From positions 62,001 to 126,000 of the forward strand of contig CAJXNO010000001.1 in the NCBI GenBank assembly GCA_913057205.1: a DNA stretch of 64,000 bases, read 5' to 3'. The first letter of the stretch is position 1, and every line of letters starts with the position of its first letter. Position numbers and translations under genes: made by a program. Below the pieces are notes generated by a model. The model did not search any database. It was not told the origin of the DNA and worked only from the letters and a program-made list of their open reading frames with translations. This stretch comes from an uncultured Flavobacteriales bacterium (GTDB lineage: Bacteria; Bacteroidota; Bacteroidia; Flavobacteriales_G; Salibacteraceae). Positions 1 through 64,000 of the stretch are shown in pieces.

Positions 1-42
1 ACCGATGCGGAGATCTTCATGGCGCTTGATCGGCGAAGTTAG
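1..42 (+). CDS. C-terminal end of an upstream CDS (TDAEIFMALDRRS*), partial
   Basis: Open frame from base 1 to a TAG stop at 40-42; too short to identify. Confidence 0.3.
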   Translation, partial: TDAEIFMALDRRS

Positions 43-153
43 CAGGAAAAGTACTTCTCACTAGGTTCTGCTTTTCGTCGAAGCGGATAAAAAGTCATGC
101 GTAGGCAACTTTTTACGCATGGTTGACATCTATTGAGCAGATTTGCGCCAACC

Positions 154-687
154 ATGACCGACGAAGAGCTGATCAAAAAGTGCTTAGAAGGCAGTCAAAT
201 GGCGCAAAAAGCGTTGTTTGACAAGTTTTCGAGGAAGATGATGGCGGTGTGCACGCGATATGCTGCCAGCCGTGATCTGGCTGAAGATTGGCTGCAAGAT
301 GGCTTCATCAAGGTGTTTTCTAACTTGGAGAAATTCAAGTCAGAAGGAAGCTTTGAAGGATGGGTGCGACGAACCATGGTGAATACCTGTTTGGATCACA
401 TCCGAAAGATGAAGGCCGATTTTGCCGATGTGGATATCTCAGAAGCCGAGTACTTGTCTGTAGACGCGGAGAAGTCGCTCGGTAAGTTGAGGGCAGAGGA
501 GATGATGAAGTTGATCGAAGGACTCCCTTCAGGCTATCGTACGGTTTTTAACCTGTACGTGATCGAGGGATATTCTCATAAAGAGATCGCAGAGGAGCTG
601 GGAGTAACAGAGAGCACTTCGAAAACACAGTTTAAAAAAGCACGCACCCAACTGATGGAACTGATCGTAGATCGGGAAAACATCTGA
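154..687 (+). CDS. RNA polymerase sigma-70 family (ECF) factor
   Basis: Region 2 (DLAEDWLQDGFIKVFSNLEKF) and region 4 (GYRTVFNLYVIEGYSHKEIAEELGVTESTSKTQFKKART) sigma motifs; likely ATG at 154. Confidence 0.93.
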   Translation: MTDEELIKKCLEGSQMAQKALFDKFSRKMMAVCTRYAASRDLAEDWLQDGFIKVFSNLEKFKSEGSFEGWVRRTMVNTCLDHIRKMKADFADVDISEAEYLSVDAEKSLGKLRAEEMMKLIEGLPSGYRTVFNLYVIEGYSHKEIAEELGVTESTSKTQFKKARTQLMELIVDRENI

Positions 688-710
688 GGGGAACAAAGAA
701 GAACGAAACG

Positions 711-1706
711 ATGGAAGATCGTCAAAACATAGAGCGCCTGTTCAAAGAGGCATTGGAACACCACGAAGTGGATGTAAGACCCGAGGTGTGGTCAAGCATC
801 CAGCAATCATTTGCTGCACAGTCAAGCGCTGCTTCGGCATCGGCAGCTTCTGGTGCGGCTTCTTCAGTATTGACCAACGTGGTGGCTGGTATCGCTTTGG
901 CAGGCTTGGCAACGGTGGCCACCATCAATGAGGTGCGCTATCATGAGGGGCAGCAAAGCTCGGTGAGCGCAACTACGGAGTCAAGCATCGAGGAAGTCAA
1001 GCTGCCGGCAGACCAACAGCAGCACGCAAGCTTTGATGAGCAGCCTGAAAACGAGGGTGTCCAAACAACACAAAGGCCACAGACCGAGAAGGTCAGTCCA
1101 TCGGGAACAACAGTCGAATCCACTACCGAAAAGGACGCAGTACAAGGTGCCGCGGATGAAGCTCCTGCTTCTACCATGGCTCACACCAACCTGAATGATC
1201 AGGCTCAAGGAGAAACCAGAGAAGAAAACGCTGAGTCACAAGAAGCTCAAGCCACATCATCAGCCACAACTGCGCAGCAGTTAGAGGAATCGGAGGCTAA
1301 GCAGCGTGCTGGCGATGAGCCTAAAGCGAACCAAACACCTGCACCCAAGCCTGCAGTAGCAGAAAACGAAGCGCCAACGATTCAAGGTGAGGAAAGCCAG
1401 AAGAAGACCGTCGCTCGATTCACGCATGATGCGGTTCAAACCATCACGCCGAATGGCGACATGTACAATGAGTACTTCCAAGTAGAAGGACAGGATGTAG
1501 CAGACTTCAGCATTCGCATCATGACCCGAGAGGGAGCGGTGGTATTTGAATCACGCGACATCAACTTCCAATGGAATGGCCTGGATCGCTTTGGGAACCC
1601 AGTTCCAACGGGTACCTACTTCTATCAGATCGCCGCGGTGGGTACAGATGGGTTGCCCTATCAAGAAAAGAATGCCCGAGGTAGCATTCAAGTGATCAGA
1701 AATTAG
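711..1706 (+). CDS. Membrane-anchored anti-sigma-like protein with low-complexity linker and C-terminal FlgD/gliding-type Ig-like domain
   Basis: Directly follows the ECF sigma gene; one TM segment (VLTNVVAGIALAGLATVATI), Q/E/A/T-rich linker, C-terminal TPNGDMYNEYF...FQWNGLDRFGNPVPTGTYFYQIAAVG. Confidence 0.65.
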   Translation: MEDRQNIERLFKEALEHHEVDVRPEVWSSIQQSFAAQSSAASASAASGAASSVLTNVVAGIALAGLATVATINEVRYHEGQQSSVSATTESSIEEVKLPADQQQHASFDEQPENEGVQTTQRPQTEKVSPSGTTVESTTEKDAVQGAADEAPASTMAHTNLNDQAQGETREENAESQEAQATSSATTAQQLEESEAKQRAGDEPKANQTPAPKPAVAENEAPTIQGEESQKKTVARFTHDAVQTITPNGDMYNEYFQVEGQDVADFSIRIMTREGAVVFESRDINFQWNGLDRFGNPVPTGTYFYQIAAVGTDGLPYQEKNARGSIQVIRN

Positions 1707-1708
1707 GT

Positions 1709-2974
1709 CTATTCTCGAGCCATTGCATCCGCAAAGGTCATGATCAATTCAAACACCTGCTCGTAGTTCGTCATGGTGATGTTCTCTGGACGATCATGGA
1801 TGTCATGGTAGTGCTTATACTCTCCCATGGTGTAAATGAAAAAGCTTGGAACTCCTTTCTCATAGAATGGATAATGGTCGCTGTTCGCTGCGGAACCGCG
1901 AGGATTCACCTTTGAAAGTTGACCCACTTCTTCATTGAGTTGCACTAAACGTTCAAACGCATCCGTAAAAATCTTTCCATTCACAGCAGTGATGCCCGTT
2001 CCGGCATCTGCCATGAGGTCGAGGTTGATCAAGAAATCGATGTCTTGAAGTTCGATCGGACTGTGATCAACGAAGTATTTCGAACCAACCAGTCCGGCCT
2101 CTTCGCCGCCAAACCATAGAAAAACGACGTTGTATTCAGGCGGGTTGTCTTTGTAATTCCGAGCAAGGTCTAACAACATAGCTGTGCCGCTTGCATTGTC
2201 GCTGGCACCCGGGATGTACGTGTCTGCACCCATGCGTCCGAGGTGGTCATAGTGTGCAGTGTAGATGATGGTTCTGTTCTTTTTACCAGGAATCTGCGCC
2301 ATGACATTGAAGGAGCGATGATTTGATTTCCAGACTTGATCAACGTCGAGTTCTACCCGCTTTACCTTTTTCTTCAGGCGATCAGCTTCAACCTGAAACA
2401 CCGTGGTACCCAGCATGCTTCTGCCCACCGACCAAGTGAGCTTCTTATCTGTTTTTACAATGTAAGCCTTTGCATTCAGCGGGTTCTCATAGATCCGAGC
2501 GATGAAGGATTGGTAGGCGATGTCTTCTTCTTGTGCATCCAGCACGACCACCGCGTTGTTCACCTTTTCTTTCTGGGCCAGTTTGAAGAGCTTCTCCTTC
2601 GACTTGCAATGGCGCTTTTTCAGGTTAAAGGCTTTGAATGAGCCTTCCTGTCCCAGCGAGCGCGGTTCGATGATGTAGTCTTCGCCCGTTTCGAGCTGTT
2701 CGCCGTTGATAGATAACTCCATCGCACCAGGAAAGGTGTTGACGCCTAACTCAAAGCCCTGAAGGTATTCGCCATTGATGGGCGTTAGCCCAAGCGTTTG
2801 GCACTGACGCTTCAAGAAATTTGCGGCTTTTACATCTCCCTCTTCCACATAACCACGTCCATGGTAGCGCGGTGCACAAAGGCTGTCGATTATCTCTTTT
2901 ACATAGCCAACATCTTGCGCCAACAAGAGCTGACCACTGATCAACAACCAACTACTCAACAGCAGTTGCTTCAT
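1709..2974 (-). CDS. M28 family zinc metallopeptidase
   Basis: Signal peptide plus TAHYDHLG, GASDNASGTAMLLDLAR and FLWFGGEEAGLVGSKYF motifs. Confidence 0.93.
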   Translation of the reverse strand: MKQLLLSSWLLISGQLLLAQDVGYVKEIIDSLCAPRYHGRGYVEEGDVKAANFLKRQCQTLGLTPINGEYLQGFELGVNTFPGAMELSINGEQLETGEDYIIEPRSLGQEGSFKAFNLKKRHCKSKEKLFKLAQKEKVNNAVVVLDAQEEDIAYQSFIARIYENPLNAKAYIVKTDKKLTWSVGRSMLGTTVFQVEADRLKKKVKRVELDVDQVWKSNHRSFNVMAQIPGKKNRTIIYTAHYDHLGRMGADTYIPGASDNASGTAMLLDLARNYKDNPPEYNVVFLWFGGEEAGLVGSKYFVDHSPIELQDIDFLINLDLMADAGTGITAVNGKIFTDAFERLVQLNEEVGQLSKVNPRGSAANSDHYPFYEKGVPSFFIYTMGEYKHYHDIHDRPENITMTNYEQVFELIMTFADAMARE

Positions 2975-3690
2975 GCGAATCTTCTAGATACGAGGGTTTT
3001 GAATGCGGTGACGGCATCGTTCTCGTCATCCCACTGAAAGCGGATGGCCAGTTCTTCTTCCATCATTTTTTCGGCGTCAGCTAAGCTGTCGAGGTGATTC
3101 AATTCTTCCACGGCCTTGGTAAATGCGCTCATGTCTCCTTGAAACAACTCGTTCGCATAGAGGAAGCGTTCGTTCAACCCCATGGCCTTGCGGATATCAT
3201 TGAGGGATGTACTAGCGGCGCGATCTCCAATGGTTTCTTTCTCACTCCATTGATCACCGCTTGCAGCAGGTGAAGGCTTCTTGTTGGCAAAGGCTTCGAT
3301 GGTGCGCATGATGGCTTCATGATCTGGCTCTGGATCCGCAGGCTGCTCTTCTTCTGTTTCCTCTTCTGAACCGACCTCTTCATCTGTTGCTTGCGCGGAT
3401 GACGATATCGTTGCTGTCTCTAGCTGCTCGGTATCGTCCTCTTCCTCTTCAACTTCTAATGCTTCTTCGGAGGGGGATGTCACATCTTCGTCAGCGATTT
3501 CAGGCGTCGCCTCTTCTTGAATGGGCTGAGGTTGGCTGGTTTGTTCTGGTTCCGTTTGTTCCTGTTCACTGATGGCGGCTTCCAAGGCTGCCCGAAGTGC
3601 ATCTAAATCATCCTTGAGCAGTTGGATCTCGTCCTCCTTTTCGGCGATGCGCCGTTCCAATTGTTCTATGCGTACTGCAAGTTCCTTCAT
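2971..3690 (-). CDS. Acidic coiled-coil hypothetical protein
   Basis: N-terminal coiled coil (ELAVRIEQLERRIAEKEDEIQLLKDDLDALRAAL), acidic linker, conserved-looking C-terminus; overlaps the M28 gene start by 4 nt. Confidence 0.75.
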   Translation of the reverse strand: MKELAVRIEQLERRIAEKEDEIQLLKDDLDALRAALEAAISEQEQTEPEQTSQPQPIQEEATPEIADEDVTSPSEEALEVEEEEDDTEQLETATISSSAQATDEEVGSEEETEEEQPADPEPDHEAIMRTIEAFANKKPSPAASGDQWSEKETIGDRAASTSLNDIRKAMGLNERFLYANELFQGDMSAFTKAVEELNHLDSLADAEKMMEEELAIRFQWDDENDAVTAFKTLVSRRFA

Positions 3691-3806
3691 AAGATCACGT
3701 TCTACCTCTTAACGAAGATCAAAGATCATCATTGTTTTCGCGGCGACCGAAAGGTATAAGAATTATTCACGCATTACCTTAGTTTCGTTGCCCAACAAAG
3801 CAAGGC

Positions 3807-4385
3807 ATGTTCCTCGAATACACAGGAGAAAAACGCGATAGGTACGGTTGGATCGAAGTGATCTGCGGCTCGATGTTTTCCGGAAAGACCGAGGAACTCA
3901 TCCGAAGGATTAAGCGTGCAGAATTTGCCGGACAGAAAGTCGAAATCTTCAAACCCGAACTGGATGTGCGCTACGATGAGGAAGAGGTGGTTTCTCATGA
4001 CGCGAATAGCATGATTTCCACGCCGGTAGAATCTTCCGGAAGCATCTTGATCCTTTCCAACAATGCGGAGGTTGTGGGGATCGATGAAGCACAGTTCTTC
4101 GATCCGGAGTTGGTGAGTGTTTGCAACCAGTTGGCCAATCAAGGCAAACGCGTTATTGTGGCGGGCTTGGACATGGATTACAAAGGCCGTCCGTTTGGCC
4201 CGATGCCCGGGATCTTAGCCATTGCGGAGTATGTGACCAAAGTGCATGCGATCTGCGTTGCTTGCGGCTCCTTGGCCAACCATTCGCATCGGGTGATCGA
4301 CAGTGAGAAGCTCGTTGAGCTAGGTGAGGTCGGGGAATACAAGCCGCTGTGCAGGGCGTGCTTTAATGCGCAGATCAGACCATAG
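3807..4385 (+). CDS. tdk: Thymidine kinase
   Basis: [56 protein letters not shown]-terminal Cys motifs. Confidence 0.97.
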
Positions 4386-4468
4386 CTGAACAAATCATTC
4401 AGATTCCTATATTCGAGGGTTAACCATTAGGGAGCGGATTGAGGGCCACTTCCTGCAACTTATGAGGG

Positions 4469-5233
4469 ATGTATTTGATGTATGTTGACGAAAGTGGTGA
4501 TTGTGGAAAACTGAATAGCCCAACGCGTTTTTTTATTCTGTCCGCCATTGTTGTTCATGAGCTTCGATGGAGATCGACCCTAGAAGATTTAGTCGATTTC
4601 CGCAGAAAGCTGCGTGATGAAAAAGGGTTGAAGCTACGTGATGAGATTCATAGTTCTGAAATGATCAACCGACCGGGAGAACTACTAAGGATTAAGCGTA
4701 ACGATAGACTGGACATTCTTAAAAAGTGTATCGATTGGCTGAATGCTCGAAATGACTTGAGTCTCTTCTCAGTTGTAATTGACAAAGACAGGTGTAGCAA
4801 AGATGTTTTCGAACTAGCGTGGACCACACTTATTCAAAGGTTCGAGAACACCTTGAATTACAACAATTTTAAAGGGCCTAGAAATCCCGATGATAAAGGC
4901 ATTATTCTAAGCGATAATACAGAGGGATTGAAGCTACGAGCCCTACTCCGAAAGATGAGGCATTATAATACGATTCCGAATCGAGCAGATCTTTACGGGG
5001 ATGGTTTCAGAAACCTAGTGCTCAGGTCAGTAGTGGAAGACCCCGTGTTTAGAGATTCAAAGTATTCCTTTTTGCACCAAATGTGTGATGTCGTAGCCTA
5101 CTTCTGTAGACAGAAGTACGAGCCCAATGCATACGTGAAAAAGAAAGGAGGACATAAGTTCTATGATAGACTTTCATATGTCGCATGTCAGTCCGTAACC
5201 AAAAGGAATAATCTTGGAATTGTTGAGGCATAA
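4469..5233 (+). CDS. DUF3800 domain-containing protein
   Basis: N-terminal YVDESGD signature, internal FSVVIDKD and IILSDNTEG acidic motifs; ATG at 4469. Confidence 0.85.
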   Translation: MYLMYVDESGDCGKLNSPTRFFILSAIVVHELRWRSTLEDLVDFRRKLRDEKGLKLRDEIHSSEMINRPGELLRIKRNDRLDILKKCIDWLNARNDLSLFSVVIDKDRCSKDVFELAWTTLIQRFENTLNYNNFKGPRNPDDKGIILSDNTEGLKLRALLRKMRHYNTIPNRADLYGDGFRNLVLRSVVEDPVFRDSKYSFLHQMCDVVAYFCRQKYEPNAYVKKKGGHKFYDRLSYVACQSVTKRNNLGIVEA

Positions 5234-5254
5234 AAAAAGGTAGCTCTCGCTACC
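5232..5254 (-). terminator. Rho-independent terminator (minus strand)
   Basis: GGTAGC-GAGA-GCTACC followed by TTTTTTT on the minus strand. Confidence 0.85.
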
Positions 5255-5295
5255 GGGTGAATCCTACTGCAGAGACGGACTCTGTGTCAGATTCA
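5232..5295 (-). ncRNA. Predicted small structured RNA convergent with the DUF3800 gene
   Basis: Minus strand reads UGAAUCUGACACAGAGUCCGUCUCUGCAGUAGGAUUCACCCGGUAGCGAGAGCUACCUUUUUUU: P1 UGAAUC/GAUUCA, P2 CAGAG(UCCGU)CUCUG, then a 6-bp GAGA-loop hairpin and U7. A -7-like box TATCTTTG lies just upstream. Confidence 0.62.
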
Positions 5296-5298
5296 AAG

Positions 5299-5306
5299 CA
5301 AAGATA
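5299..5306 (-). promoter_or_regulatory. Bacteroidota-type -7 box (TATCTTTG) for the predicted RNA
   Basis: Matches TAnnTTTG; about 4-10 nt upstream of the P1 stem. No clear -33 TTTG at the canonical spacing. Confidence 0.45.
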
Positions 5307-5445
5307 ATGATTTTCAGACTTTTCCTATATAATCTGAAACGCATATGAAATAGGGAGTTAGTGACAGAGGCTAAGCGCGAATTGCTCAGAAGATCAAAGC
5401 CCATATGCTTCGCTCATACCGCTCGATTCATCACCTTTGTCACCT

Positions 5446-7908
5446 ATGAATTACACGATTGAGAGCATCGTAGACTTCTGTAAGGGCGAGCCACGCATCG
5501 TTTACCCTGGTTCCAAAGTGGGTCGCATCAACATCGACCATCGGATCACGCAACGGCGCAACGCCTTATTCGCAGCCCTCAAAGGATCACGGTTTGATGG
5601 GCATGATTTTATCCCGGAACTGCTTGATTTTGGGGTCCACCATTTTCTGGTTACCGATGCGGAAGTAGCGGAACGCTATGCAGATCAGGCGAATTTCATC
5701 ATCGTTAAGGATGTGGTGAAAGCCTTGCAAATGATCGCCGCGGAGCACCGCGACAACTTTAATACGGAGATCATTGCCATTACGGGTTCCAACGGCAAGA
5801 CCATCATCAAGGAATGGCTCAACATGCTCTTAGAACATGATTTTCGCGTGTGCAGAAGTCCAAAGAGTTATAACTCCCAGATCGGTGTTCCGCTCTCCGT
5901 ATTTGAACTTTCTTCTAACGATACCCTGGGCATCTTCGAGGCCGGCATCTCGCAGCCAGATGAGATGCAGCGACTTTACACCATCCTCCAACCCAATTTC
6001 GGCATCTTTACCAACTTGGGCGATGCACACGCCGTCCACTTTGCATCGGATGGGCAAAAGCTCAAGGAGAAGTGGATACTGTTTGAAAGTGCCTATCGCG
6101 TGGTGGCGTGTAAAGACCAATCCTGGGTCAAATGGCTCTCAGAGGAACAACGTGAAAAGTGCTTTTTCTGGTCTACAGAAGACCCGACCGCTAAGGTCTT
6201 TGTCGCTTCATTGGTGAAAGGTAAAAGCAAGACCGAGTGTACGGTCCGCTTCAGAGAACAGGAGTACCGCTTTAAGATCCCTTTCACTGATCGAATGAGC
6301 ATTGAGAATGCCATGCACTGCTTCGCAACGCTTTGCATGTTGGATAACCTCACCGATGAAGCCTTGGAACGCTTCGAGCATCTTGCACCGGTTTCCATGC
6401 GCATGGAGGTCAAACAAGGCGTTGAAGACTCTTTGTTGATCGATGACACCTACAATGCAGACCTGGAATCCTTGCGGGGAGCGATCGACCTCTTGGTATC
6501 GCATGCCGACCGAGATAAATGGGCGATCCTCACTGATTTTAGCGAGAACCTGGACCATGAAAAGACCTACCGCGAAGTAGCACAAATGCTGAAGCAGTCT
6601 GATGTGACCCAACTGATCGCTTTGGGGCCGTCGCTTTCCAAGTACCGCGATGTTTTTGCTCCTGTACCCGTGGCTTGCTATGAATCTACCGATTCCTTTT
6701 GGGAGAAACTCGATACGAAGACCCTTCGTCATAAGGCTATTTTGATCAAGGGCTCAAGGAAGTACAGGCTGGAGAAACTAGTGAATCGCCTCCAAGCGAA
6801 ACAGCGGATCACCACCTTGGAGATCGACCTGAAGCACCTGGAAAAGAACCTGAAGTTCTTCCAATCGAAGCTGCAACCGAAGGTGAAGACGATGGTGATG
6901 GTCAAAGCCTTCGCTTACGGTAGCGGGAGCTTTGAGATCGCACACTTTTTTCAGAATCAACGGAGTGTTGACTATCTCGTAGTAGCTTACTCAGATGAAG
7001 GGGTCCTGTTACGCGAGAAGGGCATTACCATCCCGATCATGGTACTGAGTCCGAGTGCGTCTTCCTACGAAACCATGATCCAGCATAACATCGAACCGGA
7101 GATCTATTCGCTGCTCGAGTTGAAGGGCTTCCTGCGTGCAGCCAAGAGTATGCGGCACTTTTTCGACGTTTACCCGATCCACTTAAAACTCAACACTGGC
7201 ATGAATCGACTGGGTTTCGAGCAGGAGGAACTTGAGAAGGCCTTGGAGCTGATCAAGACATCACCCTATGTTCTGGTCAGCACGGTTTTCACGCATCTAT
7301 CCGCCACCGATGGCTCAGAACACGACGACTTTACCCACACACAAGTGAAACGGTTCAACGCTTTGAATGAGCTGGTGGTTAAGCGCTTGGGTTATCAACC
7401 TGATCGACACGTGTTGAATTCCAATGGCGTGCTGCGCTTTCCGGAGTATCATTTTGAGATCGTTCGTTTGGGTATTGGACTGTATGGATTCAGTGAAGAC
7501 GCCCAAAACCGTTTCTTGGCAGCACTGGGTTCGCTGAAGAGCTACATCATACAGATTAGAAAGGTGCCTGCCGGTGAGAGTGTGGGCTACAGCAGAAAAG
7601 GGACGGCAGATCACCCACGTCGTATCGCTACGGTAGCACTGGGCTATGCAGACGGACTCGACCGCCGACTTGGGAATGGTAACTGGAGCATTCGCTGGCA
7701 AGGGGTTGATTGTCCTACCGTTGGTAACATCTGCATGGATATGACCATGATCGATGTCACAGATACCCAAGCGAGAGAGGGAGATGAAGTGATCGTGATG
7801 GAAGGCAAGGAAGACATCGTTCGCATGGCCGATTTGCTTGAAACGATTCCGTATGAGATCCTGACAAGCATCCCCGAGCGGGTACGAAGGGTATATTTAC
7901 AGGAATAA
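5446..7908 (+). CDS. Bifunctional UDP-N-acetylmuramoyl-tripeptide:D-alanyl-D-alanine ligase / alanine racemase
   Basis: N-terminal Mur ligase (ITGSNGKTIIKEW) fused to an alanine racemase (MVMVKAFAYGSG PLP-lysine motif, VGNICMDMTMIDVT). Confidence 0.95.
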   Translation: MNYTIESIVDFCKGEPRIVYPGSKVGRINIDHRITQRRNALFAALKGSRFDGHDFIPELLDFGVHHFLVTDAEVAERYADQANFIIVKDVVKALQMIAAEHRDNFNTEIIAITGSNGKTIIKEWLNMLLEHDFRVCRSPKSYNSQIGVPLSVFELSSNDTLGIFEAGISQPDEMQRLYTILQPNFGIFTNLGDAHAVHFASDGQKLKEKWILFESAYRVVACKDQSWVKWLSEEQREKCFFWSTEDPTAKVFVASLVKGKSKTECTVRFREQEYRFKIPFTDRMSIENAMHCFATLCMLDNLTDEALERFEHLAPVSMRMEVKQGVEDSLLIDDTYNADLESLRGAIDLLVSHADRDKWAILTDFSENLDHEKTYREVAQMLKQSDVTQLIALGPSLSKYRDVFAPVPVACYESTDSFWEKLDTKTLRHKAILIKGSRKYRLEKLVNRLQAKQRITTLEIDLKHLEKNLKFFQSKLQPKVKTMVMVKAFAYGSGSFEIAHFFQNQRSVDYLVVAYSDEGVLLREKGITIPIMVLSPSASSYETMIQHNIEPEIYSLLELKGFLRAAKSMRHFFDVYPIHLKLNTGMNRLGFEQEELEKALELIKTSPYVLVSTVFTHLSATDGSEHDDFTHTQVKRFNALNELVVKRLGYQPDRHVLNSNGVLRFPEYHFEIVRLGIGLYGFSEDAQNRFLAALGSLKSYIIQIRKVPAGESVGYSRKGTADHPRRIATVALGYADGLDRRLGNGNWSIRWQGVDCPTVGNICMDMTMIDVTDTQAREGDEVIVMEGKEDIVRMADLLETIPYEILTSIPERVRRVYLQE

Positions 7909-7909
7909 G

Positions 7910-8668
7910 ATGCATCCATTATCCGTCGTCATTATCACCCTCAACGAGGAGCGCAACATTGAACGCTGCATAAAAAGTGTTCAAGCGCTGGCAGATGAGG
8001 TGGTAGTGGTCGACTCCCTCTCAACGGATCGCACACGAGAGATCGCGCAACGACTTGGCGCCCGAGTGATCGAACAAGCCTTTCTCGGACACATCGAACA
8101 GAAGAATTTTGCGAAGGACCAAGCGAAGAACGATTGGGTGCTTTCTTTGGACGCAGACGAGGCATTGACTCAAGCGCTCGAAGCCTCTATAAGCTCTGTT
8201 TTGGAGAACCCCCAATACACAGGCTATCGCATGAATCGCCTGACGAATTTTTGTGGACAATGGATCAAGCATTCCGGGTGGTATCCAGACACCAAGCTGC
8301 GCCTGTTCCGAAAGGAAGCGGGTCGCTGGCAAGGAACCAATCCACATGACCGCTTCGATCTGGATGACAATGCACCCTCCGGTTTTTTGAAGGGGGATCT
8401 GCTGCATTATTCGTTCTACACCGTAGAGGAACACTTGGCGCAGATCGAGAAGTTCAGCAGCATCGCGGCAAAAGCAAAATTCGATAAAGGGGAATCGCTG
8501 CCTCCGATCATGCATCGGATCAAAGCGTTTGCGAAATTCTTCAAAGCGTATGTGCTCAAGCTGGGATTTCTAGACGGTTACTACGGTTGGGTAATCGCGC
8601 GGAACTCAGCGAAGGCCACCTATCTGAAGTACCAAAAGCTTCACCAACTCCAACGTCAAGCATCATGA
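7910..8668 (+). CDS. Glycosyltransferase family 2
   Basis: LSVVIITLNEERNIERCIKSV, DEVVVVDSLSTDRT, WVLSLDADEAL. Confidence 0.92.
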   Translation: MHPLSVVIITLNEERNIERCIKSVQALADEVVVVDSLSTDRTREIAQRLGARVIEQAFLGHIEQKNFAKDQAKNDWVLSLDADEALTQALEASISSVLENPQYTGYRMNRLTNFCGQWIKHSGWYPDTKLRLFRKEAGRWQGTNPHDRFDLDDNAPSGFLKGDLLHYSFYTVEEHLAQIEKFSSIAAKAKFDKGESLPPIMHRIKAFAKFFKAYVLKLGFLDGYYGWVIARNSAKATYLKYQKLHQLQRQAS

Positions 8669-9759
8669 AGGTCCTTCACATATCATCGCCTAAAACCTGG
8701 CGTGGGGGAGAGCAGCAACTGATCTACCTCGTTGAAGAGCTGATGGGCCAAGGCATGGAACAGTTGGTGATGTGCCCATTCAACGCAGAGGTCCACAAGT
8801 ACTGCTTGAAACGACATATTCCACACATCACCTATTTCAAGGGCTTTTCTGGCAATCCAATGGTAGCTTTTCGGGTTTCTCATATCTGTAAGCGAGAGGG
8901 CATTGACCTGATCCACGTGCACGACAGCCATGCCCATAACTTTGCCGTGTTGAGCGCCGTTTTAACCAACAACCCGGTTCCGCTGATTGTGTCGAGACGC
9001 GTTGATTTTCCCGTGCGCGACTCCTCGTTTTCCTTGTACAAATACAACTACCCAAAGATTGCTAAGATCCTCTGTGTCTCTAAAGCGATCAAGACGATCA
9101 TGGAGGAGTTCATCGAGGATAAGAGCAAGTTAGAGGTAGTCTATTCCGGGGTTGACCTTAAGAAATTTGAAGGCGTGGAACCGAGCTCAACCCTCAGGGC
9201 TGCGTTAAAGGTAAGCCATGACCTACCCCTGATTGGTAATGTAGCTGCATTGGCCCCCCACAAAGACTATTTCACTTTTGTAGATACCGCAAAGCATTTT
9301 CTTGATGCGGGAGGAAAGGCGCATTTCGTGGCGATCGGTGATGGGCCATCCCGCAAAGAAGTAGGGGCCTACATCGCAGACCAAGGAATGAACAAGCATA
9401 TCACCTTACTGGGGTTTCGTACAGACGTGCTCTCCTTACTCGCATCGTTAGATGTTTTCCTGATTACCTCGGAAACCGAAGGCTTAGGCACCTCCATTCT
9501 GGATGCCTTGGCTTTGAAGCGACCGGTAGTTGCCACAGCAGCTGGAGGGATCGTTGAGGTGGTTGAACATGAGTTTACGGGCTTGTTGTGTCCGACCAAA
9601 GCCCCTAAGGAACTAGCCGCTGCATGTAAGCGCATGCTCGAAGACGACACACTGAGAGCGGCATGTCAGCAAGGGGGTTGGGAGAAGGTGCAGAAGTTTT
9701 CCAAGTCGGTAACTGCGGCGCAAACACGGGCGATCTACGAGTCGGTCTGTGGAGGTTGA
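8665..9759 (+). CDS. Glycosyltransferase family 4
   Basis: MKVLHISSPKTWRGGEQQ start with ATGA overlap to the previous gene; TSETEGLGTSILDALALKRPVVATAAGGI donor-binding motif. Confidence 0.92.
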   Translation: MKVLHISSPKTWRGGEQQLIYLVEELMGQGMEQLVMCPFNAEVHKYCLKRHIPHITYFKGFSGNPMVAFRVSHICKREGIDLIHVHDSHAHNFAVLSAVLTNNPVPLIVSRRVDFPVRDSSFSLYKYNYPKIAKILCVSKAIKTIMEEFIEDKSKLEVVYSGVDLKKFEGVEPSSTLRAALKVSHDLPLIGNVAALAPHKDYFTFVDTAKHFLDAGGKAHFVAIGDGPSRKEVGAYIADQGMNKHITLLGFRTDVLSLLASLDVFLITSETEGLGTSILDALALKRPVVATAAGGIVEVVEHEFTGLLCPTKAPKELAAACKRMLEDDTLRAACQQGGWEKVQKFSKSVTAAQTRAIYESVCGG

Positions 9760-11324
9760 TCCTTTCCAGAGCCTCTTCCAAAAAGCAGCAGTGCGTTGAA
9801 GAATGCAAATAGGGTCACCCCATTCTGTGTTTCTAGGGTGTCTTCATTCAGCATACTGGCATACAGGATGATACTGAAACCGATGTACAAGAAGGAATTG
9901 GCTTTGCTGTTCAGCAAGAACGGCAGAAGTATGCTGGCGATGAAGGTGACCAAGCCAAGCAGTCCGAAGGAGATCGCGATGGCCAGGAATTGGTTGTGGG
10001 TGCGCAAGCGATATTCCGGGAGCAGTTTGATGTTCATCTTGTCGTACATCTCATCGAAGGAAAGGTTGATATCACCTGTTCCCACGCCGATCAGCCAATG
10101 TTCCTTGAAGATCTCCCAGCCGGTTTGCCAGAAGACGAGGCGCTGCGTTACCGAGTGACCTTGAACACGCTTCTCCTTCATCATCCGGTCGAATTCCCAA
10201 ATGACGGTATATACGCGGTTGTCGATCGGATTACCGTAGATGAAACGTATGTTGGCAATGCCATTTTCCACCGCCTCGATGTCGGCGTCGGTGAGTGCGT
10301 TTACGCCCACTGAGTCTTTGTGCAATCCCTTGCTGGTGAGGTATCGGATGAGGGTGGCGTTAACGGCCTGACCACTCCGGTCTCGATCGGTCCAGAAGTT
10401 CAGCTCACTCCGCTTATTCCATTCTCGTTCCAACTCCTCCGGCGCGAGGTATAGGTTGATGTAATGCCCATTTTCGAGGTTCAAGCTGGTGGTGTCATGG
10501 GTGTATGCCTCGTTGCCTACCGTGTGGCTGGGAAGTTTGGAGAAGTCAGGCCGTTCATCAGGGTAAAAGGCATCTACCTGTAAAATGATGTAGAAGCCGA
10601 CCAACAAGGGCGTGATCGTCAATGCAGTATATCCGATGGTTTTGAGTCTGTTGCTCCTGACAAAGCTCAAGGTGTAGAGCAACAAAAGGTAGCTGCAAAG
10701 CAGCCAGATCACAATGCCGGTCATCGATTGGAGGATAAAGACAAACACACTCAACCAGATCGCCAACAGCGTGTAGCTCAGTCGTGCGCCTGGGTTTTCA
10801 TCTTCGTTCCAGGCTTGGTGGAGCAAGAACAAATAGGCCAGACAAACCATCAACGCATAGCGAATATGGCTGGTGAACAAGGAGATGGATCGGAAATCGA
10901 TGTTTGGTTGATCCCTGATCTGCAGGTACTCATAGGTCGAGATGAAAGAGGTGAGGATAACCGTGGCAGAGAAGAGTCCGGTGATGAGTAAGAATTCCTT
11001 CCGCTTCAACGGGTCAGACAGTGCGATCACGATAGGGTAGAGCAGCAATGGAAGCTTTACGCGCAGGTCCTTGAAGGCAAAGGCGTAGTCACTCGTCCAG
11101 ATCAGTCCAACGACATGAATCACATAAACGGCCACCAGAGCGATCACCAGCGGCGATGAGGTAAGCTTTTTCCACCGTTCCAAGTATCGACCTTCCAACA
11201 AGAAGTTTGCAGCAAGAACAATTCCCCCAATGCTCATGAAGGCTTTAGACAGCGGCAAGCCAACTGCCACGAGGCACAGAGACAATAAGAAGATCCACCG
11301 ATGATGGGTTTCTTTCAGGAGCAT
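9735..11324 (-). CDS. O-antigen ligase family protein
   Basis: Polytopic protein with WaaL-like layout and large periplasmic loop; GVGTGD...THNQFL motif. Confidence 0.85.
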   Translation of the reverse strand: MLLKETHHRWIFLLSLCLVAVGLPLSKAFMSIGGIVLAANFLLEGRYLERWKKLTSSPLVIALVAVYVIHVVGLIWTSDYAFAFKDLRVKLPLLLYPIVIALSDPLKRKEFLLITGLFSATVILTSFISTYEYLQIRDQPNIDFRSISLFTSHIRYALMVCLAYLFLLHQAWNEDENPGARLSYTLLAIWLSVFVFILQSMTGIVIWLLCSYLLLLYTLSFVRSNRLKTIGYTALTITPLLVGFYIILQVDAFYPDERPDFSKLPSHTVGNEAYTHDTTSLNLENGHYINLYLAPEELEREWNKRSELNFWTDRDRSGQAVNATLIRYLTSKGLHKDSVGVNALTDADIEAVENGIANIRFIYGNPIDNRVYTVIWEFDRMMKEKRVQGHSVTQRLVFWQTGWEIFKEHWLIGVGTGDINLSFDEMYDKMNIKLLPEYRLRTHNQFLAIAISFGLLGLVTFIASILLPFLLNSKANSFLYIGFSIILYASMLNEDTLETQNGVTLFAFFNALLLFGRGSGKDQPPQTDS

Positions 11325-11364
11325 GTAGGTTCAGTTCGGTTCGTTCAGGACTGTCAGTGGCTTC

Positions 11365-13044
11365 TTAGCCCTTTTTGATCTGACAGTCGTCACAGGTCCC
11401 TTCAAGAACGGACGTGTACCGTTCTTTATTGCCAAGCACTTCCAAGGAACGTTGAACGTCTGGATCATGTTTCATGAAGGCGCGCATACGTCCGGTTGAG
11501 AAGTAATAGCGACTGGCGATCTCGTTCTCCAAGATGATCTGGATCTCTTTGCGGAATTTGTACAGGTCTTCTTTTCGATCGCGCTCCAGTCCTTTTGCCA
11601 AAGCAGCGTATTCATCCTCAACTTCTGTCCAGAACTCATCTTCCTCGATGACTTCTTTCAATTCCTTCATCATTTCCGTGCTGCTTGTGCGGTATTCAAA
11701 GTCACGTGAAAGGGCGAATTCAACGAAGTCATCATACTCCTCATCGCTCATCGTGAATGCCTCTGGCGCGCCGATGCTGTCATGAGAGAAATAGTAATTG
11801 GTGGCATAGTCAAACAAGATGTTCTCACTCAACATCGTTGCCAATAGGTCGCTGTAAGGCTCCATGTCAACCACGAGGTCAGGAACGATGCCGTGACCGT
11901 CTTCCACCACGCGACCATTGCGCGTAGTGAAGGTGGTTACCAGTGAATCGGGGACCTCAGCTGCGCGGCCACGTTCATCTCGCTTTCCGTAGTCGATGCG
12001 CTGAATGCAGCGTCCGCTTGGGGTGTAGTACTTGGCGATGGTAAGTTTGAGGATGGAGTTGTAAGAGAGGTTGGTCGTGGTCTGCACCAAGCCCTTACCA
12101 AAGCTTTCTTGTCCAACAATCACCGCCCGATCCAGGTCTTGAAGCGTTCCTGAAACGATCTCTGAGGCAGAAGCCGAGCTTTCATCGATCATCACAACAA
12201 GCGGAATGTCGAGGTCGATTGGGTTGTTCAAGGCGCGATGCATGCTGTAGTGCTCTTTGAGTTTACCCTTGGTTTCTACCACCATCTCCCCTTTGGGGAC
12301 AAAGAAGTTCACGATGTTCACCGCTTCATTCAGCAGTCCACCGCCATTTCCGCGAAGGTCGAGAATGAGCTTCTTCATGCCCTTCTCATTCTCGAGTTCA
12401 TCATACGCTTCGCGCACCTCCCGACTAGCAGTTTGGGTGAACCCACGGAGGCTGATGTAGCCCACTTCATCGTCGATCATACCGTAGTAAGGCACATCAT
12501 CCAACTTGATCTTCTCTCGAATGATGGTAGTGGTGATCTCTTCTTCGGTAGCTGGACGATAGACCGTCACTTCCACCTCAGAACCGGATTCACCCCGAAG
12601 CAGGTCGCTTAATTCAGAGGAGTTCTTTCCTTCTGCGTTGATGCTACCCACTTTCTTGATGACGTCTCCGGCCATCAACCCCGCCTTGACCGCCGGTGAA
12701 TCTTCATAGGGTTCGGTGATCATCACATCTCCATCGCGGGTTCCGATCATGGCTCCGATACCCCCGTATTCGTGCGTGGTCATGAATTTGTAATCTTCGA
12801 TGTCGGCTTCAGGAATGTAGTTTGTGTATGGATCCAAGGAGCGCAGCATAGCATCGATTCCGGTCTTAACAAGCTTGCCTGGATTGGTCTCTTCAACGTA
12901 GCTCACGTTGATCTCGCGGTAAACGCCGCTGAAGATGTCGAGGTTCTTCGATATCTCGAAATAGCTTTCTACGTAAGCGCTTCCGCCAATAGCAACTACG
13001 GCCAGTGCAGCGATGATCGTAAGTTTCTTCCAGTACTTCTTCAT
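11365..13044 (-). CDS. S41 family (C-terminal processing) peptidase with PDZ domain
   Basis: PDZ region, LILDLRGNGGGLLNEAVNI, SASASEIVSGTLQD, GQESFGKGLVQT; start placed at MKKYWKKLT. Confidence 0.94.
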   Translation of the reverse strand: MKKYWKKLTIIAALAVVAIGGSAYVESYFEISKNLDIFSGVYREINVSYVEETNPGKLVKTGIDAMLRSLDPYTNYIPEADIEDYKFMTTHEYGGIGAMIGTRDGDVMITEPYEDSPAVKAGLMAGDVIKKVGSINAEGKNSSELSDLLRGESGSEVEVTVYRPATEEEITTTIIREKIKLDDVPYYGMIDDEVGYISLRGFTQTASREVREAYDELENEKGMKKLILDLRGNGGGLLNEAVNIVNFFVPKGEMVVETKGKLKEHYSMHRALNNPIDLDIPLVVMIDESSASASEIVSGTLQDLDRAVIVGQESFGKGLVQTTTNLSYNSILKLTIAKYYTPSGRCIQRIDYGKRDERGRAAEVPDSLVTTFTTRNGRVVEDGHGIVPDLVVDMEPYSDLLATMLSENILFDYATNYYFSHDSIGAPEAFTMSDEEYDDFVEFALSRDFEYRTSSTEMMKELKEVIEEDEFWTEVEDEYAALAKGLERDRKEDLYKFRKEIQIILENEIASRYYFSTGRMRAFMKHDPDVQRSLEVLGNKERYTSVLEGTCDDCQIKKG

Positions 13045-13054
13045 GTCATTCAAA

Positions 13055-13267
13055 TTAAGGAACGGGGTCGTAGCCGCTGCCTCCCCAAGGGTGGCATGAG
13101 GCAAATCGTTTAATGGTAAGTCGAGCACCTTTCCAGGGACCGTGTTTTTTCAAGGCTTGAACTCCGTACTCTGAACACGTCGGAGTGTACCGGCAGGTGG
13201 CTGGAAAAAAAGGAGAGATGCCGCCTTGATAGAAACGGATCAAAAAGATGAAAAACTTAGCGATCAT
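13055..13267 (-). CDS. yidD: Membrane protein insertion efficiency factor YidD
   Basis: [32 protein letters not shown]...[12 protein letters not shown]. Confidence 0.96.
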
Positions 13268-13655
13268 GCCCTAATTCCTGCTCGATGGAACGTAAAAGTA
13301 ACACCATTTTATCACGAATGAGCTCATAAGAGATGTTATCACTTTTCAATGTGATGAACAGCAGCGCTAGGGGTAGGTCGTGCTCTGAAAGGATTTGCTC
13401 AAACGGGCCTGCGTGCTGGCGATAGGCCTCCCTCAACCAACGTTTGATCTGGTTGCGCTGAACCGCGGTCTTGTAGTGTTTTTTCGGAGCAACGAAACCC
13501 ACTTGAACAGGTACGTTTGCAGGCAGATCCGCCGCGCTATACATGCACAATAGCGGATGCTTTAACTTTCGTGTGCCTTTGGAAAAAAGCGTTTCAAAGA
13601 GCTTCTTGTGCTTCAATCGACGCTTTTCGGGAAAGCTATGTTCGTGCTCGTTCAC
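13257..13655 (-). CDS. rnpA: Ribonuclease P protein component
   Basis: [22 protein letters not shown] RnpA signature; adjacent to yidD. Confidence 0.93.
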
Positions 13656-13684
13656 AGGAGCAAAAGTCTGAATTGTTGGCGGGA

Positions 13685-14452
13685 TTACTTCGCGCTTTCC
13701 TTCACGTAAGCTTGAATAGCTGCCGTCATGGAAGGGTACTCAGGCGTAGGAGCGCTGCAATCCAAGCGAAGGTCGTGCTCTGCTATGGCCTTGTGGGTGG
13801 TAGCACCAAAGGCCGCAATGCGGGTCTCTCCTTGCTCAAAATCAGGGAAGTTGTGGAACAAGCTCTTGATTCCGCTCGGGCTGAAGAATACCAGCATATC
13901 GTACTTCACATCCTCGAGATCGCTAAGGTCGCTGATCACGGTTCGGTAGTAGATCGCTCGTGTGTATTTGATGTCAGCGCTGTCCAATTGGTTGGTGATG
14001 TCTTCCTTCAGCTTATCGGCAGAAGGTAACAAGAAACGCTCGTTGCCGTGCTTCTTGATCATTGGCATCAGGTCGGCAAATCTGCGCTCACCAACAAAGA
14101 TCTTTCGCTTGCGGTACACCACATATTTCTGCAGGTAGTAAGCGATGGCTTCTGACATGCAGAAGTATTTCATGGTGTCTGGTACAGTAACACGTGACTC
14201 GCCGCAAAGGCGGAAGAAATGGTCAACGGCATTGCGTGATGTGAAGATCACAGCGTTGTGATCCAACACCTGGATGCGTTGCTTGCGAAACTCTTGAGCG
14301 GTGAGGCCTTCAACATGGATGAACGGACGGAAATCAATCTTCAACTTCATCTTGCTGGCGAGGTCGAAATAAGGCGACTTATCTCCTTCAGGCTTGGGTT
14401 GACTGACCAAGATGGTCTTGATTTTTTTCTTCTTCTTAGCTTCCGTGCTCAT
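13685..14452 (-). CDS. hemD: Uroporphyrinogen-III synthase
   Basis: ILVSQPKPE...VIFTSRNAVDHFF, MLVFFSPSGIKSL, IAAFGATTHKAI. Confidence 0.88.
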   Translation of the reverse strand: MSTEAKKKKKIKTILVSQPKPEGDKSPYFDLASKMKLKIDFRPFIHVEGLTAQEFRKQRIQVLDHNAVIFTSRNAVDHFFRLCGESRVTVPDTMKYFCMSEAIAYYLQKYVVYRKRKIFVGERRFADLMPMIKKHGNERFLLPSADKLKEDITNQLDSADIKYTRAIYYRTVISDLSDLEDVKYDMLVFFSPSGIKSLFHNFPDFEQGETRIAAFGATTHKAIAEHDLRLDCSAPTPEYPSMTAAIQAYVKESAK

Positions 14453-14468
14453 ACCGATGTGCTCTTGT

Positions 14469-15137
14469 TTATGCTACTTGTCTCCAAACTGCCATCCCAA
14501 CCATTACGGGGGGCAAAATTTCGAGCGCGCAAAGGTACAAAACATTATACAGTAGAGGCACGTGCATTTGTTGCTGGGTGACGCTAAAAAGCCGGAGGGA
14601 ACGGATGATGTAGAACAAGAGGAAGAGTCCTAAACCGAGCAAACTCAACGGCCGTGTGAGGTAGGGCGGACCGAAGGCAATGGCGATGGAGATTGGCAAG
14701 ACGATGAGGGCTAAAATGAAGTTGTTGAGCAGCCAATGGGTAGAATGCGATGAAAGCACTTTACGCAGATCAAAGAGGTAGGCCAGAAAGAGGTACCCAA
14801 CACCACGAACAAGGGTAAGGCCGGCCAAGACCAAGGCGAAAAGCAGGAAGCGAAACGTGAACTGAAAGGTGTCGGCAATTCCCAGGTGTCCGAACGAAAG
14901 ACTCAAGAAGATCGAGAGGATGCCAAGTACAGTAAAAAAGAGTGGTACGGCCACGCGGTTGAAGGCGCGTTCTTGCCTCAGTTGTTGATCGAGTAGAGAA
15001 GGGTTGATGAAGGCACGAATGAATACCCCGAGGCGCTGTCCCTCACTCTGACGAAGCACCCCCAAAATGAACAAGACCAACAAGATGAGAAGGAATTCTG
15101 CGTTTTGTCCGTTCGTTGTGCGTTCGATCCATTCCAT
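14469..15137 (-). CDS. DUF4271-like polytopic membrane protein
   Basis: Multi-TM protein next to hemD; family inferred from context and pattern. Confidence 0.65.
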   Translation of the reverse strand: MEWIERTTNGQNAEFLLILLVLFILGVLRQSEGQRLGVFIRAFINPSLLDQQLRQERAFNRVAVPLFFTVLGILSIFLSLSFGHLGIADTFQFTFRFLLFALVLAGLTLVRGVGYLFLAYLFDLRKVLSSHSTHWLLNNFILALIVLPISIAIAFGPPYLTRPLSLLGLGLFLLFYIIRSLRLFSVTQQQMHVPLLYNVLYLCALEILPPVMVGMAVWRQVA

Positions 15138-15214
15138 GCGTTGACAAAGCTATGTGCTTCGTGAACAATTTCAGGCGAACAAACTTCTAAATTCGCACAA
15201 GCAATTGAAACAAG

Positions 15215-16399
15215 ATGGCAAATCGAGAAGACCGCTTTCAGGGCGTAGACTATTACAACATTGATGACCTCCTGACCGAAGAACATAAACTGATCCGCGA
15301 CAGCGCACGCGCATGGGTCAAAAAGGAGGTGAGTCCGATCATCGAGGAGGCGTATGAAAAGGCGGAGTTTCCTCGCCATTTGATCAGCGGGTTGGCGGAG
15401 ATTGGGGCTTTTGGTCCCTACATTCCTGAAGAATACGGCGGGCCAGGGCTCGATCAGATCTCGTATGGTTTGTTGATGCAAGAGCTGGAGCGAGCAGACA
15501 GCGGCTTACGCAGTACGGCATCTGTGCAAAGCTCGTTGGTGATGTACCCAATCTATGCCTACGGCAACGAAGAACAGCGCAAGAAGTATTTACCAAAACT
15601 TGCGTCAGGTGAGATGGTAGGATGCTTTGGACTCACCGAACCGGATCACGGCAGCAATCCTGGTGGCATGACCACCAATTTCAAGGAAGATGGTGACCAT
15701 GTGATTTTGAACGGCGCCAAGATGTGGATCTCCAATGCTCCGTTTGCAGACATCGCGGTGGTTTGGGCAAAGAACGAAGAAGGACGCATCCACGGTTTGA
15801 TCGTTGAGCGTGGGATGGAAGGATTCTCTACCCCAACCATGCACGGTAAATGGTCACTGCGCGCAAGCGATACCGGGGAGTTGGTATTCGACAACGTACG
15901 CGTTCCAAAGGCGAACATTCTACCGAACAAGTCAGGTTTAGGAGCCCCATTGGGATGCTTGGACTCTGCACGCTATGGCATCAGCTGGGGTGCGATCGGC
16001 GCGGCAATGGATTGCTATGATACAGCGCTCAGGTACGCGAAGGAGCGGCAGCAATTCGGACGGCCTATTGCATCCTTCCAGTTGCAACAAAAGAAGCTGG
16101 CTGAGATGATCACAGAGATCACGAAAGCGCAGTTAATGGTCCTCCGCCTCGGACAGTTGAAGAACGAAGGAAAAGCCACCTCCGCACAGATTTCAATGGC
16201 GAAACGCAACAGCGTTGAGATCGCACTAAAGGTTGCAAGAGAAGCACGTCAAGTGCTGGGGGGAATGGGCATCACCAATGAGTACCCGATCATGCGTCAC
16301 ATGATGAACTTAGAGTCGGTGGTGACCTATGAAGGAACCCATGACATCCACTTGCTGATCACAGGCTTGGACATTACCGGGGAGAACGGGTTTAAGTAA
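15215..16399 (+). CDS. Acyl-CoA dehydrogenase (glutaryl-CoA dehydrogenase-like)
   Basis: CFGLTEPDHGSNPGGM, ASDTGELVFDNVRVP, QFGRPIASFQLQQKKLAEM, GGMGITNEYPIMRHMMNLESVVTYEGTHDIH. Confidence 0.94.
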   Translation: MANREDRFQGVDYYNIDDLLTEEHKLIRDSARAWVKKEVSPIIEEAYEKAEFPRHLISGLAEIGAFGPYIPEEYGGPGLDQISYGLLMQELERADSGLRSTASVQSSLVMYPIYAYGNEEQRKKYLPKLASGEMVGCFGLTEPDHGSNPGGMTTNFKEDGDHVILNGAKMWISNAPFADIAVVWAKNEEGRIHGLIVERGMEGFSTPTMHGKWSLRASDTGELVFDNVRVPKANILPNKSGLGAPLGCLDSARYGISWGAIGAAMDCYDTALRYAKERQQFGRPIASFQLQQKKLAEMITEITKAQLMVLRLGQLKNEGKATSAQISMAKRNSVEIALKVAREARQVLGGMGITNEYPIMRHMMNLESVVTYEGTHDIHLLITGLDITGENGFK

Positions 16400-16483
16400 G
16401 GGAACGAGCGCAGACTTGCAGTTTGCGTGAGTTTAGCTGCATTTCTCAAGCTGGGAGCATGGTTTGTAATTCTTTGGTTGATT

Positions 16484-17011
16484 TTACTTGGTGGACCTTT
16501 TATATCCAATCTCAGATCGCGGGGTATCCTGAAGCTGGATAAACTGCTTCAAGTACTCAAAAATGGCGGCGATCTTCTCGTCTTGACCAGCAACCGTTTT
16601 TTCCATCTGTTCTACCTTCAACAGGATGTCTTTATGGGTCAGGATCATCTCACGCATCTTGGTAAAGACACGGATGATCTGGATATTGACCTTGATGGCT
16701 ATATCGCTGTTTAACACGCTTGAGAGCATTGCGACACCTTGTTCTGTAAAAACGAACGGCAGCGTTCTTCGACCTCCCCAACTTGAGGTCGCATTTTGCG
16801 ACTTCAAGTTTTCCCATTGCTCGGATGTGAGCTGGAACATAAAGTCATCAGGAAAGCGGTACTGATTCCGTTTAACTTGTTCGTTAAGGCGCTTAGTTTC
16901 TACCCGATACAGTTCAGCTAGGTCACTATCCAACATGACCTTTTCGCCATTTACCAGATAGATTTTGTTCAGGATAGCTTCACTCGGAATGCTTACTTCT
17001 TTGCTCATCAT
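16484..17011 (-). CDS. ORF6N domain-containing protein
   Basis: IYLVNGEKVMLDSDLAELYRVETKRLNEQVKRNQYRFPDDFMFQLT ... LPFVFTEQGVAMLSSVLNSDIAIKVNIQIIRVF. Confidence 0.92.
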   Translation of the reverse strand: MMSKEVSIPSEAILNKIYLVNGEKVMLDSDLAELYRVETKRLNEQVKRNQYRFPDDFMFQLTSEQWENLKSQNATSSWGGRRTLPFVFTEQGVAMLSSVLNSDIAIKVNIQIIRVFTKMREMILTHKDILLKVEQMEKTVAGQDEKIAAIFEYLKQFIQLQDTPRSEIGYKRSTK

Positions 17012-17187
17012 GCTATAAGATGCTATTGAACGACTGTAGCAATGGCCCAAATCTAGCATGGACTTACCGTAAGCGCTTTGCGCTATGTGCGTAGATACTT
17101 CTCGTTGTTGGCGCAGAATCGGAATAGGAGTTTTGTTGCGGGAGAGAAATGAATGGAAAGCATGTCAGTGCTCGCCAAGAGCGCTTG

Positions 17188-18162
17188 TTATTTCTCTCGC
17201 TCAATGGTAAAGCGAACCAGCTGCTTTAGGGCTTCGCGTGATTCGTTTTCCGGGAGGGTGTCTAGGCCAGCCAGTGCTTCGTCAGCGATGGCGCGCATCT
17301 TTTTGTCGGCATACTCTATTCCGCCTGATTGCAGCACGAAGTCGATGACCTTGTTGACGTCTTTCTTCGACTTCTTGTTTCGCTTCACGATGCGTAGGGC
17401 CTCTTTTCCTTGGCCGTTCGGAATGTTGTTCACCGCGTAGATGAGCGGGAGTGTGCTCTTCTTCTCTTTGATATCGATTCCCGTCGGCTTGCCGATCTTA
17501 CCACCTAGGCCGTAGTCAAAAAGGTCGTCCTTGATCTGGAAGGCGATGCCGATTTTTTCACCGATCAAGCGCATCTTTTCAATGGTTTCATCATCAGCAC
17601 CAGCAGAGGCCGCACCACAGGCACAACAGCTCGCGATGAGTGTGGCGGTCTTCTGTCGAATGATCTCGAAATAAATGTCTTCATTCAAGTTCACACCTCT
17701 GCTCTTTTCGATCTGCAGCAGCTCTCCTTCGCTCATCTGCTCTACGGCACTGCTCACGATCTCCAATTGCTTGAACTCCTTGTTTCGTATGGCGAGCAGC
17801 AATCCGCGAGATAGAAGGTAATCGCCCACGAGTACGGCGATCTTGTTCTTCCAAAGCGCATTGATGGAAAAGAATCCTCGGCGTTCAAAGGCATCGTCTA
17901 CCACGTCATCGTGCACCAAAGTGGCCGTGTGCAAAAGTTCGATCAACGCCGCGCCGCGGTGGGTGCTTTCATTGATGCCACCCATTGCTTTAGCCGTTAA
18001 GAAAACGAACATTGGACGGATCTGCTTTCCCTTGCGCTTTACGATGTAGTGGGTGATCTTATCCAACAAGGCCACATCGCTTTTCATCGACAAGCGGAAC
18101 TTGTCTTCAAAGGTTTCCATGTCCTTCGCGATCGGGGCTTTTATTTGATCGATGACCTTCAC
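17188..18162 (-). CDS. Polyprenyl synthetase family protein
   Basis: LLHTATLVHDDVVDDAFERRG (first Asp-rich motif) and FQIKDDLFDYGLGGKIGKPTGIDIKEKKSTLPLIYA (second). Confidence 0.95.
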   Translation of the reverse strand: MKVIDQIKAPIAKDMETFEDKFRLSMKSDVALLDKITHYIVKRKGKQIRPMFVFLTAKAMGGINESTHRGAALIELLHTATLVHDDVVDDAFERRGFFSINALWKNKIAVLVGDYLLSRGLLLAIRNKEFKQLEIVSSAVEQMSEGELLQIEKSRGVNLNEDIYFEIIRQKTATLIASCCACGAASAGADDETIEKMRLIGEKIGIAFQIKDDLFDYGLGGKIGKPTGIDIKEKKSTLPLIYAVNNIPNGQGKEALRIVKRNKKSKKDVNKVIDFVLQSGGIEYADKKMRAIADEALAGLDTLPENESREALKQLVRFTIEREK

Positions 18163-18192
18163 GTGTTTCCCATTTCAGGGTTCAAACTTACA

Positions 18193-19695
18193 CTAATTAA
18201 AACCCTGACTGAGGGCGCTTAGTTTAGAAAAATCGAACTTTCCGATGCGGTATTGATCGCCATCTTTTTGAAGGTAGAATGCCATGCGGTCATTCTGTGC
18301 CATTCCAGCTTTTGGGGTAAAGGCGAAATCGGCTTGTCGGTCTGCACTCATCTTCCCGCTTTGCAGTTTCCCGCTTTCATCCACGCGCACGAAACGCATG
18401 ACCGACCTTGAGGCATTGTTCATGATGCGTTCTGCATTGGTGCCATCGTTCTTGTAATGATCGTTGTAGAAGACCCAAGCGAACCCGTCCTTCGGTAGGA
18501 TCACTTCTCCGGAGTAAGAGCCGGGTTGATCATAGTCGAGCTGTCGCTTCTTGATGGTTACCGATCGAGCGGGTTTTGCGGGGTTCTCAAAACTTATCCC
18601 ATTGAAATGATACTGGTCTGTGCATTGCACAATGCCGGTGCTCGGATCTGCCGTACAGATTTGATCATGGTAGCGCTTCTCCATTACAACGTAACTGGTT
18701 CTACCGATTCGCACCACATCGTTGATGAACAGGTCGGCCACATAGCCATCCGTTTCGTTTTCGAATTCGTTGTGTACCGCCAAGGCGGATGGACTAAAGG
18801 CTCCTCCAAAACGCGTGTTGATGTTACGGCCATTCGGTAAGGTCGACACAAAGCTGAACCCGTTCGACTTTTCATTGATCAGCGGGTCTGCACTGTAGAG
18901 TGAAACGATGTTGACGCCCGAATCTGCGGTGGTGATGAGCATCTCCTGTGTGAAGAAGTCTGAACTGCTCATATCAAATTCTACCATAACCTTTTCAAAA
19001 GGGTCGAAGGAGTAGATGAGGTGCTTTTTGCGAAAGGGGGAGTTCAGCTGAATCCCGGTCTGCGCTCCAAAGTACAAGACCCCGCGCTCGTCGATGCTTG
19101 CACCCAACAATTGAGCGTCATCGCCATCAAAATTCAACGGCAGGTGAAAATGCATGTTGGTGTCCTCACCCTGAATGTAGGCATTGACCACCGCTTTTTT
19201 ACCCGGTTTGAATGCCTCTTGCTGGCAAATCATCAGGTATGCGCCGTGGGGAGAGCGATGAAAGAACAAGGGATTCTTATTTATTACCTCGCGTTTCTTC
19301 GCGAGGTTGAAGTGTGTTTCTTGGATCCGCTGCAAGCTGTCTTTGGTTAGCTCGATCTGCAATAAGCTGAAATTCTTCAGGCTGTCTCTGCGGTGCCGAG
19401 AGAGGATGAAGAGCTCAGAACCGCGCTGCTCATAGCCGATCAAGCTACGGTCATTGTTGCCAAAAAGGAGCTCTGGCTTGTCGGAGAATTCATGGAAGAA
19501 CCTACGCAAGAGCAAGGCGTCGCCGTAGCGCGTGAGCACGGCTGGCAAGCTGTCTTCCACCAAGATTAGCTTCAATACCTCTTCCGTTCGGGGGATGTTC
19601 AGCGAGCGACTGTATTGCACAAAAGCGTCTGTTTCTCGTGTCCAGCCCGTAAGCGGGAGACAAGACAACAGCACTATGTAGCAAAAGCTACGCAT
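18193..19695 (-). CDS. Secreted hypothetical protein
   Basis: Long ORF with signal peptide (MRSFCYIVLLSCLPLTGWT); start uncertain (19695, 19716 or 19746) because of overlap with rlmN. Confidence 0.7.
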   Translation of the reverse strand: MRSFCYIVLLSCLPLTGWTRETDAFVQYSRSLNIPRTEEVLKLILVEDSLPAVLTRYGDALLLRRFFHEFSDKPELLFGNNDRSLIGYEQRGSELFILSRHRRDSLKNFSLLQIELTKDSLQRIQETHFNLAKKREVINKNPLFFHRSPHGAYLMICQQEAFKPGKKAVVNAYIQGEDTNMHFHLPLNFDGDDAQLLGASIDERGVLYFGAQTGIQLNSPFRKKHLIYSFDPFEKVMVEFDMSSSDFFTQEMLITTADSGVNIVSLYSADPLINEKSNGFSFVSTLPNGRNINTRFGGAFSPSALAVHNEFENETDGYVADLFINDVVRIGRTSYVVMEKRYHDQICTADPSTGIVQCTDQYHFNGISFENPAKPARSVTIKKRQLDYDQPGSYSGEVILPKDGFAWVFYNDHYKNDGTNAERIMNNASRSVMRFVRVDESGKLQSGKMSADRQADFAFTPKAGMAQNDRMAFYLQKDGDQYRIGKFDFSKLSALSQGFN

Positions 19696-20752
19696 CCATG
19701 GAGGCAGCCACTTCATTCTTATTTGCCAATTGTCCGCAAGCCGCATCGATATCCTTTCCTCTACTCCTGCGGATATTGACTATAACGTCATTTTTCTCCA
19801 AATGTGCTGCAAAGGCATCTACTTTATCCGGGTCAGCTTGCTGAAACTCCCCATCGTCGATGGGGTTGTATTCAATTATGTTCACCCGGCCCGGCACCTT
19901 GCGATGGAACGCGATAAGCTCATCGGCATCGTTCAAGGTATCGTTGAAATCCTTGAAGATGATGTACTCGAAGGTGACTCGGTTCTTTGTGTTTTGGTGA
20001 AAGTATCCCAGAGCATCAGCAAGTTCGGCTAGGCTGTTTTGATCGTTAATCGGCATGATCTCACTGCGTTTCGCGTCGTTTGCAGCATGCAGCGAAAGCG
20101 CTAGACGGAACCGCACCTTGTCGTCAGCCAGCCGGCGGATCATCTTGGCAATGCCGGCGGTAGATACAGTGATCCGTTTGGGCGACATCCCAAGGCCGAC
20201 ATCGTTAGAAATGCGATCAATGGAGGTGAGCACATTTTTGTAGTTCAAGAGCGGCTCACCCATGCCCATGTAAACGATATTGGTCAGCGGCCTTTGGTAG
20301 TATTTCCAAGCCATGGCCTTCACCGCAACCACTTGATCAAAGATCTCGTCGGGTTCCAAGTTCCGCATCCGCTTGAGCTTTCCGGTAGCACAAAATTTAC
20401 AGCTTAACGAACAGCCCACTTGTGAACTGATGCATGCGGTCATTCGGTCCTTTGCCGGGATCAACACCCCTTCAACCACTTTTCCATCATGCAGTTGCAA
20501 GGCAAGCTTAACGGTGCCGTCTTCGCTCAACTGCTCTTCAGCAATCTCTAGCGCGTGGATCTTGAAGTGCTCTTCCAAGATGGGGCGGAGATCCTTCGGG
20601 AGGTTGGTCATTTCATCGAATGACTTCATCTGCTTTTGCCAAAGCCATTGCTCCACTTGTTCGGCCCGATAACGGGGCTGATCGTGTTCCTTGAAGAATG
20701 CGATGAGTTCCTCTGTGCTCAATGAGCGAATGTTGCGCTTTACTTCTGGCAT
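19688..20752 (-). CDS. rlmN: 23S rRNA (adenine(2503)-C(2))-methyltransferase
   Basis: CISSQVGCSLSCKFCATGKLKRMRNL (CxxxCxxC), VYMGMGEPLLNY, VNIRRSRGKDIDAACGQLA. Confidence 0.97.
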   Translation of the reverse strand: MPEVKRNIRSLSTEELIAFFKEHDQPRYRAEQVEQWLWQKQMKSFDEMTNLPKDLRPILEEHFKIHALEIAEEQLSEDGTVKLALQLHDGKVVEGVLIPAKDRMTACISSQVGCSLSCKFCATGKLKRMRNLEPDEIFDQVVAVKAMAWKYYQRPLTNIVYMGMGEPLLNYKNVLTSIDRISNDVGLGMSPKRITVSTAGIAKMIRRLADDKVRFRLALSLHAANDAKRSEIMPINDQNSLAELADALGYFHQNTKNRVTFEYIIFKDFNDTLNDADELIAFHRKVPGRVNIIEYNPIDDGEFQQADPDKVDAFAAHLEKNDVIVNIRRSRGKDIDAACGQLANKNEVAASMDA

Positions 20753-20769
20753 AGCCACAAAGTTATGCT

Positions 20770-21444
20770 TCATCCGCGGGCCATACCCAAGATCGCCTCG
20801 GCTATTTTCAGATCGGCTTGAGTCGTGATCTTCAGGTTGGTTGGCTCCCCTTCAACGAGATGAACAGAATGACCGTGCGCTTCAAACACGGTGGCGTCGT
20901 CTGTGAAACTGTCTTGAGCTTCACCCTTATAGCACGGTTTCAGGGTTGCCAGCTGAAAGCATTGTGGAGTTTGTACTTCCACCACACCTTCTCTCAACAT
21001 CGCTGTGCTTCGATCGCCTTCCACTTTACGTAAGCTCTGGGTAACAGGTACAATAGGCAGTGCAGAGCCATGCTCTTTAGCAGCCTCAAAGCAGTGAACA
21101 ATCAGTTCTTCGCTCACCAACGGACGAACCCCATCATGAATGGCAACCAACCCCTCATCTTCGCAAGCGTCGAGTCCATTCTTCACAGAATCGTATCGGG
21201 TTGCTCCGCCGGTTACGACGGTATGAGGAAGGTCAAAACCCATTTGCATGCAGAGGTTCCTCCAGGTTTGCTGCTCCTGCTCGGGTAGCACAACGATCAG
21301 GGTGATATCATCCACCGCTAGCGCAAAGCGCTCCAGGGTGTGCATGAGGATGGGGGCGTCTAGCAGCAAAAGAAATTGCTTGGGAAGGTCGCTTTTCATG
21401 CGACTGCCCTTGCCTCCGGCAACAATTACGGCGTAGTGTTTCAC
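20770..21444 (-). CDS. ispD: 2-C-methyl-D-erythritol 4-phosphate cytidylyltransferase
   Basis: VIVAGGKGSRMKSDLPKQFL, VAIHDGVRPLVS, TDDATVFEAHGHSVHLVEGEPTNLKITTQADLKIAE. Confidence 0.95.
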   Translation of the reverse strand: MKHYAVIVAGGKGSRMKSDLPKQFLLLLDAPILMHTLERFALAVDDITLIVVLPEQEQQTWRNLCMQMGFDLPHTVVTGGATRYDSVKNGLDACEDEGLVAIHDGVRPLVSEELIVHCFEAAKEHGSALPIVPVTQSLRKVEGDRSTAMLREGVVEVQTPQCFQLATLKPCYKGEAQDSFTDDATVFEAHGHSVHLVEGEPTNLKITTQADLKIAEAILGMARG

Positions 21445-21463
21445 AAATGTCCGCTAAACGGGA

Positions 21464-22516
21464 TTAGGTAAGGATGAGCATCGCGTCGCCATAGCTGTAG
21501 AAGCGGTACTTCTCTTTGATGGCTTGCTGATAGGCTTCCATGATCAGGTCATAACCCCCAAAGGCAGAGATCATCATCAATAGCGTTGACTCAGGAACAT
21601 GGAAGTTCGTAATCATCGCGTTGGCTACGCTGAATTCGTAAGGAGGGAAGATGAACTTGTTGGTCCAGCCGCTGTAAGGCTTCAGCATTTTATCGGTGGA
21701 GAAACTGGTCTCCATCGCTCGCATAGAAGTGGTTCCAACGGCGCAAATCCGACGCTTGTTCTTCTTGGCGTTATTCACGATGTCGCAACAATCCTCTGGG
21801 ATCTCGATCTGCTCAGAGTCCATCTTGTGCTTGGTGAGGTCTTCTACTTCAACGGTACGGAAGGTTCCTAATCCGACATGAAGCGTAAGCTTAGCGAAAT
21901 CCACCCCTTGAAGCTCCAAGCGCTTCAATACTTCGCGGCTGAAATGGAGTCCGGCTGTAGGCGCAGCAACAGCACCTTCATTTTGTGCGTAGATGGTCTG
22001 GTAACGCTCTTCGTCTTCTGGCTCGGCTTCCCGCTCAATGTACTTTGGAAGCGGCGTGTTTCCTAAGTTCATCAGGGTTTCACGGAACTCCTCGTAGCTT
22101 CCGTCAAACAAGAACCGTAGGGTTCGTCCACGTGAAGTGGTGTTGTCAATAACCTCCGCAACCAATGAGTCATCCTCACCGAAGTAGAGTTTATTTCCGA
22201 TTCGGATCTTTCGTGCAGGGTCAACCAATACGTCCCACAAGCGGCTTTCACGGTTCAATTCACGGAGCAAGAACACTTCGATCTTCGCGCCGGTCTTTTC
22301 CTTATTACCGAAAAGGCGAGCGGGGAACACCTTGGTATCGTTCAACACCATTACGTCGCCTTCATCGAAATAGTTCACTACGTCCTTGAACACTTTGTGC
22401 TCGATCGTGCCCTCTTTGGCGTTCACCACCATCATGCGCGACTCGTCTCGATGCTCAGCAGGATATTTAGCGATAAGTTCTTTCGGAAGATCGAATTTGA
22501 ATTGAGAAAGCTTCAT
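21464..22516 (-). CDS. queA: S-adenosylmethionine:tRNA ribosyltransferase-isomerase
   Basis: [70 protein letters not shown]. Confidence 0.97.
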
Positions 22517-22585
22517 AAACCTTGGTGTTTGAGTATTCTTAGCCCTAAAAAAGGGTTGCAAAAATAAAATTTCAAAGCGCTTTTG

Positions 22586-23299
22586 CTAATGCTTATTCGA
22601 GAAGCAGTTCCATGCTTCTTGAATTGCTTCACGGGCTTCGTCTATGCCGTACGCATTTTCCAACAGCATGTCGCCGATTTTTGTTCTCTTCAAACGGGTC
22701 AAGTGCGCTCCGCTTCCTACGGCTTTTCCGAAGTCATGTGCTAAGCTACGGACGTAGGTTCCCTTGCTACAATCAAGGGTAAAAGCGATCTCTGGGAAGT
22801 TGGTGCAATCGAGATCAAAGCGTTCAATACGTATCTGTGCGGATTTCATATTCACCTCCTTGCCTTTACGCGCAAGCTCATAAGCCTTTTTCCCGTCGAT
22901 CTTCTTAGCCGAGAAGGCAGGAGGAACTTGTTCGATCGTTCCTACGAACTGCCTCGCCACAGATTGCAGTTCTTCTGGGTCATTTGCAGGGAGATCATAT
23001 GCAGCATCGACCTCCGTTTCGAGGTCATAGGATGGGGTAGTAGCTCCCAGTTTGAAGGTTCCGGTGTACTGCTTGTCTAAGCCCATGTATGATTCGATGG
23101 ACTTGGTGTGTTTGCCTACACAGATGATCATCAAGCCAGAAGCGAGTGGGTCTAGCGTTCCTGCGTGTCCAACCTTGATCTTCTTGCGCCCTGTGATGTG
23201 CTTAGCTGCATAGCGCAACTTGTTGACCACATCAAAGGAGGTCCACTCCAAGGGTTTGTTGACCAATAAGGTAAATCCGAAGGCTTCTTGATTCTCCAT
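22586..23299 (-). CDS. truB: tRNA pseudouridine(55) synthase
   Basis: LLVNKPLEWTSFDVVNKLR, KVGHAGTLDPLASGLMIICVG, CSKGTYVRSLAHDFG. Confidence 0.96.
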   Translation of the reverse strand: MENQEAFGFTLLVNKPLEWTSFDVVNKLRYAAKHITGRKKIKVGHAGTLDPLASGLMIICVGKHTKSIESYMGLDKQYTGTFKLGATTPSYDLETEVDAAYDLPANDPEELQSVARQFVGTIEQVPPAFSAKKIDGKKAYELARKGKEVNMKSAQIRIERFDLDCTNFPEIAFTLDCSKGTYVRSLAHDFGKAVGSGAHLTRLKRTKIGDMLLENAYGIDEAREAIQEAWNCFSNKH

Positions 23300-23305
23300 G
23301 TACGC

Positions 23306-24091
23306 TTATCCCAGCAAAATGGCAGCAATGCCCACCACAAAACAGTAGTAGCTGAAGTACTTGAGTTGACTCTTTTTGACCAGTGCAATCATCCATCTAC
23401 AGGCGATTAGTCCCGCAACAAAGGCCGCGATTGCACCGACGGCAAGCGGGAGCACATCCATGCCGGCCATTGCAGATCCGCCGTCTAACAGGTCTTTAGC
23501 CATCTTGCCGAAGATCAGGGGAACCACCATCAAAAAAGAGAAGCGTGCAGCTCGTTCTCGATCGATACCGAGCAGAACGGATGTAGAGATCGTAGCTCCG
23601 CTTCTGCTGATTCCCGGAAGGATGGCGATGGCCTGTGCCACCCCGATGATCACGGCATTTCCAAAACTCACCGAACGTTCGGTTTTCTTTGCACGATCTG
23701 CAAGGAAGAGCAACATCCCCGTAGCGATCAGCATGATACCAACGAGTACCACCTGGTGAGAAAACAGCGCTTCAATCTGGTCGTTGAAGGCCACGCCGAT
23801 GATGGCCGCTGGAAGCATACTGAGGATGATCTTGACCGAGAATTTGGCTTCATCGTTCCATTTGAATTGAAACAAGCCTTTGAAGATCTCGATGACCTCT
23901 CTACGGAAGACAACCAAGGTACTCAGGGCGGTAGCGAAATGCAGCACCACGGTCATCATCAGACTTTCTTCGGGAAGGCTGTTATCACCCAAAAGGGATT
24001 TCGCCAGTTCTAAGTGGCCACTGCTGCTTACGGGCAGGAATTCGGTCAGGCCTTGGATGACGCCAAGGATGATCGCCTCAAAGATGCTCAA
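23306..24091 (-). CDS. uppP: Undecaprenyl-diphosphatase
   Basis: LGVIQGLTEFLPVSSSGHLEL and ILPGISRSGATISTSVLLGIDRERAARFSFLM. Confidence 0.95.
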   Translation of the reverse strand: MSIFEAIILGVIQGLTEFLPVSSSGHLELAKSLLGDNSLPEESLMMTVVLHFATALSTLVVFRREVIEIFKGLFQFKWNDEAKFSVKIILSMLPAAIIGVAFNDQIEALFSHQVVLVGIMLIATGMLLFLADRAKKTERSVSFGNAVIIGVAQAIAILPGISRSGATISTSVLLGIDRERAARFSFLMVVPLIFGKMAKDLLDGGSAMAGMDVLPLAVGAIAAFVAGLIACRWMIALVKKSQLKYFSYYCFVVGIAAILLG

Positions 24092-24094
24092 GGT

Positions 24095-24331
24095 CTATTT
24101 CTTTATGATGCCCCACATCACGATGCCGTACCCAGCCAAAATGGCGATCGGCGCGATGTACATGCGACGAAAACTAAAGATATCAGGGCTATAGGAGGTA
24201 ACGTTGTCGGCTCCACCGCCGCTCATGAGAAAGAATCCGATGACCACCACGACTACGCCAATGCCGATCAACATGAAATTCTTTTTACCCAGGTGGAATT
24301 CTTGCAAGTTGTTGTTTTCGCTCATCTTCAA
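24095..24331 (-). CDS. DUF3098-like small membrane protein
   Basis: Two TM segments, located between ftsX and uppP. Confidence 0.75.
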   Translation of the reverse strand: MKMSENNNLQEFHLGKKNFMLIGIGVVVVVIGFFLMSGGGADNVTSYSPDIFSFRRMYIAPIAILAGYGIVMWGIIKK

Positions 24332-25206
24332 TACAATTTATCACTACGTGTACGAATGAATTTCCGCACGGCTAAACTGGTAGAGATCCACGAAATTACA
24401 ATTCCCAATGCCAATACGATCACAAATAGATACGCCAAGATCTCGATGTCTTGGATCTGGAAGAGATCAGGAAGGTAGCGTTGCGAGTAGTACATCACGC
24501 CCATGATCAATAAGATCGCGATCAGCGCGCTGTAGATCCCGTGTACGATGCCTTTTTGAACAAAGGGTCTGCGAATGAAGGTTTGTGTGGCTCCTACCAA
24601 TTGCATGCTTTTAATGAGAAAACGCTTGCTGTAGATAGAGAGGCGTATACTGTTGTTAATTAATGCAATGGCAACTATTAATAAAAGCAAAGAAAAACCG
24701 AGCATGAGCGCACCAACGCGCTGGATGTTGTCTTGAACCATCTGCACCAGCGATTCTTCATAGTTGATCTCCTTGATCTTTGAACTCTTCGATAACTGAG
24801 CCTTGATCTGTGCCAAGCTGTCTGCGTGGGCATAGTCTGCGTTCACTTTTACCTCTATGCTCGCAAGCAGGGGGTTGTAGTCAAGGTATTGCATGAAGTC
24901 CTCGCCGAGGTCTTTCTTCAATACCTCCACCGCTTGGTCTTTTGAGATGTAGGTGGTTTGGGCAGTGTAGTCTGAAATGTCGATGGCTTTTTGGAGGCGT
25001 TGAATGTCTACCTCTTTGATGTCATCGTGCAAGTAGATCGTGAACCCTATGTTCTCTTTTACTTGTGTGCTCAGTTTCTGCGCATAAAGCATCACCAAGC
25101 CCAAAAGGCCCAAGGTGAACAATACCAATGAAACACTCAGGATCACGGAGAGGTAAGAACCGCGTAACCGTCGACGTTGAAATTTTTCTTCCGCTTTTTC
25201 CGCCAT
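24328..25206 (-). CDS. ftsX: Cell division protein FtsX / ABC transporter permease
   Basis: FtsX-like topology; YAQKLSTQVKENIGFTIYLHDD, IYSKRFLIKSMQLVGATQTFIRRPFVQKGI. Confidence 0.9.
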   Translation of the reverse strand: MAEKAEEKFQRRRLRGSYLSVILSVSLVLFTLGLLGLVMLYAQKLSTQVKENIGFTIYLHDDIKEVDIQRLQKAIDISDYTAQTTYISKDQAVEVLKKDLGEDFMQYLDYNPLLASIEVKVNADYAHADSLAQIKAQLSKSSKIKEINYEESLVQMVQDNIQRVGALMLGFSLLLLIVAIALINNSIRLSIYSKRFLIKSMQLVGATQTFIRRPFVQKGIVHGIYSALIAILLIMGVMYYSQRYLPDLFQIQDIEILAYLFVIVLALGIVISWISTSLAVRKFIRTRSDKLY

Positions 25207-25287
25207 ATAAGCGAAACTAGAGATTTGCTATGCCCACAGAAAAGATGCGATTGAAAATAATGAACAATCGAACGTCGGTATTGCGGA

Positions 25288-27144
25288 TCAATTGATCTGA
25301 TCGCCGCGCAAGATGCGGTAGCGTTTGCGTGCTTCTACTACGAATAGACTTCCAGGAAAGTCTGTTAAGACCTGTTCGTAGATGCCCATGGCCTTTTCTC
25401 GGTTGTTGAGCGACTGCTCGTAAAGCCTCCCAGCCTCCATCAAGGCATTATCAGCGAGGATGTCGCTGGGGTAAGTTTCGGCAACCAGCAAGAACTTTTC
25501 GGCAGCGGATTCATAGTTTCCCCTTTCCATGTCGATGGATGCGCGTTGAAACAGGATGTTGTCTGCCAATTCATGACCCGGGAAGTTTCGTTCGATCAGG
25601 TCGAGTAGATAAATCGCACTGTCGTACTTGTGTTGCGCGAGGAGTAATTCGGAATGGGCAAAGGTGGCCAAGGCTTCGGTGGTGGTATCCAAACCCGTAT
25701 TCTCTGAGATGAAGGTGGCCAGCTCCATCGCGTCATTGGCGATGAGTTTTGAGGTGGACCCTTTCAACACATCTAGCTGTGCTTCCGCCCAACCGAAATC
25801 TCCGGAGTAGTAGAAGACCTTGGCATTGTTCAGCTTCGCTTGGAAGCCGATCTCATCGTACTTGAAGCGCTTTTCCACCTGGCCATAGAGCAATGAGGCT
25901 TCCCAAATGCGTCCGTTCAGCACATGGATGTTTGCCAACTCCATCTTCAGTGCAGCTTGTTGTTGCTCGTTCAGGCCGCCGATATTCAACGATGCCTCTA
26001 GAAGTTCAGCGGCCTCTTTGCTGGCATTCGGATCGTATTTACCCGCGTAGAACGCTTGGATATGGGCTAAATCACGGATTACCTCCCAAGTACTTGCGCG
26101 CTTACCGAATTCATCCAGGGCATCCCGATAAGCATTGATCAATGCTTGTAACTCTTCTGTGGTAAAGGAGGTGTGGACCACCTGTTCCTTCAGTGCTCTT
26201 AACTTGCCCGTCACGGCTTCACTGTAGTAATAATCGCCAGGACCTTTCTCTGCCACGTAGCTAAAGCCGTCTGCGGCCACGTCGTACTGGAAATTCTCAA
26301 GGGCGGTACGCGCAAGGCTCATCACTCGACCACCATCCTCACGATTTCGCTTATCTAGGGCCTTCACCTGCACCAGTGCCGCATCATATCGGTCCTGTCT
26401 TACCAGCATCCACACGAGCATCTGCGCATAGATATCATCGTCTGGACGTTTCTGCACACGCTCCATCAACGCCTCTTCGAGCACCGCATTGTACTGGTTC
26501 TGCTCATCAAACCCAATCACCCGATTCAAGGTATTCTGAACGCTTTGCAGGTAACCTTTGCTCACCAACAATACATCGAGGTATTCATTGATCATTCCTT
26601 CGATATCGCCTTTTTGACCCAGTACCTGAGCAATCTGAAAATGGAATGGATAGCTGTCGCCCATCATCTTCCGACCCTTGTAAAAGACCTCCAAAGCGCG
26701 GTCGGCGTCATTGAGTTCAGAGAAGGCCTTTCCAAGATCAACGATCTGATTGATCGATGCCTCGTTGAGGTCCTTGATCAGTTTGTCGAAATGCTTATCG
26801 GCCTTGGACTCGTCTCCCGCACGCTTGTAAACCCTGCCGATGTCCACTTGATAACCGAGGTTCTGCGGCGCCAGTTTCGCTTGCTTTTCGGCCAGCTTTT
26901 CAGCCTCCTTGAATTCTTCTAAGGCGAGCAGGCAGTTCAGGTAGTATTGGTAGTGGTCGTCGCTCGGGCGCTCATCATACAAGCGCTCATAGTACAGCAA
27001 GGCCTTGTCGAATTCGCCTTGCCGATAGTAATAGGCTGCCAACTGTTCATCGGTGGTGGCCTGGATCGTGGCTTCTTGGGCGAAGACGGACGGGCCTACC
27101 AACAAAAAGAGCAGTAGGAGAAGACTATTTACGTACTGGTTCAT
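25288..27144 (-). CDS. Tetratricopeptide repeat protein
   Basis: Signal peptide and many TPR-like helical repeats along 618 aa. Confidence 0.88.
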   Translation of the reverse strand: MNQYVNSLLLLLFLLVGPSVFAQEATIQATTDEQLAAYYYRQGEFDKALLYYERLYDERPSDDHYQYYLNCLLALEEFKEAEKLAEKQAKLAPQNLGYQVDIGRVYKRAGDESKADKHFDKLIKDLNEASINQIVDLGKAFSELNDADRALEVFYKGRKMMGDSYPFHFQIAQVLGQKGDIEGMINEYLDVLLVSKGYLQSVQNTLNRVIGFDEQNQYNAVLEEALMERVQKRPDDDIYAQMLVWMLVRQDRYDAALVQVKALDKRNREDGGRVMSLARTALENFQYDVAADGFSYVAEKGPGDYYYSEAVTGKLRALKEQVVHTSFTTEELQALINAYRDALDEFGKRASTWEVIRDLAHIQAFYAGKYDPNASKEAAELLEASLNIGGLNEQQQAALKMELANIHVLNGRIWEASLLYGQVEKRFKYDEIGFQAKLNNAKVFYYSGDFGWAEAQLDVLKGSTSKLIANDAMELATFISENTGLDTTTEALATFAHSELLLAQHKYDSAIYLLDLIERNFPGHELADNILFQRASIDMERGNYESAAEKFLLVAETYPSDILADNALMEAGRLYEQSLNNREKAMGIYEQVLTDFPGSLFVVEARKRYRILRGDQIN

Positions 27145-27694
27145 CCGAGTATATCACCGCTTTGATGGAGTCTAAAAGGCCATCAACGGTGGGTTTGTAC
27201 TTTTCGTATCGACTGTTGCTGTAGTCGTAGTTTGATTTCAGTTCATCGCTGGCTTTCACCAGGGCGTCAATGGAGCGCGCTTCCGTTTGGAAATAGCCTT
27301 TGAACTCTTCCTCACTGTAAAAACTGTTCTCCACATCCTTGCGCAAGGTTTTCAGTTGCTCTTGGCTGTAGTTGTATTCATTCGATACTTCTTTGTATTG
27401 CGACTGTGCCTTCTTGATGTATTTGGTAGTGCGCATGAGGTCGCCAAAGGCCAAACCCTGCTTTTTCGGAAGGGTGTCTTCTACGTTGTCCCAGACCCAA
27501 GTGCTCAGGTGGTCGATCTCGCTTCTGCGGTTTTCTAAAAGCTGCTCATCGAGTGACTGCAGCTGTTCTCCCACATAATTCAGGTGTACGCCAAGGCTAT
27601 CGATCTTCTCTAGGCGTTCTTTCTTCACTTGCATGTTGCATGAGCTGAAGGTGATCAAGCTCAATGCACTCAGAATTACAACGATGTTTTTCAT
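27125..27694 (-). CDS. Putative lipoprotein
   Basis: Lipobox LITFSSC; helical body; abuts serS. Confidence 0.75.
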   Translation of the reverse strand: MKNIVVILSALSLITFSSCNMQVKKERLEKIDSLGVHLNYVGEQLQSLDEQLLENRRSEIDHLSTWVWDNVEDTLPKKQGLAFGDLMRTTKYIKKAQSQYKEVSNEYNYSQEQLKTLRKDVENSFYSEEEFKGYFQTEARSIDALVKASDELKSNYDYSNSRYEKYKPTVDGLLDSIKAVIYSDEPVRK

Positions 27695-28962
27695 GCTTGA
27701 ATGGTTTCAAACTTAGTATAAGGTACCAATGCTTGTGGTATAACAATGCGTTCGCCATCAAAGTTGTTCTCCAACAAACCAGCAACGATCCTCGGAAGGG
27801 CCAATGCGCTACCGTTGAGGGTATGGGCTTGGTATTTCTTGCCATCCGCTCCTTTAACGCGCAGCTTCATGCGGTTACTTTGATACGTTTCAAAGTTGGA
27901 AACAGAGCTCACTTCTAGCCAGCGCTCTTGTCCGGCTGAGAAGATCTCCAGGTCATAGGTGAGGGCAGAGGTAAAGCCCATGTCGCCGCCACAAAGCTTG
28001 AGCACGCGGTAGGGCAACTCCAGTTGTTGCAATAGTCCCTCTACGTACTTCACCATGTGCTCAATGGTTTCGTAAGAACGATCCGGTTTTTCAATCTGAA
28101 CGATCTCCACCTTATCGAATTGATGAAGGCGGTTCAAACCACGAACGTCTTTGCCATACGATCCCGCTTCTCTTCGGAAGCATGGCGTGTAGCCGACGTT
28201 TTTGATCGGAAGGCTAGCCTCATCCAAGATCATATCGCGGTACATATTCGTGATCGGAACTTCTGCTGTTGGAATGAGGAAGAGGTCATCTTCTGTGGCT
28301 TGATACATCTGCCCGTCCTTGTCGGGAAGCTGACCGGTGCCGAAACCAGAGTCGGCATTGATCATCAATGGAGGAATCACTTCGGTGTAACCTGCCTCCT
28401 CGGCTTGGTCAAGGAAGAATTGAATCAACGCACGTTGCAGTTTGGCGCCTTTTCCAGTATAGATCGGGAAACCTGCTCCGGTGATCTTTACACCGGTTTC
28501 AAAATCGATCAGCTTGAAGCGCTCCGTCAGTTCCCAGTGCGGGGTGGCTTGTGGGTTGGCAACCGCCTCTCCATGCCTGCGCACCTCTTCGTTGTCATTG
28601 CTGTCTTTGCCTGCTGGCACGCTGCTATGCGGCGTATTTGGGATAGCGGATAGCGCGTCATTCAAGCTGCGCTCCAGTTGCTTCAGCTTGGCGTCAAGTT
28701 CTTGGTTGGTGGCTTTGAGTTCTCCTGTCTTTGCTTTGGCAGCGTTAGCTTCCTCGTGCTTACCTGCCTTGTAAAGCGCACCAATTTCGGCAGATACCTT
28801 CTTGGCCTCTGCGAGGTTCTGGTCCAAAAGTACCTGGGTAGCCCTGCGTTCTTCGTCAATGGCGATGGCCTCATCGATCTGCTTGGTGGCGTTGATGGCG
28901 CGTTTTTCCAAGGCGGCGATCACCTTGTCTCGGTGAGCGCGAATATGTGCGATTGCTAGCAT
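27691..28962 (-). CDS. serS: Serine--tRNA ligase
   Basis: Coiled-coil N-term, PTAEVPITNMYRD, TPCFRREAGSYGKDVRGLNRLHQFDKVE, LNGSALALPRIVAGLLEN. Confidence 0.97.
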   Translation of the reverse strand: MLAIAHIRAHRDKVIAALEKRAINATKQIDEAIAIDEERRATQVLLDQNLAEAKKVSAEIGALYKAGKHEEANAAKAKTGELKATNQELDAKLKQLERSLNDALSAIPNTPHSSVPAGKDSNDNEEVRRHGEAVANPQATPHWELTERFKLIDFETGVKITGAGFPIYTGKGAKLQRALIQFFLDQAEEAGYTEVIPPLMINADSGFGTGQLPDKDGQMYQATEDDLFLIPTAEVPITNMYRDMILDEASLPIKNVGYTPCFRREAGSYGKDVRGLNRLHQFDKVEIVQIEKPDRSYETIEHMVKYVEGLLQQLELPYRVLKLCGGDMGFTSALTYDLEIFSAGQERWLEVSSVSNFETYQSNRMKLRVKGADGKKYQAHTLNGSALALPRIVAGLLENNFDGERIVIPQALVPYTKFETIQA

Positions 28963-29008
28963 GCTGTGAAACTAATTATGGATGGGGATATGATGAAAGG
29001 AATGCGCA

Positions 29009-29045
29009 TAAAAAATCCCGAACCGCTGGAAGCGTGCTCGGGATC
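29009..29045 (-). terminator. Rho-independent terminator downstream of rplU-rpmA
   Basis: Minus strand: ATCCCGA...TCGGGAT followed by a T-run. Confidence 0.75.
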
Positions 29046-29067
29046 TTTCGTTATCGTTTGAAAGGAG

Positions 29068-29331
29068 TTATGCTTCCGCTTTTGGAACCACAGAAACGTA
29101 CGACTTGTTTCCTCCCTTTTTTCTGAATTCTACGGTACCATCGGTCAATGCGAACAAGGTATGGTCTTTACCCATTCCTACGTTCTCACCTGGGTGATGC
29201 TGTGTACCACGCTGACGAACGATGATGTTTCCAGCAATGGCGTCTTGACCTCCGAAGATCTTTACGCCAAGGCGTTTACTTTCTGATTCACGTCCGTTTT
29301 TAGAACTACCTACACCTTTTTTGTGTGCCAT
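29068..29331 (-). CDS. rpmA: 50S ribosomal protein L27
   Basis: [29 protein letters not shown]...[21 protein letters not shown]. Confidence 0.98.
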
Positions 29332-29351
29332 GTTTTCTAAATTTTATTCGA

Positions 29352-29879
29352 TCAACTTAAGGCTTCGATCAACTCAGCCTTCTTCATGGAAGAATATCCG
29401 GTGATGTTCTTCTCTTTTGCTAGGTCCTTTAATTCTGCAACGGTCATGCTGCTCAAATCAGCAGAAGCCTCTTTCGCTTCCTCCTTCTTCGGAGCTTCTT
29501 CTTGCTTCGCTGCAGGTGCTTCGGCCTTAGGAGCAGCTTTCTCTGCTTTCGCAGCTGGCTTGGCTCCGCTCGCCTTAATTTCACTGATCTGGATCTCTGT
29601 CAATGCTTGACGGTGTCCATTTTTCTTTTGGTAACCTTTTCTGCGCTTCTTTTTGAAGACGATTACCTTATCACCCTGAAGGTGTTCCAAAACGGTTGCA
29701 CTAACTTGTGCACCGCTGATAGCTGGGGCGCCAATGTTTACCTTACCGTTGTCGTCGATCAATAAAACCCTGTCAAATGACACGGTCTTTCCTTTATCGG
29801 CGTCTAAGCGGTGAACGTAAACCTTCTGGTCTTTCTCTACTTTGAACTGTTGCCCTGCTATATCTACAATTGCGTACAT
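29352..29879 (-). CDS. rplU: 50S ribosomal protein L21 with C-terminal extension
   Basis: MYAIVDIAGQQFKVEKDQKVYVHRL...KKRRKGYQKKNGHRQALTEIQI followed by A/K/E linker and LSSMTVAELKDLAKEKNITGYSSMKKAELIEALS. Confidence 0.96.
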   Translation of the reverse strand: MYAIVDIAGQQFKVEKDQKVYVHRLDADKGKTVSFDRVLLIDDNGKVNIGAPAISGAQVSATVLEHLQGDKVIVFKKKRRKGYQKKNGHRQALTEIQISEIKASGAKPAAKAEKAAPKAEAPAAKQEEAPKKEEAKEASADLSSMTVAELKDLAKEKNITGYSSMKKAELIEALS

Positions 29880-29908
29880 AGCGTTATTTTTACTTTCTAA
29901 AAGGGGCG

Positions 29909-29939
29909 CAAAAGTAATGCTTTCCGAGTTATCAACAAA
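29909..29939 (-). promoter_or_regulatory. Bacteroidota primary-sigma promoter for rplU-rpmA
   Basis: TTTG-N19-TACTTTTG on the minus strand, about 30 nt before the rplU start. Confidence 0.72.
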
Positions 29940-29960
29940 CTATAATGTGAATAACCTGAA

Positions 29961-30203
29961 ATGAATCGGAAAGACAGGATAACCACCGCACTCATTGTGC
30001 TGGTGGCGGTCGGTGGGTTGGGCATCTTCCTCCGCTCAGAGGGGTGGTCCTATGCCTACCTGCTCATCGGCATCGGTTTTCTTGGCTTTCCTGCGCTCTA
30101 CGGCTACATCAGTTGGCCTGTAGGCAAACGTCTGCCTGATCGGGAATGGGTCGGGATCATTTCGGTTATGCTTTTGTTTGCCTTGATCATTCTCTTGCGA
30201 TGA
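29961..30203 (+). CDS. Small hypothetical membrane protein
   Basis: 80 aa, three hydrophobic segments, independent ORF in an otherwise open region. Confidence 0.6.
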   Translation: MNRKDRITTALIVLVAVGGLGIFLRSEGWSYAYLLIGIGFLGFPALYGYISWPVGKRLPDREWVGIISVMLLFALIILLR

Positions 30204-30239
30204 TGCTGTGCAGACCTACCTTTAGCCGCTGATACCGCA

Positions 30240-32045
30240 TGAACACACTCCTAACCCTACCGCTTCGCTTTTTCAGTGGGTCTTTGCCAGCCGCATTCGG
30301 GTAGCGCTGGCATTCGTGCTGATTTTTTTTGTTTGTGACACTTTACGGATTAACGGAAAAGTTTTGGGATACCGATGAATTGCAGAGCTACCTCATTGGA
30401 CTTTGTGCCTATGCCGCGGGCGAATGGCCGGCATGGGCCCCCGACTCCATGTATAAAGTGCCTTCTCGACTTGCCGGCGGACTCATGGGCTCCATCATCA
30501 TGTTGGCACTGAACATCCTTACGATTCCTGAAGCGCCAGTGGTTTTGCTTAATCTTTTGTCGTTTGCCGCCTTGCTTTTCCTTGGGTGGTTTTTGACGCG
30601 CCGCCTTGAACGCCTGCCGAAGTGGCTGGTATGGATGTATGTGTTGACCTCACCATGGACCCTGCACTTTTCTACCTACATTATAAACCCATCCTTTGTC
30701 TTACTTGGAGCTGTGTGCTTTTTTGTTCCATGGATGGATCGAACGCTTTGGGCGGGGAGGTCCATATTGGACATGCGACTCGCCTATGCCTTGATGGGGT
30801 TCGCGCTGATGTGGGTCTTTCAAGTGCATATGTCGTGGGTGCTGATCGGTCCGTTTGGGATATGGCTCATGCTGAAGGAGCGCTATACGATTCGATCATT
30901 TGCATCCGCGACGATCTCCTTCTTGGTGGTGCAATACTTGCATCCATTACGTTGATCCTTACACTGGATGCGTTGTGGAACGACCCACTGGGTGGCACAG
31001 AGAACAACGTGGTGTTTAATGCCAGGAACTTGCTCTACTTCCCTGAGTTCTTGGGACGCTATTTTGCCATGGGAACCATCGAGATTGCGCGGTATACCTC
31101 ACACATCGAGTTGCTGTTTCAGCAGATCGATGTCCAGCCTTGGGCAGTGCCATCGGCCGTCGTACTGATCATTGCAAGTGCTTTGCAGGTGGTCTTTCTC
31201 GTCTACTTTCTTCTGTTGAACCGAGATAAAGAGGCGCAAACCATCAAGCGCCTACTCTTGATCTCTGCTGCCATCGTCTTTGCCAGTTTCTTGTTTTCCA
31301 TCAAGCCTCCGATCTCTTACACCTTCTACTTCACTTTTCCATTGATCTTGACCCTAAGCTTATCTGCTTATGCCTTCTATATCGATCGTTGGCGACTGAA
31401 AGAATGGTTCAGTTGGATCTTCATGCTCTCCATCCTGTTTCACCTGACGCATATGCTGTTCGGGTTCAATTTTAAGTCGATCTATATTGACCGTACTGGG
31501 CCAGCTTGGCCATCCAACATAAGGAGTACCTCTTGATGGGAGCGAGAAGGGTTGCCTATTTTGAGAAACCTGATCTGAGTGAGCTGTTCAGTACAGAAGG
31601 GGGTGTGCTGAGCTCCTCCTTCGAGTATCTGCACGATGCCACACGTCCGCAGTTCATTTCAGATCGCCGAGCATCAACCGGTGAGTATGCTTTGGTCATG
31701 ATAGACCGGGCGCCGTACTCCCCATCCTTCCGAATGCAAATGGAAGCAGGGGTAAATGCACTGAAGGGTTCTTTCAGCTATTGGTCGCTCTACCCAGATA
31801 GCATCACCCTGGTAACCGAACGAAAGGCGGACCAGTTTTGGAAGGCAACGCGTATTCATTTGGAGGAAAGCACTGCTGATCAGTGGCAGGAGCAATCCTT
31901 TGAGCTGTCCTTACCAGTGGATGAGCGTGGTGAGCCGTTCAAAATGTATTTGTGGAAAGACAGTGAATCCATGAATTTGATCTACATCGATGCGCTGATG
32001 CTAGTGCCGCTACATACGATCAGCGAAGTAGATCAGCGGCAGTAG
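30240..32045 (+). pseudogene. Multi-pass membrane protein (glycosyltransferase-39-like), interrupted by several apparent frameshifts
   Basis: Consecutive reading frames read as one protein: MNTLLTLPLRF / QWVFASRIRVALAFVLIF / LFVTLYGL...ATISFLV / GAILASITLILTLDALWN...IDRTGPA / AIQHKEYLLMGARR.... Frames change near 30270, 30322-30330, 30920-30930 and 31497-31508. Confidence 0.65.
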
Positions 32046-32336
32046 AAAGGCGATCAACAGCAAGATGATCGCATCCAAGCGTTCCTTAATGGTTCCGCGC
32101 AGAATGAAGATGATCATCCCGATCAGGTCGGTAAAGAACGCAAGGAAAGCTGCTGTTAGTGCTGTCATCATGTACGGAACGTAAGAGAGGTCAGCATGAG
32201 GTGCACTCGCCTTCATTTCGGCCTCCGTTGGGGGCTCCGGCATCAGCAAAATTGCACCTAACTCAATCGCTATGAGCAACAGGGCCAAGACGGTAAGGGG
32301 ATGTTTCCAAGACACTTTCACAGCGTAAAAATGCAA
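32010..32336 (-). CDS. Hypothetical membrane protein
   Basis: 108 aa, three hydrophobic segments. Confidence 0.6.
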   Translation of the reverse strand: MHFYAVKVSWKHPLTVLALLLIAIELGAILLMPEPPTEAEMKASAPHADLSYVPYMMTALTAAFLAFFTDLIGMIIFILRGTIKERLDAIILLLIAFLLPLIYFADRM

Positions 32337-32340
32337 AATG

Positions 32341-33255
32341 CTACCTGAACAGACGGTTATAGAGTTTTCCGGGAGCTCCCGAATTGATCAGGAAGATACC
32401 CGCAAGGATCAGCAATAAGAACAATCCTTGACCCAGATCAAAGGCCTCCCCATCGATGATCCCCCAGCCCAAGGCAACCACCGGGATCAAATAGGTCACC
32501 GAGCTGGCGAATACGGCTGTGGTCTCTTTGATAAGTCGATTGAAGATGATCACAGCGATTGCCGTGCCCACGATGCCCAGCAACGACAGGTAGAGTACCC
32601 CTTCCCATGCCTCGGGTTGGGCGGTTAATGTTACAACGAAGTCGGTTCCGGCCAGCAAGTAGATGGCCACGGGTGGACCAACCAATAAGAAGGAAAGTGA
32701 TGTGATGTGCGTAGGCTTCACATCATGCAAATAGTGCTTGATGATGTTGACGCCAATTCCATAGCAAGCAGAGGCAATCACCACCAAGGTGGCGTACTTT
32801 CCGTAAGTGCCGAACGCCAGCAGATGATCAAACCCGATCAGTCCTAACGCTCCGATCAAGGCCAGGATCACCCCTGCGATCTGGAAGCGGACCATCGCTG
32901 CACGAAAGAAGAGGATGCCGATGAGTAAGGTGAACAGGGAGGTCAGCGAGTTCAGCATTCCGCTGAGTGAACTAGGGATTTCCGTTTGGGCAATAGCGAA
33001 CAAGAATGCGGGAATGGCGTTACCAAACAATCCTGTAGCGAAAAGGGCTTTCACATTTCCTTTGAAGGAAGAAAGGTTTTGCAGCGCCAGAGGCATCAAG
33101 ACCAGCATCGCCACGCTGATGCGATAGGCTGCGACTTCCTCTGCAGTGAAGAAGAGCAGCGCTTTTTTCATCAGGATGAAGGAGCTTCCCCAAGTGAATG
33201 CAAGGAGGGCCAGTGTGACCCATTGAACGGAAGAAAGTTTAAAATTGATTTGCAT
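32341..33255 (-). CDS. EamA/DMT family transporter
   Basis: Ten-TM duplicated EamA layout: LLAFTWGSSFILMKKAL, SLLGIVGTAIAVIIFNRLIKETTAVFASSVTYLIPVVALGWGIIDGE. Confidence 0.92.
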   Translation of the reverse strand: MQINFKLSSVQWVTLALLAFTWGSSFILMKKALLFFTAEEVAAYRISVAMLVLMPLALQNLSSFKGNVKALFATGLFGNAIPAFLFAIAQTEIPSSLSGMLNSLTSLFTLLIGILFFRAAMVRFQIAGVILALIGALGLIGFDHLLAFGTYGKYATLVVIASACYGIGVNIIKHYLHDVKPTHITSLSFLLVGPPVAIYLLAGTDFVVTLTAQPEAWEGVLYLSLLGIVGTAIAVIIFNRLIKETTAVFASSVTYLIPVVALGWGIIDGEAFDLGQGLFLLLILAGIFLINSGAPGKLYNRLFR

Positions 33256-33317
33256 GCTTGGATAAGGCGCCAAAAGTAACCTTTGCTTAACCGCTTCGAA
33301 TAACTTATGTTGAGACC

Positions 33318-33875
33318 ATGAAAGTTTATACCAAAAAGGGAGACCAAGGCCAAACCGGTATTCTCGGAGGCACTCGTCTTCCAAAGCACCACCTGCGCAT
33401 CGAATCCTATGGCACGGTAGATGAATTGAACGCCTTCATCGGTGTGCTACGCGACGGCATCGATATTGAACAACATCGCAACGACCTGAAGAAGGTCCAA
33501 GACGAGCTGTTCACCATCGGTTCGCAGTTGGCCTCCGACCCAGAGAAGAACAAGATGAAGCTTCCGATGATCGATGAAAAGGAGATCGCTTACTTGGAGG
33601 AGCGCATGGACGCCATGGATGCCGAGCTTCCAGAGATGCGTTCGTTTGTTTTGCCTGGTGGACATCCATCCGTATCCAACGCGCACGTTTGTAGATGCGT
33701 CTGCCGTAGAGCCGAGCGTTTGTGCTCAGCACTGTCAGAAAACGAAGCGGTTAACCCTTTGATTTTGCAATATTTAAATCGCCTTTCTGACTACTTTTTC
33801 GTCTTATCGCGTCATTTAACGATGAAATTAGGCGTGGAAGAGGTGCCTTGGCAGATCAGGGTATCGGATAAATAA
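33318..33875 (+). CDS. Cob(I)yrinic acid a,c-diamide adenosyltransferase
   Basis: MKVYTKKGDQGQTGILGGTRLPKHHLRIESYGTVDELNAFIG; FVLPGGHPSVSNAHVCRCVCRRAER. Confidence 0.95.
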   Translation: MKVYTKKGDQGQTGILGGTRLPKHHLRIESYGTVDELNAFIGVLRDGIDIEQHRNDLKKVQDELFTIGSQLASDPEKNKMKLPMIDEKEIAYLEERMDAMDAELPEMRSFVLPGGHPSVSNAHVCRCVCRRAERLCSALSENEAVNPLILQYLNRLSDYFFVLSRHLTMKLGVEEVPWQIRVSDK

Positions 33876-33910
33876 TTGAAAAACAACAAAATAAGCCCGT
33901 GAAAATACCG

Positions 33911-33941
33911 CTTGCACGGATGCGTCAAAATGATATTTTTG
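33911..33941 (+). promoter_or_regulatory. Bacteroidota primary-sigma promoter for the DUF2795 gene
   Basis: CTTG-N19-TATTTTTG; GGAG-containing leader before ATG at 33976. Confidence 0.65.
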
Positions 33942-33975
33942 CGGCTTGACATAACCCTTTTAATCAGAAGGAGAA

Positions 33976-34197
33976 ATGTATTGGACATTAGAACTTGCAT
34001 CATACTTAGAAGATGCCCCTTGGCCAGCTACAAAAGACGAGCTGATCGACTTCGCGATGCGTACGGGCGCACCGCTTGAGGTTGTTGAGAATTTGCAGGC
34101 ATTAGAGGATGAAGGAGAGAGCTATGAGACCATCGAGGATATCTGGCCGGATTATCCCACCAAGGATGATTTCTTCTTTAACGAAGATGAGTACTGA
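33976..34197 (+). CDS. DUF2795 domain-containing small acidic protein
   Basis: LASYLEDAPWPATKDELIDFAMRTGAPLEVVENLQALEDEGESYETIEDIWPDYPT. Confidence 0.88.
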   Translation: MYWTLELASYLEDAPWPATKDELIDFAMRTGAPLEVVENLQALEDEGESYETIEDIWPDYPTKDDFFFNEDEY

Positions 34198-34218
34198 CAA
34201 TACCCCAAACGAAGAAAC

Positions 34219-34243
34219 AGCCCTTCCATCGAAGGGCTTTTTT
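34219..34243 (+). terminator. Rho-independent terminator
   Basis: Perfect 8-bp stem AGCCCTTC-CATC-GAAGGGCT followed by a T-run. Confidence 0.88.
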
Positions 34244-34334
34244 GTATCCTAAAATGGCATGAAACTCACCCCTGATTTGCCGTAACTTCGCACCTTTTCT
34301 GAGAAATGTGGCAGAATGGCAGGCAAAGAACGCT

Positions 34335-34350
34335 TGGCAAGACCATTGCT
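34335..34350 (+). promoter_or_regulatory. Putative sigma54 (-24/-12) promoter upstream of secA
   Basis: TGGCAAGACCATTGCT versus TGGCACGnnnnTTGCW: one mismatch, exact GG/GC spacing; about 25 nt before the secA ATG. Confidence 0.6.
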
Positions 34351-34375
34351 CCTGATCAGATTCAATTATTGACCC

Positions 34376-37300
34376 ATGTTAGACGTAGTAAACAACCTCC
34401 TCAATAAGGTCTTCGGAAACAAAAGCGACAAAGACATCAAGGCGATCCAGCCGATGGTCGAAGAGATCAACCAGCACTACGCTGCGTTCTCTAAGCTGAC
34501 GAACGATGAACTAAGAGGTAAGACCAAAGCATTTCAAGATAAAATCAATGCAGCTGTAGCTGACGAACGTGCAGCCATTGAAAACCACAAGAAAGAACTC
34601 GAAGACGACAACATCGAGATCTACCAGAAAGAGGAGATCTATGAGAAGATCGATGCTATTGAGAAGGTCTTGACGGAAAAGCTCGAAGAAGTGCTGAAAG
34701 AGATCCTTCCAGAAGCGTTCGCTGTGGTGAAAGAAACCGCACGCCGTTGGAAAGACGATGGTGCCATTGAAGTGACGGCCACAGAATGGGACGAGCAGCT
34801 AGCTGCTGAACGCAACCACATCAAGTTAGAAAACGGAAAGGCCATTTGGCTCAACCGATGGGATGCAGCGGGCAATGAGATCACCTGGGACATGTTGCAT
34901 TACGATGTTCAGTTGATCGGTGGTATCGTGCTGCACGAAGGAAAGATTGCTGAGATGGCGACGGGTGAAGGAAAGACCCTTGTGGCTACATTACCCGTTT
35001 ACTTGAACGCATTAACAGGCCGCGGTGTGCATGTGGTAACGGTAAACGATTACCTCGCTCGACGTGACTCGGAATGGATGGGTCCGCTCTTTGAATTTCA
35101 TGGTTTAAGTGTTGACTGCATCGACAAGCATCGTCCAAACAGCGAGGAGCGCAGAAAAGCCTACAAGAAGGACATCATCTACGGAACCAACAACGAATTT
35201 GGTTTCGATTATTTGCGAGACAACATGTCGAGCCGCACCCAAGACCTCGTGCAGCGTGAGCACAACTACGCTATCGTGGATGAGGTGGATTCGGTCTTGA
35301 TCGATGATGCGCGAACGCCTTTGATCATCTCTGGTCCTACCCCAAAAGGTGATCAGCAGGAATACCTCACCTTGAAACCACGCGTTGAGCGTCTGGTAGC
35401 AGCACAACGGAAGTTGATCACAGAGCGACTTTCCGAGGCGAAGAAGCTCCTTAACTCAGATTCAGAGAATACACCTGACAAGAAGCAGCTCGATGCTAAC
35501 TTGAAAAAGGGAGGCGAAGAGCTGTTGCGCTCCTACCGCGGTTTACCAAAGAACAAGGCCCTCATCAAATACTTGAGTGAGCCTGGTATCAAGACCACCT
35601 TGCAGAAGACCGAGAACTTCTACATGCAAGATCAAAGCAAGGAGATGTACAAGATCGATGATGAGCTCTTCTTCGTGATCGATGAGAAGCAGAACAGCAT
35701 TGAATTGACAGAAAAAGGCATCGATCTGATTACCGATCAAGGCGATGACCCGAGCTTCTTCATCATGCCAGACATCAGCTCTGAGCTTTCTGATCTTGAA
35801 CAACGAATTCCGGACAAGGAGGAGCGTGCCAAGGTGAAAGACCGATTGATCAGCGACTATGCAGAGAAAGCAGAACGCATCCACGCGGTGAATCAGCTCT
35901 TGAAGGCCTACGCGATGTTCGAGAAGGATGTTGAATACGTGGTCATGGACGGCAAGGTGAAGATTGTTGACGAGCAGACCGGTCGTGTAATGGAAGGTCG
36001 CCGTTATTCAGATGGATTGCACCAGGCCATTGAGACCAAAGAAAATGTGAAGGTAGAGGCCGCTACGCAGACCTATGCAACGGTGACGCTTCAGAACTAC
36101 TTCCGGATGTACAACAAGCTCTCTGGTATGACCGGTACAGCAGAAACGGAAGCAGGTGAATTCTGGGAGATCTACAAGCTCGATGTGGTGGTCATTCCAA
36201 CGAACCGTCCGATCCAGCGCAACGATCAAGAAGACTTGGTATTCAAAACGGCGCGTGAGAAGTTCAACGCGGTGATCGATGAAGTGGAGAAACTACGAAA
36301 TGCAGGTAGACCAATCTTGGTGGGTACCACTTCAGTTGAAATTTCTGAACTCTTGAGCCGCATGTTGAAGATGCGCAAGATCCCTCATCAGGTATTGAAC
36401 GCGAAACTGCACCAGAAAGAAGCAGAAGTAGTTGCTGAGGCAGGTAAGCCTGGAACCGTGACCATCGCTACCAACATGGCCGGACGTGGTACCGACATCA
36501 AGCTCGGTGAAGGCGTGAAGGGGTCAGGTGGTTTAGCCATCATCGGCACAGAACGCCATGAGTCTCGACGTGTAGACCGACAGCTGCGTGGTCGGGCGGG
36601 TCGACAAGGAGATCCGGGGTCATCGCAGTTCTTCGTGTCTTTGGAAGACAACTTGATGCGTTTGTTCGGCTCAGAGCGGATCGCAAAACTCATGGACCGT
36701 ATGGGCCTTGAAGAAGGTGAGGTCATCCAGCATAGCATGGTGAGCAAGAGTATTGAGCGAGCGCAGAAGAAAGTAGAGGAGAACAACTTCGGTATCCGAA
36801 AGAACCTTTTGGAGTATGATGATGTGATGAACTCACAGCGTGAGGTGATCTACAAAAAACGTCGCTATGCCTTGTTCGGTGAACGCATGGGCGTGGAGAC
36901 GATGAACGCCATCCACGATGTTTGTGCTGCCTTGGTTCGCAATACCCAAGAGCTACGAGATTACGAGAACTTCGAGATGGAACTTTTCACTACCTTGACC
37001 ATTGAGTCGCCGGTGGACGAGGAGGGATTCTTGAATCGATCTACAGAGGAGTTGACCGACAAGGTCTTCCAGAAAGCAATGGAGCATTACGATCAGAAGA
37101 ACCGTGTGCTGGCGCAACTGGCACTTCCTGTGATCACGCGTGTACATGCTACCCAAGGGGAGCAGTACAAGAACATCGAGGTTCCGATCACGGATGGAAA
37201 GAAAGCCCTTCCGTTAGTGGTGAACATGGAAGAAGCCATCGCAAAAGAAGGGCGCAACCTTCGACTTGAATTGGAGAAGGCCAGTACCCTTGCCATGATC

Positions 37301-37780
37301 GACCTGCATTGGAAGGATCACTTGCGTGAGATGGATGACCTCCGCCAAAGCGTGCAGAATGCCCGCTATGAGCAGAAGGATCCGTTGTTGATCTACAAGT
37401 TTGAGTCGTTCAAACTCTTTGAGCAATTGCTGGAAAAGATCAACCATGACATCGTGAGTTTCCTCTTCCGCGCATCTTTACCGATGCAACAAGAGGCACA
37501 AGCAACGCAAGGAAAGCAGGCTGATCCCTCGCTTGAGCAGGTATCTGCCACCCGCAGAGATGTTACGCCGAATCCAAATGAAGCACAGAACGTCAGCACC
37601 AACGCTCCTCAAAGTGAGATGAAGAAAGAACCCGTCAAGGTGGCGAAGAAGCCTGGTCGAAACGACAAGGTAGAAGTGCGCGACCTGAAAACGGGCGACG
37701 TCAAGGTGGTGAAATACAAGGTTGCCGAGCAGAAAGTCGAGCAGGGTTTCTGGGAGATTCTTCAGGTCATAGAAGACTAG
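34376..37780 (+). CDS. secA: Preprotein translocase subunit SecA
   Basis: [81 protein letters not shown]. Confidence 0.98.
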
Positions 37781-37787
37781 GCCTCGT

Positions 37788-39392
37788 TCAGTCGATTTGG
37801 AAGAAATGGAAGCCTCCTTCTTCGTTGAGGAATTGGGCGTTTGGATATTCTTCAATGAAGCGTTCTAGGCGATTCACCTTTACCGATACCATGATAGGTT
37901 TTTGACTCCCATCCAATGCGTGTTCATCCATGTTGTGTGACGTGCTTGGTTGGATCCGCCCGTAGAAGTAGTGCGCATAGCTCTTGTATCCGTAGGTCTC
38001 TAAGTAGACGTCTTCACCCTGCTGAGCTTCAAAGAAGGCTATGGCAGATCGTTGGCTGATCGACTCAATGATGGGCACGATCAACGGCATGGTCAAGAAG
38101 ATGGTCAAGGCTGTTCCCATGCACAGTATGCGAACACCAGAATGCAATTGCCGTCTCATGGTACGAAGTGTAAGGATCAACACGGTGGCAAAGACTACTC
38201 CCACCAGCCATTCACCACCAAAACCATCAACTGTTGCTTCGAGGTTTCCCACAACAAAAGGGTCTTTGATCAGGTGCACCCACTTCGCTCGAAACTGGAT
38301 CAGCAGCGGAACAGTTAACAGGGCAAATGCAATCAACCCACCTTGCGCTGACACCCAGATATGTTGCCACCTTGGTAGTCGTTTCCGTGATTGAATACGT
38401 TCATGAATGAAGAGTGCGGCAAGGTAGGAAAGGGGGAGGTAAGACATGGAGCTGTAGTGGACGATCTTGGTGGTAACGATGGAGAACAAGATCATCACCA
38501 CCCAGAAGGTGAACTTCATCCAAAGCGAAAGGCGATCGTGATCACCTTGAAACCTTCTGCTAAAGGTAGGAATTGCAAATACAGAGAGCGGAAAGCAGCC
38601 AAGCAATACCACGAGAAAATGATAGTAGATCGGTTGTTTATGTCCGGCCACAGGGTTCAAGAATAGGTCAACCTGATAAGTGATGAACTCTACAAGGAAC
38701 CACGGTCCGTTTTGGAGTGTTTCTAACCCAAACCAAAGGAAGGTAACGGATAGTGCAACCAAAGCATAGGTGGCAATGACTCCGAAGCTGGCCGGACGCC
38801 TGAAGCGTGACCAAACCCACCACGTCAGAAAGGTGAGAAGGAAGAGTAAGAAGCCAACGGGTCCTTTTGTGAGGATCGCAAGACCGGTGAAAATTCCGGC
38901 TGCAACGGCGTATTTGAATCGGCCATAAGCCTTCTCCTCAATGATCAAATAGAGGAAATAGATCGAGAGAAAGATGAAAAGGTTGAACCATGGATCGATG
39001 ATGCCTGATTTGAAATAGAGGTGAGGTAGAAAGCTTCCTACATAAAGCAGAGCCCACAGGATACCGAAGTCTCTTCCATGATGGTGCGCACCGATCAAAT
39101 AAAACACTTGTAGCGTGAGGATACCGGCGATCGCATTGGGGAGTCGGGCAGCAAACTCATTGACGCCAAAAAGCTTCATCGAAAGCACTTGCATCCAGAA
39201 AAAGAGGGGCGGTTTCTCCCAAAATGGCTCAAAGTTGATCTGTACTTGGAACCAGTTCCCCGTGATCATCATCTCCCGGGCACTCTCCGCAAAATTGATC
39301 TCATCCCAATCGAACAGGTGAACCTGTCCCAGAAAAGGAATGAACAGCACTAATCCTAGCAGGAAGAGCAGTATGTGGTCACGTAGATTCAC
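37788..39392 (-). CDS. Glycosyltransferase family 39 (ArnT/PMT-like)
   Basis: Polytopic; LFDWDEINFAESAREMMITGNWF...FWEKPPLFFWMQVLSMKLFGVNEFAARLPNA. Confidence 0.93.
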   Translation of the reverse strand: MNLRDHILLFLLGLVLFIPFLGQVHLFDWDEINFAESAREMMITGNWFQVQINFEPFWEKPPLFFWMQVLSMKLFGVNEFAARLPNAIAGILTLQVFYLIGAHHHGRDFGILWALLYVGSFLPHLYFKSGIIDPWFNLFIFLSIYFLYLIIEEKAYGRFKYAVAAGIFTGLAILTKGPVGFLLFLLTFLTWWVWSRFRRPASFGVIATYALVALSVTFLWFGLETLQNGPWFLVEFITYQVDLFLNPVAGHKQPIYYHFLVVLLGCFPLSVFAIPTFSRRFQGDHDRLSLWMKFTFWVVMILFSIVTTKIVHYSSMSYLPLSYLAALFIHERIQSRKRLPRWQHIWVSAQGGLIAFALLTVPLLIQFRAKWVHLIKDPFVVGNLEATVDGFGGEWLVGVVFATVLILTLRTMRRQLHSGVRILCMGTALTIFLTMPLIVPIIESISQRSAIAFFEAQQGEDVYLETYGYKSYAHYFYGRIQPSTSHNMDEHALDGSQKPIMVSVKVNRLERFIEEYPNAQFLNEEGGFHFFQID

Positions 39393-40041
39393 CCCGAAAA
39401 CGGTTTTCGATCCATTCGATCAGTCCTTTTGAGCCCCAGGTCTTTGGATACAACCAAAAGAATGCAATAGAGGTCACGGTAGTTCCTATGATGCTTCCAG
39501 CAAAAATATCCTCAAAGAAATGCTGACTGATGTAAACCCGAGAAAAAGCGACTAAAAGAGCGAGGCTGAAGCACACCAGTTGCCAAGCTGGCTTCCTGAA
39601 GATGAAGGCGAGCAATAGAAAGATGCTGAATGCAGCCGTAGCATGTCCCGAGGGGAAGGAGAAGTTGCCGTGAAGTTCTACGCCTTCTACAAAATGCAGG
39701 TCAGCGATCTGTTCAAAGACCTTCGATGGGCGCTTGATCTCGAAGAAGACCTGTCGTTTCAATAGTTGCGTAAGCATTCCTGAGCCGGCCAAGCCGATGA
39801 GTCCAACCACGCCATACCTGATCCGATAGACCATGGCGAGCAGAACGATGAATGCACCAAAAACGCCATCACCCATGTAGGTGAGGTAGCGAAAGAATAC
39901 ATCTGCCCACGCATGGTGATGTGCATTAAACCAAAGGTGAAGGGTGTTTCTTTCAGTAAAAGCCGTCACCAACGCCGCCGTACTGATCCACACCAAAAAG
40001 GGAAAGAAAAAGTAACGGTACCACTGCAGAAAGGGGCTCAT
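39379..40041 (-). CDS. PAP2 family phosphatase
   Basis: KRPSKVFEQ, FSFPSGHATAAFSIF, SRVYISQHFFEDIFAGSIIG motifs; start overlaps the upstream stop as TAATG. Confidence 0.93.
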   Translation of the reverse strand: MSPFLQWYRYFFFPFLVWISTAALVTAFTERNTLHLWFNAHHHAWADVFFRYLTYMGDGVFGAFIVLLAMVYRIRYGVVGLIGLAGSGMLTQLLKRQVFFEIKRPSKVFEQIADLHFVEGVELHGNFSFPSGHATAAFSIFLLLAFIFRKPAWQLVCFSLALLVAFSRVYISQHFFEDIFAGSIIGTTVTSIAFFWLYPKTWGSKGLIEWIENRFRGEST

Positions 40042-40787
40042 TATGGGGCTTGAAATATGCGAGGTTTTGATAATCCCCACTTCGTGAGTCGATAGAGCAT
40101 CGAGTAGTAGAGCACTCCGAGTCCGTATTTGGAACTGCGAGAGAAATTGATGGAGGAAGCTTCTTCGAAGTATTTGGTTGGACAGGTCACCTCCGCGATT
40201 TCAAAACCAGCGTAGAAGATCTGGCAGAGCATCTGGTTGTCAAACACAAAGTCATCTGAATTCGCGTCAAAATTGATGCTTTGAAGCACTTCTTTGGAGA
40301 AGGCGCGATAGCCGGTATGGTACTCGCTGAGTTTTTGTCCGATCAGTACGTTCTGCGTAAACGTAAGGAAGCGGTTGGCGATGTATTTGTACATCGGCAT
40401 GCCTCCTCTCAAGGCTCCTTTACCAAGGATCCGACTCGCTAAAACGCACTCGTATAAACCACTAGCGATGATGTCGGCAATGGCAGGAATCAATAGCGGG
40501 GTGTATTGGTAATCAGGGTGTACCATGATGGTGATGTCAGCATCCAACTCCAGCGCCTTGCGGTAACATGACTTCTGGTTTCCGCCGTATCCTTTGTTCT
40601 GCTTGTGGGTGATCACGTGCTTGATGCCAATCTCCTTGGCAAGCTTGGAGGTGTTGTCAGAGCTCTTATCATCCACCAATACCACTTCATCTACAATATC
40701 AAATGGAATCTCGTCATACGTGGTCTTGAGTGTCTTCTCTGCATTGTAAGCAGGCATGACAACAACAACTTTCTTTCCTCTGATCAT
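40041..40787 (-). CDS. Glycosyltransferase family 2 (DPM1-like)
   Basis: VVVVMPAYNAEKTLKTTYDEIP, VVLVDDKSSDNTSKLAKEIG, HPDYQYTPLLIP. Confidence 0.93.
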   Translation of the reverse strand: MIRGKKVVVVMPAYNAEKTLKTTYDEIPFDIVDEVVLVDDKSSDNTSKLAKEIGIKHVITHKQNKGYGGNQKSCYRKALELDADITIMVHPDYQYTPLLIPAIADIIASGLYECVLASRILGKGALRGGMPMYKYIANRFLTFTQNVLIGQKLSEYHTGYRAFSKEVLQSINFDANSDDFVFDNQMLCQIFYAGFEIAEVTCPTKYFEEASSINFSRSSKYGLGVLYYSMLYRLTKWGLSKPRIFQAP

Positions 40788-40975
40788 GGGGCGAAAATAG
40801 GGAAGTAGCTTGCAAACCTGACGCTAGGTCGATCAATGAATCAACAATACATGCTGGGTATTACAGATCACATCGCTTTTCTCAGCACTTCGCACAGTTA
40901 TTCCTACCTGATTTGCCTAATTTGGACGCAGGCGCTCGTCCATTTCTGGTTTGAGGCTTGTCTAACCTCTGCAAA

Positions 40976-43305
40976 ATGTTGCTGAGATCCACTTTATTGG
41001 CCATCTTCTTAATCGTTGGCCCGCTGATGCTGCGGGGTCAAGACGATCTAGACAGCCTTTGGGGCGTTTGGGAGAACATGGAGCTCCACGATACGGTGAG
41101 GGCGGAAGTGCTTGGACCGATATTCAAGAAGTTCCTCTATACGCAGCCCGATAGCGCATTTAGTATCGCCTCCATGCAACTTGTATTGGCTGAAAAGCTA
41201 GCTCACCAGAAGCTCATTGCCCAAGCTCAGATCAACCAAGGTAGGGCTCGACTGCACCAAAGTAGGTTCAAGGAGGCCATGGAATATTTCCAATTGGGAC
41301 TCGCGACCGCCAGAGTGGTTCGATTTGCTTCTGGCGAAGCTTCGGCCTTGAATAACATGGGCATCGTACTAGAAAGTACCGGCGACTATGCAAGATCGAT
41401 CGATCATTACATGCAAAGCCTCAAAATCAGAGAGGAGGAGGGCAATAAGCAGGGGGGGCTGCCGGTTGCTTAATCAACATTGGGCTCGTGTATTGGAGCC
41501 AAGACGACCCGGGACGTGCATTGGAGTATAACCTGCAGAGTCTCGCCATCAAGGAAGAGATAGGACATCAATGGGGAATTGCCATAAATCTGAACAATAT
41601 TGGACTGATCTATAAGGACTTGGGGCGGCTTGAAGAGGCGAAAGAAAGTCACGAGCGCAGCTTGGCTATCTACTAAGCACAGAAGGATAAACACGGCGAA
41701 GCTTCCGCATTGAGCAACCTAGGACTTGCCTATCAAGGCATGGGCTCATTCAGGAAAGCGATAGCGCTGTACGAGCAAAGTCTTGACATGTTCGAAGAGA
41801 TCGATTTTCCTCAAGGGATTGCGATAAACTTGATCAATTTAGGACAATCCTATGCGGGTCTTGGAGATTTGCCAAGAGCAAGGGACTACAGCGAGCGAGG
41901 CCTTGATCTCGCTACGGATCTCGGGGCAGCTATCGAAGCAAGAGGAGCAGCGGAATCCTTATGGATTATCGAAAAAGACCTTGGGAACTATAAACGAGCA
42001 CTCGAGGTGTACGAAAGGTTCATCAGCATAAAAGACAGTATTGAAAGTCAAGAGAATCAACAAGTGATCATTAGGCAAGAGTTCAGGTATGCCTATGAAA
42101 AGCAAGCCGCAGCGGATAGCGTTCAGGCAGCGGAAGCAAAAAAGGTTATGGATGCTCAACTAGCCGCACAAGAAGCGCAACTTGAAAAGGAAAAGTCACA
42201 ATGTTATGCCCTTTGGGGTGGACTGGGGCTCTTGGCCATGTTTTGAGGGGTGATGTTCAACCGTTTTCAGGTTACGCGGAAGCAGAAAGACATCATTTCA
42301 GGTCAAAAGGAACTGGTGGAGCACCAGAAAAGTGAGGTAGATCTCGCCCATGCCCAGCTGACGGAGAAGAATAAGGAAATCCTAGATTCCATTGTCTATG
42401 CCAAGCGTATACAGCAGGCTATTCTGCCGCCTGATAAGCTCTTTAAATCCTACTTGAAAGACAGCTTTGTCCTGTATATTCCAAAAGATGTGGTCGCCGG
42501 TGATTTCTATTGGATGGAGACGGTAGAACGTCCCCTCTTGGGAGGGATTCAGGGGGGGGCTACTGAGAATCCTAAAAGACCTCACCACCCTGCCGCGTTA
42601 GAGATTGGTGAAACTCACGGGGCTGCCAACGCCGGAGACGGGGAGCTCATTCTTTGGACCGCAGCTGATTGTACCGGACACGGTGTGCCTGGAGCCATGG
42701 TTTCTGTGGTTTGTGTGAATGGTTTGAATCGAGCTGTAAGGGAATTCGGCCTCCGTGACCCTGCGGAGATCCTCGAAAAGACACGAGAATTGGTCATTCG
42801 AGAGTTCGAAAAGAGTGAAGAGGATGTAAAGGATGGAATGGACATCTCGTTGTGTGTTTTGGATACCAAGACAAGAAAACTACACTGGGCCGGAGCGCAT
42901 AACCCACTTTGGATTGCTACGACCCGTGATATACCAGAACTCAGTCAAGATGATGAGCACAGTTCTGACCGTCATCGAAAGATGGAGGGCGATGGCCTCG
43001 CTATGTTTGAAGTAAGGGCAGATAAACAGCCGATCGGCAAGCATATCAACATGGGTCCATTTACCAAGCGTGAATTGCAGCTTCATCCAGGGGACACCCT
43101 GTACACTTTCACCGATGGTTTCCCTGACCAGTTTGGCGGCGAACGCGGTAAGAAGTTCAAGTCAGGAAGTTTTAAGCGAACACTGCTGCGTTTGTCATCA
43201 GAACCTATCGAAGAACAAGGTTTGCTGCTCCAAAAAGCCTTTGAAGCCTGGCGCGGTGAGCACGAACAGGTTGATGACGTTTGCGTCATAGGCGTTAGGA
43301 TATGA
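40976..43305 (+). pseudogene. TPR-repeat / SpoIIE-type (PP2C) phosphatase regulator, disrupted
   Basis: Signal peptide + TPRs + coiled coil + PP2C (DFYWMET...TAADCTGHGVPGAMVSVVCVNGLNRAVREFG). Frame changes at the G7 tract near 41455; in-frame TAA at 41674 and TGA at 42244. Confidence 0.78.
42531..42560. repeat. GC-rich palindromic repeat-like insert within the PP2C coding region
   Basis: TCCCCTCTTGGGAGGGATTCAGGGGGGGGC: imperfect hairpin TCCCCTC/GAGGGA plus G8 tract, in an extra low-complexity stretch of the domain. Confidence 0.5.
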
Positions 43306-43382
43306 CAAAGGGCTCATCCAGTAAAGGATTTCGCCCGTCCATTTAGAAAGTAGTTTACTGAGTGAATCGGGCAATGCACTTC

Positions 43383-44921
43383 CTACCCTGCCCAATCATC
43401 CCGATCCAAGCTGCGGTATTGAATGGCTTCCGCCAGATGGCTGGTTTGAATCTGCTCGGATGCATCCAGGTCTGCTATGGTCCGTGCAACCTTCAGTATG
43501 CGGTCATAGGCACGGGCGGATAGCCCAAGTCGTTCCATCGCTGTTTTCAAAATGGCTTGTCCGCTTTCGTCAATAGAGCAGTGCCGATTGATCATTTGCT
43601 TGCTCATCTGGGCGTTGGCGTAAACGCCTTCACTTCCCTCAAAGCGCTGTTCTTGTTGCTGACGGGCCTGAATGACCCTTTTCCGCACCGCTTCGCTGGG
43701 TTCTCCTTTTCTTTTGTCAGACAGCTCTTCGAAGTTCACCGGGGTGACTTCAATGTGGATATCAATGCGATCGAGCAGAGGGCCGCTCACTTTGTTCAGG
43801 TATTTCTGCACTGTGCCGGGCGGACAAACACAATCCTTCTCTGGGTGGTTGTAGAAGCCACACGGACAAGGGTTCATGGAGGCAACCAGCATGAATGAAG
43901 CAGGAAAGTCAACAGAGATCTTTGCGCGTGAGATCGTTACCCGACGTTCTTCCATGGGCTGGCGCATCACCTCTAGTACAGTCCGCTTGAACTCGGGTAA
44001 CTCATCCAAGAAAAGTACCCCGTTGTGTGCCAATGAGATCTCACCAGGCTGCGGGAAGCCCCCACCGCCAACAAGTGCGACATCTGAAATCGTGTGATGA
44101 GGAGATCGGTACGGCCTCGTAGTGATCAAGCCACTGCCGCCAGTAGTGCGGCCCACCACCGAATGAATCTTAGTGGTCTCCAAGGCCTCTTTCAGGTTCA
44201 TGGGAGGCAGAATGGTTGGAAGCCGCTTCGCCAACATTGTCTTCCCTGCCCCAGGCGGACCGATCAGGATGACGTTATGTCCACCTGCTGCAGCAATTTC
44301 TAAGGCACGTTTGATGTTCTCTTGTCCTTTCACATCTGCAAAGTCCACCTCAAAAGCATCAAGCCTCTGGTAGAACGCCGTCTTGGCATCGAACGTGGTT
44401 ATAGGTAGCTCTTGCTCTCTTTCAAAATGCGCGATTACTTCTTGGATCGTAGCTGCACCGCGCACTTCGAGTCCGTCTACAATGGCTGCTTCCTGTGCAT
44501 TCTCCGCGGGAAGAATGATGCCTTTGAATCCTTCTGTTTTGGCCTGCAAGGTGATCGGCAGGACCCCTTTGATCGGACGAAGCCGTCCGTCTAGTGCCAA
44601 CTCACCCATGATGATGTGGTCGCTCACCTGTTCACTATTGATCTGCTCAGATGCAGCAAGGATGCCGATGGCGAGCGTGAGGTCATACGATGAGCCTTCT
44701 TTTCGAATATCGGCAGGTGCCATATTGATCGTGATCTGCTTACCAGGGATTTTGTAGCCGGAATGTTTCAGTGCGGCGTCGATCCGTTGTTGGCTTTCTT
44801 TTACGGCACTATCCGGTAGTCCAACCAAGTAGAAGTTAATGCCTGATGCAATGTTTACCTCAACCGTGATGGTGGTGGCATCAACCCCGTGCACGGCGCT
44901 TCCGTATGTCTTGATGAGCAT
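43383..44921 (-). CDS. YifB family Mg chelatase-like AAA ATPase
   Basis: MLIKTYGSAVHGVDATTITVEV, GHNVILIGPPGAGKTMLAKRLPTILPP, RPYRSPHHTISDVALVGGG, LARAYDRILKVARTIADL-like C-terminus. Confidence 0.96.
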   Translation of the reverse strand: MLIKTYGSAVHGVDATTITVEVNIASGINFYLVGLPDSAVKESQQRIDAALKHSGYKIPGKQITINMAPADIRKEGSSYDLTLAIGILAASEQINSEQVSDHIIMGELALDGRLRPIKGVLPITLQAKTEGFKGIILPAENAQEAAIVDGLEVRGAATIQEVIAHFEREQELPITTFDAKTAFYQRLDAFEVDFADVKGQENIKRALEIAAAGGHNVILIGPPGAGKTMLAKRLPTILPPMNLKEALETTKIHSVVGRTTGGSGLITTRPYRSPHHTISDVALVGGGGFPQPGEISLAHNGVLFLDELPEFKRTVLEVMRQPMEERRVTISRAKISVDFPASFMLVASMNPCPCGFYNHPEKDCVCPPGTVQKYLNKVSGPLLDRIDIHIEVTPVNFEELSDKRKGEPSEAVRKRVIQARQQQEQRFEGSEGVYANAQMSKQMINRHCSIDESGQAILKTAMERLGLSARAYDRILKVARTIADLDASEQIQTSHLAEAIQYRSLDRDDWAG

Positions 44922-45075
44922 AGCTGCTTTTTGAGCTGGAAAATAGGAGTGGTTGCTAGCAGGTTTCAAACGGATATGACATGAAGATGCTAATATCAGT
45001 TGCGCAAATCCTTAACCTCATTAACGCGCTTTATTTCGGGAGGCACTTACCTTCAACCTTCATTTCTGCGATGGT

Positions 45076-45320
45076 TTGAAAGAGGGAATGCTCTATAGTA
45101 TGTGTTGGGAAGATCATGAGGTGATCGAAGCGCTTGTTCAAGCGGGTGACCGTGTTGCGATGGATTGTGGGATGGCGACAGCGCTTTTATTTTGGCTATA
45201 TCCTGTGGAAGCCAACAAGATCAATGCTGCGCAAGTGATGGTTCTCAATGCAGTCATAGAATGTAGGTTTTGGGAAAGGTACTATTCTCCACCCCTTGAT
45301 CCGTTTGTAAACGGACATAC
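45076..45320 (+). pseudogene. N-terminal remnant resembling a DUF3419/BtaA-type aminocarboxypropyltransferase
   Basis: MLYSMCWEDHEVIEALVQAGDRVAMDCGMATALLFWLYPVEANKINAAQVMVLNAVIECRFWERYY resembles the family N-terminal pattern (YSxCWEDxxV...GDRV...NPAQ); no downstream domain, runs into dsbD. Confidence 0.45.
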
Positions 45321-47831
45321 CTACTCTGCCATCGTCATGCTCTTCGCTTGCTCAAAGGCATCCAAACCGCAATCGAGGAATGACTTGTATTCCTCTACAT
45401 CTGGTGTATATCCCACTGGAACATTCAAGAGCTTTTCATCCGGAGTCATCAGCACGTAGTATGGCTGACTGTTGTTGCGGAAGGTCTCCGTTTGGAGGGT
45501 CGCCCATTTGTTTCCGATGGTCTTGATCTTCTTCTTTCTTCCCGTATTGGTCTGGTACTCGAACTGATCTTCTTCCGGAAGTTCCTTTCGGTCATCCACA
45601 TAAAGACTGATCAATACATAATCATCGTTCAAGCGGTTGTAGATCTCAGGTTTCACCCACACGTTTTCTTCCATGCGTCGGCAGTTCACACACGCCCAGC
45701 CCGTGAAGTCGATCATGATGGGTTTGTTGTTCGCCTTCGCATACGCGAGTCCTTCTTCATAGTCTTTGAAGCAATTGATGTCTAGCGGACAGTTCGAATC
45801 CTTCTCATACACGCTGTAGAACAGTGGAGGAGGGAAGCCACTGAGCAATTGCAGGTTGGCGTATTTGGTGTTTGTTAGTCCTGGAAGCAAGTACACCACG
45901 AAAGCGATCACCATAGCTGCCAGGCCTTTTCTACCCAATCCGATCTTTTCGTTCGGATTGTCATGCGGGAAGCGGATCAAGCCTAGTAAGTACAGGGCTA
46001 AACCGATGCCGATCACGATCCACAAACCGAAGAAGATCTCGCGCTTCAGCAAGCCCCAATGCTCTACCAAGTCTGCGTTGGAAAGGAACTTTACAGCAAG
46101 GGCGAGTTCAACAAATCCGAGCACCACCTTCACGGTATTCAACCAGCTGCCAGAGCGAGGAAGAGAGTTCAACCAGCCTGGGAAGGCCGCAAACAGTCCG
46201 AACGGAAGCGCCAAGGCGAGGCCAAAGCCGGCCATACCTGCAGACAATTGGAAGGCACCTCCATCTGAAGTCAAGGAACCCGCCAGCAACGAACCTAAGA
46301 TCGGTCCGGTACAACTGAAGGATACGATCGCCAAGGTAAGTGCCATGAAGAAGATCCCCAAAAGTCCACCGATGTTGGATGCACTATCCACCTTGTTCGC
46401 CACTCCACTTGGAAGGGTAAGTTCATAGTAGCCGAAGAAGGAAATAGCAAAAGCTACGAAGATCACAAAGAAGGATACGTTCAGCCACACGTTGGTGGAG
46501 ATGGTGTTGAGGATCTCCGGGTCCACGCTGTCCATCAAGTGAAACGGCAGTGAGAGCAGGATGTAAATCATGAAGATGCTGAAGCCATAGAGGAAGGCGT
46601 TCATGAGTCCCTTTGCTTTGTTCTCGCTGCTCTTGGTGAAGAAGCTAACGGTAAGGGGAATCATCGGGAAAACGCAAGGAGTAAGCAGCGCAACAAGTCC
46701 ACCGAGGAATCCTAGGAGGAAAATGGATAGGTAGCCGCCTCCACCCTCACTGCTGTCGCCATGGTCTTCATCGCCACAAGCATTCATTGGGTTGTCCAAG
46801 TCAATGGATCCGATCTTCAATTGCGAAACGGCATCTCCAGCAGCAGCTGATGTTGTTGCTGAAAGGTCATCTGCTTCGATCAACTTGCCCGTAGTCGCAT
46901 CGATCGTGAAGGTGACCGATTCTGGTGGTAGGCATTTTTCATCATCGCAGGTCATAAAGTAAACCTCGCCTTCGATGTTCTCATCTCCATTGACGCGGAA
47001 GTCTTGCTCCAAGATCATCGTATTGGAGTAGAAATTTAGGTCCATCATGAAGTTTGGGTCATACTCGCTGATCATTTTACCGATCTCACGAACTTCACCG
47101 ACCTTTTCAAATGAACCTTTCAACAATGCGAAGTCCGTTGCAACAGGACCATCTTCTTCTGGCAAATCCTTGGAATACACATGCCAATGCTCCTCAATCG
47201 AAGCGATGGCTCTTACCGTGATCAATCCATCTTCTTTTTGTTCTGTATCAAACCGCCAGCTCACGGGCTGATAGACCTCCGAAGTTTCGCCCGCGATACC
47301 TTCTGTGGTCGGCACTTCCTCTGCGGTCGAAGTCGATGCGTCTTGATCGGCTTTTGTTGGCGCTGCTCCGGGCTTCAGAGCCTTTTCAATATCGAAGCTG
47401 AAGTCGATGTACTCCGGAGGCAAGCATTTGGTGTCGTCACAGGTCATGTAGGTCAACTCTCCAGTCACCTTTGCCATGTCTGCCGTGAGCTTCACCTTTT
47501 GGGTCAAGGTTACTTTCTTCTCGAACCAGGATAGTTCCATATCAAAGTTCGGATCGTACTCTTTGTGAGCCTTTGGTTCTACAATGCCATCCACCAACTT
47601 CGCTCCTGAAAGCTCGTCGAAGATTACCTCCGTAGGAATGGGGCCCATATCGCTTTCGAGCTTCGTGGCGTACACGTGCCAACCCTCCTCAATGTTAGCG
47701 GTGAACTCAAGAATAGCATGTTCATCGCCGTCTAAGCGGTGCGAAAAGCTCCATTTTACCGGATCGTAAACCTGCGCTGTCGCTTGAAAACCAATGATCA
47801 AGATCCCTATGATCGCGAATAACCTACCCAT
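45321..47831 (-). CDS. Thiol:disulfide interchange protein DsbD-like, with duplicated N-terminal domain
   Basis: Two N-terminal DsbD-alpha-like units (EEGWHVYATKL...YMTCDDTKCLPPE; EEHWHVYSKDL...YFMTCDDEKCLPPE), TM region (LTPCVFPMIPLTVSFF), C-terminal thioredoxin (DFTGWACVNCRRMEENVW). Confidence 0.94.
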   Translation of the reverse strand: MGRLFAIIGILIIGFQATAQVYDPVKWSFSHRLDGDEHAILEFTANIEEGWHVYATKLESDMGPIPTEVIFDELSGAKLVDGIVEPKAHKEYDPNFDMELSWFEKKVTLTQKVKLTADMAKVTGELTYMTCDDTKCLPPEYIDFSFDIEKALKPGAAPTKADQDASTSTAEEVPTTEGIAGETSEVYQPVSWRFDTEQKEDGLITVRAIASIEEHWHVYSKDLPEEDGPVATDFALLKGSFEKVGEVREIGKMISEYDPNFMMDLNFYSNTMILEQDFRVNGDENIEGEVYFMTCDDEKCLPPESVTFTIDATTGKLIEADDLSATTSAAAGDAVSQLKIGSIDLDNPMNACGDEDHGDSSEGGGGYLSIFLLGFLGGLVALLTPCVFPMIPLTVSFFTKSSENKAKGLMNAFLYGFSIFMIYILLSLPFHLMDSVDPEILNTISTNVWLNVSFFVIFVAFAISFFGYYELTLPSGVANKVDSASNIGGLLGIFFMALTLAIVSFSCTGPILGSLLAGSLTSDGGAFQLSAGMAGFGLALALPFGLFAAFPGWLNSLPRSGSWLNTVKVVLGFVELALAVKFLSNADLVEHWGLLKREIFFGLWIVIGIGLALYLLGLIRFPHDNPNEKIGLGRKGLAAMVIAFVVYLLPGLTNTKYANLQLLSGFPPPLFYSVYEKDSNCPLDINCFKDYEEGLAYAKANNKPIMIDFTGWACVNCRRMEENVWVKPEIYNRLNDDYVLISLYVDDRKELPEEDQFEYQTNTGRKKKIKTIGNKWATLQTETFRNNSQPYYVLMTPDEKLLNVPVGYTPDVEEYKSFLDCGLDAFEQAKSMTMAE

Positions 47832-47961
47832 TCTTTGCTTGTATTTGTAAGTGTACAAAAATAGACAAGGCCCACGTTTGCCGTAAGAAAGCCGTCGGAT
47901 TGTTTGGATTCTTAACCTCCGGATTGGCAGCGATTTTTAACACTTCTACCGAGGATGCTAT

Positions 47962-47996
47962 GAAAAAGGGCGCCCCATGAAAATCGTGAAGCGCCC
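47962..47996 (-). terminator. Rho-independent terminator downstream of the RND efflux operon
   Basis: Minus strand GGGCGC...GCGCCC followed by TTTTT. Confidence 0.65.
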
Positions 47997-48037
47997 AACC
48001 TACACCTACTACCCAACTAGTGAGTTTCGTTCCAAGC

Positions 48038-51000
48038 TTACAGGTGCAATTCTCGGTCGCCTGCAAGTTTGTATGCCAATCTTGTTTTCAAATAGTACAT
48101 CACGGGTACGATCACCAGCGTTAAGAAGGTCGCGAAGGTTAAACCGAAGATCACGGTCCAGCTCATCGGCCCCCAGAACATCACGTTATCGCCACCCACG
48201 TAGATCTTTGGATCGTATTCTGTGAGGAGGGAAATGAAATCGATGTTCAAGCCAATCGCAAGTGGGATCAGTCCTAGGACGGTTGTAATTGCTGTCAACA
48301 ATACCGGACGTAAACGTTTCTTTCCTCCTTCAACGATGCAATCGATCATTTCATCGATGGGCAGTTTTGCATTTTCTGGAAGTCCGAGCCGCTCTCGTCT
48401 GCGGTCCATGATCAGCTTGGTATAGTCGATAAGAACAATCGCATTGTTAACTACGATACCTGCCAGGGAAATGATACCGATCATTGTCATGATCACCACG
48501 AAATCCATTTGGAAGATAACCAGTCCGAGGAACACACCAATCAAGCTTAATACCACCGATCCAACAATGATAAATGGCGTAATGGCCGAGTTGAATTGGG
48601 TCACGAGGATCAAGAAGATCAAGAAAACAGCGATCATCAAGGCAGTACTCAAGAATGCCATTTCTTCTGCTTGGTCCTCTTGTTGACCGGTAAACTTGAG
48701 GGTTATGTCTTCCGGCATTTCATAGCCTTCCAATGTGCTCTTGATCTCCGCAACGACTTCGTTTGCATTATAGCTCTCAAGTACGTTGGAAGTGATGGTA
48801 ATCAAACGGGTTTGGTCCTTTCGCTTCACCGCGCTGAAGGTGGTCGAGTTATTCGCTTCGGCCACTGATGATATCGGAACCTGCTGGATCCGTCCATTGG
48901 TCTGGTCACGGAAGGTAATGAGCTGGTTCATCATCGCGTCTTCATCGTAGCGGAAGCGATCCTGTAGGCGGATCATGATCGGATAGTCGTCTTCACCTTC
49001 CTTGTAGCTCGATACTTCCAATCCGAACAGGGAGTTACGTAAGGTCTGTCCGATCTGTGCAGTAGAAAGATTGAAGCGACGCGCCTTTGCACGGTCGATA
49101 TCGATCGGCATCTCTGGCTTGCCCATTTCTACATCCAACTTGAGTTCTTCAATTCCGCCGATGTTGCGGTCGTTGATGAAGTTCTTCACCTCCTCGGCTT
49201 CTGTAAGCAATGCCTCATAGTCATCACCGGCCACTTCGATGTTGATCGGTTTGGCTTGCGGTGGACCAGCGGGATCTTTATCCACGGTGATCTGAACTCC
49301 AGGCGTACCTGCCACCAAAGAACGGATCTCATCCATCACCTTGTTGGTGCTTACCCCACGTCGGTACTGGAATTGTACGAAGGATACGGTGATCCGAGCT
49401 TTATGCGGAGTTGCAGCCATGGATGGACCCTCATTCGGGTCACTCGTGCCTTCACCTACTTGAGCAATGATCGATTCTACCAAGAAGTTATTTACGCGCT
49501 TGATGCCATTCTGTTCTGTGGTGTCCTGGAACTGGCTGGCGTAATCGATGATCTTGTTCTCGATGTCCTTGGTGATGATATTCACCTCCTCGATGTCAGT
49601 ACCGATTGGTGCTTCGATGAACACATTGACGTAGTTGGGCATGTTGGAGGGGAAGAAGACTACCTTCGGCATGAAGAGTCCGAGCAATATTCCTGAGAAT
49701 ACCAGCAAACCGATGGTTCCGAAGAAGTAGTAAAGCGGATTCTTTTTACGGAAAACGTGACGAAGCGTGCGCTCATACAAGTCCTCCAATGCCGGAAGGA
49801 AGGTGTTTTGAAAGTACTTCGTTCCAGGTGTCAGGAAGAATTTCGTGGTCAACACCAAGATGCCAGATAGGATGACGAGGTTTCCGAGCCAAGTCGCTGC
49901 AAACGAAAGCGCGATACCAATGGAGATCAAAATCGAAGCTATCTTGATGGCGCGTTTCGCTTTCATAGGCTTCTCTTCCAGTTTCATGTACATCGATGTT
50001 AGCACGGGGTTGATGACCAAGGCCACAAACAGACTCGATCCCAGAACGATCATCAAGGTTACCGGCAGGTAGAACATGAATTCTCCCATCAGTCCGGGCC
50101 AAACGATGAGCGGGGTAAAGGCCGCAAGCGTAGTTGCCGTAGATGCGATGATTGGCCAAGCAACTTCGCCAACGCCGTACTTGGCAGCTTCAATGGCGTC
50201 GTAGCCTTCGTCCATCAATCGATAGACATTCTCTACCACTACGATACCGTTATCCACCAGCATCCCCAGCGCGAGTACGAGAGAGAAAAGTACCATCATG
50301 TTCAAGGTCACGCCCATCACGCTTAAGATGAAGAAGGCGATGAACATAGACATTGGGATGGCGACTCCAACGAAGAGGGCGTTTCGGAGTCCAAGGAAGA
50401 AGAGCAGCACGGTGATCACGAGGATCATACCGAAGATGATGCTGTTTTCCAACTCGCTCACTTGGGTTCGGGTTTGCTTCGACTGATCCCCGGTGATGGT
50501 GATCTCGAGGTTGTTCGGGAACACATTGGCCTTCGCTTCCTCGAGTATCTCTTGGATCTGATCGGAGGCGTTGATGAGGTTCTCACCTGCGCGTTTCTTC
50601 ACATCAACCATCACCACGGGTTTGGTGTACTGTCGAGCAAAGCTCTCCGGCTCCTCATATTCGAAGGTCACTTCTGCGATGTCGCGTAGGTAAACGATGT
50701 TTTGCTTTTCCCGCTTTACGATCACATTGCCAAGTTCGTCTGGACTTTGCAAGTCACCCACCACGCGAACGGTTCTACGCATATCTCCTTGCAGCATAGA
50801 GCCTGCAGAAATGGTTACGTTCTCTTGGTTGATTGCATTCGCGATGTCATTGAAGCTCAGCTCGTTGGCCTGCAGTGCGAAGAGGTCAACGTTGACCTTC
50901 ATCTCCTTGTCTTGAACGCCACGGATGTCCACCTCGGTGATCTCCCCCAGCTTCTCGATTTTTTCTTCGAGGTACTCTGCGTATTGATTGAGCTGTTCCA

Positions 51001-51487
51001 AACTAAAGTCACCACTGAGGTTGATGTTCATGATCGGACTCAACTCGGAGATGTTGAGTTCAAAAACATTCGGGTCTGCGGGTAGATCTCGTGGGAATTC
51101 AGGGTCACCCATGGCGATATCTACCTTGTCTTTCACCTTGCCAAGGGCTTCTTCAGGGGTTACGCTGAAATCAAATTCGATAAATATGGTCGAATAACCC
51201 TCCACAGAGGTAGAGGTCATCTTGTCGATGCCCGAGATGGCCCCGATCTCTTTTTCCAGCGGACGGGTCACCAGTTTTTCAATGTCTACGGCAGAGTTAC
51301 CTGGATAGGGCGTGCCCACATAGATCTGCGGAACCACTACTTCTGGGAAGCTTTCTCGTGGCATGTTGATGTACGACACCAATCCCGCAATGATCATGAT
51401 GAACAGCACCACTAAGACCGTCATCCGGTTATTGATACTGGCGGTACTTAGTCCGAACAGTCGTTTATGGCTTTCTTTTTCTTGCAT
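48038..51487 (-). CDS. Efflux RND transporter permease subunit
   Basis: AcrB/MMPL-like, 1149 aa; YPGNSAVDIEKLVTRPLEKEIGAISGIDKMTSTSVEG, GMLVDNGIVVVENVYRLMDEG. Confidence 0.97.
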   Translation of the reverse strand: MQEKESHKRLFGLSTASINNRMTVLVVLFIMIIAGLVSYINMPRESFPEVVVPQIYVGTPYPGNSAVDIEKLVTRPLEKEIGAISGIDKMTSTSVEGYSTIFIEFDFSVTPEEALGKVKDKVDIAMGDPEFPRDLPADPNVFELNISELSPIMNINLSGDFSLEQLNQYAEYLEEKIEKLGEITEVDIRGVQDKEMKVNVDLFALQANELSFNDIANAINQENVTISAGSMLQGDMRRTVRVVGDLQSPDELGNVIVKREKQNIVYLRDIAEVTFEYEEPESFARQYTKPVVMVDVKKRAGENLINASDQIQEILEEAKANVFPNNLEITITGDQSKQTRTQVSELENSIIFGMILVITVLLFFLGLRNALFVGVAIPMSMFIAFFILSVMGVTLNMMVLFSLVLALGMLVDNGIVVVENVYRLMDEGYDAIEAAKYGVGEVAWPIIASTATTLAAFTPLIVWPGLMGEFMFYLPVTLMIVLGSSLFVALVINPVLTSMYMKLEEKPMKAKRAIKIASILISIGIALSFAATWLGNLVILSGILVLTTKFFLTPGTKYFQNTFLPALEDLYERTLRHVFRKKNPLYYFFGTIGLLVFSGILLGLFMPKVVFFPSNMPNYVNVFIEAPIGTDIEEVNIITKDIENKIIDYASQFQDTTEQNGIKRVNNFLVESIIAQVGEGTSDPNEGPSMAATPHKARITVSFVQFQYRRGVSTNKVMDEIRSLVAGTPGVQITVDKDPAGPPQAKPINIEVAGDDYEALLTEAEEVKNFINDRNIGGIEELKLDVEMGKPEMPIDIDRAKARRFNLSTAQIGQTLRNSLFGLEVSSYKEGEDDYPIMIRLQDRFRYDEDAMMNQLITFRDQTNGRIQQVPISSVAEANNSTTFSAVKRKDQTRLITITSNVLESYNANEVVAEIKSTLEGYEMPEDITLKFTGQQEDQAEEMAFLSTALMIAVFLIFLILVTQFNSAITPFIIVGSVVLSLIGVFLGLVIFQMDFVVIMTMIGIISLAGIVVNNAIVLIDYTKLIMDRRRERLGLPENAKLPIDEMIDCIVEGGKKRLRPVLLTAITTVLGLIPLAIGLNIDFISLLTEYDPKIYVGGDNVMFWGPMSWTVIFGLTFATFLTLVIVPVMYYLKTRLAYKLAGDRELHL

Positions 51488-51511
51488 GTTCTGTTGTGCT
51501 TAAAACAGTGT

Positions 51512-52675
51512 TTATTGGTCAACCTTGATCATATCGCCCTCCTTGATGGAGCGTGCACCTTTGTCGATCAACACCTCTCCGCCACTCAATCCTTTCAGTA
51601 CTTCAACGCGATCATCTTGGCTCATGCCGGTTTCGATCATCACTTTCTTGGCTTGATCACCTTCAATGGTGTACACGAACGACTCTCCAAGCGGCGTCAT
51701 TTGAACCAGTGAAACAGGAATCACTACCGTACTGTCTGCAACGTAGTCACGAATGGTAAGTTCACCGAGCAAGTTTGGCTTCAAAGCCTCTTTTGTGTTG
51801 TTGAGTCCAACCTTGATCTTGAATGTACGGTTGTTCGGGTTGATGAATTCACCGATGCGCTTGATCTGGCTTTGTTCGCGGTGACCTAGGCTTGGGAAGA
51901 AGACCTCAACAGAATCACCTTCTTTGATCTTGCCGAGGTAGCGCTCGGTTACATCGGATTTGATGTACATGTTCTCGTTGTTGATCAAGCGAATCGCTGG
52001 CATTTGAGGTGCCGCCATCTCGCCTTCTTTAGGCATGATCTCATCCACGATGCCCGCGAAGGGTGCCACAATGGTGTAAAGGCTGCGTTGACTCTTCAGG
52101 GTTTCAAGGTTTTCTTGAAGCGATTCATAATTGTTCTTGGCTTCGAGGTATTGGATCTCAGACCCTACCTTCTGTTCCCACAGTTTCTCTTGCTTCCTAA
52201 ACACCGTTTCGGCAAGTTTGAGGCGTGATTCCAGTTCATCGATCTGGTTGCTCACGATCCTACTATCAAGTGTCATCAATACTTCTCCTTTGCTCACGCG
52301 ATCACCTTCTTTCACGCGGATAGAGGTGATCTTGCCCCCTACTTCTGGAAAGATTTGAGCGTTTTGATCGGTTTCAACCACACCTTGAATGGTGAAGAAG
52401 TGCTCAAAGCGCTCTGGTTGGGTAGTGAGCGTTGTTACCGATGTGATGCGCAATCGGGCATTGGTATCGAGTTGGGCGATTTCCTGTTCCAAGTCTGCGA
52501 TCTGAGCGGTAAGGTCTGAACGCAGGTTCTTCAGCGAGTCTCGCTTGGCCTTCATGCTGCTCAAGTCATCGTTGGCTGCAGGTCCTCCGCATGAAGCAAG
52601 GGCAACGGCAGAGATGATGGTTATGATGGATAAACGCATGTTCAAGGATGCTTTTAAGTTGGTGACGTTTTTCAT
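51512..52675 (-). CDS. Efflux RND transporter periplasmic adaptor subunit
   Basis: Lipoprotein signal, coiled coil, barrel-sandwich motif (GGKITSIRVKEGDRVSKGEVLMTLDS, APFAGIVDEI). Confidence 0.95.
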   Translation of the reverse strand: MKNVTNLKASLNMRLSIITIISAVALASCGGPAANDDLSSMKAKRDSLKNLRSDLTAQIADLEQEIAQLDTNARLRITSVTTLTTQPERFEHFFTIQGVVETDQNAQIFPEVGGKITSIRVKEGDRVSKGEVLMTLDSRIVSNQIDELESRLKLAETVFRKQEKLWEQKVGSEIQYLEAKNNYESLQENLETLKSQRSLYTIVAPFAGIVDEIMPKEGEMAAPQMPAIRLINNENMYIKSDVTERYLGKIKEGDSVEVFFPSLGHREQSQIKRIGEFINPNNRTFKIKVGLNNTKEALKPNLLGELTIRDYVADSTVVIPVSLVQMTPLGESFVYTIEGDQAKKVMIETGMSQDDRVEVLKGLSGGEVLIDKGARSIKEGDMIKVDQ

Positions 52676-52677
52676 GA

Positions 52678-54015
52678 TTAGTATTTACCAAGAGCCTTAT
52701 CGAGCTCCAGCTTCGCGTTAAAGAGTTCTTGAGAGGTACTGATGTATGCCGTAAGGGTCTGGAGGTATTGAGATTCCGCTTGCGCGAAGTCGAGGCTTGA
52801 TGCCAGGCCTTCCTTATATTTTACCTCAGTGGTTTGCTTGATGGTTTCAGCCAAGTCAAGGTTGTCTTCCGCGATCTTCAAGTTCTCCAGAGCGCTGTTG
52901 AAGTTCTGTTTCGCCGTGAGCGCCTGTGTTTTCAGATTTTGAGAAAGCATGCGCTTCTGGCTTTGTGTCTTTTCAAGTTCTAGCTTGGCTTGCTTCGTTT
53001 TGAAGTAGCGCATACCCGAAGAGAAGATGGGCACATTGAGTTGCAAGCCAACGATGGTGGTTGGGTAAAACTCGTTCTCAAACAATTCATTGAACTCTTG
53101 ACTGAAACCGTTCTGGCTGTGTGTGAAAAAAGCCGCCAGTTGCGGCATGTTCTTCGTGCGTTCGGCAGATAAGGAAAGCTTCGATAGCTCTTCGCCTTGG
53201 GTAACGGTTCGGTAGTCGATGTGGTTTTCCAGGTTGAATGCCGGATCGATGGTTTCTCGGCCGATGGTCTCCATCAAGGCGTCAAAATCGTCGGTCAGGG
53301 TAATGGCTTGATCATACGGGAGTCCCATTTGCAAACGCAGCAGTTGCTCCATTTGCTCGCGTCTGCGCAAAACCACTTGAGCTTGATACTCGAGGTTGGC
53401 GAGCGATAAACGTACTTGATCGAAATCCTGCTTCTCCATGAAACCCACTTCATACATGGATTGGGTCTCACTTACACTTTGCTGTAACGTCTTTTTATTC
53501 TCGAGCAGAGTAGTGTAGGTTTTACCAAGTGAGGCGGCTGCGAAATAGGTTTGAGCCACCATATTGCGCACCTCGATCTCACTTTTTTCTTTGGCGAGCA
53601 TTGCGTAGTTCAGATAGGCTTTGGATGCCTTGAGCCCGACAAAATAGGAGCCATCAAAAAGCAATTGACTGGCGTTGATACCTGCAGTAGCAGAGTAGGG
53701 AAGCCCGAACTGAAACTCCTGTAGGTCATTCGGGTCTGGTGCTGGAATGCCAGGAATTCCAAGGTCGAATGGAGGCGCCACCTGTACAGGGATGTCAATG
53801 AAGTAGTTGGCGGTAGCCTCACCACTGATCTGGGGCAGTCCGATCGCGGTTGTTTCCTTCACCTTGGCCTCGGATATTTCCACATCAAGGTCGGCTTGTT
53901 TCAGCTGTTCATTGTGCTTGAGCGCAAATGCGATCGCTTCTTCTAGGCTATACGATTGTGCATTTGCCACCGTGCCTACGAACAGAATGATGCATGCTAT
54001 AATGGTTGATCTCAT
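52678..54015 (-). CDS. TolC family outer membrane protein
   Basis: Signal peptide, SLEEAIAFALKHNEQLKQADLDVEISEAKVKE, repeated helical layout. Confidence 0.95.
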   Translation of the reverse strand: MRSTIIACIILFVGTVANAQSYSLEEAIAFALKHNEQLKQADLDVEISEAKVKETTAIGLPQISGEATANYFIDIPVQVAPPFDLGIPGIPAPDPNDLQEFQFGLPYSATAGINASQLLFDGSYFVGLKASKAYLNYAMLAKEKSEIEVRNMVAQTYFAAASLGKTYTTLLENKKTLQQSVSETQSMYEVGFMEKQDFDQVRLSLANLEYQAQVVLRRREQMEQLLRLQMGLPYDQAITLTDDFDALMETIGRETIDPAFNLENHIDYRTVTQGEELSKLSLSAERTKNMPQLAAFFTHSQNGFSQEFNELFENEFYPTTIVGLQLNVPIFSSGMRYFKTKQAKLELEKTQSQKRMLSQNLKTQALTAKQNFNSALENLKIAEDNLDLAETIKQTTEVKYKEGLASSLDFAQAESQYLQTLTAYISTSQELFNAKLELDKALGKY

Positions 54016-54018
54016 CTC

Positions 54019-54651
54019 TTAGAGTTGGATGTTTTCCTGTTTGACTTTCTTCCTTAAATACTTCAATCCCTTTTCACTAGCAATGCCACGGATATGATAG
54101 CGCATGAGCTCGAGGTGTATCGTTTTGAAATTGTAACGGTCTGGAGGAAATACTTGACCGTCTGAGCACATGTCCATTTTCGCCGCATAGAGTCTGGAAA
54201 TCACGTACGAATCAATGTTATTTCGATACAACTCCTGTTCAATTCCTTTCTGAATGTTGTCTTCAATACACCCGGCAACGAAGTCCGTTCGAAACGCTTC
54301 GAAGATTCCCCATGCTTTGGGATGATACTTCTGCATATCATAGTTGATCGAGGGGTGGATCTGACCGAACTTCTTGCTGATCTCTTTGGTCAGTTCGAAC
54401 AAAAGGTCGATCGCGTTGGGATACTGTTCGCACAACCGGTTGGTCAAGGCCTTTTCGTGTGCAACAATGGCAGACATCACTTGCTCAACCAAGTCGTTCT
54501 TATCGCTCACGTAGAGGTAAAGCGTTTTCTTGCTCACACCAAGTTGCCGAGCGATGTCGTCCATGGTCATGCTCTTGATGCCAAAACGCATGAAGAGCTC
54601 GGCCGTTTTGCCCAGCAATTCTATTCCACGTTCGTCCATCTCTTTCAACAT
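54019..54651 (-). CDS. TetR/AcrR family transcriptional regulator
   Basis: ELFMRFGIKSMTMDDIARQLGVSKKTLYLYVSDKNDLVEQVM HTH; heads the efflux operon. Confidence 0.95.
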   Translation of the reverse strand: MLKEMDERGIELLGKTAELFMRFGIKSMTMDDIARQLGVSKKTLYLYVSDKNDLVEQVMSAIVAHEKALTNRLCEQYPNAIDLLFELTKEISKKFGQIHPSINYDMQKYHPKAWGIFEAFRTDFVAGCIEDNIQKGIEQELYRNNIDSYVISRLYAAKMDMCSDGQVFPPDRYNFKTIHLELMRYHIRGIASEKGLKYLRKKVKQENIQL

Positions 54652-54656
54652 GGCTG

Positions 54657-54690
54657 CAAATGTAATTGATGTATCAACATAGGAAACAAA
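54657..54690 (-). promoter_or_regulatory. Promoter of the tetR-tolC-mfp-rnd operon with an internal dyad
   Basis: TTTG-N22-TACATTTG on the minus strand; TTGAT-N2-ATCAA dyad at 54666-54677 between the boxes. Confidence 0.5.
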
Positions 54691-54853
54691 AAATAACGAA
54701 AACGTTTCCAATGTGTTGAACGGTTCCATTTCGAGATGAGTGGTGAGTCATGGTATTGGCGAGAAAATTGTAACATTCAGCGCACTTCACAACTCCAAAC
54801 CTTAGACGTAATAGCTTGAAATCAATGTTATAAACGCCTTTGGACTGTGCTTT

Positions 54854-55294
54854 ATGCTGGTCGGTACATCATGTAAGCGCGGCTGCATGAAGGATGTTCC
54901 TTGCGTAGACAACTATGACCCGAAAGCAGAGAAAGAGGGAGACTGTCTTGTATGCACGGTCTTCGGAGTCTATAATTACTGTCCTGAAGCCGATGAGGAT
55001 AATGGTAACTGCTTGTTCGTTAGGGAATTCTACACAGACGTTATCAGCGAAGGCTGGGTAGATGTTTGGGTGGCAGACTCTGCAGACAACAGCAATGTTG
55101 AGCAATTGAGGTACACAGGTCGCATCTCTTCCTTTCCGACTCAAATTCCTGATTGTGAACAGTCAGACAGCTCGCTCACGGTGGTTCGTCCAGCAGGCGA
55201 ATACTATTACGAGGTGGAAACCGAAACCGGAAAGCTTGAATGGGGATGGGTGGTCTACCGAGAAGAGGGTTGCAGATTACTCGATGTTTTGTAG
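54854..55294 (+). CDS. Hypothetical Cys-rich lipoprotein-like protein
   Basis: FMLVGTSC lipobox-like start, CVDNYDPKAEKEGDC / YNYCPEADEDNGNC repeats similar to Bacteroidota surface-protein repeats; signal peptide appears truncated. Confidence 0.5.
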   Translation: MLVGTSCKRGCMKDVPCVDNYDPKAEKEGDCLVCTVFGVYNYCPEADEDNGNCLFVREFYTDVISEGWVDVWVADSADNSNVEQLRYTGRISSFPTQIPDCEQSDSSLTVVRPAGEYYYEVETETGKLEWGWVVYREEGCRLLDVL

Positions 55295-55367
55295 GCATTC
55301 CTGCCAAAGAAGTACAGCTTCATTCGCACTTACTTCGTTCTTTTGCAGCCTAATTTGATGACAAGGT

Positions 55368-56789
55368 ATGGATATCAAGGCATTGATCGATCGTGAGCCG
55401 ATCGGAGAGAAGGTGACCATCAAGGGTTGGGTACGGACGTTTCGCAGCAACCGGTTCATTGCACTGAACGATGGATCTACGGTGAAGAACCTACAAGCTG
55501 TCGTTGACTTTGAGCAGCAGCCTGAAGACCTATTACGACGCATCACCACTGGCGCTTGCTTGGCGCTCACGGGTACAATCGCTGAGTCGCAGGGACGAGG
55601 ACAGAACATTGACTTGATGGTAGAGCAGATTGAGGTGTTGGGCGATGCCAGCGCAGAGGCCTACCCACTTCAGCCGAAGAAGCATTCTCTGGAGTTCTTG
55701 CGAGAGATCGCACACCTACGTCCGCGAACCCAGACCTTTGGCGCGGTATTCCGCATTCGGCATGCCCTCCAATTCGCAATTCACAAGTACTTCAATGACA
55801 ATGGCTTTTTCATGGTGCATACCCCGATCATCACGGGTTCCGATGCGGAAGGAGCGGGTGAGATGTTCCGGGTAACTACGCTTGACCCAAAGCAGCCTCC
55901 AAAGACCGAGGAAGGAGAAGTGAATTGGAAGGAGGATTTCTTTGGAAAGGAAACCAACCTCACGGTTTCTGGTCAATTGGAAGGTGAATTGTTTGCGCTT
56001 GGATTGGGCAAGATCTACACCTTTGGACCAACCTTCAGAGCCGAAAACTCCAACACCACTCGTCACTTGGCCGAGTTCTGGATGATCGAGCCAGAGGTGG
56101 CCTTCAATGACCTTTTTGACAACATGGAGCTGGCGGAGGATTGTCTGAAATACGTGATCCGATATGTACTGGAGCATTGTGAGGATGACCTGAACTTCCT
56201 AGCAGAGCGACAGCAGAATGAAGAGAAAGGCTTAGCCCAAGACAAGCGAAGTATACCGTTGATGGATAAGCTGAGGAGTGTGGTCGACAACGAGTTCGTT
56301 CGTTGCAGTTATACCGAAGCCATCGAAATCCTTCGGAATTCAAAACCGAATAAGAAGAAGAAATTTCAATACGTCATTGACGAGTGGGGCGCAGACCTTC
56401 AGAGTGAGCATGAGCGCTACTTGGTAGAGAAGCACTTTGGCAAGCCGGTAATCTTGTACGACTACCCTGCTAAGATCAAAGCCTTCTACATGCGCTTGAA
56501 CGACGATGGAAAGACCGTTCGCGCCATGGACATCCTTTTTCCGGGTATCGGAGAAATTGTTGGCGGCTCCCAGCGGGAAGAGCGTTATGATGTGTTGAAG
56601 CAAAAAGTGGAGGAGTTCGGAATTGAAGAAGAATCGATGTGGTGGTACCTCGAAACACGTAAGTTCGGTACCTGTGTGCACAGCGGTTTCGGATTGGGTT
56701 TTGAACGTTTGATCAGTTTTGTGACGGGCATGGGCAATGTGCGGGATGTGATTCCTTTCCCACGAACGCCGAAAAACGCGGAATTTTAA
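55368..56789 (+). CDS. asnS: Asparagine--tRNA ligase
   Basis: OB-fold N-term; [80 protein letters not shown]. Confidence 0.97.
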
Positions 56790-56828
56790 TATTTTCCAGC
56801 GTCGAAGCAGAAGCTTCGATCCGGTGCT

Positions 56829-58286
56829 ATGGCCTTAAAACAAACCTTACAACAGAAGCTCCTACAAAAGCTAAGTCCACAGCAAATTCAGCTGATGAAG
56901 ATGCTGCAGCTGCCTACCATTGCCTTGGAGGCCCGGATCAAGGATGAGATCGAGTCTAACCCCGCACTGGAAGAAGGTAAGGAGGCAAGCACCGATGACT
57001 ACGATGATTACCAAGGCGAAGAAACCGATGATCGAAGCGAAGCGGAGAAGGAATTCGACTTCAGCGATTATATGGACGATGATGACACGCCCGGTTATCG
57101 CTACGAGGCGAACAATTATTCCCGCGACGATGAAGACAGTCGGGTTCCCATTGGCACTACAAGTACTTTTCATGAACGCCTTACCGATCAACTGCACATG
57201 CGTCGGCTGTCTGATACCGAGGAGGCAATCTGCGAACACCTTATCGGAAGTCTAGATGACAGTGGATACCTCCGCAGAGAGGTTACTGCGGTGGTAGATG
57301 ACCTGGCTTTTTCTCAGAGCATCATGACCACGGAGGAGGAAGTAGAGCGCTTGTTGGTTGAGCAGGTTCAAGACATGGATCCTGCGGGAGTAGGTGCACG
57401 TGACTTGCAAGAATGCCTTCTGATTCAGATCAAGCGAAAGCCATCTGATGTGGCGGTCAAAACAGCCACTGTGATCCTTGAGCGCTTCTACATGGAGTTT
57501 GTGAAGAAGCACTACGATAAGATCATCCAGCGCCTTGAGATTGAAGAAGAGGATTTAAGAGACGCAATTGAAGAGATTACCCACTTGAACCCGAAGCCGG
57601 GCAACAGCCTGAACGAGACGGCACGTCCGATTGAGCAGGTGATTCCCGACTTTACGTTGATCATGGACGAGGATGATATTCAAGTACAACTCAATAGCCG
57701 TAACGCTCCAGAGCTTCGCATTTCCAACAAATACATGGAGATGATGGAAGACTTTGCGCGCATCAAAGGGAAACCCAACAAGGCCCAGCGTGATGCGATG
57801 CAGTTCGTAAAGCAAAAGATCGACAGTGCCAAGTGGTTTGTAGACGCCATCAAGCAACGGCAGAATACCTTGATCCGTACCATGGAAGCCATTGTATCCT
57901 ACCAGCGCGCTTATTTTGAAACGGGTGACGAAACCAAGCTCAAACCCATGATCTTGAAAGACATTGCAGACAAGATCGGCATGGACATCAGTACGGTGAG
58001 CCGGGTGTCGAACAGCAAGTACGTCCAAACGTCTTATGGCACATTCCCACTCAAGTATTTCTTCTCTGAATCATTGACCAATGAAGAAGGAGAGGAGGTG
58101 AGTACGCGCGAGGTGAAGAAGATCCTTTCTGACTTGATTGAGAAGGAAGACAAAAAGAAACCGTTGACAGACGACCGATTGGCCAAGGAACTAAAGGCGA
58201 AAGGTTATAATATTGCCAGACGAACCGTTGCCAAATACAGGGAACAGTTAGATATCCCCGTAGCCCGTCTACGGAAGGAACTATGA
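56829..58286 (+). CDS. rpoN: RNA polymerase factor sigma-54
   Basis: N-term LSPQQIQLMKMLQLPTIALEARIKDEIESNPALE; RpoN box ARRTVAKYREQL near the C-terminus. Confidence 0.97.
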   Translation: MALKQTLQQKLLQKLSPQQIQLMKMLQLPTIALEARIKDEIESNPALEEGKEASTDDYDDYQGEETDDRSEAEKEFDFSDYMDDDDTPGYRYEANNYSRDDEDSRVPIGTTSTFHERLTDQLHMRRLSDTEEAICEHLIGSLDDSGYLRREVTAVVDDLAFSQSIMTTEEEVERLLVEQVQDMDPAGVGARDLQECLLIQIKRKPSDVAVKTATVILERFYMEFVKKHYDKIIQRLEIEEEDLRDAIEEITHLNPKPGNSLNETARPIEQVIPDFTLIMDEDDIQVQLNSRNAPELRISNKYMEMMEDFARIKGKPNKAQRDAMQFVKQKIDSAKWFVDAIKQRQNTLIRTMEAIVSYQRAYFETGDETKLKPMILKDIADKIGMDISTVSRVSNSKYVQTSYGTFPLKYFFSESLTNEEGEEVSTREVKKILSDLIEKEDKKKPLTDDRLAKELKAKGYNIARRTVAKYREQLDIPVARLRKEL

Positions 58287-58897
58287 AGAAAGCCGCGATC
58301 ATAACCTCCTATGTGTTCCATCCCATCTTTTTACCGACGGCGGGTCTGATCTTCGTTTTCAGTCTGAACACCTACATCTCCCAAACCACCCCGATGAACA
58401 AGCAGTACTTTGTGATTGCTTGGATCTTCGTGAATACCGTGATCATCCCACTGTTGTTTACCATGTTTTTGCGATGGAAGAAGGTGATTGACTCTATTCA
58501 ACTGCATTCCAGAAAAGATCGCTTGGTTCCGTTTGCCTTCGCGATGTTCCTTTACTTCACGAACTACTACTTGATGAAGGATGTGCCCTTGCCCCAAGTA
58601 CTCTACTCCATTTTTCTTGGTAGTAGCATTGCCGTTACGGCCTCCTTTTTCATCACCTTTTACACCAAGATCAGCATCCATATGATTGGGATGGGTGGAT
58701 TAACCGCAGCCATTTATGGCGTAGCCCAAGTCTATGACCTACCGATTGTAGGTATGGTGATGCTGGGTATGATTGCCAGCGGAATCGTAGGAAGTGCCCG
58801 CTATATTCTAGATTCGCACTCCTTGCGACAGATTTATATGGGATGGGGATTGGGGTTCTTAGCAGTCTATTTGCCCCTGGTCAACAACTGGGGATAG
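58283..58897 (+). CDS. Hypothetical polytopic membrane protein
   Basis: 204 aa, six or so hydrophobic segments; overlaps the rpoN stop. Confidence 0.78.
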   Translation: MKKAAIITSYVFHPIFLPTAGLIFVFSLNTYISQTTPMNKQYFVIAWIFVNTVIIPLLFTMFLRWKKVIDSIQLHSRKDRLVPFAFAMFLYFTNYYLMKDVPLPQVLYSIFLGSSIAVTASFFITFYTKISIHMIGMGGLTAAIYGVAQVYDLPIVGMVMLGMIASGIVGSARYILDSHSLRQIYMGWGLGFLAVYLPLVNNWG

Positions 58898-58904
58898 ACG
58901 CAAT

Positions 58905-59290
58905 TCAGAGCTTTTGCACATTCATGAACTGAATGCCCCACTGTAAGGGGTGAGTATCGGTGCGCGTTAGGATAATCATACCCATGTCGGTGTAGAAATG
59001 TGCCAACAAAAACTCACCGATCTGAAGGCTGTATTGCGCACGCATTTGTCCCATCTGCTTAATGATGTCGCGAACACCACCTGATCGCCGAGTACTTCAC
59101 GGACCTCTGCATTTTTTGTATTCTGGGTCATGGTACCCGCCTCAATGTCTACCTTGATGGTGGAAGGGTTGGTGGTGCTGGTCTCAATGGGTTGGCCTTT
59201 GTAGTTGATCTTCAACTGGCTTGACTCAAAAGAGTGGATCTTGTCTTGTGCATAGCCGAAGCTGCTTGCCAAAAAAATCAGAAGTGTCAT
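58905..59290 (-). pseudogene. Exported hypothetical protein with an apparent frameshift
   Basis: MTLLIFLASSFGYAQDKIHSFESSQLKINYKGQPIETSTTNPSTIKVDIEAG...EVLGDQVV then, in another frame, VRDIIKQMGQMRAQYSLQIGEFLLAHFYTDMGMIILTRTDTHPLQWGIQFMNVQKL* (stop at 58905). Confidence 0.65.
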
Positions 59291-59326
59291 GATTGGTCTT
59301 CATCTGATGATCGAATTTCGATTGCA

Positions 59327-60862
59327 TCAAATGTAATCAACTTTAGAAAGATACTCCTCTGCTTGATCAAGGTAGGCTTTTCGCTTTTCTGCGTCCATTT
59401 TATCCCACGTGCGGTACATCATGGAGATGCGCGGATTATTACCAAGCTTATCCCGATGTCGCACATGGAAATGCCAATAGAGGCTATTCAGCGGACATGC
59501 ACCTTCACCGGTCTTTTTCTTATGATCATAGTGGCAATTACTGCAATGGTCGCCCATCTTGTGCACGTAACTGGCTCCAGAAACATAAGGCTTGGTTCCA
59601 ACGATGCCCCCATCTGCATACTGGCTCATCCCACGGGTGTTTGTGATCTCCACCCATTCAATCGCATCGATGTAGATACCGAGGTACCAAGCATCCACTT
59701 CGTCTGGATCGCATCCTGCCAACAACGCGAAGTTCCCTGTCAGCATAAGACGTTGAATGTGGTGCGCATAGGCATGATCCAAGGAGCCTTGAATCGCATG
59801 TCGCATGCATGCCATCTTGGTGTCGCCGGTCCAATACCATTTCGGAAGAGGTTGGTTGTGCTCAAAGAAGTTCATCTCGGCAAAGTCGGGCATCTTCCAC
59901 CAGTAAACACCTCGCATGAATTCACGCCAGCCGATGATCTGCCGAACAAAACCTTCCAATTGTGAGAAGTCAACCTCCTCCTGATTCGCCCGCCAATGCT
60001 CGATCGCTGCATCCACCACCTCCTTGGGTGAGATCATCTTCAAATTCATACTGAAGGAAATCCGTGCATGGTAAAGGCTCCACTCCCGTTGGCTCATTGC
60101 ATCTTGGAAGTCGCCGAAGTAGCGGAAGCAAACGTCTAAGAAATGCTGGAGCAGTTCAATGCTTTCTGCACGATTGATGGGCCAGATGAAGGCAGAGGCA
60201 GCAACCTTTCCAAAGGTTTCTACACCTGAAGCTTTCAGCTCATCCTCGATCGAGCTTAGGTCGTGGCTGAAAAGAAAGGGTTTCTCTACCTTCCAATCTT
60301 TGGGGAGTTTCTTTCGATTCGACGCATCGTAGTTCCACTGACCGGTCAACGGTTCACCGTTATCCATCAATACGTCGTGCTTCTTCCGCATGTTGCGGTA
60401 GAAGTATTCCATGACCAGCTGCTTTCTGTCATGAAACATCTCTTTCAGCTCCAAACGCTCCGTGTAAAAATGCTCTGTATCGCATGCTGATGTTGGAATA
60501 GAGAGTTTCTTGCAGAGCTCATTCAGGGCTTGATCGAGCCTCCATTCATCGGGCAGCAGGTACTCAAAGCGATCAAATTGGTGTTCTTTGATGAGCCTCG
60601 AAACGTTGGCTGCAATGGACTGCTCATTGTTCTCGTCGTTGAGTTTGAGGTAGATGGTCTGATGTCCTTGCTCAGCAAGTCCTTGCTCAAAGGCGCGCAT
60701 AGCGGCAAAGAAGCCGAGCACTTTTTGGGTGTGGTGCTTCGTGTAGTCTGTCTCTGACCTGCACTCCATCAAGACATAAGTAACGGCTGAGCTTTTTTCT
60801 TGGAACCACGAATGCTGGCTGTTGAGCTGATCGCCCAAAATGAGTCGGAGTGTTTTTGCCAT
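59327..60862 (-). CDS. Cryptochrome/photolyase family protein (prokaryotic Fe-S photolyase type)
   Basis: MAKTLRLILGDQLNSQHSWF; C-terminal Cys ligand pattern GDHCSNCHYDHKKKTGEGACPLNSLYWHF. Confidence 0.93.
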   Translation of the reverse strand: MAKTLRLILGDQLNSQHSWFQEKSSAVTYVLMECRSETDYTKHHTQKVLGFFAAMRAFEQGLAEQGHQTIYLKLNDENNEQSIAANVSRLIKEHQFDRFEYLLPDEWRLDQALNELCKKLSIPTSACDTEHFYTERLELKEMFHDRKQLVMEYFYRNMRKKHDVLMDNGEPLTGQWNYDASNRKKLPKDWKVEKPFLFSHDLSSIEDELKASGVETFGKVAASAFIWPINRAESIELLQHFLDVCFRYFGDFQDAMSQREWSLYHARISFSMNLKMISPKEVVDAAIEHWRANQEEVDFSQLEGFVRQIIGWREFMRGVYWWKMPDFAEMNFFEHNQPLPKWYWTGDTKMACMRHAIQGSLDHAYAHHIQRLMLTGNFALLAGCDPDEVDAWYLGIYIDAIEWVEITNTRGMSQYADGGIVGTKPYVSGASYVHKMGDHCSNCHYDHKKKTGEGACPLNSLYWHFHVRHRDKLGNNPRISMMYRTWDKMDAEKRKAYLDQAEEYLSKVDYI

Positions 60863-60903
60863 GGATTTGAAACATCTACACCAGCTGCATTGTTTGGCAA
60901 AGC

Positions 60904-61500
60904 ATGGGAATAGGACCACTCCAAATCGCTGGTGTTGACTACGGTTCGAAGTTCGCCGGTACTACCGCTATCGCATGGCTTGCAGATGGAGGTATTCACT
61001 TGGCACAGTCGGTCAAGAAGGGTGATGCCGATGCTTGGCTCATGGATCAATTGCTTACACTTCATGTGAAGATCATGTTTATTGATGCGCCCTTGAGTTT
61101 GCCAAGTGTGTACAGTAACCCAGACCGGGCTGATGGAGACGACTATTTCTACCGGGCTGCTGACCGAGCAGCTGGAGCGATGTCGCCCATGTTCATCGGT
61201 GGATTAACCGCCAGGGCGATGCGACTGACAGAAGCATTACTTCCAATGGAAAGTGTGGAGGTCTACCCTAAGCTATTGGCTCAAGAGATGAACCTTACGG
61301 ATATCGGCTACAAGCAAAAAGATGGTGATTTAAAAGCTTGTTGTGATCGAATAGAAGAAGCCCTGAACGTTCCGTTCGAAGGGGTTCCTGATAATTGGCA
61401 CGCATTAGATGCGGTATTAGCCCTCTACACTGGAATACGATGGTTAGATGGACGTGCGAAGCGTTTTGGCGAGCTGGAAGAAGGTCTTATTTGGTTTTGA
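60904..61500 (+). CDS. DUF429 domain-containing protein (predicted nuclease-like fold)
   Basis: AGVDYGSKFAGTTAIAW, IMFIDAPLSLP, ESVEVYPKLLAQ, NWHALDAVLALYTG. Confidence 0.82.
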   Translation: MGIGPLQIAGVDYGSKFAGTTAIAWLADGGIHLAQSVKKGDADAWLMDQLLTLHVKIMFIDAPLSLPSVYSNPDRADGDDYFYRAADRAAGAMSPMFIGGLTARAMRLTEALLPMESVEVYPKLLAQEMNLTDIGYKQKDGDLKACCDRIEEALNVPFEGVPDNWHALDAVLALYTGIRWLDGRAKRFGELEEGLIWF

Positions 61501-62176
61501 GCTTTTCGTAGACCAAGGTGAGGATGAAGAGGTAGCTCAGCAGGTACATGCTGTCTTCCGCGGGTATGGTTCCGATGCGAAGCCCCATGTTCTCTAAGTT
61601 GTTGTACCAAACGATCGGGGCCTCGGTGAAGCTGCCGGTGAGCCATCCGTTCATGATCAGAAAAGGAATCAGTGAAACGAAGTAGCCACGGAAGAACCTT
61701 CCTATCCAAGGACGCTTTAGGACAAAGAACTGCATGCCCATCAATGACGCGGTCAGGAAGAAGCAAATGCTCGTATACATCCGATCTAAGAAATAAGCTC
61801 CCAGAAACAAGGTGGTTACCAGAAAGAAGAAGGTTATGGCTTGGTGACTGTTCTTGAACCAATCCCGTGGAAAAAAGTGGTTCATCACCTCATAGATGAA
61901 CAGACACGCAAAGGGAACCGTCCAGAAGAAGTTATACTCTTCCAAAGGCAACCTGCCTATGTAAATGCCGAGCAGATAGTCTTCATTGAACCCCCACACG
62001 CCAAAGGCGGTGAAGAGCTCATCCCAGGCCAAATAGATGCCGCTTGCGACAGCTGTTCCCGTTAAGATCGCTTTCCATTGCGAAAGGAATCGGATCCTGC
62101 GCTCATAGCTCTGTGCCAAAGGGTAGGCGATCGTAAGGAGGTTGATCAGCAAGTATTGGTAGTGATCATCGATCAT
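61487..62176 (-). CDS. Lycopene cyclase domain-containing protein (fused CrtYc/CrtYd type)
   Basis: Two related membrane units: FNEDYLLGIYIGRLPLEEYNFFWTVPFACLFIYE and ENMGLRIGTIPAEDSMYLLSYLFILTLVYE; ATGA overlap with crtZ-like stop. Confidence 0.88.
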   Translation of the reverse strand: MIDDHYQYLLINLLTIAYPLAQSYERRIRFLSQWKAILTGTAVASGIYLAWDELFTAFGVWGFNEDYLLGIYIGRLPLEEYNFFWTVPFACLFIYEVMNHFFPRDWFKNSHQAITFFFLVTTLFLGAYFLDRMYTSICFFLTASLMGMQFFVLKRPWIGRFFRGYFVSLIPFLIMNGWLTGSFTEAPIVWYNNLENMGLRIGTIPAEDSMYLLSYLFILTLVYEKLKTK

Positions 62177-62628
62177 CTGCTGCGCATTGCTTCCTTGAAA
62201 TACTTCATCGGTACCAAGAGCATGCCGAAGCACTCCCCGTCTTCCTTGCCGAGGTGCTTGTGGTGCACCTTGTGCGCTTTTCTGATGGCTCGGAAATACA
62301 CATTATCGGTGCGTTTGAACCAGGGTAAGCGTTGGTGAATAAAAACATCATGTACCAAAAAGTAGGCAAGTCCATACACCGCGATCCCTAAGCCTACAAA
62401 AACCCTCCAATCGTTTCCACCCATCATTCCAAACATGATGAAGAGCCAACTCGGTACAGCGAAGATTAGGAAGAACACGTCGTTCTTCTCAAAGAAGCCC
62501 GGTTCGTGTTGGTGGTGGTCCTTGTGGAAATACCACCCCAGACCATGCATGACGTACTTGTGCATGAACCACGCCATGAACTCCATGAAGAAGAAGGTTG
62601 CTATGGTAATACTGATGTTGGTGATCAT
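62173..62628 (-). CDS. crtZ: Beta-carotene hydroxylase / fatty acid hydroxylase superfamily
   Basis: EFMAWFMHKYVMHGLGWYFHKDHHQHEPGFFEKNDVFF...AHKVHHKHLGKEDGECFGMLLVP histidine motifs. Confidence 0.9.
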   Translation of the reverse strand: MITNISITIATFFFMEFMAWFMHKYVMHGLGWYFHKDHHQHEPGFFEKNDVFFLIFAVPSWLFIMFGMMGGNDWRVFVGLGIAVYGLAYFLVHDVFIHQRLPWFKRTDNVYFRAIRKAHKVHHKHLGKEDGECFGMLLVPMKYFKEAMRSR

Positions 62629-63251
62629 TGTGGCAGGAGATTCAATATTCCGAAAAATACCAATTGGGTAGCATAAACAGCAATGGCAACCTGAGTGTTC
62701 AGTTGCCAACGCACCCGCTGCCACATGAAAGCTAAGCCGGATGCCACAACAAACCAAGCCACATAGTTTTCTAAGGGCGGATGGGTCAATGCCCACTCCC
62801 AGAAGTCGTACTTGATGGCAATGGGTTCGATGAAATAATCGAGGAATACCATCAAGCCTCCCGCCACCAATGCTGTGGTTGCATCGCTCAAGCCGAACCT
62901 GCGGGCAATAGCTACGGAGCCGTAGAGTAGGATGAACCAATTGATGCCGATGATCAGTGGTGTATTGAGCCACTGCCAGCCCAGCACATGTTCATAGATG
63001 TATTCACCGAATGGAAAACCAGTGTTAACCCCAACAACTTCGATGAAGAATCCTCCGGCCCAAGTAGCGGGGATCAACCACCAATTCCTCCAATCCACAT
63101 GCGCAAAAAGGATGCATCCAAAGGTGATCAGTAGATTCAAAGGGGTAAGTTCCAAGAAGGAGCTTGCATCGCCAAAAACGATACCACCTATGCCTACCAA
63201 GTGAAAGATAATGAGCACTGCAATCGCGATATTGGTCTTGTTCTTAAGCAT
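62625..63251 (-). CDS. cruF: Carotenoid biosynthesis protein, CruF-like (1',2'-hydratase family)
   Basis: GVNTGFPFGEYIYEHVLGWQWLNTPLIIGINWFILLY...GGLMVFLDYFIEPIAIKYDFWEW; in carotenoid cluster. Confidence 0.8.
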   Translation of the reverse strand: MLKNKTNIAIAVLIIFHLVGIGGIVFGDASSFLELTPLNLLITFGCILFAHVDWRNWWLIPATWAGGFFIEVVGVNTGFPFGEYIYEHVLGWQWLNTPLIIGINWFILLYGSVAIARRFGLSDATTALVAGGLMVFLDYFIEPIAIKYDFWEWALTHPPLENYVAWFVVASGLAFMWQRVRWQLNTQVAIAVYATQLVFFGILNLLPQ

Positions 63252-64000
63252 GTGCCGGGTTTTTTCGCTGTATGAGTTCTGAAGTGATCTTGGCCGATAG
63301 CAAGGAAAGTGGTATGCCTCCACCGGGATGAACGCTGCCTCCACAGAAGTAGAGGCCCTTCAATTTGGAAGAGCGATTCGGGTGCCTCAGAAAAGCAGCG
63401 AACTGACTGTTTGAACTGTTTCCGTAAAGCGCACCCTTGAAGCTCAAGGTATCTTGTTCGATGTCTTTCGGATTCCAGATCCGCTCCTCTTCGATCAAAG
63501 GCTCAATAGCCGTGTTGAGGTGCCTTGAAAGCTTCTCCAGAACCTGTTTGCGCACCTTCTGCTGGATCTTTGGCCAATCTTGATCTTGGTGGTGAGGGGC
63601 GTTCACCATCACGAACCAATTCTCGGCTCCGTCAGGAGCATCTGATGGATTCATTTTACTTGAGATGTGGATGTAAACCGTCGGATCATCGATCAAATCG
63701 GTACGCTCAAAGAGTGCGGTAAACTCTTCTTTATAGCGCTCACTGAAGAAAATATTGTGCAGACCAAGCGCTTCGAATGTTCGTTTAATTCCCCAATAAA
63801 ACACAAGCGCAGAGCTTGAGCGTTCTTGCTTCAGGATGCGCTCAGGCGGTGAGACATCCTTCAACAAGCGCTGATAAACGAAATGAATGTCCATGTTGCT
63901 GATCACCAGGTCGAAGCCTTGGGTTTTGCCGTTTACCACAAGGCCTGTGATGGACCTTCCGTCATGAAGAATGCGATCCACCCGATGATTGAAGTGAAAG
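63244..64000 (-). CDS. crtI: Phytoene desaturase/carotenoid isomerase-type oxidoreductase (CrtI-like), 5' end beyond the window
   Basis: LVISNMDIHFVYQRLL, SSALVFYWGIKRTFEALGLHNIFFSERYKEEF, GLYFCGGSVHPGGGIPLSLLSAKIT; frame open to the right edge. Confidence 0.9.
   Translation of the reverse strand, partial: FHFNHRVDRILHDGRSITGLVVNGKTQGFDLVISNMDIHFVYQRLLKDVSPPERILKQERSSSALVFYWGIKRTFEALGLHNIFFSERYKEEFTALFERTDLIDDPTVYIHISSKMNPSDAPDGAENWFVMVNAPHHQDQDWPKIQQKVRKQVLEKLSRHLNTAIEPLIEEERIWNPKDIEQDTLSFKGALYGNSSNSQFAAFLRHPNRSSKLKGLYFCGGSVHPGGGIPLSLLSAKITSELIQRKNPAHA

Follow-up and report, generated by a model that had tools for sequence, protein, structure and literature searches.

A DUF3800 gene paired with a convergent small structured RNA whose core also occurs alone in viral contigs

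What is a small structured RNA doing at the 3' end of a DUF3800 gene, and do the two belong together? The question is raised by a stretch of 64,000 nt (the window, to whose first base all coordinates refer) from an uncultured Flavobacteriales bacterium (Salibacteraceae; GCA_913057205.1, contig CAJXNO010000001.1, positions 62,001 to 126,000, forward strand). The window bears the marks of a bacteroidotal chromosome, namely thymidine kinase, bifunctional MurF/Alr and TAnnTTTG promoters. Within it, an insert of ~1.06 kb (4386 to 5445) separates tdk from murF/alr, and its sole contents, apart from flanks, are the DUF3800 gene and the RNA. An earlier note on this DNA had suggested that the two form a protein/RNA system, with the protein binding or processing the RNA as in a type III toxin-antitoxin or defence module.

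The insert is a departure from the usual order of the genus. In ten same-genus genomes in which the junction was read, about 0-40 bp lie between tdk and murF/alr, and no insert is found there. Elsewhere, the immediate upstream neighbours of DUF3800 are diverse; restriction-modification genes make up ~11 of 60 (type IIG/Eco57I, type I HsdS, type ISP and MmeI). In one viral contig with DUF3800 (L206), the copy lies between two ORFs, one repressor-like and the other integrase-like, both named by reading the sequence rather than by a profile. Because the site is empty in the genus, restriction genes occur as neighbours and the viral-contig copy adjoins an integrase-like ORF, these comparisons indicate that the DUF3800 gene and its RNA form a sporadic, mobile and horizontally moving module. 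The ~80% of upstream neighbours that are non-defence genes count against a role in defence. A repeated TCAGATTC upstream of the window gene was considered as an insertion end and rejected, being absent from 20 other loci.

What kind of protein is encoded? The ORF (4469 to 5233, plus strand; 254 aa) is intact, matches PF12686 with 71 bits against a cut-off of 21 (E 2e-19) and opens with the conserved N-terminal MYLMYVDESGD. Residues invariant in homologues include D7, E8, G10, D11, E59, K106, W118, D149, E190, Q204 and D207, and the window protein has every one of the acidic ones (D7, E8, D11, E59, D149, E190 and D207). An AlphaFold2 model built with 60 homologues has a pLDDT of 94.7. When it was compared with the PDB by Foldseek, the top 16 matches were RNase HII, H2 or H3 (best E 1.1e-3, probability 1.0); the leading ones are all RNase HII/H2, and the probability across the first eight is 0.94-1.00, with marginal E-values. 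With this predicted fold and these residues, the protein is probably an RNase HII-like nuclease, the active site of which would lie at the invariant acidic residues. A profile-profile comparison with RNase HII (PF01351) by hhalign is non-significant (E 0.37), so the kinship is one of fold only. DUF3800 resembles RNase HII in its predicted fold and in the D-E pair that ends strand 1 but has GDxG where RNase HII has a GRG motif. A PDB search with the protein sequence returned no match, and neither PADLOC nor NCBIfam has a model for the protein. The predicted fold agrees with the RNase H fold reported for DUF3800, in work that also describes DUF3800 proteins encoded with Cas12a2 and type VI-F (PMC10910872, PMC12669027).

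The RNA lies on the minus strand, convergent with DUF3800, and is ~60-65 nt long (5232 to 5296, core 5251-5296). Ahead of it is a Bacteroidota -7 promoter box, TATCTTTG (5299 to 5306). P1 is formed by the 5' arm GAATCT (5289 to 5294) and the 3' arm GGATTC (5259 to 5264), and it encloses P2, in which CAGAG (5280 to 5284) and CTCTG (5270 to 5274) pair around the loop TCCGT (5275-5279). Between the helices, the alignment picks out a conserved internal-loop AGTA (5265 to 5268) facing GAA/GAC at 5286-5288, which may be a loop-E-like element; this junction is GAC in the window and GAA in most family members. A conserved CCGG linker follows (5253 to 5256), and then an intrinsic terminator, GGTAGC-GAGA-GCTACC-T7 (5232 to 5254), whose U tract shares bases with the stop codon of DUF3800. 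The minus strand folds at -24.2 kcal/mol (z -3.1 against shuffles), a check that the earlier note had proposed. Its promoter, P1/P2 hairpin and terminator are all where it placed them, the six base pairs that it gave P1 stand if one U-G pair is counted, and its observation that no minus-strand CDS feeds the terminator is confirmed.

Is the association more than local? A DUF3800-first protein search of GTDB genomes yielded 80 loci, in which RNAs were then found by pattern, and the counts given here are those of these samples. Among complete loci of at least 42% protein identity, 66 of 67 have the same 44-47-nt core, always convergent and downstream of DUF3800; in the remaining one (L044) the RNA is divergent, with AGUAGGAG. 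Outside the 67 are a locus of 38% identity with no clear RNA copy (L071), two at contig edges (L031 and L064) and ten of a sister clade (L072-L081). RNA-bearing loci span Bacteroidota, Planctomycetes, Chloroflexi, Proteobacteria, Armatimonadetes, Verrucomicrobia, Acidobacteria and others. The consensus is GRAUCUGAA-P2-AGUAGGAUYC-nnCCGG-terminator, with P1 and P2 of constant length. Two-sided compensatory change in P1 and P2 occupies 148 cells, compared with 55.5 in shuffles, and their covariation score (0.474, against 0.189 when shuffled) is lost on sliding the partners. Because the core is convergent at 66 of 67 loci and P1/P2 show compensatory change, the RNA is not a chance feature. The window RNA scores 50 bits (E 4e-11) against the covariance model, in whose building alignment it is itself included.

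Motifs around the core indicate that the RNA is transcribed from its own promoter. TAnnTTTG stands at the identical spot ahead of P1 in 12 of 15 Bacteroidota loci (0.1% of shuffles), and a sigma70-like site scoring at least 9/12 lies at the right distance in 52% of 52 non-Bacteroidota loci, compared with 3.6% when shuffled. U-tract terminators follow the core at 64 of the 67 loci. The RNA is single-copy in all 43 genomes that were searched, and RNA distances correlate with protein distances (Mantel r 0.58; permutation maximum 0.15). Judged by these sequence comparisons, these RNAs form a genuine and widespread family with near-strict linkage to one DUF3800 clade; the dedicated convergent RNA foreseen in the earlier note is strongly supported, both by homologous RNAs beside other DUF3800 genes and by covariation. 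Among distant DUF3800 genes (<30% identity; enterobacterial plasmids, Gordonia phages and Rhodococcus plasmids), the window-type RNA is absent in all three examined. Small plasmids of Klebsiella and Escherichia (H1-H21, e.g. NZ_CP031882.1) carry a distant DUF3800 gene, and the one examined has no R1 match.

How does this RNA relate to those previously linked to DUF3800? In 2017, Weinberg and colleagues reportedly described DUF3800-associated RNA motifs, including DUF3800-I (RF02969) and DUF3800-IX (RF02968). The role of DUF3800-linked RNAs has, to our knowledge, been open since that first report. Both named motifs are present in Rfam (PMC11701678). The window RNA is like the 2017 motifs in being a structured RNA close to a DUF3800 gene and unlike them in that a scan with the Rfam DUF3800 models, suggested earlier as a check, gave no match. 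In Rfam 15, no family reaches its gathering score on this RNA, the DUF3800 motif models lack even weak matches in the window or its relatives, and the matches that appear at permissive E-values are chance only. Since those models fail to match, the window RNA differs from every DUF3800-associated RNA that Rfam contains; novelty is judged here on Rfam models alone, and the RNA may equal a 2017 motif that lies outside Rfam. In the sister DUF3800 clade (L072-L081 and L118; ~35% identity), the convergent position is taken by another RNA, with a GUGAC/GUCG... hairpin, a CCCCGGUU terminator and a Bacteroidota promoter. That RNA does not match the window-type covariance model, nor any Rfam family in the seven loci scanned. 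Because another RNA occupies that place in the sister clade, RNA type tracks protein clade.

Does the RNA ever occur without the gene? An RNA-first search of 398 phylum genomes, the first-look filters of which may miss weak RNAs, found five copies, three with DUF3800 and two in genomes lacking any DUF3800. In one of the latter (L112:1501-2137), the RNA faces a convergent DUF559 nuclease gene, the stop codon of which adjoins the same A-run; this nuclease gene lies behind a gene with a C-terminus resembling a type IIG restriction enzyme, and an exchange of partners is possible. DUF3800 is therefore not the exclusive partner of the RNA, which stands alone in two bacterial genomes, in one of them convergent with DUF559. 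A DUF3800-free copy (L113:1029-1400) has no U tract and sits at the 3' end of an apparently truncated ORF behind a HigBA-like pair; it may be the scar of an insertion or deletion.

Most solitary copies come from viral contigs. A first, loose pattern gave mostly chance matches in viral contigs and was replaced by stricter ones with a scrambled control: ATCTGAAN{15,18}AGTAGGATNNNNCCGG had 21 matches (0 for the scrambled control), and a second, P1-based pattern had 20. The RNA core is found in ~30 viral contigs, with DUF3800 encoded only in L206 and L117; ~27 have the core with no DUF3800 nearby, although short loci could conceal one farther along the contig. In 26 distinct solo copies taken with the window, 94% of cells are paired and P2 keeps its covariation, with 51 cells showing two-sided change against 13.5 when shuffled; P2 lay outside the search pattern. 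Solo copies mostly occupy same-strand intergenic gaps within phage operons, at heterogeneous positions, near genes for terminase, NinG, endolysin/lysis or integrase, and three independent cases (L305, L253/L314 and L299) adjoin tRNA genes or sit in large-phage tRNA arrays. Most phage copies have no terminator, though they keep the CCGG linker, and a few are preceded by a promoter of their own. Among the viral copies there may be prophage remnants that have a separate function. One contig (L313) carries the identical solo RNA twice, at 2536 and 3214, the two facing opposite ways, probably an assembly inverted repeat or a terminal repeat, and three others (L298, L301 and L306) have an identical solo RNA and flanks in common, which suggests a conserved site in one phage group. 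Annotated phages and plasmids, searched by BLAST with the phage copies and with the short RNA, yielded nothing useful. The loose pattern also picked out hairpins in permuted betaproteobacterial tmRNAs (L195, L214 and L158; 27 bits), rejected as probable chance; this hairpin lies ahead of the tag region and retains the CUAGU/A loop and CCGG.

What might the pair do? The samples show an asymmetry: the DUF3800 of this clade was never seen without an RNA, and the RNA was often seen without DUF3800, mainly in phages. Because of this asymmetry, the pair has the signature of an antitoxin or inhibitor that phages mimic. An RNA that restrains the protein, and that phages gain by carrying, should leave such a pattern, by analogy with phiTE pseudo-ToxI and Racrs. 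We see an even chance that the locus is a type III-like, yet not type III, module in which an RNA-inhibited nuclease is countered by phage-borne RNA decoys. Free DUF3800 would be an RNase HII-like nuclease that harms the cell or the phage. The convergent ~65-nt RNA, made from its own promoter, would fold into the P1/P2 hairpin with its conserved internal loop and CCGG linker and bind DUF3800 as its cognate inhibitor, an RNA antitoxin. Phage shut-off or degradation of host RNA would then lower the RNA and free the nuclease, and a phage carrying a solitary RNA core would keep the enzyme inhibited. We infer the binding, the inhibition, the nuclease activity, the trigger and the counter-defence alike. 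Binding of the RNA by DUF3800, in the manner of a toxin-antitoxin or defence module, was the idea first put forward for this locus; it seems the best inference and is strengthened by the phage solos, which lay beyond the reach of the earlier note. The single-copy, convergent order counts against the inhibitor model, as it departs from known RNA-antitoxin systems. So do the two bacterial genomes in which the RNA stands without DUF3800, the viral copies that may be prophage remnants, the lack of a PADLOC model for the protein and a kinship with RNase HII that shows in the fold only.

Much of the same evidence can be read in the opposite sense, with the RNA as an activating cofactor or scaffold for the DUF3800 nuclease and the phage solos as sequestering decoys, in the style of Racrs acting on Cas proteins. 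Near-strict linkage, the distance correlation and the phage solos fit this equally well, and it gains from the DUF3800 proteins encoded with Cas12a2 and type VI-F (PMC10910872, PMC12669027). Yet the RNA is a hairpin plus terminator throughout, with P1/P2 of fixed length and no unpaired or variable segment that could guide, and phage solos retain the full core rather than a partial mimic. The cofactor-plus-decoy model fits almost as well as the inhibitor model; we nevertheless consider it unlikely, if well worth keeping in view. Solos, most of them terminator-less, lie within phage operons on the same strand, with genes for terminase, NinG, lysis and tRNAs close by, and this invites a further reading: the core could be an independent regulatory or structural RNA of phages, of which DUF3800 modules acquired a copy to sense or compete with phage RNA. 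This is improbable in our judgement, as the phage positions are heterogeneous, the RNA is rare in genome samples and the constant presence of an RNA beside the DUF3800 of this clade is left unexplained. The convergent order and the U tract overlapping the stop codon would also suit a device, antisense or convergent-terminator, with no task beyond regulating the 3' end of the DUF3800 mRNA, but the overlap is only ~7 nt, and the core sequence, its covariation and the DUF3800-free phage copies would serve nothing in it; we regard such a device as very improbable. Guide-RNA and antisense readings were set aside, given that there is no guide segment and that phage solos exist.

Returning to the inhibitor model, the clade offers a gene and an RNA packed into a single 1-kb insert, with a clear candidate for a binding partner, and the natural phage copies make the hypothesis of defence and counter-defence directly testable. 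If the model is true, RNase HII-like enzymes join the RNA-controlled toxins, and phage RNA mimicry reaches past CRISPR repeats and ToxI. Whether the whole is a new RNA-protein anti-phage system, with an RNase HII-derived nuclease checked by a convergent RNA, clade-specific RNAs and neutralising phage decoys, some in large-phage tRNA arrays, is a tentative proposal towards which we are a little more doubtful than confident.

How does the pair compare with known systems? Type III toxin-antitoxin systems (PMC5086642) were recognised here by an operon in which tandem RNA repeats and an attenuating terminator precede the toxin, by a pseudoknot and by an endoribonuclease of ToxN/AbiQ fold. The pair is like ToxIN and CptIN in combining a nuclease, here a predicted one, with a small RNA, and in having phage RNA mimics, putative ones here, of which phiTE pseudo-ToxI is the type III example (PMC3475682). 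It is unlike them in that its RNA is a single core, without tandem repeats, convergent and with its own promoter instead of upstream in the operon, and in that the fold predicted for DUF3800 is RNase HII-like, not ToxN/AbiQ; a non-exhaustive search for a pseudoknot predicted only nested hairpins. Assignment to type III, as first suggested, therefore fails. The DUF3800 proteins of Cas12a2 and type VI-F share the Pfam family and the reported RNase H fold, whereas the window protein is stand-alone, 254 aa long and provided with its own RNA, and an analysis not aimed at them brought up neither a CRISPR array nor a cas gene. Racr RNA anti-CRISPRs are solitary copies of a defence system's RNA in phage genomes (PMC10651486). 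The solitary copies in ~27 viral contigs without DUF3800 resemble them, with the difference that the window RNA is not a CRISPR repeat, that its partner is DUF3800 and that the inhibition would be of a putative RNase HII-like nuclease.
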